DNA of 38,586 nt from a virus (IMGVR_UViG_3300013119_001005:1-38586); one strand, 5' to 3'. Shown: positions 1 through 38,586, counted from the first letter of the stretch. Numbers and translations are program-made. Notes: a model not told the origin generated them from the sequence alone.

Positions 1-311
1 CTCCTGAGGGTCCCCTCGGGTCAGCTGCAGTTTCAATAGATATACCGAATGCTTATTTCTCGGCCGAATATGGAGAAGATAAAGATTGGTTGGCATTTTG
101 GAAATATCAAAGGGAAATGGATGAAATCAGTCTCCAAGATCTGAGGGATAAATTCAAAGGCACCGAAGATATAATGGATTGCACCCCATGTAATGCTTGT
201 CATGCAACAGGGTTAAAGGAGAATATGGATTACTGGTATGCAATTAGTATTGATCACTTTAAAGAATTCATCGTTTTCTTAGAACAATGTGGGGGATGTG
301 AAATTTATTAG
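1..311 (+). CDS. Hypothetical protein, 5'-truncated by window edge
   Basis: The reading frame is open from base 3 through the left edge, so this is the C-terminal part (about 102 residues) of a longer protein and the apparent internal TTG at 90 is not its start. Visible features are an acidic/aromatic stretch (EYGEDKDWLAFWKYQ) and a small cysteine cluster, CTPCNACHATG, followed by a second CGGC near the C-terminus. This may be a metal site, but no family is recognised. It is followed one base later by a possible tiny ORF and then a membrane protein, all on the plus strand and closely packed, which suggests a small operon of phage accessory genes. Confidence 0.6.
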   Translation, partial: PEGPLGSAAVSIDIPNAYFSAEYGEDKDWLAFWKYQREMDEISLQDLRDKFKGTEDIMDCTPCNACHATGLKENMDYWYAISIDHFKEFIVFLEQCGGCEIY

Positions 312-312
312 T

Positions 313-396
313 ATGGAAATTGGCATTAAGAATGTTCTTGATGATATTAAAAGACAACATGACAAACAACAATTAAAGATTTGGGGGTGTAAATGA
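313..396 (+). CDS. Possible 27-residue ORF coupled to the next gene
   Basis: An ATG one base after the preceding stop opens a 27-codon frame (MEIGIKNVLDDIKRQHDKQQ and so on), whose TGA overlaps the ATG of the next gene as ATGA. The tight head-to-tail arrangement suggests translational coupling. There is no clear ribosome-binding site and no family match, so it could also be chance. Confidence 0.3.
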   Translation: MEIGIKNVLDDIKRQHDKQQLKIWGCK

Positions 397-590
397 TACT
401 ATTTTCAATATGGTTTAAAGTAGGCTTAGTAATATTAGGAATTCTAATGGGTATATGGATGCTAACTTGGATTCCGAATTCTCTGCTAAGACAAAAAGGT
501 AAAGATACAATAGATGACAGTTTCTTGATCGCGATGATAATATCGTGCGCAATGATCATTATAATAATGAAAGCTTTATCGCTTATCTGA
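393..590 (+). CDS. Small two-helix membrane protein
   Basis: The 65-residue product has two strongly hydrophobic segments (about residues 1-26 and 44-63) separated by a charged loop (RQKGKDTIDD), so it is probably an inner-membrane hairpin protein. A G-rich stretch (GGGGGTG, about 383-389) just upstream can serve as ribosome-binding site, and the ATG overlaps the preceding short ORF. Phages use such proteins for superinfection exclusion, lysis control or other membrane effects, but nothing here identifies which. A minus-strand ORF over the same bases is treated as a shadow. Confidence 0.55.
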   Translation: MILFSIWFKVGLVILGILMGIWMLTWIPNSLLRQKGKDTIDDSFLIAMIISCAMIIIIMKALSLI

Positions 591-606
591 ACAATATTGG
601 ATTCAC

Positions 607-638
607 TTGTTGTAAATTATAACCGTTGGAAACAACAA
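607..638 (+). promoter_or_regulatory. 5'-UTR hairpin with TTGTTG/CAACAA arms
   Basis: TTGTTG (607-612) can pair with CAACAA (633-638), about 20 bases before the AAAGGAG of the gene starting at 668. The same AACAA/TTGTT arms are found before the genes at 1803, 2572 and 3799, so it is probably a member of that leader family. Its stem is short and the call is tentative. Confidence 0.35.
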
Positions 639-667
639 TTAACAATAATAAAATAAAGGAGATTGTT

Positions 668-1009
668 ATGAGTAAGAAAACAAAGAAGGAAGCTAACCAA
701 GTTCAAGTTGTAAAAGAGACAACTGAATTACCAGCTTCAATGGAAACAAAAGAAACAAAAGAAACAAAAGCTAAGAAAGAAACAAAGATTTCTTTGAAAC
801 AACGCGTAAAAGATTTCTTAGTTTCTAAAGGCTCAGAAGGAGCAACAGTTATTGAAGTTGCTACCGCATTGAATATGATTGATAAGGAAACCGATAAGGT
901 AGAACGCTTTAAGGTTACTAAAAAGCTAAGAGTATTATGCAGGAATACTACGGGCGGCGCATCACCTGTTAGGAACGGGCAGAACGCTGTATATATTTAC
1001 AAAGACTAA
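668..1009 (+). CDS. Lysine-rich protein with C-terminal winged-helix-like domain
   Basis: Start chosen at 668 because AAAGGAG (about 656-662) lies at good spacing; an in-frame upstream ATG at 626 has no such site. The 113-residue product has a low-complexity, Lys/Glu/Thr-rich N-terminus (three ETK-type repeats around residues 30-45). About 70 residues follow (SLKQRVKDFLVSKGSEGATV, then IEVATALNM and a Lys/Arg-rich strand) whose helix-turn-helix pattern and terminal VYIYKD strand resemble a winged helix. DNA binding is inferred from this pattern only. It ends a transcription unit: a hairpin terminator follows about 80 bases downstream. Confidence 0.55.
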   Translation: MSKKTKKEANQVQVVKETTELPASMETKETKETKAKKETKISLKQRVKDFLVSKGSEGATVIEVATALNMIDKETDKVERFKVTKKLRVLCRNTTGGASPVRNGQNAVYIYKD

Positions 1010-1088
1010 TGTATTGTGGAATGGGTTTTAACCTTCCTAATACTAATAATCATATTATTTGAAATAATACTACACGACTCTTGATACT

Positions 1089-1125
1089 AAAAGGGCTTTC
1101 TAATAAAGATTGCCCTTTTCTTTTC
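1089..1125 (+). terminator. Rho-independent terminator
   Basis: AAAAGGGC (1089-1096) pairs with GCCCTTTT (1112-1119) across a 15-base loop and is followed by a pyrimidine/T-rich tail. It lies 80 bases after the preceding gene. Confidence 0.75.
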
Positions 1126-1717
1126 TCTACTACTATATCACTCTAACTATACTATATTATAATCTAAACTCCTATACTCTATATAGAAAACTCTACTCTT
1201 ACTATAGATACTCCCAATAAGAATCTATGCGATAAGTATCTTCTGACGATCTCTCATATTTTTATTGATAATAGTAATCATTACTACTTATTATTCACTC
1301 CTACATCTGTCTAGTATATCTTTTTCGAAAACTCAGACTATATTCTTCATATTATGCCTATTACTTCTTTCCTTCAAAACACTCTGAGTTTTCACCAAAA
1401 ATTAATCCTGTTAGAATTGTTAGAGTTTTTCGTTACCCGCACAATGGTAAACTAAATCCAAATATTACAGTATAAGCGTTGAGGCAGATATTATCCAAAA
1501 TTACCCTCCTGTTAGAATTGTTCGAGATTACACCCTGTTTAACCCCGTTTAAACCTATCCTCACTTTCACCCTTTTCACTCGCACGATATTACTATCGGA
1601 CGATCCTGCGAACGCACTGGAGAAATTGTGGGATTAAGTGGGGCACGATATTAACTCTGCCGGCTTGACTTTACTTTCACTCGCTCCCCCGGTACGCTCG
1701 GAAGGATAGATAAACTG
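1126..1717. other. Gene-poor, repeat-containing spacer
   Basis: No credible gene is seen in this stretch. The first part is AT-rich with many CTATACT-like words. An inverted repeat, GAAAACTCAGA (about 1328-1338) with TCTGAGTTTTC (about 1383-1393), could form an 11-bp stem. A 19-base near-perfect direct repeat beginning CCTGTTAGAATTGTT is at 1407-1425 and 1508-1526, and GCACGATATTA occurs at 1582-1592 and 1643-1653. GC-rich islands (about 1590-1700) stand out from the AT-rich surroundings. It may hold promoters, protein-binding sites or a non-coding RNA; none can be proved from sequence alone. Confidence 0.5.
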
Positions 1718-1771
1718 AATAACAATGGAAAAAATAATTGTAAATTTAATTGTTATTGAAATAATAACAAT
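1718..1771 (+). promoter_or_regulatory. 5'-UTR element with two mutually exclusive hairpins
   Basis: AATAACAAT (1718-1726) is perfectly complementary to ATTGTTATT (1749-1757). The latter is also perfectly complementary to a second AATAACAAT at 1763-1771, with the 5-base loop GAAAT. The middle arm can pair with only one partner at a time, a layout typical of attenuators or RNA switches. The element ends about 20 bases before the ribosome-binding site of the gene at 1803. Confidence 0.5.
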
Positions 1772-1802
1772 CAATAAAAAAACAAAATAGAAAGGAATGT
1801 GT

Positions 1803-2216
1803 ATGGAAGTTTTATTTAAAGATGTGATTGATTATTTCAAAGAGAATCCTAGAGTGTTTGAGTTATCATCAATGATTCCGGATGTTGGTATATTAGCATC
1901 GCGAGATCCGAGAGAATGGATATTGGATGCTGACCAGGGTTGTTTAGATTTTTTGTTCAGTGAATATGTTAAGATTAATGATACAGGTGATGGGGTTATT
2001 GTTGAGAAACCGGAGTTTATTAGTGTTTGGTGTGGTAGATCAGATGATTTAACAGCTTGGGTTTGTAGGAGTTATGATGAAGAATGTCACCCTTGGGAAG
2101 AGAATGCTTGGGATCATTTTGGATTGTCTGGTGATGATGCGGTTGATTACAATGGGGGATACTTGGATATGTTTGTTGGGTTGATTGCGACTTACGTTGT
2201 GCACAATCGGAAATAA
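1803..2216 (+). CDS. Hypothetical acidic protein
   Basis: Start 1803 is preferred over the ATG at 1797 because AAAGG (1791-1795) is only one base from the latter but seven from 1803. The 137-residue product is acidic and Trp/Cys-containing (SVWCGRSDDLTAWVCRSYDE; WEENAWDHFG), consistent with a small soluble globular protein. I recognise no family. It is a monocistronic unit: a structured leader lies upstream and a terminator-like hairpin at 2371-2400 lies downstream. Confidence 0.6.
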   Translation: MEVLFKDVIDYFKENPRVFELSSMIPDVGILASRDPREWILDADQGCLDFLFSEYVKINDTGDGVIVEKPEFISVWCGRSDDLTAWVCRSYDEECHPWEENAWDHFGLSGDDAVDYNGGYLDMFVGLIATYVVHNRK

Positions 2217-2370
2217 CTGAACAGTATAGAGGAGAGAGATTAAATAGGACAAATGTGATATATTATTGAGATTAGAAATTAATATTGTGATTAGATTGTG
2301 GGAATTAATGTGATATATTGTGGGATCGGTAGGACGGACACGTAGTTAATTCGATAGAACAAATGTGTTT

Positions 2371-2405
2371 GAAAGAAGAGAACTATTTTTCTCTTCTTTC
2401 TCTCC
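2371..2405 (+). terminator. Hairpin terminator, A/G-rich stem
   Basis: GAAAGAAGAGAA (2371-2382) is perfectly complementary to TTCTCTTCTTTC (2389-2400) around a 6-base loop, and the right arm runs into a pyrimidine tract. It lies about 155 bases after the gene ending at 2216 and just before the next promoter/leader module. The 154-base gap contains only AT-rich sequence with a repeated GTGATATATT word. Confidence 0.6.
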
Positions 2406-2439
2406 CTCCCCAGGGGGTACGGTGTGCATGATCGAACAA

Positions 2440-2534
2440 TTCTTACAGCGACCTGAATAAAAGTGTGTTTGGACTGAGTGAATAACAAGGGAAAATTTGT
2501 TTGTAAATTTAGGTGTTGTTTGAATGAAACAACA
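2440..2534 (+). promoter_or_regulatory. Promoter/leader module, copy A (CTTACAGCGAC box plus hairpins)
   Basis: The 81 bases at 2440-2520 match 3692-3772 at 70 of 81 positions with no gaps. Both begin with TTCTTACAGCGAC and both end in a hairpin region with AACAA and TTGTT arms enclosing AAATTT-GTTTGT-AAATTT. The middle 5-7 bases diverge, as expected for a spacer. In this copy TGTTGTTT (2514-2521) can also pair with AAACAACA (2527-2534), an alternative hairpin like that at 1749-1771. A CCCAGGGG word and a GCATGA word lie upstream of both copies. I infer a promoter plus structured 5'-UTR. Confidence 0.6.
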
Positions 2535-2571
2535 AAGGGTAATTTTAATCAAAAATAGAAAGGATCACACG

Positions 2572-3102
2572 ATGAATAAGTTACACCCATTAGTAGAAAG
2601 AATAGACAACCACATATCTTTGTATATCACTGATATACACCAGGAATATATAGTTCCCGGCGATAGTCTCGATATGGAAGTATATAACTACTTCCAACTA
2701 GACGAAGCTTTTGGAATATATTTTGATATTTTGGAACCTAATCTTTCTAAACAAGAGAAAAAGAAACGCTCCGAACAAATTGACAAAGTTGTTAAAAAAG
2801 TCTTCAGTACACTTGCTCGAGATAAGGTTCTCGAATGTGAAAGAGACGACGGACACTTCGGTACAGTTCATAAATACACTCTACATATAGAGGCTATAGA
2901 TAATTTTCTTTTCGGATTTGAAAAGGAACTAAACTTTGTCATACCGAATGCTAGCGGAGACGATGATATATACGATTACATGCCGAACTATGTAAATATG
3001 TTTAGGCAGTGTTGTATCTTACTAGGACAACCGGAACGCTATAATATGTTGATGAAGAAATTCCCTCCTGTTGACGAAGAGTATTATTTTAATAAAGCAT
3101 AA
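2572..3102 (+). CDS. Hypothetical protein
   Basis: Start 2572 is placed after AAAGGA (2559-2564) at 7-base spacing; an upstream in-frame ATG at 2524 lies inside the leader hairpin and has no binding site. The 176-residue product is mostly polar and helical-looking, with a charged middle (EKKKRSEQIDKVVKKVFSTL) and an acidic, aromatic C-terminal part. No domain is recognised. It shares a transcript with the gene at 3117, 14 bases downstream, and is probably controlled by the module at 2440-2534. Confidence 0.65.
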   Translation: MNKLHPLVERIDNHISLYITDIHQEYIVPGDSLDMEVYNYFQLDEAFGIYFDILEPNLSKQEKKKRSEQIDKVVKKVFSTLARDKVLECERDDGHFGTVHKYTLHIEAIDNFLFGFEKELNFVIPNASGDDDIYDYMPNYVNMFRQCCILLGQPERYNMLMKKFPPVDEEYYFNKA

Positions 3103-3116
3103 GAAAGGACACACTA

Positions 3117-3509
3117 ATGAAATATCACGAAAAATTCATTGAATTCACAGAAGGACTAAAAGATTCCCGAAAATTTCGATTTAAGGGATTAGACGGTCAG
3201 TCAGACACTTACGATAGTAACGGTGATGAACAATTTCCAACTAAATTTCATAAAGAGGGTTTTACTCTAGATTTCACAGTTGAGAAATCAAATGCTCTCT
3301 GTGTTAGGGCGAAAATTGGTTCTTCGAAACCTGGTGACCTATCCAATGCTCGCTTTAAGGTCTTTGAATCATTAGAAAATCTCCTCTGGGTGGGTTATCA
3401 AGATGGTCAGAATAACGATCCTTGTTCGTTCACTTATGATTTGGACACTCAACATTTGGGCGACGACTATTGGATATTCACCGTTCTTTGCACAGATTAC
3501 TTTTCCTAG
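3117..3509 (+). CDS. Hypothetical protein, probable beta-rich
   Basis: A GAAAGGAC ribosome-binding site precedes the ATG, 14 bases after the upstream stop, so this is the second gene of a two-gene operon. The 130-residue product has alternating hydrophobic/polar strands (KFHKEGFTLDFTVEKSNALC; WIFTVLCTDYFS) and many Asp/Gly turns, suggesting a beta-sandwich-like fold. I do not recognise the family. A strong terminator starts 70 bases after the stop. Confidence 0.6.
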   Translation: MKYHEKFIEFTEGLKDSRKFRFKGLDGQSDTYDSNGDEQFPTKFHKEGFTLDFTVEKSNALCVRAKIGSSKPGDLSNARFKVFESLENLLWVGYQDGQNNDPCSFTYDLDTQHLGDDYWIFTVLCTDYFS

Positions 3510-3579
3510 TGGAGATTGTACTCACGGTATTAATAATCACAGGAATTGCACTTGAAATCATATTACACGATTAATTACT

Positions 3580-3623
3580 ATCGGGCCTGTTTGATCCTTT
3601 CTAACAGGCCCGATTTCTTTTTC
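3580..3623 (+). terminator. Strong rho-independent terminator
   Basis: ATCGGGCCTGTT (3580-3591) is perfectly complementary to AACAGGCCCGAT (3603-3614) and is followed by TTCTTTTTC. The right arm and its flank (TTTCTAACAGGCCCGA) recur in the terminator at 4775-4809, so the two share ancestry. Confidence 0.85.
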
Positions 3624-3691
3624 GGTACTAACAGGCACTCCCCCAGGGGACTCGCAAGAGTGCATGAATAGTATAGAGAGAACTCATAGAA

Positions 3692-3772
3692 TTCTTACAG
3701 CGACTTTTCAAAAAGTGAGTTTAGAATGTGTGAACAACAAGGGAAAATTTGTTTGTAAATTTAAGTGTTGTT
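3692..3772 (+). promoter_or_regulatory. Promoter/leader module, copy B
   Basis: This is the second copy of the 81-bp module (see 2440-2534): TTCTTACAGCGAC at 3692-3704, and a TAGAAT word at about 3722-3727 that could act as a -10. AACAAC (3733-3738) can pair with GTTGTT (3767-3772) around AAATTT-GTTTGT-AAATTT. Unlike copies at 1718 and 2440, it lacks the downstream third arm, so only one hairpin can form. It feeds the three-gene operon starting at 3799. Confidence 0.6.
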
Positions 3773-3798
3773 AAAATAAAAGAAGGGAATATAACAAT

Positions 3799-4047
3799 AT
3801 GAGAATTCAAAGTAATTTAAGATCAAGACAAAATATTATTGCAAGGACAAAAACAAAAAGTGTTTTTCGAAAAATCGATAAAGACGGACTACACTGGCGA
3901 ATAACAAAAGTCGGTTCACAAATAATCGAAAAGGTTCAAGTAAAACCGAACAATGTAATTCAAAGAGATTCTTTCGATAAAAAGATGAAAAAGAAAGGAT
4001 TCGAAAAAGTAAACGGTCATTGGCAATTAAAGAAAGGAACGAAATAA
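3799..4047 (+). CDS. Hypothetical basic protein
   Basis: AGAAGGGA (3780-3787) precedes the ATG. The 82-residue product is strongly basic (RSRQNIIARTKTKSVFRKID; DKKMKKKGFEKVNGHWQLKK), which suggests nucleic-acid or membrane binding, but it matches no family I know. Its TAA overlaps the next ATG by one base (TAATG), so it is coupled to the following gene as the first of three genes in an operon. Minus-strand ORFs over this segment are shadows. Confidence 0.6.
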   Translation: MRIQSNLRSRQNIIARTKTKSVFRKIDKDGLHWRITKVGSQIIEKVQVKPNNVIQRDSFDKKMKKKGFEKVNGHWQLKKGTK

Positions 4048-4334
4048 TGAAAAAAATCATTTCACAACAAATGGCAGAAAACTCTAGTATCAAGGACATC
4101 ACAGTTTATCTCGAGGGTTCAGGAGATCCATCGAAAGAACATCAGATTGTTGCAGTCGAAATTTGTGATAACGGTCACATAAAGACCATCGGAAACGAAA
4201 GAATCGTTAAAGAGTATAAACGTGCTCAAAGAGAACTTTACGAGGGAAAAGAAATTCCGGAAGAAATTCGAGAAAGATACTTTTCTGGAGAAGATCATCT
4301 AAAATATAGAAAGGAACATTCTAATGAAAACTAA
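4047..4334 (+). CDS. Hypothetical protein
   Basis: The ATG at 4047 overlaps the previous stop (TAATG) and has AAAGGAA upstream; a longer frame from 4020 would begin inside the upstream gene and is not preferred. The 95-residue product has a strand-like N-terminal half (DITVYLEGSG; HQIVAVEICDNGHIKTIGNE) and a charged helical C-terminus. No family is recognised. It overlaps the next gene by 11 bases. Confidence 0.6.
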   Translation: MKKIISQQMAENSSIKDITVYLEGSGDPSKEHQIVAVEICDNGHIKTIGNERIVKEYKRAQRELYEGKEIPEEIRERYFSGEDHLKYRKEHSNEN

Positions 4335-4752
4335 TAAACCCATCAAAAAGAATCGCATAGTACGGTTGTTAGAATTCAGAAAAGAAGTTCTAAAAATTAA
4401 TTCAGCAACTCTAAAGGAACTCTATCATCTTCAAGAGGATTACGCAATCTTCTATAATAAGATCACATCTCAGATTAGAGACAGAGTTCTAAGAGAACAT
4501 CATTATCCTCTCGAGGAATGGATAGAAGTACTCCGATGTAGTTCTTCTTTCTGGTTTGGACCAGGCGAAAAAGAAGAACGAATAAATAATGCTATTAAAG
4601 CTGGAATTAGAGACGAACTAGGTTTTCTTCCTCCTCAAAGGCTTGAGTCTTATAATCTCTTCAGCGGTCAAGTCTCTTCTCTAATAAGAAAGAAAGATCC
4701 TCGGATCGGAAGAGTTAAAGACGATAAGTACTATCGCTACTTTCTAAAATAG
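4324..4752 (+). CDS. Hypothetical helical protein
   Basis: AAGGAA (4311-4316) lies 7 bases before the ATG. The 142-residue product is basic and appears mainly alpha-helical (RLLEFRKEVLKINSATLKEL; HLQEDYAIFYNKITSQIRDR). No recognised motif. It is the last gene of the operon beginning at 3799 and is followed 22 bases later by a hairpin terminator. Confidence 0.6.
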   Translation: MKTNKPIKKNRIVRLLEFRKEVLKINSATLKELYHLQEDYAIFYNKITSQIRDRVLREHHYPLEEWIEVLRCSSSFWFGPGEKEERINNAIKAGIRDELGFLPPQRLESYNLFSGQVSSLIRKKDPRIGRVKDDKYYRYFLK

Positions 4753-4774
4753 TTTAACAACGAATAGTCGACTA

Positions 4775-4815
4775 CGGGCTTGTTAGTTCCTTTCTTTCTA
4801 ACAGGCCCGACTTTA
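4775..4815 (+). terminator. Hairpin terminator related to 3580-3623
   Basis: CGGGCTTGTTAG (4775-4786) pairs with CTAACAGGCCCG (4798-4809) with one G-T wobble, then ACTTTAC. The U-tract is weak. The right arm is near-identical to that of the terminator at 3603-3614, indicating duplication. Confidence 0.65.
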
Positions 4816-4879
4816 CATTCTCGCGATAATCCTTCGAGATTGCGTACCTACTAGAGGACCATCGAAAACTCTTACAAAT

Positions 4880-4891
4880 CTTACAGCGACC
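4880..4891 (+). repeat. CTTACAGCGACC box without the downstream hairpin
   Basis: The twelve bases match the boxes at 2440 and 3692, but the downstream leader is absent. About 15 bases downstream lies TCTCCTGTTA, which also follows (with different spacing) the inverted copy at 6393-6406. No plus-strand gene follows for over 1 kb, so this copy may be a protein-binding site rather than a promoter. Confidence 0.45.
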
Positions 4892-4998
4892 TTCACTTTC
4901 TCCTGTTATCATATTAAAATTACCAATCTTTCCATAAATCACTCCTATCAAAAAATTGCAATACAACACCCTATAACGACAAAAAATTACCGACATCT

Positions 4999-5135
4999 CC
5001 ATAGGACTCGCAACTACACTCACAAATCGAACACCCATTATATATTAAAAATTATATATATTAAAAAATTATATATTGATATTTTTGAAAAATTATTAAC
5101 AACCCCATAGGACACGCAACCCCATAGGACACGCA
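4999..5135. other. Iteron-like repeats flanking an AT-rich tract; possible replication origin
   Basis: The 17-mer ACCCCATAGGACACGCA is present twice in exact tandem (5102-5118, 5119-5135), and a degenerate copy, CCATAGGACTCGCAAC, is at 4999-5014. Between them, about 5037-5100 is almost pure A/T with three TTATATATTAAA-like words. Repeats beside an easily melted AT tract are typical of iteron origins, but operators could look the same. No initiator gene is recognised in the window. Confidence 0.4.
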
Positions 5136-5153
5136 AAAAAAATTTTGCAAAAA

Positions 5154-5195
5154 AAAGTTATGGGTATTTCCATTACTGAAAATACCCATAACTTT
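5154..5195 (-). terminator. Leftward terminator of the minus-strand cassette
   Basis: AAAGTTATGGGTATTT (5154-5169) is perfectly complementary to AAATACCCATAACTTT (5180-5195), a 16-bp stem with a 10-base loop. Read on the minus strand it is followed by a run of T (complement of the A-run at about 5149-5156), while the plus-strand side has no T-run. It therefore terminates transcription arriving from the genes at 5279-5922. Confidence 0.85.
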
Positions 5196-5278
5196 AAAGA
5201 GGTTTATTTTAGTTTATTCGTTAAGAATGCTATAAAATACAAAACACCATAATAAAACCAGTATGATTTCATAACCAC

Positions 5279-5524
5279 TCATCTTCTAATACCTCTGATT
5301 TCGTCATCCAATAAATCGTTTACAGAATTTACAATTCTGTTCCGTGAGTACGGTTTGCCTAATATGTGGTATTTTCTAATGTCGTTCTTTAATCTTAAAT
5401 AACATTTAAAAAATGATGTGAAATTTCGGTTAGAAATTTCATTAGGCAATTTGACAGTTAAGTCCGATGGATTCATATGAATCCATCGGACTTTTAACCA
5501 ATTCAGAATCAGTTTCTTGTTCAT
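5279..5524 (-). CDS. Hypothetical basic protein of leftward cassette
   Basis: The 81-residue basic product (starts MNKKLILNWLKVRWIHMNPS) begins with an ATG that overlaps the stop of the upstream gene as ATGA, so the two are translationally coupled. No family is recognised; the Lys/Arg/Asn-rich helical C-terminal half could bind nucleic acid. A 36-bp perfect palindrome lies within its early codons (5460-5495), which is unusual in coding DNA and could form a hairpin in its mRNA. It ends 84 bases before the leftward terminator. Confidence 0.55.
   Translation of the reverse strand: MNKKLILNWLKVRWIHMNPSDLTVKLPNEISNRNFTSFFKCYLRLKNDIRKYHILGKPYSRNRIVNSVNDLLDDEIRGIRR
5460..5495. repeat. 36-bp perfect palindrome inside a gene
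   Basis: Bases 5460-5495 equal their own reverse complement without interruption, centred on CATATG (half-site AAGTCCGATGGATTCAT). It falls in early codons of the leftward 81-residue gene. There is no T-run on either strand, so it is not an ordinary terminator. Possible roles are a binding site for a dimeric protein, an mRNA hairpin or a DNA-processing site. Confidence 0.85.
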
Positions 5525-5922
5525 TTAATCAATTTCATCAACATTTGTTGGGAACTGATTTGAAAACTTATTCCCTTTGTGTTACAATCACCAAATTTTT
5601 CTCTAATGATAGACAATCTACAATTTTCTAAATCGTCAATCCTTTGTAAATTGGAATTGTAATAGGTTTCGTGATGTGGTGTCGAAAACTTATTCTTGGT
5701 GAATTTTTGCAATGAAGCTCTTGCAGGTTTGCAAATATCCGCATCATACTTATCTACATTGTTTATCAAACCCAGCTCAACTGAATATTGAGCATAAGAC
5801 AAATGTATCTTCACCGATGAATCACTTAATTTAATCGGCTTGTCAGTATATTTTAAAGCTATTACCAATAGCTCTTTAACCGACAATTTACCTGTTCCTG
5901 TAGTTTCTCTATGTATCTTCAT
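5521..5922 (-). CDS. Hypothetical protein, first gene of leftward cassette
   Basis: Start chosen at 5922 (MKIHRETTGTGKLSVKELLV) because AGAAGGGAAA (complement of 5931-5940) lies about 8-10 bases upstream; a longer frame from 5985 lacks one. The 133-residue product has a helical start (SVKELLVIALKYTDKPIKLS) and a basic, polar C-terminal half. I do not recognise a family; a small regulator or nucleic-acid-binding protein is possible. With the 81-residue gene it forms the only leftward unit in the window, with its own promoter and terminator, the usual layout of a phage moron. Confidence 0.55.
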   Translation of the reverse strand: MKIHRETTGTGKLSVKELLVIALKYTDKPIKLSDSSVKIHLSYAQYSVELGLINNVDKYDADICKPARASLQKFTKNKFSTPHHETYYNSNLQRIDDLENCRLSIIREKFGDCNTKGISFQISSQQMLMKLIK

Positions 5923-6056
5923 TTTATTATTTTCCCTTCTTTTATTATTCCTATTGTAATCTACAACCAAGTAAATTACAACCATTAAAATTTAATTGAA
6001 TTTATCTACCTTGAATAGTATTCACAACTAAATTTTTCTCTCTTGTTCCAAATTTG

Positions 6057-6086
6057 ATTTTATCGGGAATTTTTGAGGATTGTCAA
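6057..6086 (-). promoter_or_regulatory. Sigma70-type promoter for the leftward cassette
   Basis: On the minus strand, TTGACA (complement of 6081-6086) is followed after 18 bases by TAAAAT (complement of 6057-6062). This is a near-consensus housekeeping promoter giving a leader of about 125 bases ahead of the gene at 5922. The leader contains TTGTAAT and ATTACAA arms that can pair. Use of a host-type promoter would allow expression independent of the phage programme. Confidence 0.65.
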
Positions 6087-6213
6087 ATTTACCGAAATTT
6101 AACGACTTAAAACCAAATTCACAATTTCAAAAAACAGTAGGATTCCCGACCCCTAAATATAGGTCTGTTTTAATAATAAAACATAGGAATCAATTTTTTC
6201 AAAAAATTTTTTA

Positions 6214-6228
6214 GAGGGATTATCCCTC
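6214..6228. other. Small GC hairpin in divergent control region
   Basis: GAGGGA (6214-6219) pairs with TCCCTC (6223-6228) around TTA, next to A/T runs. The region 5923-6315 contains this hairpin, the leftward promoter and otherwise AT-rich sequence without a convincing gene. It may be a weak terminator or an operator. Confidence 0.35.
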
Positions 6229-6315
6229 ATAACCAATTTAATCAATTTTCATAGTCTTAATATAATATACTTTACCAGGGAAATTGACTACATTACTGAA
6301 AAACAGGAGAAAACG

Positions 6316-6378
6316 ATGCAGTATGGTGCTATTATGCGCTGTTTCTATGATATACAGCGTGAAACAGGAGAAAACTAA
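6316..6378 (+). CDS. Possible 20-residue leader ORF
   Basis: A good ribosome-binding site (AACAGGAGAAAACG directly before ATG) opens a 20-codon ORF (MQYGAIMRCFYDIQRETGEN). Within it CGCTGT and ACAGCG can pair. The AACAGGAGAAAAC sequence recurs at its 3' end (6363-6375), followed by another very short ORF (6386-6403) that overlaps the inverted GTCGCTGTAAG box. It may be a leader peptide rather than a functional protein. Confidence 0.35.
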   Translation: MQYGAIMRCFYDIQRETGEN

Positions 6379-6392
6379 CAGGGGTATGCACA

Positions 6393-6406
6393 GGTCGCTG
6401 TAAGAA
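6393..6406 (-). repeat. Inverted copy of the CTTACAGCGACC box
   Basis: GGTCGCTGTAAGAA is the exact reverse complement of TTCTTACAGCGACC seen at 2440-2453. It points leftward toward the minus-strand cassette. As with the copy at 4880, TTTCTCCTGTT follows it in the reading direction. Confidence 0.6.
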
Positions 6407-6552
6407 AAGTCTGAGTTTTAGAGAAAACTAATAGGAATGTTGCCTAATTTGGTTAGCAATAACAGGAATATCGCATTGAAAGTTCATTGAAAAAAGCAAA
6501 GTCAAAAATTTTCTGGGAAAAAAATCAGTATTTGGAAAAGACTATGAGATTT

Positions 6553-6565
6553 TTGTATATTAAAG
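6553..6565 (+). promoter_or_regulatory. Candidate phage promoter motif, copy 1
   Basis: TTGTATATTAAAG ends one base before the ATG at 6567. Similar 13-mers lie at 8328-8340 and 8765-8777, each before a gene or intergenic start. If TATATT acts as a -10, transcription would begin at about the ATG itself, giving a leaderless mRNA; no Shine-Dalgarno is visible here. Confidence 0.4.
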
Positions 6566-6566
6566 T

Positions 6567-7211
6567 ATGGATATTATAAAATATAACCAAATTAGGCAAC
6601 AATTAGTTTCTTGTGAGAATATCGAAGAGATAAAAGATATCCGTGATAAGACGGTAGCGTTACGGAGCTATGCAAAGCAATGTAAGGAAAGTTTGGAGAA
6701 GCAAAATGAGATTGCGGAAATAAAACTTCGTGCCGAAAGAAGGTGCGGGCAGCTATTAGAAAAGATGGATAAATCAAAAGGTAATGCGGATCGAGGAAAA
6801 GATAGAGGTAAGAAGACTTTAGAAGAAATTGGGGTAAATAGAAATCAGAGTAGTAATTGGCAGAAGTTGGCTCGGATGAGCAATGAAGACTTTGAAAAAT
6901 GGTTGGAGGAAAAGAAAACTGCTGGGGAAGAAATAACTCTGAGTTCTATATTGAGGGATTATATTGAAGTTTCTAATAAAGAATCAGAGGACTTTGGAGT
7001 GGATTTTGAAATACCTGAATACGATGAGGATAGAGATTCTAGAATTAGCTTAGTTAATTATGTAGATACTGGATTGTCTTCTAAAACTTTCGTATTCAAT
7101 AAATCTGATCTCATAGAAATCTTAGAAATACTTAAAGGGCGAACTCCTGAAGAACAGGGTAAATTGATATATAGCACATTAAAGGAATTTAAAAAGCATG
7201 ATAATAATTGA
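6567..7211 (+). CDS. RAER-motif phage accessory protein
   Basis: The 214-residue product has a helical N-terminal half with IAEIKLRAERRCGQLLEKM, then a Gly/Lys/Arg-rich stretch and TLEEIGVNRNQSSNWQKLAR. This signature occurs in many phage proteins, often before ParB-like or MT-A70-like domains, and looks like a DNA-binding module (TLEEIGV-SSNWQKLA resembles a helix-turn-helix). The remaining part is acidic and has no recognised catalytic domain, so I infer a regulatory or DNA-binding role. It overlaps the downstream radical-SAM gene by 14 bases. No ribosome-binding site is visible, and the promoter-like motif at 6553 suggests leaderless translation. Confidence 0.6.
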   Translation: MDIIKYNQIRQQLVSCENIEEIKDIRDKTVALRSYAKQCKESLEKQNEIAEIKLRAERRCGQLLEKMDKSKGNADRGKDRGKKTLEEIGVNRNQSSNWQKLARMSNEDFEKWLEEKKTAGEEITLSSILRDYIEVSNKESEDFGVDFEIPEYDEDRDSRISLVNYVDTGLSSKTFVFNKSDLIEILEILKGRTPEEQGKLIYSTLKEFKKHDNN

Positions 7212-8304
7212 CTCTTCACAAAACCATATTTGTTCAGTACCGGTTAGAATGGATACATATAATCATTGTACATTTGGTTGTACTTACTGCTTCGCCAATG
7301 AATTTAGAGATCATCAACCTAATCTGAGTGGAGAAATTGAGAAGAAAATCAATCTATCTTCAAACCCAGATAGATTGATTAAACGTTTACCTTATCTAGA
7401 AGGTACCCCTATACATTGGGGTGGAATGAGTGATGGTTTCCAACCTATTGAAGAAATTAAAAGAAATAGTTTAAAATTAATGGAACATTATAATAAAATT
7501 AAATACCCTATTATAATCTCTACAAAATCAACTTTATTAGCTGAAGAACCTTATTTTTCATTGTTGAAAGAAGGTAATTACGCTATACAAGTCTCAATAT
7601 TCGGGAAATCCTGTGAATTGTACGATAAAGGTGCTCCGAAATATTCAGAACGTGTAGAATTTATCCAGAAAATCTCCTCTTATGTTCCTGTAATTGTTCG
7701 AGTCCAACCTTATATCGTGAAATTCCACAATGAAGTCTTAGAAATGATCCAAGAATTAAAAGAGGTTGGAATAAAAGGGATAACAGTTGAAGGAATTAAA
7801 CGAAAAGAAGCTACAAAAGGTTTCTTGAGAAAAAGTTTATCCGAATATGTATATCATCCTTCTTTTTTATTCCCTTATTTTAGAGAATTGAGAGAAAAAT
7901 GTCATCAAGTAGGGATCCAATTTTTTGCGGCTGAGAATTTACTCAGATTTATGGGAGATTCTTTAAATTGTTGTGGGTTTGAAGATATACGGGGCTTCGA
8001 AAATTCTAATACCTTAAATATCTTACAATTATTCCAATATAAAGAGATTACTTTTTCCAATTTACCAAAAATTAAGGGTATTGGTGGACAGGGATTTACT
8101 CAGACTACTGTTAAAAACCGGGTTATACAGTCTTTAAATAAAGAATCTGAGTATGGTTTTTATAATTTCTTAAGGTGGTATGTAAATCATGGGTTTTTTA
8201 AACAAGAATATTTGTTGAAAATCGTAGGGGAAGATTCTCAAGACAATTATATCTTTGAATGTTCTGATCCCGAAATTGAAGAATATAGAAAATCTTTAAT
8301 TTAA
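7198..8304 (+). CDS. Radical SAM protein, spore-photoproduct-lyase-like (COG1533-type)
   Basis: The 368-residue product carries C24-x3-C28-x2-C31 (HCTFGCTYCFAN), the ligand set for a radical-SAM 4Fe-4S cluster. Further on are GGMSDGFQPIEEIKR and IIISTKSTLLAEE, matching the TDxYQPxE and TKS elements of the SplB-like/COG1533 group. Members cleave S-adenosylmethionine to start radical chemistry; the named SplB enzyme repairs spore photoproduct in DNA. The C-terminal third (about 250-368) is not recognised and the substrate here is unknown; DNA repair or modification is possible. It overlaps the upstream RAER protein gene by 14 bases and so is probably co-translated with it. Confidence 0.8.
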   Translation: MIIIDSSQNHICSVPVRMDTYNHCTFGCTYCFANEFRDHQPNLSGEIEKKINLSSNPDRLIKRLPYLEGTPIHWGGMSDGFQPIEEIKRNSLKLMEHYNKIKYPIIISTKSTLLAEEPYFSLLKEGNYAIQVSIFGKSCELYDKGAPKYSERVEFIQKISSYVPVIVRVQPYIVKFHNEVLEMIQELKEVGIKGITVEGIKRKEATKGFLRKSLSEYVYHPSFLFPYFRELREKCHQVGIQFFAAENLLRFMGDSLNCCGFEDIRGFENSNTLNILQLFQYKEITFSNLPKIKGIGGQGFTQTTVKNRVIQSLNKESEYGFYNFLRWYVNHGFFKQEYLLKIVGEDSQDNYIFECSDPEIEEYRKSLI

Positions 8305-8327
8305 TCCTTATATAATTCCTTTATCTA

Positions 8328-8340
8328 TTATATATTAAAG
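8328..8340 (+). promoter_or_regulatory. Candidate phage promoter motif, copy 2
   Basis: TTATATATTAAAG lies in the gap after the radical-SAM gene and differs from copy 1 (6553) at one base. It precedes a GGAGA-ATG site at 8361 by about 20 bases. Confidence 0.4.
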
Positions 8341-8360
8341 TATATACCTTCGGAGAACTT

Positions 8361-8468
8361 ATGCTTGATTTAATCTTTATTATATTACCATTTACTATAA
8401 TTTTAAAGATACTCCTCAAGACTTTTATTATCGTTTACGAGAAGGAACGCGATTATCAGAAGAATTAG
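8361..8468 (+). CDS. Possible 35-residue membrane peptide
   Basis: GGAGA (about 8352-8356) precedes an ATG opening 35 codons: a hydrophobic segment (residues 2-25) and a charged tail (VYEKERDYQKN). It overlaps, in another frame, the radical-SAM-like remnant at 8369-8740. It could therefore be an accidental ORF created by decay of that gene. The good start signal and promoter-like motif favour expression. Confidence 0.3.
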   Translation: MLDLIFIILPFTIILKILLKTFIIVYEKERDYQKN

Positions 8469-8740
8469 GAGGATTGATTTGTAGTGTACCTATGAGATAT
8501 GAACCTATTGAAAAATTTGATGTAAATAGAGCTTATGTTGGAAAATATTGGACAGAACAAAAGAAAAAGAATTTTCAGCTTTTATTAGCTACACAAAGTA
8601 TTAATGGTCAAGTAAGTCAAAATACTTTTAAAAGTTTTGAGTATTGGTTTGGAAAAAATGCTGAAGAATTTAATAAAATGCTAGCTTACCCTAAACTTTC
8701 TAAACTACTTAAAAGAAAAAAAGGATTTTCGCGGAAATAA
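8369..8740 (+). pseudogene. Remnant of a second radical-SAM protein (C-terminal part)
   Basis: One frame is open from 8369 (just after a stop) to 8740 but has no ATG until 8492. Its translation contains YNFKDTPQDFYYRLREG, then LICSVPMRYEPIEKFDV and NRAYVGKYWTEQKKKNFQLL. This pattern (DTPxDFYYRLR, then FPMRYxPl, then a Trp-containing segment) is typical of the C-terminal part of radical-SAM proteins such as those with B12-binding domains. The N-terminal SAM-binding part is absent, so I call it a degraded gene; a shortened protein starting at 8492 or at TTG 8474 is possible. An AGGAGG at 8467-8472 is badly spaced for either. Confidence 0.5.
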
Positions 8741-8764
8741 TATTTGCGATCATCTATAAAGCTA

Positions 8765-8777
8765 TTGTATATTAAGG
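8765..8777 (+). promoter_or_regulatory. Candidate phage promoter motif, copy 3
   Basis: TTGTATATTAAGG lies 42 bases before the ATG at 8819 and differs from copy 1 (6553-6565) at one base. Sequence just upstream (CTAT) is also shared with copy 2. Confidence 0.4.
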
Positions 8778-8818
8778 ATAACTATTCATGGGGAATAGTG
8801 TTAAATAGGAGAGAAGTT

Positions 8819-8962
8819 ATGCCAAAGAAGAAGAAGAAGAAAGAAAAGAAAATTAAAAAAGGGACTCGATTGGGTAAAGCCAATAGAAATGTTCAAAAAG
8901 GAATTGTCGCGAAACCAAAAGCTAAACCAAAAGCTAAACCAAAAGCTAAAGGCGGTAAATAA
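8819..8962 (+). CDS. Small highly basic Lys-rich protein with KPKA repeats
   Basis: Start 8819 is set by AGGAGA (8807-8812); a longer frame from 8744 would run through the promoter-like motif. The 47-residue product is mostly Lys/Ala/Pro: a poly-Lys start (MPKKKKKKEKKIKKG), RLGKANR, then tandem AKPK units. It resembles histone-H1-type tails and probably binds nucleic acid or acidic surfaces non-specifically. Its stop overlaps the next ATG by one base (TAATG). Confidence 0.6.
   Translation: MPKKKKKKEKKIKKGTRLGKANRNVQKGIVAKPKAKPKAKPKAKGGK
8912..8947 (+). repeat. 12-bp tandem repeat, three exact copies
   Basis: AAACCAAAAGCT is repeated three times head to tail, in frame, encoding the KPKA repeats of the Lys-rich protein. 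Copy number could vary by slippage without shifting frame. Confidence 0.9.
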
Positions 8963-9255
8963 TGGATTGGTTAAATAGTTTTTTAACGAATTGGGAATGG
9001 TGGGCTGGTGGTATATCGGCCAGTGCAGTCATTCTATGGGTATTACAAAAGATTCCTAATGATAAAATTCAAAGAGTTATCTTTAAAGCTTTTTATTGGT
9101 TAGGTAAAGTGATAACTTTAGGTTTGAGTGAATGGAAGTGGACAAAGAAATTTTGGAATACTGTAATTGAGCCTTGGTTTATTGACTTAATCGAAAATAG
9201 TGTTGAAACGATGGTAAGTGGATTTGTTTCAGGCTTGAGAGTTGATAATGATTAA
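8962..9255 (+). CDS. Putative membrane protein, possible lysis partner
   Basis: The 97-residue product has a Trp-rich N-terminus and a hydrophobic segment at about residues 13-31 (WWAGGISASAVILWVLQKI), then amphipathic helices (FKAFYWLGKVITLGLSEWKW) and a hydrophobic-polar tail. It overlaps the next small membrane protein by 8 bases. Two overlapping small membrane genes just before virion genes suggest a holin/antiholin-type pair, but no family signature confirms this. Confidence 0.5.
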   Translation: MDWLNSFLTNWEWWAGGISASAVILWVLQKIPNDKIQRVIFKAFYWLGKVITLGLSEWKWTKKFWNTVIEPWFIDLIENSVETMVSGFVSGLRVDND

Positions 9256-9475
9256 TCTAGGTTGGAAAAACTTAGTTAATTTATTTATAGGTGAGAATAG
9301 TAAAAAGCGTCAAATGGGGGTCTTAATGGCTATTGGTTTGGCGCTTCTTTATAAATTTAATTTCATAACTACTGATTTATTTAATACATTATGGCCACTT
9401 TGTTTGTCATGGACTGGGTTGGCCTTTTATTTTAGATTGAATAAATTGGCTAAAATTGTAAAGAAATCTAAATAA
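9248..9475 (+). CDS. Small two-helix membrane protein, holin-like
   Basis: The ATG at 9248 is preferred to an upstream TTG at 9242. The 75-residue product has two hydrophobic segments (about residues 24-40 and 48-64), a charged loop and a basic C-terminus (NKLAKIVKKSK), the usual layout of class II-type phage holins. It overlaps the upstream gene by 8 bases, and its TAA overlaps the next ATG (TAATG). A muramidase is encoded 8 kb away at 17450. Function is inferred from topology and size only. Confidence 0.45.
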   Translation: MINLGWKNLVNLFIGENSKKRQMGVLMAIGLALLYKFNFITTDLFNTLWPLCLSWTGLAFYFRLNKLAKIVKKSK

Positions 9476-12400
9476 TGAATTTTGAAGATATAGGCGTATT
9501 AAAACCCACCCGTACTGTTGATTATCTTATTCATTGTTTGTTTACAGGTGTTTCCACACTTAATTATAATTATGGTGAAAAAATAAGACAAACAGAAGGT
9601 GAGAAGACTTTTTTACTAGAAGATCTTTCCCCAAACCCTGATGATAAATTTATACCCCAATATTCTACACTACATGGAGATGCTCAAAAGTTGGTGGATC
9701 GTGGGGGTATAATTGTTCATACACGATATGACGTAGAAGGCGTGAAAAGTTATATAGCTAAAGGTAATATTGGTGGGGAGATTCAAGAAACTGAAGCAGA
9801 TACTTATGCTTTAGCTGTTTGTCGTTTTTATTTAATACGAGAACTTCATGGGGAACTAAATAGAGGGTCTGGTAAATTACTACACTTATCCCTTCAAGAC
9901 TTAAAACAATTTAACAATTATGATACAAGAATAATTACAGATAAAAAAGATTTAAAACATAATACAAAAAATCAATATTTTTCAAATAGAGATTTACATT
10001 TTCAAAATTGTTATGCTTATTACTCTACTCGAGATATTGATGGTTTTGGGAATGTTTTACCTTCACTTAGTGGGCAGTATTCTTTTAAACAAAATAGTCG
10101 AGGGATAGATACTTTTTATGATGTCGAAGTAGCTCATACAAATGGTGAAATAAATTTAGAAGGTGATTTTACAATTTCTGCTTGGTGGAAAGGTACAGAA
10201 CCGGGGAAATATTTTAATCAACTTGTTGGAGGCCCTGGAGGTGAAATAAATCTGATTTTTGCTGATACTTCAACTTTCATTACAATAAGGACTTTTGAAG
10301 GTATGGTAATGGTTCCCTACTATTTTTTATTCGGCGATTCTTTAGATCCAGCTTTTTTCCATCATATACGGGTTACTAGAGATATGAGTGAAAATGGTTT
10401 ATTAAATGTTTACCTTGATGGGACTGAGGCTCCTGCTTATGATACAAATAATATGCATTCTACAGGTCAATATATAATTCAAGATATAAGATTGGATGCC
10501 TTGCAAGGGGGATTAATTCATGATATCGCTGTTTTTGGTGATATCATAAGTGATGATTTAGTTCGAGATACTTTACGTAATCTCCCCTTATTATTTTCTC
10601 CAGGAAAAAATAATTTATTGCATTGGTGGAGATTTGGAAATAATGAAGGAGATGAATACCCAATAATAAGAGATGCTGCTAATCCTACAATAGGAAAAAA
10701 TTTATTTAAACCCTATCAAGAAAGTTTTAGTTATGATACATTAAACCACTGGGAAATATTAGGTAATAATACTTATTCTATTGAAGACGGTGCTTTACAT
10801 ATTGATTATGTAGATAATGAATCAGGAGCTATATTATCATTGGGTAAAGATTATGATTTAACCGAAGATATTGAAATAGGAAAATATATTCAATTTGGTT
10901 TTGATGCTAAAATAACTGATGAAGATCACCCAGTGGAATTATATCTTTCAGGTAAAGATGTATATGATACTTCTAGACCTAATAATTTTGTTAGAATAAC
11001 AAATGCAGATGAATATAAACGGTATAATTTATATGAATTTAAACGAAGTTCAGAATCGAACCCTACAGTATTTTTTAGGAATATGGAATCGGGGGTTAAA
11101 ATTAAAAATTTATCTTGTCAAGTATTGGGGGGGAAACCGGCAATACTAACAAGTATGGATCCCTTTAATTATATTGTTCGTCAAAACCCTCTTGAGGAAC
11201 AAATTTATTCACAACATTCTACTGCAATTTATAATGATGAAACAGTTCTCTTTAATTTTGGTATAAACCCTTACAAAGTAGGTGTCATTGCTGAAGAGGA
11301 GTTTACAATATCTTTTTGGTTCAAAGCTAAAGCAAATACATATTATTCTAATCTAATAAAGGATATGGGAGGAAGTAAAAATATTACTATTTATACCGCT
11401 GATACGAGTTATGCAGTATGGGTAGGTTCTTCTAATCTATATTCTTTACCTATCCCAACAGACACTTGGGTTAACATTTTAATTAATCGAGATTCAGCAT
11501 CAGATGTTAGGGTATACATGGATGGGGTTGAAAGTGATTCTGGAGCTCAAAATATAGTATTTGATTTTGAATTTGGTTCTTTGGGAACCCAAAATAATTA
11601 TTACTCTATTTCGGGTTTTAGTTTTTTTGATGAATATAAAACTTATTCGGATATTTTTGATGGTACTTTACCCATTAATTTATTAACTACTTCGGGTTTA
11701 ATAAATTGGTTAACTTTTGATAAAAAAGAAATAATTCAAAAACATGATGGTATATATCTTATGGCTGATTTAGGGACTAATTACCATCTAGAGGCGGCAT
11801 ATAATCCACATTTTGATCCTGAAATTAATATAGTTTCGGGACCTTTTCCTTCTACGAATTATGGGATTATTGAACATAATTCCCCTTATTGGTATAATTT
11901 AATTAAAGAAGATGATCAAAAACGGTCAAGATATAATGAACATACTAATATAGAAATATCATCTAACCATCTTTTAACCGGTTTTAAAACAGAGGTTTTT
12001 GATACTAAAACAAAGACTACTCAATTTCCTTTTTTAGATATTAGAAGTCATTATTCTAATAAAATTTATATACCTTTTGTTACAGGTTGTGGTGGAGAGG
12101 GAGTGAAAGGTATTAGAGATAACTCATTTAGTTGGGAAACCTGGGTAAGGTTTAATGATTTAGAGGATAATGATTCAATTATAACTGTTGGAAACCCCGA
12201 ATCTTATGGGGGTGGAGCTTCTTTATTTATCCATGAAATGAATACTGAATATTATATAAGTTTTCAATTAACTGATTCAGTAAATAATTTAACAGTTTTT
12301 AGGGATACAACTACTCCTATTTCTGTGGATGATTGGTATTATGTTAATATATCGCGAGTAGATACAGGAGTGATTATGTATATAGGGGATATTAATGGTC

Positions 12401-12771
12401 TATATGAAGCGGAAGGCTGGGGGTTTTCTCAAGGGGGAGAAGGTTTTTCTTCTGAATTAACTACTTCTAACCCTTTAACTTTAGGTAGTACTTATTCAGG
12501 GGGATTTAGAGGTAATGTAGGTTTTTCTGTTTTACGTTTATATGATAATGAAACAAGGAATGAGGTTAGTGCTCGGGTTATGCGTAATTTTATAAATGAA
12601 TCAAATTATTTTTTTAAAGGTAAAGGTTTTAATAATGTTTGGACTTATTTAGACTATAATAATTGTGTTTGGGGAATAAAACAACAGGTGGTAGTAGCGG
12701 CTGGGGGTGATCCTCAATCCGTGCCTCCTGAAATCCCCAATAGTGGAGGAGATAATCAATTTCCAGATTAG
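9475..12771 (+). CDS. Large LamG-domain protein, probable host-binding virion protein
   Basis: The 1098-residue product contains at least three LamG/concanavalin-like jelly-roll domains: about 220-365 (EGDFTISAWWKG ... VYLDGTEAP), about 600-760 (EEEFTISFWFKAK ... VYMDGVE) and about 880-1045 (NSFSWETWVRF ... WYYVNISRVDTG). A carbohydrate-binding-module-like stretch (about 410-560) lies between the first two. Such domains bind glycans, so a receptor-binding fibre or capsid-decorating adhesin is likely. The N-terminal 200 residues may be the virion attachment region. The ATG overlaps the previous stop and has no good Shine-Dalgarno, so translation is probably coupled. Its place upstream of the terminase rather than after the tail genes is unusual. 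Confidence 0.7.
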   Translation: MNFEDIGVLKPTRTVDYLIHCLFTGVSTLNYNYGEKIRQTEGEKTFLLEDLSPNPDDKFIPQYSTLHGDAQKLVDRGGIIVHTRYDVEGVKSYIAKGNIGGEIQETEADTYALAVCRFYLIRELHGELNRGSGKLLHLSLQDLKQFNNYDTRIITDKKDLKHNTKNQYFSNRDLHFQNCYAYYSTRDIDGFGNVLPSLSGQYSFKQNSRGIDTFYDVEVAHTNGEINLEGDFTISAWWKGTEPGKYFNQLVGGPGGEINLIFADTSTFITIRTFEGMVMVPYYFLFGDSLDPAFFHHIRVTRDMSENGLLNVYLDGTEAPAYDTNNMHSTGQYIIQDIRLDALQGGLIHDIAVFGDIISDDLVRDTLRNLPLLFSPGKNNLLHWWRFGNNEGDEYPIIRDAANPTIGKNLFKPYQESFSYDTLNHWEILGNNTYSIEDGALHIDYVDNESGAILSLGKDYDLTEDIEIGKYIQFGFDAKITDEDHPVELYLSGKDVYDTSRPNNFVRITNADEYKRYNLYEFKRSSESNPTVFFRNMESGVKIKNLSCQVLGGKPAILTSMDPFNYIVRQNPLEEQIYSQHSTAIYNDETVLFNFGINPYKVGVIAEEEFTISFWFKAKANTYYSNLIKDMGGSKNITIYTADTSYAVWVGSSNLYSLPIPTDTWVNILINRDSASDVRVYMDGVESDSGAQNIVFDFEFGSLGTQNNYYSISGFSFFDEYKTYSDIFDGTLPINLLTTSGLINWLTFDKKEIIQKHDGIYLMADLGTNYHLEAAYNPHFDPEINIVSGPFPSTNYGIIEHNSPYWYNLIKEDDQKRSRYNEHTNIEISSNHLLTGFKTEVFDTKTKTTQFPFLDIRSHYSNKIYIPFVTGCGGEGVKGIRDNSFSWETWVRFNDLEDNDSIITVGNPESYGGGASLFIHEMNTEYYISFQLTDSVNNLTVFRDTTTPISVDDWYYVNISRVDTGVIMYIGDINGLYEAEGWGFSQGGEGFSSELTTSNPLTLGSTYSGGFRGNVGFSVLRLYDNETRNEVSARVMRNFINESNYFFKGKGFNNVWTYLDYNNCVWGIKQQVVVAAGGDPQSVPPEIPNSGGDNQFPD

Positions 12772-12780
12772 GAGAAAAAG

Positions 12781-13404
12781 ATGGCAAAACAGGAAATAAT
12801 AACTTTTAATGTATCAGAGAATAGATTAGAATCACCCCAATCGGGGAGTTCTTATCTTTTTCCTGCAGATGTTTATATGTCTGAAGGAAAAGATTTTTTC
12901 TTTCAAGGTGTTTCTAAGTTAAATTTTGAAGATACTACTTGGCCCGTGATAAATTATGGTGCTGAAGTAGGAGACTATTGGAAATGTACTTCAGCCAATG
13001 GCGATGGTGCTTGGACTAAACATAAGGAATTTATCCGTAAACGAACTCGGGGCCTGTCAATGAATACAGTAACTTATATAGATTGGTATGGAGGGAATGG
13101 GACTACAGATTCAACGGCAATAAGAACTATTTGGAATCCTTCATATTCAGGAGAACTTCTAAAATTAAAATTAGGTTGTGAAGCAAGTTCTTCTGATACA
13201 AATGAATATTATCTTTATGATGCAGGAACTTTATTTGAATCGGGAATAATTACTTTATCTAGTCCGGGAGAAGGAACGATTAATTTTGATAGTGTTACTT
13301 TTGGGTTGGGAGCTTCAATACAACTAGGTTTTAGATCTACTACTTCTAGTGCAAATTCTTATTGGTTTATGGAATTAGTAGTCGCTTACAAGGATGAATT
13401 TTAA
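12781..13404 (+). CDS. Probable virion-associated beta-rich protein
   Basis: AGGAG lies just before the ATG, 9 bases after the LamG gene. The 207-residue product has Gly/Ser/Thr-rich beta-strand patterns and a Trp segment (GDYWKCTSANGDGAWTKHKE), followed by a strand-rich C-terminal half ending WFMELVVAYKDEF. That end looks like a small jelly-roll or fibre-tip domain. Together with the LamG neighbour it may form a receptor-binding pair. No family is firmly recognised. Its TAA overlaps the next ATG. Confidence 0.5.
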   Translation: MAKQEIITFNVSENRLESPQSGSSYLFPADVYMSEGKDFFFQGVSKLNFEDTTWPVINYGAEVGDYWKCTSANGDGAWTKHKEFIRKRTRGLSMNTVTYIDWYGGNGTTDSTAIRTIWNPSYSGELLKLKLGCEASSSDTNEYYLYDAGTLFESGIITLSSPGEGTINFDSVTFGLGASIQLGFRSTTSSANSYWFMELVVAYKDEF

Positions 13405-14150
13405 TGTCTGAACCATCAATGAATAGATTGAAACGTACATTTGATAAAAATGAAGAATTTAAAGGTGATCCACCTGTAATAGAGAAGGTTTCACCCTTAG
13501 AAGCTTATTCTTTAAAGGAAAATGGAGAACGTAATAGGAGGATTTGTGGAGCACAAAGAAGGGGTGCTCCACAAGGTTGGTATTGTATGAGACCTGCTGG
13601 TTCAGGGACTACACATAAAGGTATGGGGCCTTGTAAATTTCATGATACTGAAATTACAAAATCGACTAATACTTCTCTTTGGTATATTTTAAATAAAGGG
13701 GCAGGTCTTCCAGCCGTATTAGGTGAGTATTTAGAGAATGCTGAAAATATACAAGAAGATCATTTAGTGAAAGTGGATGATGATATCAAAATTCTATATG
13801 CTTTACAGTCTTTTATATTGTCACGAGATCCACTTACAAATTTAGATATAGATTTAGTTTTAAAGGTTAGTGAAAAAATCTTTAAAGCTAAAGAATTGAA
13901 AAAGAAATTAGATAAAGAAGTTAAACTTGATACAAAGACAGTAAAAGAATTTGTTAATCAAATTTTCTCTTTAATAATTTCAAATGCAAGTCAAAATGTT
14001 GCGAAGCGTATAATGACTGATATCTTAGATAAAGTTGTTATACCTTTTAATACTGAAGGTAGAGTTAAGGGAAATGATTTCTCTGTCAACGCTGAATATG
14101 AAGAAGTAGTGGAACAGTTGGAACTAACAACAAAAAAGGAGAGTAAATAA
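13404..14150 (+). CDS. Putative terminase small subunit with Cys/His cluster
   Basis: The 248-residue product has an N-terminal Cys/His cluster of zinc-ribbon type, running from RRICGAQ through YCMRPAGSGTTH to GPCKFHD. It resembles the CxxxxxxxGxRCxxxAGxGTxxCxxH motif in phage DNA-packaging and small-terminase-like proteins. The rest is helical (FKAKELKKKLDKEVKLDTKT). Small terminases recognise phage DNA and feed it to the large subunit. Position just upstream of the large-terminase gene, with only a GAF-like gene between, supports the call, but no classic DNA-binding domain was seen. The start overlaps the preceding stop. Confidence 0.5.
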   Translation: MSEPSMNRLKRTFDKNEEFKGDPPVIEKVSPLEAYSLKENGERNRRICGAQRRGAPQGWYCMRPAGSGTTHKGMGPCKFHDTEITKSTNTSLWYILNKGAGLPAVLGEYLENAENIQEDHLVKVDDDIKILYALQSFILSRDPLTNLDIDLVLKVSEKIFKAKELKKKLDKEVKLDTKTVKEFVNQIFSLIISNASQNVAKRIMTDILDKVVIPFNTEGRVKGNDFSVNAEYEEVVEQLELTTKKESK

Positions 14151-14764
14151 TGTTTGGTGGAGGATTAGTAATAAATACGTGGATTCGATTAGGATTGACT
14201 TTAAGTGTGGAGACACTTTGTAAACTTATTCGGGGGTTATGGAACTTATTTAAACGTAGGAAATATGATGGAGTAACACCTAAGAGGTTTAAAAAGATTG
14301 TAAAAGATAGAGATAATTTGACTATAATATTAGATGATCTTTTGAAAGAGATTAGGGGTAATCGAGCTTATGTTTATCTTTTCCATAATGGCCCTCAATA
14401 TTATAATGGTGATCCTTATATTAAAATGAGTGCTATTGTAGAATCGGTTAGAAATGCTGCTCCTATTATACAATCTAAACAAAATTTACCCGTTGCTTTG
14501 TTCCCTAATATCTTAGAAGGTATGTTAGAGGAACATTTTATGACTATCAATTTTAATGAAGTACCAATTTACTATACAGAACGTTTATTTGCAAAATTAC
14601 ATGGTACTCATTATTGGGCTGCATACCCTATCATGAAACACGGTCGATATTATGGTATCGTTGCAGTAGATTGGACAAAGAGTGAAGTAATAGATACTGA
14701 GGCTAGGTTGAGAGAAGAATTGATAAAAACTGCAGTTCTTTTAACTCCCTCTATAGTAAAATAA
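14150..14764 (+). CDS. Membrane-anchored GAF-like protein
   Basis: AAGGAG lies before an ATG overlapping the previous stop. The 204-residue product has a hydrophobic/basic N-terminal region (about 1-38) and then a region (about 70-200) with RAYVYLFHNGPQYYNGDPYI, KMSAIVESVR and YPIMKHGRYYGIVAVDW. The strand order and the HNG and final G-strand pattern are typical of GAF-type sensor domains, which occur in some phage proteins of unknown role. It sits between the putative small and large terminase genes. A link to packaging or signalling is speculative. Confidence 0.55.
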   Translation: MFGGGLVINTWIRLGLTLSVETLCKLIRGLWNLFKRRKYDGVTPKRFKKIVKDRDNLTIILDDLLKEIRGNRAYVYLFHNGPQYYNGDPYIKMSAIVESVRNAAPIIQSKQNLPVALFPNILEGMLEEHFMTINFNEVPIYYTERLFAKLHGTHYWAAYPIMKHGRYYGIVAVDWTKSEVIDTEARLREELIKTAVLLTPSIVK

Positions 14765-14765
14765 G

Positions 14766-16967
14766 ATGAGTAAAGCAATTCAAGGATCAATCTATTCAGA
14801 AGCTCATGAATGGATTGATGAGTTTAAACAAGAAGGTCCGGGTACATTATTTGAATGGAATAAACATCGTGTAGAAGAATTTAGAAGTGTCTCTGTTGAA
14901 ACTCTCCTAATGGATGACTACTTTTTAGGTCTTAAGAATTCTATTTTTGAAGGTGTTGCTGAAGATATTATTAACCTTTTTGAGGAACGTAAAAAAAGAG
15001 ATTTAAATCTTGCAATATTCTTAGAAGCGATCGGGTGTGTAACAGGTAATACTTGGGTATATACTTTTGAAGGACCTAAGAAAATTCAAGATGTTTGTAA
15101 AACAAATAGGGTCGGAGAGCATGCTTGGAGAGAAGAAATATCTATTTTAACTCCTACAGGATTTAAAAAAACCTCTCATTTTAAGAAGACGGGATTAGAA
15201 AAAACTAAAAAGGTTCAAACAAGATTTGGTTATGAAATTGAAGGTACTTTAGATCATCCATTAGAGGTGTTAGAAAAGGGTGAGATAAAAAGTAAACAAA
15301 TGAAAGATCTTAATATAGGTGATTATGTCGCTATAGATATTTCAGAAAAACCTTTTGGGAAGAATACCGAATTAACTTCTGATTTAGGATATTTGATTGG
15401 GTATATTTTAGGTGATGGCCATATTAATAAATATGGGTTTGTAGCTACTACACAACCTAAAGATTTAGAGATTTTTGATAAATTAGAAATAATTCTAAAG
15501 AAGGAATTTGGTGATACTTATTTTATTAAAGAGAAAAAAGATGGGAACTTTACCTTACGAGCACGAGGAGAGAAATTACGAGAATTTTTGAGAAAGTATG
15601 ATTTAATACATTTAACTCCTCAAAAAGTAGTACCTGAAATAATCTTTAAAAGTCCAAAAGAAGTAGTTAAAGCTTTTTTACAAGGATATTTCGATGCTGA
15701 TGGGTCATTTAGTAAAAATAAATTTTCAATTTCTGCTAAAAATAAAGATTTACTAAAGGGTATTCAAGATCTATTACTTTTATTTGGTGTTATTAGTAGA
15801 ATTGCTTTAAAAAATTGTTCTTATCAAGGAGGTAAAACTACTTGTTGGCGTCTCCAAGTTAGTGGGGAACTTCTACATATTTTTGGGAAAGAAGTTGGAT
15901 TCAATTTAAAAAGAAAAAATGAAGCTTTAAATTTTTATTTAAGTAAGAACATAAAACATAATACTAATTATAGAATTCTACCTAATATACTTCCAATTAC
16001 TAAAGAAATTGTAAAAGAAGCTGATAAAGTTAATTATCCAAGATATAAATTATTTAAGACCTATTTAAGTGGTAATCAAAATTTTAGTTATGATCGAAGT
16101 AAACTATTTTTAGAACATTATCAAAGTACTAAGAATAAGGAAGCATTAAATTCTCTTCAAGAAATTGTAGATTATTCGGAAAACTTGGTTTGGTTACCTA
16201 TTGAAATTATTGAAGACTCAGAAAGTGTTTGTTATGATTTTACAATTCCCGAGACGGGAAATTTTCTCGCCAATGGGTTCGCTTCTAAGAATTCTGGAAA
16301 AACCTTTAAGGCATCAGTTATAACTTGGCTTTTATGGTATGAACTCTCAATGCATGAACACCCTCAAACCTTTTACAATTTAGCTCCGAATTCAATTATT
16401 GCTTTAATGGTCATGAGTAGGTCTCAAACTCAAGCAAAACGTATTACTTTTGGTGATGTTTGGTTAAGGTTTCAATCTCAATTTAATAAAGATTATTTTC
16501 CGGTAAATCCAAAGTTTTCTAATGAGATTAGGATTTCAAGGAATAATACTTGTGTTTATGCCGGAACTTCATCTGCTCTTTCTATTTTAGGTTATAATGT
16601 TTATGCCGCAACTATTGATGAGGCTAATTTCTTAGAAGTTATAGATGATTCTAAGAAAGCTATTGAAGAAGTATATGATGCGGCTGAAGAAATGTATAAT
16701 GCAGTAATGAATCGTATGACTTCACGATTTATGAAAGGTGGAAAAATACCCGGTTTACTAACAATGATTTCTTCTCCTCGTTATCCCGAATCTTTTTTGG
16801 AAAGAAGGATTAGAAGAGCAAAAGCTGAAGGGGTTGAAAACTTAGGTATGTTTTGGCGAGCAAGAAGTCTTTGGGAAGCAAAAGGAAAAAAATTCTTTCC
16901 AAGTAATAAATATTTTGTTGTGGATACGAAGACAATGAAAATATTAAAAGAAAATGTAGATGGCTAG
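14766..16967 (+). CDS. terL: Terminase large subunit, ATPase domain only, with in-frame intein
   Basis: The 733-residue precursor is a packaging ATPase interrupted by an intein. N-extein is residues 1-90, intein 91-509, C-extein 510-733, so splicing would yield about 314 residues. The joined P-loop is LEAIG/SGKTFKAS (its leading residue is not the usual Gly/Ala). Walker B is YAATIDEAN (about 613-621) and the coupling motif is MISSPR (668-673). The protein ends in KILKENVDG with no nuclease domain; in usual TerL proteins that domain follows directly. Here it is a separate gene at 17932. The stop overlaps the DEDDh exonuclease start by 8 bases. It begins 2 bases after the GAF-like gene, with a weak ribosome-binding site. 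Confidence 0.88.
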   Translation: MSKAIQGSIYSEAHEWIDEFKQEGPGTLFEWNKHRVEEFRSVSVETLLMDDYFLGLKNSIFEGVAEDIINLFEERKKRDLNLAIFLEAIGCVTGNTWVYTFEGPKKIQDVCKTNRVGEHAWREEISILTPTGFKKTSHFKKTGLEKTKKVQTRFGYEIEGTLDHPLEVLEKGEIKSKQMKDLNIGDYVAIDISEKPFGKNTELTSDLGYLIGYILGDGHINKYGFVATTQPKDLEIFDKLEIILKKEFGDTYFIKEKKDGNFTLRARGEKLREFLRKYDLIHLTPQKVVPEIIFKSPKEVVKAFLQGYFDADGSFSKNKFSISAKNKDLLKGIQDLLLLFGVISRIALKNCSYQGGKTTCWRLQVSGELLHIFGKEVGFNLKRKNEALNFYLSKNIKHNTNYRILPNILPITKEIVKEADKVNYPRYKLFKTYLSGNQNFSYDRSKLFLEHYQSTKNKEALNSLQEIVDYSENLVWLPIEIIEDSESVCYDFTIPETGNFLANGFASKNSGKTFKASVITWLLWYELSMHEHPQTFYNLAPNSIIALMVMSRSQTQAKRITFGDVWLRFQSQFNKDYFPVNPKFSNEIRISRNNTCVYAGTSSALSILGYNVYAATIDEANFLEVIDDSKKAIEEVYDAAEEMYNAVMNRMTSRFMKGGKIPGLLTMISSPRYPESFLERRIRRAKAEGVENLGMFWRARSLWEAKGKKFFPSNKYFVVDTKTMKILKENVDG
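15036..16292 (+). mobile_element. Intein with LAGLIDADG homing endonuclease, in the terminase P-loop
   Basis: The 419-residue insertion starts with Cys91 (CVTGNTWVYTFEGPKKIQDV, intein block A) and has a block-B-like GTLDHPLEV (160-168). Two LAGLIDADG motifs are present: LGYLIGYILGDGHI (207-220) and AFLQGYFDADGSF (303-315). It ends in TGNFLANGFASKN followed by Ser as the +1 nucleophile. The penultimate residue is Lys instead of the usual His, a variation known to be tolerated in some inteins. Both splice ends fit, and removal restores GSGKT, so it is probably active. A DNA cleavage activity would drive homing into intein-less terL. Confidence 0.92.
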
Positions 16968-17439
16968 AATTTTCTTAGATATTGAGACTACGGGGTTTGA
17001 TCCCAAAAAAGATGAGATTATTGAAATAGCGGCAATAAAAACTCGGGGAACTTATATTGAAGATGTTTTTCAAACTTTAGTTTGTCCTCGAAGGAGAAAA
17101 ATACCTAAACTTATACAGGATTTAACGGGTATTTCTCAAGTAATGGTAGAAGGTTTTCCAACGATTGAAAGGATTAGGCCTCGATTATTGAGGTTTATTG
17201 GTAATTGTAAAATTATAAGTTATAATGCACCTTTTGAACAACGTTTTTTAAGTAAGGTTTCATCTCGAATTTTTAGTAAGGATCGATTTATTGATTATTT
17301 AAAAGAGTTAAAATATTTGGAACCTAATTTATCTTCTTATAAATTAGAAGATGTAGTAGGAAAGAAAGGGAATTTTCATAGGGCATTAAATGACGTTTTT
17401 TACTTATATCAAATTTCTTATAAGTATGGTATTCGATAA
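16960..17439 (+). CDS. DEDDh 3'-5' exonuclease (DnaQ-like)
   Basis: The 159-residue product has exo I FLDIETTGFDP (D7, E9), exo II NAPFEQRFL (E93 where Asp is more usual) and exo III HRALNDVFYL (H140, D145). These are the metal ligands and general base of the DnaQ/RNase T superfamily. Members degrade single strands or proofread; a role in DNA processing is likely, with an odd Asp-to-Glu at exo II. The start overlaps the terminase ATPase stop by 8 bases (ATGGCTAG). It is the first of two genes that separate the ATPase and nuclease domains of the terminase. Confidence 0.82.
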   Translation: MARIFLDIETTGFDPKKDEIIEIAAIKTRGTYIEDVFQTLVCPRRRKIPKLIQDLTGISQVMVEGFPTIERIRPRLLRFIGNCKIISYNAPFEQRFLSKVSSRIFSKDRFIDYLKELKYLEPNLSSYKLEDVVGKKGNFHRALNDVFYLYQISYKYGIR

Positions 17440-17449
17440 GGAGAAGAAT

Positions 17450-17932
17450 ATGAAATATCCTAATGCGTTTAAAAAAGCAGTTAATCATCTTCTAGAAAAT
17501 GAAGGAGGTTATTCTAATGATCCTGATGATCCAGGAGGAGAAACGAATTTTGGAATTTGTAGGAGGCAATATCCTGATTTAGATATTAAAAATCTTACAA
17601 AGGAAAAAGCTGTTGAAATTTATTATGAAGATTATTGGAGTGCTCATGAAATTGATTTATACCCTAGAGGACTTCAAGAAATTATTTTTGATATGACCGT
17701 AAATTTTGGTTCAAGAGGGGGGGTTAAAGTAGTTCAAGAAGCGGCAAATAATAAAAACTCTCATCAAATTAAAGTGGACGGTTTGTTAGGGCCTGAAACT
17801 TTAAGGGCAGTGAAAAGTTTAGAGGTGGATCGAATTAAGGCTTTTCGTGTATTAAGGTTTGCTAAGATTTGTATTAGTAATCCTGATATGTATAAATATT
17901 GGTATGGTTGGTTTAGGAGGGCAACAAAATAA
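17450..17932 (+). CDS. Endolysin: GH108-type muramidase
   Basis: Start 17450 is set by AAGGAG (17438-17443); a longer frame from 17390 overlaps the exonuclease gene. The 160-residue protein begins with LLENEGGYSNDPDDPGGETN and then FGICRRQYP, the GH108 signature, with E18 as probable catalytic residue. A C-terminal region with NKNSHQIKVDGLLGPETLRA resembles the peptidoglycan-binding module that follows GH108. It would cleave the N-acetylmuramic acid-N-acetylglucosamine bond for lysis. No signal peptide is seen, so it needs a holin (candidates at 8962-9475). Its stop overlaps the next ATG by one base. Confidence 0.88.
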   Translation: MKYPNAFKKAVNHLLENEGGYSNDPDDPGGETNFGICRRQYPDLDIKNLTKEKAVEIYYEDYWSAHEIDLYPRGLQEIIFDMTVNFGSRGGVKVVQEAANNKNSHQIKVDGLLGPETLRAVKSLEVDRIKAFRVLRFAKICISNPDMYKYWYGWFRRATK

Positions 17933-18939
17933 TGTCAATTATTAAAGTACCTATGGAATTAAAAGAGAACTTTCTTCGAGATCCGGAGAATTTCATTAGG
18001 GATATTGCTGCAATTCCACTAGAAGCTCTCAGACCTTTCTTTAAGAGGAGAGATTTAATTGACCAAGTGGTTAACAAAAAATATATTAATCCTTTTGATG
18101 AGGAACATCTGGAATTTGATAGAGATTTTCAACGTCAAGATGGTGATACTTATAGGCGATTTATGCATATTGATTTAGGAATACGTCATGATGCAGTCGG
18201 GATTTCTATGTGCCATTGTCCTGAATTTGTTGCAAGAAAATCTGTTCAACGTCAACCCGATAATACTTACCAAGATATTACGATTTACGAACCTATTATT
18301 AAATTTGATTTTCTAGGTAGGATAAAAGTTAAAAAAGGTGAAGAAATTCTATTAAGTGAAATTCGGGATTTAATTTTTGAATTATCAAAAAGAGGTTTTT
18401 TTATTGCTTTAGTCACTTATGATCAATTTCAATCCACGGATAGTATACAACTTCTGAAACGAGAAGGGTACACAGTGGGGAGACTATCAATCGATAGAAC
18501 CACGCATCGATTGATTATTGACCGTAATCATGAGGATAGAATTCGTAGAGAATCAACTGAAGGTAGAAAAATTGCTGCTATGCAAGCATTAAAGGATGCA
18601 TTATATGAAGAACGCTTAATTATACCTTATCACCCTTATTGGAAGAAAGAAGCACTATCAGCAGAATATAATGAAAAGAAAATTAAGGTTGATCATCCAC
18701 CTATGGGTTCTATTGACCTTTTACAAAGTATAGCGGGATCAATTTTTAACTTAATTAATAATGAATATAAATATGATGATCGTGAGGATGATAAAGAATA
18801 TTCTGAAATTGAAGATAATTATTATACGGGTATTGAGGAAAATGACTTAAATTATGATGATACGGATGACAGTTTTTATGAAGATCATAAAAACGAAGGT
18901 GATCCACTAACACAAGGAGGAGTACAAGATGAGTGGTAA
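17932..18939 (+). CDS. Terminase large subunit, nuclease domain as a separate protein
   Basis: The 335-residue product starts IIKVPMELKENFLRDPENFI-RDIAAIP, exactly the linker that follows the ATPase domain in ordinary TerL proteins. An RNase H-fold nuclease comes next, with acidic residues D81 (MHIDLGIRHDAVG), D164 (LVTYDQFQS) and D262 (GSIDLLQSIAGS). It cuts concatemeric DNA at the end of packaging. A good AGGAGG-like site lies upstream, so it is translated independently. The C-terminus is very acidic. It overlaps the portal start by 11 bases. The protein must associate with the ATPase encoded at 14766-16967. Confidence 0.85.
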   Translation: MSIIKVPMELKENFLRDPENFIRDIAAIPLEALRPFFKRRDLIDQVVNKKYINPFDEEHLEFDRDFQRQDGDTYRRFMHIDLGIRHDAVGISMCHCPEFVARKSVQRQPDNTYQDITIYEPIIKFDFLGRIKVKKGEEILLSEIRDLIFELSKRGFFIALVTYDQFQSTDSIQLLKREGYTVGRLSIDRTTHRLIIDRNHEDRIRRESTEGRKIAAMQALKDALYEERLIIPYHPYWKKEALSAEYNEKKIKVDHPPMGSIDLLQSIAGSIFNLINNEYKYDDREDDKEYSEIEDNYYTGIEENDLNYDDTDDSFYEDHKNEGDPLTQGGVQDEW

Positions 18940-20620
18940 AATAAGAGATTTTCTTGAGAAAAGGTTTGGTTTAGTCCTTTTCAAGAAAAATGAATTAGAA
19001 ACTAAACTAAATAGTGTTCGAGCTGAGGAAAGGAGTTGGCATGAGCAACCTCGAGAAGAGGTTCCTGAGACTCTAATTCCGTTCGCAGAAGACTATTCTT
19101 ATTTATATGAGAGTGAAACTTTCCGTTCTTTAGAGAATGGTAAGAGTAAAAAGAAACGTAATTTTTTAGATAAAGTAATGGAGCATTTCACTGGAGGTTG
19201 GACTTCAAGAACTTCCTTATTGAAAGCTAATCGTCATATTGACGAAGACACTCTATTTTCTTTTCAGGATGCTGCTGCTATTAGGTATTATTCAGATCCT
19301 ATTGCAAATAGTATTATTAGTAATTTAACTCATTTCACAATAGGTAAAGGAGTTAAACTGTTAATTGATAATGATGAAGTTTTGGAAGTAGTAAAAGATT
19401 TCAGAAAAAGTAATAAGATGACCCATAGGGAACATCAATTTGTTAAGATGGGTTATATTGAAGGTGAAAGTTTTATTGCTTTATATATTAATAAAGTTAA
19501 GGGTGATGTAAAAGTTAGGCGTTTACGACCTACAGAAATTGTAGATGTAGAAGTAAATCCTGGAGATATTGAAACTCATTTAACTTATCATCAACAATTT
19601 AAGACTGTGCCCGAAGGTACTTCTCAAAATATTGAACAAGATAGATGGTTAGCTAATTATGAATATTTTAAGAGAATAGAAGAAGAACCCGAAGATAGAG
19701 GGAATCGAAGTAAATTTCATAGTAAATTAAGAAATGACCTTTTAGTTCTCTTCTCGAAGTTTGGTACGGATGATGAAATACGAGGAAGAGTCCCTATGGC
19801 TCCCGTTTTGAAATACTTAAAGTATTATGAAGATTGGTTACTTGATAGGATCAGATTGAACCATGAACGTTCTAAAGTTGTTTGGATTAAGAGTATTATT
19901 GGAAGAACAGCTGAAGGTTTAACTCGACAAAGACGTTCACCAAGAGGTGGAACGATGTTAGTTGAGAATGATAATGTTAAATACCGTATTGAGAATGCTC
20001 GTTTAGATGCTAATGATGCAAAAGAAGATGGCTTAGCAATATTATATGCTATTGGTTCTGGGGTTGGTTTACCTATTCATATATTAAACCAACGCTCTGA
20101 TCAAGAAGTATATGCAAGTATTAGAAAAGCTGATACTCCATTTTCTCAAATGATTATTGGTTTCCAAACTCATTGGTCAGAAACATTAGAACAGATTTAT
20201 CGTGTTGCAATTAAAGCTAAAGTAGATGCGGGAATATTACCTAAAACAACTAAAGTTAAACGCTTCTTAAAAGAAGGTTTAGTAGATGTATTTCAATATA
20301 TCAATAAGCAAATTGTTTCAGGTATACCTATTGAAAAGGTGGTTAAAGAGGGAAAAGAACTAATGGATAAATCTTCAGAAGAGATTGAAATTCCAACTGA
20401 AGATATACCTATTAGTATTGAATTCCCTGATATGGTTAAGGAAGATCCTCAAACTCAAGCTAGTGTTTTAGAGGCTCATCAACGTATGGGTATTGCTAGT
20501 TTAGCAACATTGGCTTCTAAAGCAGGTTATAATTGGCAAGAAGAATTAATGAAAATGAGTTTTGAGGAACCTGAGGAAGAACCTGAAGAAACACCCCCGG
20601 AACCAGAAGAGGAGGAATAG
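18929..20620 (+). CDS. Portal protein
   Basis: The 563-residue product follows the terminase directly and has portal features: a long N-terminal arm, then SFQDAAAIRYYSDPIANSII and SNLTHFTIGKGV, and a core with RRLRPTEIVDVEVNPGDIET. A helical region with APVLKYLKYYEDWLLDRIRL follows. The length is typical. It forms the dodecameric ring for DNA entry and the terminase docking site. The C-terminus is a Glu/Pro tail (EEPEEEPEETPPEPEEEE). A GGAGGAG site lies upstream. The gene overlaps the nuclease-domain gene by 11 bases. Confidence 0.85.
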   Translation: MSGKIRDFLEKRFGLVLFKKNELETKLNSVRAEERSWHEQPREEVPETLIPFAEDYSYLYESETFRSLENGKSKKKRNFLDKVMEHFTGGWTSRTSLLKANRHIDEDTLFSFQDAAAIRYYSDPIANSIISNLTHFTIGKGVKLLIDNDEVLEVVKDFRKSNKMTHREHQFVKMGYIEGESFIALYINKVKGDVKVRRLRPTEIVDVEVNPGDIETHLTYHQQFKTVPEGTSQNIEQDRWLANYEYFKRIEEEPEDRGNRSKFHSKLRNDLLVLFSKFGTDDEIRGRVPMAPVLKYLKYYEDWLLDRIRLNHERSKVVWIKSIIGRTAEGLTRQRRSPRGGTMLVENDNVKYRIENARLDANDAKEDGLAILYAIGSGVGLPIHILNQRSDQEVYASIRKADTPFSQMIIGFQTHWSETLEQIYRVAIKAKVDAGILPKTTKVKRFLKEGLVDVFQYINKQIVSGIPIEKVVKEGKELMDKSSEEIEIPTEDIPISIEFPDMVKEDPQTQASVLEAHQRMGIASLATLASKAGYNWQEELMKMSFEEPEEEPEETPPEPEEEE

Positions 20621-20818
20621 ATGAAGTATGATCCAATTAATTCGTTTTTGGAAGATTCTCTTAAAGAACAAATAGGTGAAGAAGTTGAATGGGGAGTGAT
20701 ATTGATTAAACTATCTGATAGTGAAGAACCAATTTCTCTAAATTTATTTTCTTCTGATCCTCAAATAAGAGAAATGACTAAAGGCATATTAATAAGTTTA
20801 TCTAGTTTATATTTTTAG
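20621..20818 (+). CDS. Small acidic protein
   Basis: It starts one base after the portal stop with a GAGGAGGAA site just upstream. The 65-residue product is acidic and amphipathic (EEVEWGVILIKLSDSEEPIS) with a helical C-terminus. No family is recognised; it is probably a small structural or chaperone protein of the head module. Confidence 0.5.
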   Translation: MKYDPINSFLEDSLKEQIGEEVEWGVILIKLSDSEEPISLNLFSSDPQIREMTKGILISLSSLYF

Positions 20819-20829
20819 GAGGTAAGATA

Positions 20830-21180
20830 ATGGGAGTAAATTCGAGTAAATTTCCTAAATCTCGTAAAAGGGTAAATAAGAAAAAAAGCCCTACTACAAG
20901 GAAAAATGATATTAATGGTAAGACGCGTAACGGTAAAAAAGTTACGTCACCCAAGGCGCGATTAGGAAAATCTAATGGTAGATGGAAGGGCGGTACATCG
21001 AAATCATATCGTCGAGCCGTTGCTAATGCTAAAAAGAATGATGGTAAAGTAGTTCACCACAAAGACCATAATAAAAAGAACAATAAGAGGTCTAATTATA
21101 AATTGATGTCTAGGGGGGAACATAATAAAGCTCATCCAGAAAAGGGTGGGGACCATAGGAAAAAGAAGAGGAGAAAATAA
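20830..21180 (+). CDS. HNH-type endonuclease-like small basic protein
   Basis: AGGAGG lies before the ATG. The 116-residue product is Lys/Arg-rich. After GRWKGGTSKSYRRAVANAKK it has DGKVVHHKDHNKKNNKRSNY and MSRGEHNKAHPEKGG, which fits the HNH pattern (HH, D, N, N and EHxxxH). This looks like a small phage HNH endonuclease of the homing or packaging-associated kind. It sits in the head module between portal and protease, where free-standing HNH genes are common. Its role in packaging is unknown. Its stop overlaps the next ATG. Confidence 0.75.
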   Translation: MGVNSSKFPKSRKRVNKKKSPTTRKNDINGKTRNGKKVTSPKARLGKSNGRWKGGTSKSYRRAVANAKKNDGKVVHHKDHNKKNNKRSNYKLMSRGEHNKAHPEKGGDHRKKKRRK

Positions 21181-21263
21181 TGGATTATTGGGTAAGTGAT
21201 TCAACTTCAATACCTGAATTTGAAAGTAGTATTGAAGTTGAATATATTTTGGTGGAGGACTAA
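21180..21263 (+). CDS. Tiny acidic 27-residue protein
   Basis: The ATG overlaps the previous stop (TAATG) and AGGAG lies 5-10 bases before it. The product (MDYWVSDSTSIPEFESSIEV EYILVED) is acidic, and its TAA is directly followed by the ATG of the next gene. Position and signals support expression; function is unknown. Confidence 0.5.
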   Translation: MDYWVSDSTSIPEFESSIEVEYILVED

Positions 21264-21521
21264 ATGATAGAGTATAGTCAAAAAGAAAAAGAATTAATTT
21301 TAAAAAGATTAAATGAAAAAATATTAAAATCATTAGAAGTTAATAAATATGGTAAAGGTACTCCACTTTGGATGGATTTAGAATTCATCTTGGACCAGTT
21401 TAATCAGGGAAATTATTATGGTACATTAGAACTTAAGATTCTTGGAACATCTTGTAATGACGTAAAAGAAAAAGAACGTACGCATAAACTTTTAGAGATT
21501 TATGGAGAAAATTTAGAATAG
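21264..21521 (+). CDS. Hypothetical small protein
   Basis: GGTGGAGGAC lies just upstream. The 85-residue product is charged and helical (MIEYSQKEKELILKRLNEKI, MDLEFILDQFNQGNYYGTLE) and matches no family I know. It is the last gene before a terminator-like hairpin at 21595-21630. Confidence 0.5.
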   Translation: MIEYSQKEKELILKRLNEKILKSLEVNKYGKGTPLWMDLEFILDQFNQGNYYGTLELKILGTSCNDVKEKERTHKLLEIYGENLE

Positions 21522-21594
21522 TCCTTGCGATGTTCCAAGAGAGTCTATTAAGTTACGATAGAAGATTATCTAACGAATGCATTAATAATCAATT

Positions 21595-21630
21595 AAGCTC
21601 GTAGTCTAATGATAGACAAACGAGCTTTTT
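21595..21630 (+). terminator. Rho-independent terminator before the protease gene
   Basis: AGCTCGT (21596-21602) pairs with ACGAGCT (21620-21626), with GTCTA and TAGAC pairing inside, followed by TTTTT. The 126-base gap between 21521 and 21648 also contains AT-rich sequence and no gene. Confidence 0.75.
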
Positions 21631-21647
21631 CGTTATGAGGAGAAAAT

Positions 21648-22781
21648 ATGGAAAAAGATAAAAATTTAATTGAACAAGAAATTCACCTTGGGGAAGCTGG
21701 AGTTAAGGTTTTAGAAGGTAATGAGGATGATAAAGGTAAACGTTTAGAGGTTACTTTAATCTCTTCAGGTTGGTCTAAAAATGGGACTTATTATTCGAAT
21801 GAAGTAGCAGAAAGTGTTGCTGATCAGGTTATGAGTTCTAGGAAATTATATTTAGATCATTCACATTTCTTATTTGGGGGTAGAAGTCTTAAAGAATGGG
21901 CTGCTACTGCCGTCAAAGGTTTTAAAGAAGACGGTAAAGCAAAAGCTATTATTGAAATGACTGATAACCCTGAAACTTCTTGGTTATATGAATTAGCTAA
22001 GAAGTTCCCTGAGGAAATAGGATTGTCCATTGACGCTCGCGGTATTTTAGAAGATGGTGAGGTAAATGGGCAAGAGGGCAAGATCGTCAAGGAGATAGTA
22101 AAGTTGAATTCAGTAGACTTTGTTACTCTCCCTGCAGCTGGTGGTAAGGTTGAAAGAATCGCCGCCTCTGAGGGATTTCAGGCGACGATTGAAGATCTTG
22201 CATCAACGGTGAGCGGTTTACGCTCCGTTCTTGAAAACGAAAAACAGAAGGAGACGACTGAAATGGATAAAGAAGTCAAAGTAACAAGAGAATCCATTAT
22301 CCGTGATTATCCTGAAGTTATTGAATCTCTCAAAACAGAATTAAAAGAAGAGTTCGAAGCTGAAGGTAAAGTGGAAGAAATGGAAAATCAGGTTAGTGAC
22401 CTTAAATCACAGTTGTCTGAAGCTGAGAATAAAGTTAAAGACTTAGAAGCTAAAGTTGATGAATTTCAACTAGTTGAAGCTGAAAGAGAAAAAAGAGATA
22501 AAGTTGCTGAGCTTTTGAAAGAAAGTTCATTAAGTGAATCTCAAATTTCTGAAGTCTTTGAAAAATCACTCTTAGTTTTAGAAGACGAAGAAGAGATTCG
22601 TCAGCATATTAAAGACCGAGAAGCCTTGGTTGAATCAATATCTGGACGAATAGATAATAATGGTGAGCGACAGGAAGAAGATCTTGAAGAAGGTGAAGAA
22701 GAAAACTCTGAAGAAGAGGAAGAAGAAATACCTAAATGGGATCCAGAAGCTTTCGCTAATAGTATGAAATACAACAGATAA
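21648..22781 (+). CDS. Prohead protease-scaffold fusion
   Basis: The 377-residue product has an N-terminal prohead protease domain (about 1-185) with the catalytic-type LYLDHSHFLFG (H71 or H73) and GLSIDARG (S127), then NSVDFVTLPAAGGKVE. A long coiled coil (about 220-300) and an acidic C-terminal tail (EEEEEIPKWDPEAF) follow, as in scaffolding proteins. The full protein would template prohead assembly and then digest itself. A GAGGAG site precedes the ATG. An internal in-frame start at 22263 would yield the scaffold alone. Confidence 0.8.
   Translation: MEKDKNLIEQEIHLGEAGVKVLEGNEDDKGKRLEVTLISSGWSKNGTYYSNEVAESVADQVMSSRKLYLDHSHFLFGGRSLKEWAATAVKGFKEDGKAKAIIEMTDNPETSWLYELAKKFPEEIGLSIDARGILEDGEVNGQEGKIVKEIVKLNSVDFVTLPAAGGKVERIAASEGFQATIEDLASTVSGLRSVLENEKQKETTEMDKEVKVTRESIIRDYPEVIESLKTELKEEFEAEGKVEEMENQVSDLKSQLSEAENKVKDLEAKVDEFQLVEAEREKRDKVAELLKESSLSESQISEVFEKSLLVLEDEEEIRQHIKDREALVESISGRIDNNGERQEEDLEEGEEENSEEEEEEIPKWDPEAFANSMKYNR
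22263..22781 (+). CDS. Probable in-frame scaffold protein from internal start
   Basis: Inside the protease gene, AAGGAG (22248-22253) lies 9 bases before an in-frame ATG at codon 206, exactly where the protease domain ends and the coiled coil begins. The 172-residue product (MDKEVKVTRESIIRDYPEVI and on) would be a free scaffold, as in lambda C/Nu3. The spacing and location make this more than chance; expression itself is inferred. Confidence 0.65.
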   Translation: MDKEVKVTRESIIRDYPEVIESLKTELKEEFEAEGKVEEMENQVSDLKSQLSEAENKVKDLEAKVDEFQLVEAEREKRDKVAELLKESSLSESQISEVFEKSLLVLEDEEEIRQHIKDREALVESISGRIDNNGERQEEDLEEGEEENSEEEEEEIPKWDPEAFANSMKYNR

Positions 22782-22795
22782 GGAGAGGGTGAATT

Positions 22796-23233
22796 ATGGC
22801 TGATTTAAAAGCAACAAATATCCTTCATTATGGAGATGGAGCCTTCGACCGTGTTGTTTTAGATAAGGGAACTGCTGGAGACGCTATTGAAGTCGGTGAC
22901 TTCTTAATAATGGACACAGCAGGTGCAGTTTCTAAAATGACTGGAGTTACAGAAGACAGTGTTTTTGCTGGGGTTTGTGGAACCCTCTCAAAAGATGCTG
23001 ATGGTCCACAAGAATTATTAGTATATACGAAATGTATTGCTGAAGTTCCTATGACCTCTGCAACTTATATACACGGTGCGGGGCTAAAATATAAAACGGA
23101 CGGTACTCTAGAGGACGATGACGATGCTAATACTATTGTTTGGGCCTGGAGTAACGCAGTAGGTACAGTTACTTCAACAAAAGTATTGGTCGATGTACTT
23201 GCATTAAACAAATTATTCGAGCTTAACGCTTAA
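22796..23233 (+). CDS. Probable head decoration protein
   Basis: AAGGAG lies upstream, 14 bases after the scaffold stop. The 145-residue product begins with ATNILHYGDGAFDRVVLDKG and has a DFLIMDTAGAVSKMTG strand pattern typical of small beta-barrel capsid-cementing proteins that lie between protease/scaffold and major capsid genes. It would bind the capsid exterior to stabilise it. No sequence motif is unique, so the call rests on position and fold pattern. Confidence 0.65.
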   Translation: MADLKATNILHYGDGAFDRVVLDKGTAGDAIEVGDFLIMDTAGAVSKMTGVTEDSVFAGVCGTLSKDADGPQELLVYTKCIAEVPMTSATYIHGAGLKYKTDGTLEDDDDANTIVWAWSNAVGTVTSTKVLVDVLALNKLFELNA

Positions 23234-23250
23234 TATAGGAGGAAAGAATA

Positions 23251-24441
23251 ATGTTACAGAAAGATCAATTTAAAAGTCTAGTCGAATCTTGCCTCCAAGA
23301 ATCTGGTAACGATACATTTAAAGCGAATCGTTTAGCCGGTGATCGAGTTGATGACCTTTTACAAGAAGGTAAAATCAACCCTGATCAAGTTTCTCTTAAG
23401 GCTTTGTTCGAAGGTACAGTTGATTTAGAAAGTCAAGGAATTGATAAAGATGATGCTGTAAGGGTTGCAGAGGGTATTAATAAATCTGCATTCCCAACTA
23501 TTTCAACAAAACTGATCAATAAGAAAATTATCGATGCGTATAATTTAACAGAGGGTGAAGTTGCAAAACTTTATTCTACTATTGAAGCAACACGCACTGA
23601 TGAGGAAAATATTGTTGGTTTTACTAATGGTGATTATGAACCTCAGTTGAGACCTGAAGGTTTAGCTTATGAAGAAACATCTTTCGGTGAGAAAGATTGG
23701 TCTATCAAAATGGCTGACTTTGGTCGTATGATTAGTCTTACTCGTGAGACAATCTTTGAGGATCGCACAGGCAGTGTAATGAATAAAGCTAAGAACATCG
23801 GTGAAGCAGCTGGTCAACATAAAGCTAAAATGGTTATTCAAACATTAGGAGTGGATTTAAGAACTGCTTTTAACGAAGCAACTTCAAAAGCAGCTGTTTA
23901 TAAAGGAACAGCACTTGCTCAAGCTACTTTCTATAGTGATGATCACTCAAGCACTATTGATTCTGCTGGTACGAATGATAATAAATCAACTATTGCAATT
24001 AATTCTGCTGCTACAGCTATTACAGCTGTTAAATCTGCTTGGTTACAATTGCAGAAAATGGTTGATGAAGCTGGAAATAAGATCACTGTTGGTGGTCCTT
24101 ATTTCTTAGTTGTTCCACCTGATATTTATGTTGATGTATGGAATGCTTTCAATACACCTTCATGGAATACAGGAGACACTGTTAATACACCTACTGGATC
24201 ACCTCTTGGGTCTATGAGCCCTATTTCAGTGATTCAGAACCCATTTGTAGCTGCAAATGAATGGTTTTTCGGCCGTCCAGATCAACAGTTAAATTGGGTA
24301 GAAGTATTTGCACCTGCAACTGCTTCTCAAGGTACTAACGCTGAATTAGCATTTACGAATCAGATTGTTGCTCGCTATCGATTTAATTATCATGGTGGAG
24401 CTGGTATGACTGATTATCGTTATGTTATCGGTAAGGTTTAG
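23251..24441 (+). CDS. Major capsid protein (HK97 fold expected)
   Basis: An AGGAGG site precedes the ATG. The 396-residue product has a charged N-terminal domain (about 1-95), then FGEKDWSIKMADFGRMISLT and a Thr/Arg-rich E-loop-like region. A C-terminal WFFGRPDQQLNWVEVFAPAT and YRFNYHGGAGMTDYRYVIGK segment follows. This matches Mu-like/HK97-fold major capsid proteins, as does the location after protease/scaffold and decoration genes. The N-terminal domain may be a delta-like region cleaved by the protease. A strong hairpin terminator follows. Confidence 0.8.
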   Translation: MLQKDQFKSLVESCLQESGNDTFKANRLAGDRVDDLLQEGKINPDQVSLKALFEGTVDLESQGIDKDDAVRVAEGINKSAFPTISTKLINKKIIDAYNLTEGEVAKLYSTIEATRTDEENIVGFTNGDYEPQLRPEGLAYEETSFGEKDWSIKMADFGRMISLTRETIFEDRTGSVMNKAKNIGEAAGQHKAKMVIQTLGVDLRTAFNEATSKAAVYKGTALAQATFYSDDHSSTIDSAGTNDNKSTIAINSAATAITAVKSAWLQLQKMVDEAGNKITVGGPYFLVVPPDIYVDVWNAFNTPSWNTGDTVNTPTGSPLGSMSPISVIQNPFVAANEWFFGRPDQQLNWVEVFAPATASQGTNAELAFTNQIVARYRFNYHGGAGMTDYRYVIGKV

Positions 24442-24456
24442 TTAATCTAATCTAAT

Positions 24457-24486
24457 AAAGGGGAGGTTCTCCTCCCCTTTATTTTA
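24457..24486 (+). terminator. Rho-independent terminator after the capsid gene
   Basis: AAAGGGGAGG (24457-24466) pairs perfectly with CCTCCCCTTT (24471-24480) around TTCT, followed by ATTTTA. It would reduce transcription from the strongly expressed capsid gene into the connector genes. Confidence 0.85.
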
Positions 24487-24499
24487 CTCTGGAGGAATC

Positions 24500-24634
24500 A
24501 TGGCTGGAAAAACAATAAAAAAAACTACGTCACCTAAGAAGGTGGCACCGAAAAAATCTAGACCTACTAAATTTAGAAAGTTTGGACCTAAAACTATCGA
24601 ATTTTATATAGATACTAATAAACCGGTAAAGTAG
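24500..24634 (+). CDS. Small basic 44-residue protein
   Basis: GGAGG (24491-24495) lies 4 bases before the ATG. The product (MAGKTIKKTTSPKKVAPKKS and on) is rich in Lys, Pro and Thr, and its last third is hydrophobic-aromatic (TIEFYIDTNKPVK). A TSPK motif and the surrounding DNA (TACGTCACCTAAG) resemble those in the HNH protein at about 20941. It may bind DNA or negatively charged capsid surfaces; function unknown. Confidence 0.55.
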   Translation: MAGKTIKKTTSPKKVAPKKSRPTKFRKFGPKTIEFYIDTNKPVK

Positions 24635-24643
24635 GGAATTGTA

Positions 24644-25429
24644 ATGGTTGAATTATTTAGTACGTATCGGGATATTATTGACTTAATACCTCAATTATAT
24701 GAAAGTGATGAAGATACTGCAGATTCTATTGCAGTAAATTCTGTTTATCCTTTAGTGAATCCAAATAGGATGCGTAATTTTATATTAAAAGCGGATGGTA
24801 GAATTAAGGCTGTATTAAAAGAAGTTTATGGAAATGATTTAACCATTATCCCTTTTTACACTATACCGGAAGCAAATTATAATAATTCAGGTAGTGGAGA
24901 TCTTGCTTATACAGACACAGCTGGAACAGGATTGAAATTAACAACAACATGCGAAACTCAAGTTTGGAGATTTCGTTTTACAGATAGCACAAATTTTGAT
25001 TGTATTAGTAGTATTTGGGGGAGTCAAGGAAGTGGAGATACAAGTTCTACATTTACTTCTTCAAATTCTAAACTTATATTACTTAGTGGCTTATGGAGTG
25101 GGACTCCAGCAACAGGTGATCGTTTCGAGATAAGAACATATAATGTAAATTCAATATTGACTCAGATTAGTTCAATGTTAGCTTCTTATCTTATATTAAA
25201 TTCAATTTATACAGAAAACATCCCTAATTCATTAGATACAGCGGATGAGTATAAAAAACAAGCAGAGGATCTATTAAAAGATCTAAGAATACAAAAGATA
25301 TTTCTTCCTGACAAAGGTATTTCAGAAATTGATTTAGACCCAGTTCAAGTTGATTATGAAGTCAGTGATGAGGGAGAAGATCTTACAAACTACCGGGATG
25401 ACGAATGGAATCGTCGCTCACTTGTATAA
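24644..25429 (+). CDS. Putative head-tail connector protein with beta insertion
   Basis: The 261-residue product follows the capsid gene. Helical flanks (STYRDIIDLIPQLYESDEDT at the start; LASYLILNSIYTENIPNSLD and EYKKQAEDLLKDLRIQKIFL later) fit a gp6-like adaptor. A middle part (about 80-175) is beta-rich with many Gly/Ser/Thr. This part may be an inserted domain facing outward. Position and helical flanks suggest a head-completion or adaptor protein. A weak AGGGA site precedes the ATG. Confidence 0.5.
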   Translation: MVELFSTYRDIIDLIPQLYESDEDTADSIAVNSVYPLVNPNRMRNFILKADGRIKAVLKEVYGNDLTIIPFYTIPEANYNNSGSGDLAYTDTAGTGLKLTTTCETQVWRFRFTDSTNFDCISSIWGSQGSGDTSSTFTSSNSKLILLSGLWSGTPATGDRFEIRTYNVNSILTQISSMLASYLILNSIYTENIPNSLDTADEYKKQAEDLLKDLRIQKIFLPDKGISEIDLDPVQVDYEVSDEGEDLTNYRDDEWNRRSLV

Positions 25430-25468
25430 CAACAATAAGCTATTGAAAGCTTAGCAAAAGGAGAAATA

Positions 25469-25774
25469 ATGAGTAAAGAAGAAATGACTTCTACTAAAGA
25501 AGCAGAAGTAGATCAGGAAGTATGTATCTCAGAAGAGCAATTAAAAGAGATAAGAAATATGTCGGGACATACACATGAAATATTTCGTAGGATAGGTGTA
25601 TTAGAGGCTGATAAACTAAATTTACTACAAGAATTTCAGATGCTAGAACATCAAAAGAAAAGTTTTATGGAAAAAGTAGGTGAGGAACATAGTTTAGAAA
25701 TGGATAAACTAGATTCTTACCAAATTGATTTGAATACTGGAAAGGTATTACAGAGGGATATGAATGACAACTAA
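25469..25774 (+). CDS. Hypothetical coiled-coil protein
   Basis: AAGGAG precedes the ATG. The 101-residue product is mostly charged helix (EEQLKEIRNMSGHTHEIFRR; LNLLQEFQMLEHQKKSFMEK). It lies between the putative connector and tail-terminator-like genes and overlaps the latter by 11 bases. Similar small coiled-coil proteins are found in phage neck modules, but no specific family is recognised. Confidence 0.55.
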   Translation: MSKEEMTSTKEAEVDQEVCISEEQLKEIRNMSGHTHEIFRRIGVLEADKLNLLQEFQMLEHQKKSFMEKVGEEHSLEMDKLDSYQIDLNTGKVLQRDMNDN

Positions 25775-26699
25775 TGAAGCTCTTGATTACGTAGTTGCTA
25801 AATTAAAAGAGGAGAAAACTCCTTCAGGTTCATTACGTAGTGTTAAAAAGATCTTCAAAGGGATTACTGATAATGTTGGAGCTTTTCCTATAATTGCATT
25901 AATACCGTTAAGGGAGAGATTTCAAGGAGTAGAGTCAGCAGATTCTCAAGGACATTCAAAAATTGAAACTGTTCGAGAATTCTCTATTGATATTTACTCA
26001 CATAATATTAAACCTAAGTCTGCTTATAATCAGGCTATGGGTATTATGGAAACAGTTAAGAATTTACTTCATTATCAGCAAGATCAAGATATTTGGAATA
26101 TTGGTGGTGATGCTATTGGATTAGAAATAGTTCGAGAAAATATGGATAATGGAAAACCTTATAAAAATGGTTTCCTTCAAAAGGGAAGTATTGAATTTCG
26201 AATTATAAGTAAGGATGCTATTTTTTATAAGGATACTTATGAACATACAGCTTGGGATTCACCTAATAGTATGACTTATACTCAACCCAAAGAGGTTTTA
26301 AGTGATATGGTTACTTTATTAAAAGCAGCCAAACCTTCAGACCTCACAGGGGTAAAAATAATTAAGGAAGGTAGTTTAGGTAATGAGTCTAAATTTCCTT
26401 GTCTCTTTGTAACTGCTGATGCAGAAGGCGAAGACCATAAAGGAAATTATAATTTAGCTGCTCGTACTTATTCTATTGATCTTATTACTAAACGAGCTAA
26501 AAAGTTAGATAGTTTAGTTCAAAATATGGAATTGGTTGAAAAAGTAAAAGCAGTCTTATGGAAGAATGCTCATTTTAATGGGAAACTTCAAAATATGGAA
26601 GTTGTTCATGTTGACTACGGTCAAGTTGCAGCAGGAAATATTTTCCTTTTTGCAACAACTATTGAAATTTTAGGAGAAACTTTTCAATCAGTCCTATAG
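25764..26699 (+). CDS. Probable tail terminator, two tandem domains
   Basis: The 311-residue product seems to be an internal duplication. Residues 27-105 (VKKIFKGITDNVGAFPIIAL ... FSIDIYSHNIK) and about 195-275 (VKIIKEGSLGNESKFPCLFV ... YSIDLITKRAK) share the pattern VKxI-xG-xxFP, a strand, YSIDL/FSIDI and a helix. Phage tail-terminator proteins are about 130-170 residues with this alpha/beta layout. Position between connector and tail-tube genes supports the call. The start overlaps the coiled-coil gene. Duplication might double the ring interface. Confidence 0.6.
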   Translation: MTTNEALDYVVAKLKEEKTPSGSLRSVKKIFKGITDNVGAFPIIALIPLRERFQGVESADSQGHSKIETVREFSIDIYSHNIKPKSAYNQAMGIMETVKNLLHYQQDQDIWNIGGDAIGLEIVRENMDNGKPYKNGFLQKGSIEFRIISKDAIFYKDTYEHTAWDSPNSMTYTQPKEVLSDMVTLLKAAKPSDLTGVKIIKEGSLGNESKFPCLFVTADAEGEDHKGNYNLAARTYSIDLITKRAKKLDSLVQNMELVEKVKAVLWKNAHFNGKLQNMEVVHVDYGQVAAGNIFLFATTIEILGETFQSVL

Positions 26700-26739
26700 T
26701 TTCAGGGGGAAATTATATTAAATTAGAGTGGAGGTTGTT

Positions 26740-27042
26740 ATGATAAAAATAAAGAAATCAGATCCAAAAATTTGTGCTATGAGGAAACCAGGTTTATTTG
26801 ACCAAAAATGGTTTAAATCAAATATCCTTGAAAAACTTAATAATGGGCACATACTAACTCTACCCGCGGATGTACTTAAGTATATCGCTAATGTAGAAGA
26901 AGTCAAAGAAGAACCTAAGAAAAAGTCTTGGCGTTCTTCTCTGAAAGATGAGATAACATCTAAAAAGGAAACTGTTGAAGAAGTTAAAGAGGAAGTTACT
27001 CTTGGGACCTCAGATGATGTTAAAGAAGATAAAAAAACCTAA
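26740..27042 (+). CDS. Hypothetical charged protein
   Basis: Start 26740 is set by GGAGG (26730-26734); a GTG at 26728 lies within that site. The 100-residue product has a short globular N-terminus (about 1-45; MRKPGLFDQKWFKSNILEKL) and a Lys/Glu-rich, low-complexity tail (VEEVKEEPKKKSWRSSLKDE). It may be a neck or tail-tube cofactor. No family is recognised. Confidence 0.5.
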   Translation: MIKIKKSDPKICAMRKPGLFDQKWFKSNILEKLNNGHILTLPADVLKYIANVEEVKEEPKKKSWRSSLKDEITSKKETVEEVKEEVTLGTSDDVKEDKKT

Positions 27043-27062
27043 ATAGATAAAGGAGAATAACC

Positions 27063-28106
27063 ATGAGTACAAGAACATTATGGCAAGATTTATTCGGTAT
27101 ATCTGTTGAGGGTTCTTTAACAAGTGGGACATTCAGTACAGGTGAAGGAGTTACTAGTACTAAAACTTTATTACCTTTAACTGAATCAGCATTTTTTAAG
27201 CCTTCAAGTGGATATTTTGAATATAATCAAACAACAGGAAAGGCATATAGGACTTTCCAAGAATATACTCAGACTTACCAAGGTGAGCCAGTTGAGTATA
27301 CATTCGGAGTACAGGCAAACGCTCATACTCTTTCATTAGTACAATCACTCTTTTTCCAAGGAGGTTGTACCCAGGCTGCAGGTGATGCTGATAGTTCATA
27401 TAAATTTACTTCAGTACCTTATACTAGTGCTGATCCAAGTTATTATGCATATTTTATGCGTTGGCTACAAGAAACTGTAGATTCAGATCCTATTGATGAA
27501 TTAGTTGAGGGTGGAGTTTGTAATACTTTCACACTTAGTGGAGAAAAAGGCGGATTAATTACTCTTGAAGTAGGTATGCAAGGTGCAAACTTTATTCAAG
27601 GTGATTATAGTGCTCATCAAACCATAGAAGTTGATGCTGGTTTTGATACTCTAGCACCATTAAAATTCCAGAATATGACAGCTACTATTGCTGATGCTGG
27701 AGGAGAAGGTGCTGCTATTCAAGTACCGAGCTTTAGTATTACAGTTTCTGAAACTCCGACTTGGTCATTTTATAATGACACACAAGCTAGTAATGTTGCA
27801 TTAGGTCCAATTGAAGTTAATGGTTCAATATCATTCCCATGGAGTGATTCGAATTATGGAACTGATAGTTCTATTACTGATTTCATGAATGGCCAAGATA
27901 AAGAAGTAATTTTATCTTGGGGAGATACTGATGCTACGGGTTATGTTTATGTAAAATTAAATTGTTTCATTACTGATTATACAATTGGTGGTGATAATGA
28001 ATTAGTTGTTGAAGCTACTTTAACAGGAGTTGCTTCTTCCGATGGTAGTACACCACCTATTACAATCATAACTCAATATGATAGTGCAACATTGTCAAGA
28101 GCTTAG
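27063..28106 (+). CDS. Major tail tube protein
   Basis: An AAAGGAG site precedes the ATG. The 347-residue product is beta-rich and resembles phage tail-tube proteins: ESAFFKPSSGYFEYNQTTGK, GVCNTFTLSGEKGGLITLEV and CFITDYTIGGDNELVVEATL, a late strand with the usual G-N-E-L-V-V-E pattern. It would polymerise into the inner tube of a long tail. Location before the chaperone genes and tape measure fits. A very stable hairpin lies directly after the stop. Confidence 0.75.
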   Translation: MSTRTLWQDLFGISVEGSLTSGTFSTGEGVTSTKTLLPLTESAFFKPSSGYFEYNQTTGKAYRTFQEYTQTYQGEPVEYTFGVQANAHTLSLVQSLFFQGGCTQAAGDADSSYKFTSVPYTSADPSYYAYFMRWLQETVDSDPIDELVEGGVCNTFTLSGEKGGLITLEVGMQGANFIQGDYSAHQTIEVDAGFDTLAPLKFQNMTATIADAGGEGAAIQVPSFSITVSETPTWSFYNDTQASNVALGPIEVNGSISFPWSDSNYGTDSSITDFMNGQDKEVILSWGDTDATGYVYVKLNCFITDYTIGGDNELVVEATLTGVASSDGSTPPITIITQYDSATLSRA

Positions 28107-28115
28107 ATTGACAGA

Positions 28116-28148
28116 TTTACTAGGGAGTAATAGTTACTCCCTAGTAAA
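28116..28148 (+). terminator. Very stable hairpin after tail tube gene
   Basis: TTTACTAGGGAGTAA (28116-28130) pairs perfectly with TTACTCCCTAGTAAA (28134-28148) around a 3-base loop. A second small hairpin (ACCCC/GGGGT) follows at about 28158-28174. There is no strong T-run, so this may protect the tail-tube mRNA or partially terminate, lowering downstream expression. Confidence 0.6.
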
Positions 28149-28210
28149 AATAAAGAACACCCCGATGGAGGGGGTATCTTAAAACAATAGTTAAATAAAG
28201 GAGATTAATC

Positions 28211-28678
28211 ATGGCGATACGTGGAGTATCAAGAGAACCTGTTCCTTTTATACCAGAAGAGGAAAGGTCAGAAACAGAAAACCCGACCATTATTTGGATT
28301 CGTCCAAAAACGGGTCACCAGGCTAATGTGACAATGCAGAGATATGCTTCTGCAGGTCGAGAAGGTCGAAAAGGGTACCGCGAACTAAATGTAAACAAAC
28401 TAGATAATGCAGATATCTCTGAATTTCTAGATGTTGTCATTAAATGGGAAAATATGTATTTTTCTGATAAATTCCCAGATCTCGCTTCCAAAGGATTAAT
28501 AGGTGAAATCACAGATCAAGAGATGTTGAAGATGGTTTGTCAAGACATTTCAGCTGATTTGTTACTGGAAATTTTTGAAGCTGCTAATAATGTTTCAATA
28601 TTAAAAGCAGGCGAAAAAAAAAGCTCCAGCTCCTCACCTACTTTGCCCTCTGGAAAAGCGAAAAAAGGGAGCGAATGA
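28211..28678 (+). CDS. Tail assembly chaperone, short form (G-like)
   Basis: AAAGGAG precedes the ATG. The 155-residue product has a folded part (about 25-130) and a Ser/Lys/Pro-rich tail (SSSSSPTLPSGKAKKG). It lies between the tail tube and tape measure genes, the classic place of the lambda G chaperone. An A9 run (28614-28622) late in the ORF gives a slippery site that joins it to the next ORF in the -1 frame. The stop overlaps the next ATG as ATGA. Confidence 0.65.
   Translation: MAIRGVSREPVPFIPEEERSETENPTIIWIRPKTGHQANVTMQRYASAGREGRKGYRELNVNKLDNADISEFLDVVIKWENMYFSDKFPDLASKGLIGEITDQEMLKMVCQDISADLLLEIFEAANNVSILKAGEKKSSSSSPTLPSGKAKKGSE
28614..28622 (+). other. Probable programmed -1 frameshift site
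   Basis: In the zero frame the codons are GAA AAA AAA AGC, so the heptamer A-AAA-AAA fits a -1 slippery site. After slipping, the -1 frame reads KLQLLTYFALWKSEKRER directly into the MNYYECEF ORF with no stop. A GCTCC/GGAGC pairing (28623-28627 with 28668-28672) could provide a weak downstream stem. Confidence 0.65.
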
Positions 28679-29223
28679 ACTATTATGAATGTGAATTCTG
28701 TATAGCAAATAAACTATATGAAGGTAGGGCTTGTTACCGAGACAGATGGCCCGGTAAAGAGTCCTATACCTTCAAGGTACCTATATTCGATGATACTTCT
28801 CCATATCCTGTAGGATCGACAGAAGAAGTTTTAGATGAGGAGGATTTCATGGAAGTATTATTATCTTTGGAGATGGAAAAACCTGATGTTCCACCTTATG
28901 AATTGGTGAGAACTTATTTTTCCACTCCTGAGTATTGCCCGATAGGATCAGTAGACTTTGAGTATCAACGCTTGTTGACACTCGAGGCTGCTGCACGTCA
29001 ATACCATACTCTTCCTTATGCTGGAGGTCTCTTAGATCAACCTAATTGTCTTATCGATGCTTTTGATATCATTGCTTCTGAACGTAATCAATATGAACGT
29101 ATCAGATATGATAAGATGGAATCTGAAAGAAAATCTCAAGGTAAGGGGTCTCCAGGGGGTCCACAAACAACTCATCGTGGAGCAGTACCAATTCGAGCAC
29201 CTCAAATACCTGGGAGAAAATAA
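28675..29223 (+). CDS. Tail assembly chaperone extension (T-like ORF)
   Basis: The 182-residue ORF begins MNYYECEFCIANKLYEGRA and has helical parts (EEVLDEEDFMEVLLSLEMEK; FEYQRLLTLEAAARQYHTLP). It lies in the -1 frame of the upstream ORF and is continuous with it across the A9 site, giving a G-T fusion of about 337 residues. In lambda GT, the T part recruits tail tube protein. Direct translation from its own ATG (in ATGA) is also possible. The last 30 residues are Gly/Pro-rich. Confidence 0.55.
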   Translation: MNYYECEFCIANKLYEGRACYRDRWPGKESYTFKVPIFDDTSPYPVGSTEEVLDEEDFMEVLLSLEMEKPDVPPYELVRTYFSTPEYCPIGSVDFEYQRLLTLEAAARQYHTLPYAGGLLDQPNCLIDAFDIIASERNQYERIRYDKMESERKSQGKGSPGGPQTTHRGAVPIRAPQIPGRK

Positions 29224-29939
29224 TGGGATTTCGTCCAGCCATAAGAATAGCAGTTAAAGATTGGGATGGTAGACACCGTAATGTTAATACTAGTCAATTA
29301 AATGAAATCTTACAAGATGATTTTGATAGATTATTTAAACGTATCGGTAATATGACATTAATCTATGATAAACTTTGGAAAGATAATATTATTCAAAATG
29401 CTGTTGATGAGGTTTTTAATGACGGTGCAGAATATTTTGAACCCATTGGTTATTGGGCTAGGAAATATCGAGAAGCAATAGGTACGGATCCTAACAGTCC
29501 CCCTTTAACTAGTACTGGACGATTAAAAGATAGTTTAAGAAGAATTAGTAGTAACAGGGGTTCTCATCCGGGTAAAGGGGTTAAATCTAAAGAAGTTGCA
29601 GTTATGAGGATTGCTTTTTCTGCTCCTTATGCTCAAAGTATTTTAGAGGACCACATTTGGGAAGTACCGGTTAAAGAAATTGAGGAGAGAACGGGGGTTC
29701 CGGTCATCGGACTTGAAGATATAATGAATGAAGAAGGAGTAAAAGCTTCGGATTATTATAAAATTGATTTGGATTCAGATGATTATCTTGATGTCCCCGT
29801 AGAAGGAAAAAATTATCCTGATATAGTTTTTGATGAGATTTCTTTTCATATTATGAGTCGAATCTTAGATATGAAAACTAAAGAAATTAATAGTATTTTA
29901 GACAGTAGAAAATATGATGAAATAGATATGCCCTTTTAG
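29223..29939 (+). CDS. Neck/tail-completion-like protein
   Basis: The start overlaps the previous stop and GGGAG lies upstream. The 238-residue product contains SPPLTSTGRLKDSLRRISSN and MRIAFSAPYAQSILEDH, a signature of phage virion morphogenesis (Mu gpG-like/gp10-type) proteins that bridge head and tail. It is placed between the chaperones and tape measure, whereas such genes usually sit before the tail tube. The C-terminal half (about 150-238) is acidic. Confidence 0.55.
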   Translation: MGFRPAIRIAVKDWDGRHRNVNTSQLNEILQDDFDRLFKRIGNMTLIYDKLWKDNIIQNAVDEVFNDGAEYFEPIGYWARKYREAIGTDPNSPPLTSTGRLKDSLRRISSNRGSHPGKGVKSKEVAVMRIAFSAPYAQSILEDHIWEVPVKEIEERTGVPVIGLEDIMNEEGVKASDYYKIDLDSDDYLDVPVEGKNYPDIVFDEISFHIMSRILDMKTKEINSILDSRKYDEIDMPF

Positions 29940-29948
29940 GAGGTTGAT

Positions 29949-32900
29949 ATGGCGTTAGGTGGAAGATCCAGAAAACAATTAGAAATGGTTATTAATACTC
30001 AGGTTGAGGGAGGGGGAAAAGTAACTAAATACATTAACCGTATGAAGGGTGTAGAGAAGATTTGGAAAAAATTAGAAGCACAAACTAAAAACAGAAAAAA
30101 TTTGAGTGCTTTTGAACAAAAAACTTTAACTACTAATATACGTCTTATGATGCGATATACTAATGCGATAAATAGCCAATTTATTGCAGAGGGTAAATTA
30201 AATAAAATGAAGAAGAGGCGTAAAGTAATAGAGAGAGAGTTGGCTGTTAATTACCAACGTGCGGGAGATAGGAGACGTAAACCTGAAGGAAGAAAAGCTG
30301 CTAAGGAGAATATAGATCCCCTTAAACAAAAACTCCGAGGCCTTGACCATGCAATATCTAAATTAAATAAGGAGATGAAAAAGACGGGAGCTGAAGCTAA
30401 TAAAATGGATAAAGAATTTCATCAATTTAATAAAACATTAAAATGGACTTCAAAAACTACTCAAGAAATAGAACAAGATTTTCGTGGGGTGGGAAAATCT
30501 TTTGCTGATGCTGAAAGACAACAAGAAAAATTTAATAATACCTCTCGTCGAGGAGCTGATGATCTAAATAGATTAAGGAAGAGAGCTCGAGAAACGGGTG
30601 ATGAATTTGTTAGTATGCGAATTAAGACTGCAGAACATTCTTTCCGAAGATTATTAGGATCAATACGTAACCAGATCTTGGTTGTTGTATTTGCTACTCG
30701 TGCTTTAGTTGGAGCTTTAAAAAATGTATTTGAAGAAACTCGAAAAACTGAGGCTGCATTAACAGGGTTAAGTAGTGTTGCATTAAATACAGGAGCTGGG
30801 ATGAATCAGGCTCGAGATGCCGCTATAAGTTTATCAAAAGATGGATTGATAACTGTTACTGAAGCTGCAGCAGGATTAAAAAACTTATTAGCTGCAGGAT
30901 TGGCTCTTCCTAAAGCAATTCAATTAATGAAGGTATTTAAGAATTCAGCTGCATTTAATCGTCAAGGTACATTAAGTATGGGTGAAGCGATTGTTGGAGC
31001 TACACAAGGTGTTAAGAATATGAACTCTATAATGGTTGATAATGCTGGTATTACTAAGAATTTATCAATTATGTATAAAGAGTACGCTGCTTCAGTTGGT
31101 ACTACTGCTGGTAAATTAACCGATGCTCAAAAAGTTCAAGCTTCTTATGAAGGAATTATAAGAGAGGGTGCTGTATTTAGTGGAGATGCTTTAAAATCTA
31201 TAATGACGGTAAACGGTGCTATTGCTAGAATGACCGCTTCAACAAAAAAATCTCGTATTGAGTTTGGAGAAATATTTAATCCTATTATTAAAGAATTTGT
31301 AATCTTGATAGATAGAGGAATTATCCAAAAAATGACCCAATGGATTAAATTAAACAAAGAATTAATTAAAGATAATTTAAATGAGTGGGGACGACAAATA
31401 ATATTATTATTTAAATCTTTAGCTACGGTTTTTGGATCAATAATTAAAATTGCTTTACCTTTAACAGCGATATTAGGAAAAGTTTTTATACCCTTACTTT
31501 TTGCTTGGAGAGTAACTAAAAAACTTGCAATTCTTCAAATAAGGATGCAGAAATTAACAAAAAGTACAGTAACTTTTGGTTTAGCTACTGAAGGAGTTGG
31601 AAGAAGATTAGTAGTTATGAATCAATCAACTAAAAAAGCAATTTCTCTTTCTTCCCTTTGGGGTTCCGCTCTTGGAAAAAATCAATTAATATTAAGAACT
31701 TCAATAGTATTAATGACTAAAGCAGCAAGAGCTACAGCCCGAGAATCTGCTGCAAAATCAAAGAATGGAAAAGCTTCCTTCTTCTTAAATATAAGGATGA
31801 AATTCTTAAATAAAACTTACCGAATCTATTCTAAAACTGTTATAGCAGCTAGGAAAGCAACAACTTTTTGGAGTAAGAGTTTAATAGTTGCCCGTTTCGG
31901 AGTAGTAGCTTTAAGACTTTCACTTTATAAATTAGCAGCAGCAATAACTCCCCTTTTAGTTACTTTTGCTATTTTTGAAGCGATATTCTGGGTATGGGAT
32001 AGAATATTTATGAGGGGTGCTAGGATAACTAAAATGCAGGCAGAAGCTACAGAACAATTAACTAATACTATTCTAGTTCAACGTCAAGCATTAGAGGGTT
32101 ATTCTTCTGATATTAAAATATTAACAAAAGATACGGACTATTGGGGATTGAGTATTTCAAAAGTAACTCGTAGTTATAAAAAATTAGGAAAACTATCTAC
32201 AGAAACAAAAAAATTAGAAGAAATGATTCCTACAATTAAGGATGAAAAAACTAAAGAAAAATATGAAAAAGAGTTAGAACAAAAAAATAAAGCTTTTGAA
32301 AATGAACAAAACCTTTATAAACAACAGTCTATTACTTTAAGGAATGAAGTAGAAAAACGAAATGCATTATTATTAAGTTTAACTGAAACTCATGGAAAAG
32401 CTACTGAATTACTTCAAAAATCTTCACTAGGTAATCAATTATTTAAACTATTAGAATATCGTAGAAATGTTGTAAAGGCTTATGATAAATTATCTGAAAA
32501 TGTAAGTTGGTGGACTATGAAAACTAATTTACATTTAAAAGAACTCTCAGAAAAGAATGCTGAAGTTCTTTTACTTATTGAACAAAAAAAGAATAGTTTA
32601 ATTGAGAAAGAATATGAAAAACATTTAAGTACTTTAAAACAACAACGTGAGGTTTATTTAGGTGAAGTAAGAGGTCAAGTAGGTTCACCTTTATTAAAAG
32701 GTACTGCAGGGATAGAAAAGACCTATGCTAAAGAAACTCAATTGGTTAATGATAAAATAACTCAATTAAAGAAAAATGTTGAAGATACCCGTATTGCTCT
32801 TAAATTAGCTGAACAAGATTTAACAGTTTTGAAAGCTAAACAAAAAGAAACCGGTGAGGATATGAGTATTGGTATTAAAGAGGCTGAACAACAGATTGAA

Positions 32901-35561
32901 GACTATAAAAAAGTTTTAGAATTAGAAACAAATTTAATGTCGGCTTCTCTTAGACTTTTAAAGGATAATTTGAAATTTTTAAAACTAAGAACTGACCTCC
33001 AGAAAACTGACTTAGGAATAGAGGATCAACGACAGAAACAATTGGCTAATTCTTATAAATTAGAAGAAGCATTAGTTGCCCTCGATTCTAAATATGGTAC
33101 TCAATCTTTAGCACTTCAACGAAATTTAAATCTTCAAACTGAAAAACAAGGTGATACTGTTATTTATCTTAATAATAAGTATAAAGAACGTTTAAGAATA
33201 ATTGAAGCTTTTGAAAAAGAAAATGCTTCATTATTAAAAAGTGATTTAGAACTTCAAAAAGTAATAAAGGAGATGAAATTTGATCTTGAAACTCAAAAAG
33301 ACCATCAAATAGCTTTAGTAAATACTCGAGCAGAAGAAAAGAAATTAGCAGAAGAAATCTTAATATTTGAAAAGGGATTATCTGAGGAGAGGGGAAGACA
33401 ACTACTAATTACAAAAGAATCAAAGGCTTTATGGGAAGATCAAGTAGAAATAGGTGCACAAATATACGACTTAATAGGTGCTAAGTTAGAATCTGTTTAT
33501 TTATCTCAATCTAAAAAACGTAATAATATTATTGATTCTTACCAAAAAGAACGAGGCCTTATTGAAAATAAATTGAAAGTTTTAGAGGAAATTATAAGAC
33601 GTGAAGAAGTAATAACTGATGCCCAAAGTCAACATCTAAAAGATTATCGTAATGAATTAAAAGTAATGGATTCTATATTAAGGAGTTCTTTAGATAGGTT
33701 AGAAATAGAAACTGAGATTAATCGTTTAGGAGTTGAAAGAGAGAGGAAACAACAAAATAGAGTTACTTTTTTTAATCAAGTATTAGCTAGGTCTCAGTAT
33801 TTGAATGAATTAAATATTAAAGAGTATCAATCTGCAAAAGCATTAAGTTCTTTAGAGGAAGAAAAATATTTAAAAACTCAAGTTGCTATGGAAGTCGAAT
33901 ATCAGTTAAAGAAAGCTGCCTTAACTGAAGAAATAGCTTATAAGGAAAAATTAACCGATTTAGTAGCAGAATCTTCAGAGGAGGTATTACAAGAGATAGG
34001 ACGTTTACAAGATAAAATTTCTTGGCTTTCAGAAGAAAAGAAGATAAAATTAAACATCTTACGTATTGAAAGTCAATCAGCTAAAGTTGCTGCTGGATTA
34101 AAAGAATATGAAAGAGATAAATTAAGTGCCTATGATCTAGAAACAGAACAATTAGGTGCTATGGATAAAGCATTAAGTTCAATACATAAAAAAACAACTA
34201 AACTCTATCAAATTGATAAAAAGAAAGTAAGAGAAACAACAAAGATTAATCGAGACTATCAACGAAAATTGGAGATGATTAAAAAAGAAGAAAGACTTGT
34301 TAAAGAGCAATTTAAAAAGGATGAAAAATTAATGCAGGCAAAACTTGATAGTTTAACTAAAGAAAAAAGGCTATTAAATGAACGTTATAACCTTTCATTA
34401 TGGACAGCAGAAAGTGAATGGGAAATTGCTAGAGCTTTAGAAGAACAGAATATTACAATATCTGAAAAAACTACTGCAAGACAACAACAAAAATCTATTG
34501 AAGACTTATATATATCTCAAGGTAAAATGGCTGATGGAGATTACTCTTTTGGAGGAGGATTTTCTCAAGCTTTCTTTGACTTTCAAGAATTAGAGAGTAA
34601 GGAAAGTTTTATTGAGCGGGGAATAGAAGAAAAATTAATTGCTCTTCAAGAAGCGGAAAGATTCGCAAATAAAGCTTTAAATAAGTATTTAGATGCTCTC
34701 TTTGATGACGATTGGTCACTAACGGATGTAGAGTTTCTTGAAAAAATATATGATGAGACGGAAAAAATAGTGGACCAAACTCGGGCAGAATATAATATTA
34801 AACTTCAGAGTTTAGGGGTTGATTATGAGAAATTAAAAATCACTAAAAAAGAACAAGCGGTAAACTTAATGAAAAATATCACTGCTAATGTTGCATTAGG
34901 TATTGCTAAAGCTTATTTAGAGATGAGGACTAGATCTATTCAATTACAAAGGCAAGAACAATTAACTGAATTCCGTCTTCAAAAACAACGAGAATTAGGT
35001 TTAATTTCAGAAGAACAATACCAGAAAAGATCTGAAAAAAATAGAAAATTGATGGCTGCTAGAAAAAGAGTTGATGATGCTAAATCCCATGAGCAAATGA
35101 TGAAGCAAATGATGGAATTAATTGGAATGGAATTAATTAAAGGAGGAATAAGTTGGTTATTTATGTTTAACCCTATGGGTTTTGCAGCTATTGCAGCCGG
35201 GGCTGCTTTAGTTCATAATGCAGCAACAACAGCCGCCGCCGCATTTGGGGGGCAAGTAATGCAAGCCGAAAAAGATCTAATAAGTATTGAAGAAGAATTT
35301 AAGGCTGCGGAGCAAAGAGCCGGAGGTACTGGATCACAACGATTTGGAGGAACTGTTCGAGCAGAAAATTTAACTATTAATATTACTCCCACTATGGTTA
35401 TTTCAGGAGAGCAAATATTTATAGGTTCAGGTTCAGTTCAAGAATTCTCTCAAGTAGTAGCAGATAATATGATTGGTCACATGCAAGAAGCGATTGATAC
35501 TGGGCAAGTTGATATGAGTCAGATATCAAATACTCAAGATAATGTATCGACTGGAGGATAA
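29949..35561 (+). CDS. Tape measure protein
   Basis: An AGGAGG site precedes the ATG. The 1870-residue product is almost all helical, with long coiled-coil heptads, hydrophobic segments at about 490-520 and 644-684, and a glycine/alanine-rich membrane-like segment near 1730-1765. This is the typical layout of a tape measure that sets tail length and helps DNA entry. Using about 0.15 nm per residue, the tail would be near 280 nm (inference). No lytic-transglycosylase domain was seen. It ends two bases before the next gene. Confidence 0.85.
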   Translation: MALGGRSRKQLEMVINTQVEGGGKVTKYINRMKGVEKIWKKLEAQTKNRKNLSAFEQKTLTTNIRLMMRYTNAINSQFIAEGKLNKMKKRRKVIERELAVNYQRAGDRRRKPEGRKAAKENIDPLKQKLRGLDHAISKLNKEMKKTGAEANKMDKEFHQFNKTLKWTSKTTQEIEQDFRGVGKSFADAERQQEKFNNTSRRGADDLNRLRKRARETGDEFVSMRIKTAEHSFRRLLGSIRNQILVVVFATRALVGALKNVFEETRKTEAALTGLSSVALNTGAGMNQARDAAISLSKDGLITVTEAAAGLKNLLAAGLALPKAIQLMKVFKNSAAFNRQGTLSMGEAIVGATQGVKNMNSIMVDNAGITKNLSIMYKEYAASVGTTAGKLTDAQKVQASYEGIIREGAVFSGDALKSIMTVNGAIARMTASTKKSRIEFGEIFNPIIKEFVILIDRGIIQKMTQWIKLNKELIKDNLNEWGRQIILLFKSLATVFGSIIKIALPLTAILGKVFIPLLFAWRVTKKLAILQIRMQKLTKSTVTFGLATEGVGRRLVVMNQSTKKAISLSSLWGSALGKNQLILRTSIVLMTKAARATARESAAKSKNGKASFFLNIRMKFLNKTYRIYSKTVIAARKATTFWSKSLIVARFGVVALRLSLYKLAAAITPLLVTFAIFEAIFWVWDRIFMRGARITKMQAEATEQLTNTILVQRQALEGYSSDIKILTKDTDYWGLSISKVTRSYKKLGKLSTETKKLEEMIPTIKDEKTKEKYEKELEQKNKAFENEQNLYKQQSITLRNEVEKRNALLLSLTETHGKATELLQKSSLGNQLFKLLEYRRNVVKAYDKLSENVSWWTMKTNLHLKELSEKNAEVLLLIEQKKNSLIEKEYEKHLSTLKQQREVYLGEVRGQVGSPLLKGTAGIEKTYAKETQLVNDKITQLKKNVEDTRIALKLAEQDLTVLKAKQKETGEDMSIGIKEAEQQIEDYKKVLELETNLMSASLRLLKDNLKFLKLRTDLQKTDLGIEDQRQKQLANSYKLEEALVALDSKYGTQSLALQRNLNLQTEKQGDTVIYLNNKYKERLRIIEAFEKENASLLKSDLELQKVIKEMKFDLETQKDHQIALVNTRAEEKKLAEEILIFEKGLSEERGRQLLITKESKALWEDQVEIGAQIYDLIGAKLESVYLSQSKKRNNIIDSYQKERGLIENKLKVLEEIIRREEVITDAQSQHLKDYRNELKVMDSILRSSLDRLEIETEINRLGVERERKQQNRVTFFNQVLARSQYLNELNIKEYQSAKALSSLEEEKYLKTQVAMEVEYQLKKAALTEEIAYKEKLTDLVAESSEEVLQEIGRLQDKISWLSEEKKIKLNILRIESQSAKVAAGLKEYERDKLSAYDLETEQLGAMDKALSSIHKKTTKLYQIDKKKVRETTKINRDYQRKLEMIKKEERLVKEQFKKDEKLMQAKLDSLTKEKRLLNERYNLSLWTAESEWEIARALEEQNITISEKTTARQQQKSIEDLYISQGKMADGDYSFGGGFSQAFFDFQELESKESFIERGIEEKLIALQEAERFANKALNKYLDALFDDDWSLTDVEFLEKIYDETEKIVDQTRAEYNIKLQSLGVDYEKLKITKKEQAVNLMKNITANVALGIAKAYLEMRTRSIQLQRQEQLTEFRLQKQRELGLISEEQYQKRSEKNRKLMAARKRVDDAKSHEQMMKQMMELIGMELIKGGISWLFMFNPMGFAAIAAGAALVHNAATTAAAAFGGQVMQAEKDLISIEEEFKAAEQRAGGTGSQRFGGTVRAENLTINITPTMVISGEQIFIGSGSVQEFSQVVADNMIGHMQEAIDTGQVDMSQISNTQDNVSTGG

Positions 35562-35563
35562 GA

Positions 35564-37621
35564 ATGAGTAAAAATATTTTTGTAGGGGGAAAATTAGTAA
35601 ATCCGGAGGTTAAAGTACGTACCATAAATGAAAAAACCGTCGTATTAGAGGGATCTCAAGGAGATTTTTGGGAACTTGCAATTGCAGTGCCTATTAAGAA
35701 TAGAAAATTTGAATATGGTAAAATTAAAGAATATACTCTTTCTCCCGGACGATTAAACACTACTTATCAAGGAGGATTAAAAGCACCGAAACAACGGATA
35801 ACAGAATTAGGCTTATCTAGTAGTAATCAATCTTACCAAGATTGTCCTTCAAATATTTTTCAATATGGTGATAAAGTAACTATAGGTCCTTCCACTCATA
35901 GTGATGATGAGGGTCAAGTAGAATATTTGAGAGTTAGTGGAAGTTGGGATAATAAAATTGGTTATCAAGAATATACTTGGACTGATGGAGGAGTTTTATT
36001 ACGAGATAGGTATTTAAAATACTCATATAATTTCGGGGATAAAGTAACAGTTTATGGTTCGGGTTTGGCAGATGGTTGGGAATTAGATAAAACGTACAAC
36101 CAGATGAGTTGTTTAGGTATTAGTCGGGGATATTCTTCCTTAAATAATCATGGTTTTGGACGATTAATAAAAGATGCTTCAGATACTAATGCTTTTCAAG
36201 ATATTTATATAGATGGATCAACGGATTGGCATGGAGTTACAGGGGGTTTCTCTTTTTACTTACCCGATGATGATACTAATATAGCTTATATAAATCAATA
36301 TAATTATAGTACTATTTCAACCATTTCTGCTCTTTCTACCGACTCGAGTATTTATAATGCAAATTACCTTGTTAAATTACTTTCGAACCGTATGCTTGAT
36401 ATGTGGGCGGATCAAGATTGTTGCTACATTAATTATTATTCTGGGTTACCTGGAAATATACGGCGAACGGCCGATACAGGAGAATATGGTTTAGCACACT
36501 TAGTTGCTCCTACAATGTCTTCTTCTGTGGATTCTAGCTCTAGAGCTTTTATTTATTATAAACAAGACTATACTAATGGAATAGATAAATGGCCCGTGAC
36601 TGAATTAACAAATCAAGAATATATTATTACTCCTTTTTATGGTTTTTATCATGAGGGGGGCTTATATTCTCCTTATGCTCAAAGTTTAGGGGTTTTTGGT
36701 AATAAAAGAAAAGAAATTTCTGCTTCTGATCATACTACTCGAGGAGAATTAATCCAATATTTAACAGTTAATAGGGGAGCTTTGAGTGATTCTAATGTTT
36801 CCGGTGATAAATTCAATCCCGCTGAAGTTACTTTACCTTCTCATACTTTTTACCGGATGGGTTGTGTCTTTAAAGGTTGGATTCAACCTGGAGATGCAGG
36901 ATGTACTGTACATGCTAATTCAGCATGGTCGATGCGTTTATTATCCGGGCACCGGTTTAATAATGCTTCCCTTATATCTATGGATTTAATTGGAGCAACT
37001 AGAGGACAAGGAAGAGATATAAGTGATTGGACTGAACAATCAACTTCAGGATATGTTGGTCAAGTTCAACCTTTTATGAGTGATAATACTTCTACAATAG
37101 AAACTCATTATTACCCTCAACTTAGTATTAAAGGTAATATGCAGTCAGGATCTTATGGAGATTCAGCTCATGGTTATACTGGTACACAGGGTTTTCTTTT
37201 ACTGGATAATGTATACTTAGAACATCAAGGGGACTTAGGAGAAGCAGAGGACACTTTAGGGTATATTACTTTAAATTCAAGACCGGAATTAGGGACAGTT
37301 AATTACCGTATATTAAGTAATCCAGGAGAAAAAGAAATTACAATGAGTGATAATACTCAATATCGAGTGGATGTTTCAGGTACGGGTGATCGTTTACGTT
37401 ATTCATTAAGTGCAAGTTTTGTAAATATATCTCAGGATGATTGGGAAAAAATCCAAGGTTTATTAAGATGGCAAAGAAATGGTTATATGTTAACATTACA
37501 CCCTTATTTAGATGATCTTCCTAATGTTTTAGTTGGTTACTTAAATATTAAAAGTATTCAAAAGAATTTTTGGGATTTATCTCGTAGGTCTTTTCAATTT
37601 GAATTTAAGGAGGCGGATTAG
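35564..37621 (+). CDS. Distal tail / hub protein
   Basis: GGAGGATAAGA precedes the ATG. The 685-residue product follows the tape measure gene, as distal tail proteins do. It has an N-terminal strand-rich part (VKVRTINEKTVVLEGSQGDF) and a central Tyr/Gly/Ser-rich region. The C-terminal domain has SQDDWEKIQGLLRWQRNGYM and LPNVLVGYLNIKSIQKNFWD, the pattern of tail-tip proteins that use a beta-sandwich. Precise homologue is not recognised. It would join tube to adsorption apparatus. Confidence 0.55.
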   Translation: MSKNIFVGGKLVNPEVKVRTINEKTVVLEGSQGDFWELAIAVPIKNRKFEYGKIKEYTLSPGRLNTTYQGGLKAPKQRITELGLSSSNQSYQDCPSNIFQYGDKVTIGPSTHSDDEGQVEYLRVSGSWDNKIGYQEYTWTDGGVLLRDRYLKYSYNFGDKVTVYGSGLADGWELDKTYNQMSCLGISRGYSSLNNHGFGRLIKDASDTNAFQDIYIDGSTDWHGVTGGFSFYLPDDDTNIAYINQYNYSTISTISALSTDSSIYNANYLVKLLSNRMLDMWADQDCCYINYYSGLPGNIRRTADTGEYGLAHLVAPTMSSSVDSSSRAFIYYKQDYTNGIDKWPVTELTNQEYIITPFYGFYHEGGLYSPYAQSLGVFGNKRKEISASDHTTRGELIQYLTVNRGALSDSNVSGDKFNPAEVTLPSHTFYRMGCVFKGWIQPGDAGCTVHANSAWSMRLLSGHRFNNASLISMDLIGATRGQGRDISDWTEQSTSGYVGQVQPFMSDNTSTIETHYYPQLSIKGNMQSGSYGDSAHGYTGTQGFLLLDNVYLEHQGDLGEAEDTLGYITLNSRPELGTVNYRILSNPGEKEITMSDNTQYRVDVSGTGDRLRYSLSASFVNISQDDWEKIQGLLRWQRNGYMLTLHPYLDDLPNVLVGYLNIKSIQKNFWDLSRRSFQFEFKEAD

Positions 37622-38586
37622 ATGGCATCAATAATCTATGTAGGACCTGACGAATATTATACAAATATTACTGATGCAATGGTAGGAGTAAATCAGGGTG
37701 ATACTATTTATGTTTATGATGGTACATATTCTGGGACATCTACATGGACATCAACTATTCGAGAAATTACATTACAAGGCGAATCTCGAGAGGGAGTAAT
37801 AATTGAAAAATTAAAGCTTAGAGGTTCTTCAAGTTATCCGGACCTTTTTCCTAAAATTTATGATCTTAGTGTTAAAAAAATTGATTTTGAATGGTATAAT
37901 ATTTATCAATTTGATTTTAATCGAATCACTATAGATGGAGAGAGTGGATCTGCCTTTCTAAAAATATTTGAAAAGAATCCTTCTGTGAATAATGTGACTA
38001 CAACAAGTTTTCTTAGAGATATAGAGATTAAAAATTCTGAGGGTGAAGAAACCCTACTTAAGATTTATCGTCTTCCTTGTAAATTAGGGATATATAATTC
38101 CTCATTTAAAGATAATAGTATTGAATATGAGATAATAGATCTTAGAAAAACTCGTAGTATTTATTTAGAGGATGTAGAAATTACGGGGACAACTCAATAT
38201 GGTTCGGGATTAAATAATTCAACCCTTTTTTATCTTGAGGGTCGAGAGGGGTTGAATTATTCAAATAATGAGCCTTATATAGAGATGTATAGGTGTGATT
38301 TTTCACATAATTGGGAAGACGTTACAGAACAACACAGAGCTGCTAGTGCTATAAGTGTGATAGAGGGGGGAAATTATCCCCGAATGGAAATGGAAGAATG
38401 TACAGTTTCTTATAACCACGTTCAAGGAGGGCTAGTTTGTCATGTTTCTCGTATTACTTATGACGGAAGAAATCCAGGAAGTAAGCCCCCCTCATTTAGT
38501 AATGCTCTCCTCTATATTGAACGCACTATGTTTTTTCGAAATGAAATTTATGGGGGATCAAATTATGCGAATCAACGAGGGTTATT
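37622..38586 (+). CDS. Beta-helix tail protein, 3'-truncated by window edge
   Basis: AAGGAGG lies before an ATG directly after the previous stop; the frame stays open to the right edge (321 codons visible). The N-terminus (IIYVGPDEYYTNITDAMVGV, then NQGDTIYVYDGTYSGTS) is the DUF1565/pectate-lyase-like opening of a right-handed beta-helix. Short strands with repeating hydrophobic-polar patterns (ITLQGESREGVIIEKLKL; DIEIKNSEGEETLLKIYRLP) follow, consistent with beta-helix coils. It is likely a tail fibre or tailspike that binds or degrades surface polysaccharide, but no catalytic residues are visible in this portion. Confidence 0.65.
   Translation, partial: MASIIYVGPDEYYTNITDAMVGVNQGDTIYVYDGTYSGTSTWTSTIREITLQGESREGVIIEKLKLRGSSSYPDLFPKIYDLSVKKIDFEWYNIYQFDFNRITIDGESGSAFLKIFEKNPSVNNVTTTSFLRDIEIKNSEGEETLLKIYRLPCKLGIYNSSFKDNSIEYEIIDLRKTRSIYLEDVEITGTTQYGSGLNNSTLFYLEGREGLNYSNNEPYIEMYRCDFSHNWEDVTEQHRAASAISVIEGGNYPRMEMEECTVSYNHVQGGLVCHVSRITYDGRNPGSKPPSFSNALLYIERTMFFRNEIYGGSNYANQRGL

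Follow-up and report, generated by a model that had tools for sequence, protein, structure and literature searches.

The locus described here raises the question of whether the terminase large subunit (TerL) of a phage can be divided between two genes, with other genes lying between them, and nevertheless act as one packaging enzyme. The window, meaning the whole stretch of DNA that was analysed, comes from IMG/VR, where it is filed as a virus of 38,586 bases, and is probably a fragment. The first-pass annotation of this sequence suggested that terL is present as separate ATPase and nuclease genes, and the features that bear on this suggestion are collected in Table 1.

Two open reading frames as halves of one TerL

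The identity of the two open reading frames (ORFs) has been probed using alignments, profile searches and structure prediction. The ATPase ORF ends in ...TMKILKENVDG and the nuclease ORF begins with MSIIKVPMELKENFLRDPENFI, and it had been claimed that the second gene resumes where the first stops. BLASTP comparison with nine one-piece TerL proteins of cultured phages, an alignment that the first-pass annotation had proposed as a check, bears out both this claim and the division into separate genes. The ORFs lie at the positions that had been given, and both halves align colinearly with one-piece TerL (25-36% identity, E values of 1e-37 to 1e-20). The spliced ATPase half corresponds approximately to residues 67-364 and the nuclease half to residues 346-635, placing the break in the interdomain linker of the one-piece protein. 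Residue numbers are higher in the alignment with the one-piece TerL of RcDurkin, which has an intein of its own. The spliced AIGSGKT and TIDEANF motifs of the ATPase half align with one-piece TerL, and the nuclease half has the RNase H fold and the three acidic metal ligands expected of TerL, as Asp81, Asp164 and Asp262 are retained without exception across 27 split and 65 one-piece sequences. A further criterion, that TerL is a single polypeptide, is unmet, since the halves have their own starts and stops in the window and in 52 other contigs.

Results from profile searches alone would not have identified these proteins. The nuclease half has no terminase match in Pfam or PHROGs, the matches of the window ATPase ORF in these databases fall within its intein, the intein-free ATPase half of the relative L026 has no PHROG terminase match, and that of L040 has only a weak, sub-threshold match to PF03237. 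A fold search was needed because profiles of both halves found no match at E 0.01 among the sequences of solved structures (PDB). Alignments of 38 and 41 relatives yielded AlphaFold models of the two halves with high confidence (pLDDT 87.7 and 86.7), and the top fold matches for either half are terminases. The best match for the ATPase half of L026 is the T4 gp17 ATPase (E 2e-8), and the best matches for the nuclease half are HK97 TerL and the G20c nuclease (E about 1e-4). In these models both halves fold as entire TerL domains, and the ATPase domain, which lacks nothing, ends directly after its last strands. The two ORFs are two halves of one TerL family and do not belong to different families, an outcome that the first-pass annotation had listed as a possible refutation. 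TerL is a hallmark gene for phage classification, yet it can be missed, because the window nuclease and a related ATPase half match no terminase model in Pfam or PHROGs.

The annotation also placed an intein in the ATPase half and an exonuclease gene and a muramidase gene between the halves. The intein is confirmed (residues 91-509 of the ORF, C...KN followed by SGKT; Pfam Intein_splicing E 6e-13, LAGLIDADG_3 E 1e-22), and its removal restores the Walker A motif (FLEAIG-SGKT). The identities of the two intervening genes also hold; the most likely start of the muramidase, preceded by an AAGGAG site, is at 17450 and not at 17390. The muramidase stop overlaps the start of the nuclease half (TAATG), which is preceded by a Shine-Dalgarno sequence with an energy of -10.7. 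Shine-Dalgarno strength before nuclease starts is mixed across the clade and is consequently not used as clade-wide evidence.

Downstream of the nuclease gene, a portal homologue is found in the 34 mapped split-clade contigs, apart from two that end within the nuclease gene. An HNH endonuclease-like ORF (20830-21180) lies between the portal gene and the next head genes of the window, and a radical SAM-like protein, with a Pfam score just below the cut-off, is encoded at 7198-8304. The product of the conserved gene upstream of the ATPase half has a Cys/His-rich N-terminal stretch, and its homologue in L039 sits between the TerL halves. That this gene encodes the small terminase subunit is only a guess.

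Table 1. Coordinates of TerL-related features; positions without a contig label refer to the window
Feature	Position	Strand	Basis
Conserved gene upstream of ATPase half	13404..14150	+	Homologue in most split contigs
TerL ATPase half, precursor 733 aa (314 aa once intein removed)	14766..16967	+	Colinear with N-terminal half of one-piece TerL
Intein, 419 aa, with LAGLIDADG endonuclease, in Walker A (AIG^SGKT)	15036..16292	+	Pfam; boundaries from sequence
DEDDh-type exonuclease gene, between halves	16960..17439	+	Pfam RNase_T E 2e-24; PHROG DNA polymerase exonuclease subunit E 1e-32
GH108 muramidase (endolysin) gene, between halves	17450..17932	+	Pfam Glyco_hydro_108 E 1e-24; PHROG endolysin E 6e-44
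TerL nuclease half, own gene	17932..18939	+	BLASTP; fold; Shine-Dalgarno AGGAGGG upstream
Catalytic Asp81, nuclease half (HIDLG)	18172..18174	+	Invariant in split and one-piece sequences
Catalytic Asp164, nuclease half (TYDQ)	18421..18423	+	Invariant
Catalytic Asp262, nuclease half (GSIDLL)	18715..18717	+	Invariant
Clade-specific inserted beta-hairpin, nuclease half residues 190-213, STEG motif	18499..18570	+	Sequences and model
Portal protein gene, immediately 3' of nuclease half	18929..20620	+	PHROG portal E 3e-10; conserved in relatives
Split-intein ATPase ORFs, L035	L035:3157-4428 and 4404-4910		
Split-intein ATPase ORFs, L038	L038:3114-4397 and 4352-4879		
C-terminal intein part starting its own ORF, L188 (only IntC ORF examined)	L188:2265-2816		

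Distribution and descent of the split

The search of related phages that the first-pass annotation had called for consisted of three scans of viral contigs (IMG/VR) followed by mechanical classification by ORF; a first all-family nuclease alignment proved too diverse for scanning. The ATPase and nuclease were found in different ORFs in 52 contigs besides the window. Each contig is counted once, and the count includes a near-copy of the window (IMGVR 3300009008_000378, 99.97% identical across 14.3 kb, possibly from the same or a related sample) and others that are mutually close; the remaining 51 of the 52 are divergent. All other relatives showing both parts are one-piece, with the exception of L225, which was rejected as a split form. 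Its TerL (4618-7325) is of the one-piece type, with the nuclease part on the opposite strand through local inversion or misassembly of the contig. The apparent split in Aeromonas phage HJ05, where two CDS lie under the match, was likewise rejected, as a single CDS encodes the whole protein.

Trees of the nuclease half group all split forms as a single clade (SH-aLRT 97-99; ultrafast bootstrap 100; the last tree holds 39 split sequences, with redundancy only partly filtered), and an independent tree of the ATPase half does the same (SH-aLRT 99). One branch separates one-piece from split forms in both trees. Tailed phages and herpesviruses generally have a one-piece TerL, and the split is accordingly regarded as derived. 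L116 has a nuclease half within the split clade, with the hairpin described below present, and no ATPase half was detected in its whole 23.8-kb contig (5.5 kb upstream included); possible reasons are a large distance between its halves or a truncated contig. No split-clade member was found among the cultured phages of INPHARED, where four divergent members have best matches of no more than 34% identity, one-piece in the cases examined, and the known members are all metagenomic. A scan of 84,980 species genomes of cellular organisms also found no split member; its yield was two relatives with a one-piece TerL and a single fragment in which no ATPase part is visible. The annotation had called the arrangement unusual, and searches of open-licence publications brought up no description of TerL with its ATPase and nuclease encoded by separate genes. 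Stand-alone nuclease-sized terminase models do occur in a viral fold library (e.g., Enterococcus phage EFLK1, 254 aa), and these may be pieces of intron-interrupted genes.

The distance between the halves ranges from 0 to 2,473 nt across the split contigs. The simplest form of the split is found in L184 and L188, in which the halves abut, with the ATPase stop and nuclease start overlapping (TAATG) and nothing between them. In the part of the clade to which the window belongs, the exonuclease gene lies directly or closely 3' of the ATPase half in most members, and the slot after it is occupied by lysis-type genes from families without mutual relation (GH108 for the window and L014-L031, Amidase_2 for L033); in L032 a DUF5675 protein is encoded there. 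Other genes between the halves encode a glycosyltransferase (L016), a radical SAM protein together with a weak sulfotransferase match (L014), and small products of unknown function (L040, L044, L105, L113, L118). No homing endonuclease gene was found between the halves in the members examined. The preferred reading of this variety is a single fission with later insertion of genes. In L184 and L188 alone, fusion of the halves through a minus-one frameshift is still conceivable; such fusion is impossible in the window and the other contigs with genes between the halves.

In some members the ATPase half itself is further interrupted. Inteins at catalytic sites are plentiful in the clade and are found in Walker A in the window, L033, L034, L042, L112 and L113, and next to Walker B in L112, L184 and L217. 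The nuclease half of L112 has an intein directly after the catalytic Asp164, and L112 (3335-6079 and 6595-8010) thus carries one split TerL with three inteins. The intein at the Walker B site of L035 and L038 is divided between two ORFs as IntN and IntC, with junctions ...GYNVY/CLTGDTE... and MKIISKKSLGKQKVYDAINSQTKNFMLNNGVIVHN/SGVVDEANF, and an ORF of L188 similarly begins with the C-terminal intein part. The ATPase half is broken by a split intein in two lineages, and in L035, L038 and L188 TerL consequently comes from three genes, two of which should, as predicted from these motifs, be joined via protein trans-splicing.

Several observations suggest that both halves are functional. The dN/dS values between neighbours are 0.03-0.07 for the ATPase half and 0.05-0.11 for the nuclease half, which indicates that purifying selection on both is strong. 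A correlation of 0.93 was obtained between the distance matrices of the ATPase and nuclease halves, and that of the portal correlates with each half at 0.94. As the correlation between the halves is no stronger than that with the portal, this result demonstrates co-inheritance and not contact. Another complete terL, which the first-pass annotation had named as a refutation, was not found, as neither the window nor any of 14 related contigs, the longest of 105 kb, showed a second terminase. Each of these fifteen contigs (some of them 67 to 105 kb) has one nuclease and one ATPase, apart from L116, which lacks the latter, and none has a Terminase_6N match above threshold, the sole weak one being the L040 ATPase half. 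Finally, an insertion of approximately 23 residues after the SxDRT motif of the nuclease is found in 39 of 39 split sequences and in none of 77 one-piece sequences, and forms a beta-hairpin in the AlphaFold model (pLDDT about 96). This hairpin may be a docking element that replaces the lost tether, an inference to which a mere clade marker is an equally possible alternative.

A proposed two-chain motor and its alternatives

The separate ORFs, their homology to TerL, the intact catalytic sites, the conservation across a clade, the purifying selection and the vertical co-inheritance are observed, and they are consistent with a model to which a probability of roughly 0.7 is assigned, namely that terL underwent fission once at the linker, that two chains are translated, and that the two-chain TerL pumps and cuts DNA. 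In this model, terL would have broken once at the interdomain linker in an ancestor of the phage clade to give two cistrons, from which an ATPase chain and an RNase H-fold nuclease chain would be translated as separate proteins; in the window, the ATPase chain would first have to splice out its intein. Several ATPase chains would form a ring on the portal, and nuclease chains would bind them non-covalently where the tethered domain sits in other phages, allowing pumping and headful cutting by the two-chain TerL. The break would also have opened the space between the halves to other genes. The separate chains are well supported and their hetero-assembly is inferred. Expression, physical association and DNA packaging through the portal are likewise inferences, as there are no expression, binding or packaging data.

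Non-covalent assembly is not to be taken for granted. According to reviews of T4 (PMC3012670 and PMC9958956, which cite Kanamaru 2004), splitting gp17 at the linker preserves the ATPase and nuclease activities and abolishes translocation; the gp17 hinge is described there as essential, and translocation as requiring both domains (PMC9958956). Consequently, a natural two-chain TerL either holds its nuclease non-covalently in the motor or has an ATPase chain that pumps alone. The second possibility, in which the ATPase chain is the whole pump and the free nuclease acts only at initiation and termination, outside the pumping ring, is considered unlikely, although it remains viable. It would fit the completeness of the ATPase half, the location of the nuclease gene up to 2.5 kb from the ATPase gene, and the finding that T4 nuclease-site mutants still package linear DNA (PMC3012670). 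It is difficult to reconcile with the need for both domains in T4 translocation (PMC9958956), and with the strong constraint on the halves and their retention together near the portal gene. Non-covalent holding of the nuclease is favoured, because the halves are strongly conserved and T4 pumping needs both domains, but the data do not decide between the two. It is fairly probable that this clade has a motor that works with its nuclease/translocation domain on a separate, possibly exchangeable chain, that the hinge regarded as essential in T4 is unneeded, and that three genes encode the enzyme in some members, with the products of two of them linked through protein trans-splicing. The clade makes it possible to test directly if tethering of the nuclease domain to the ATPase is required, whether this domain moves DNA or only cuts it, and how cutting is controlled.

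Joining of the halves at the RNA level, by a self-splicing intron or similar, is strongly disfavoured. Group I introns in phage terL are well known (PMC11878797) and the intron of herpesvirus UL15 contains UL16 (PMC7824580), but the first-pass annotation had noted that the two genes leave no room for an intron, and indeed only 10 of the nucleotides between the window halves (17440-17449) are non-coding. No Rfam match was found in the window or eight relatives, the intervening genes differ among relatives and are absent from L184 and L188, and each half has its own stop and start. A broken gene, a recent insertion or an assembly artefact, in each case without function, must be considered for a metagenome contig without reads, and the annotation had listed such an artefact as a refutation; this explanation is refuted by the comparative data, as recurrence in 52 other contigs rules out an assembly join, and the clade is old and monophyletic, with dN/dS of at most 0.11 in both halves and invariant catalytic residues. 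A split intein located at the break, which would join the halves as proteins, is the least credible explanation, because, although split inteins occur within the ATPase half of this clade (L035, L038, L188), no aligned member has intein sequence where the ATPase half ends or where the nuclease half begins.

Comparison with known systems

The one-piece TerL proteins of Vibrio SIO-2/VHB1-like phages, Agrobacterium phage JP1, Stenotrophomonas phage Summit, Maribacter phage Colly_1 and Gordonia phages have the same domains and catalytic residues as the split TerL, are colinear with the window halves at the identities given above, and in several cases are encoded near the portal gene. In contrast to the split clade, these proteins are single continuous polypeptides and their nuclease lacks the hairpin insertion. 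Interruption of the terminase gene as such is known: terL is interrupted by introns or inteins in Campylobacter phage IBB_35 (PMC3322345) and Bastille-type phages (PMC11878797), but splicing restores a single protein. In herpesviruses, the product of UL15 is also restored to one protein, through mRNA splicing. There the large subunit gene is interrupted with UL16 inside it, in antisense orientation (PMC7824580).

A closer likeness in gene arrangement is found in the genes-in-pieces ribonucleotide reductase, reportedly nrdA of phage Aeh1 with mobE, in which two cistrons, separated by other coding sequence, likewise encode an essential enzyme. Those genes arose by homing endonuclease insertion (Friedrich 2007, listed among the references of PMC3322345). 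In the split TerL, however, the members examined have no homing endonuclease between the halves, the break is old and at a domain boundary, and the insert can be absent or comprise several unrelated genes. Split inteins also occur in fractured genes (Dassa 2009, as cited in PMC6892783), which resemble L035 and L038, with IntN and IntC on separate ATPase-half ORFs, and L188, with its IntC ORF, whereas the ATPase/nuclease break itself is without an intein.

The artificially split T4 gp17 (Kanamaru 2004, as cited in PMC3012670) is broken at the same linker between the ATPase and nuclease domains. That split was made in the laboratory and lost translocation, whereas the natural split has been kept by a whole clade; in view of the T4 experiments, its presence throughout a lineage is surprising.
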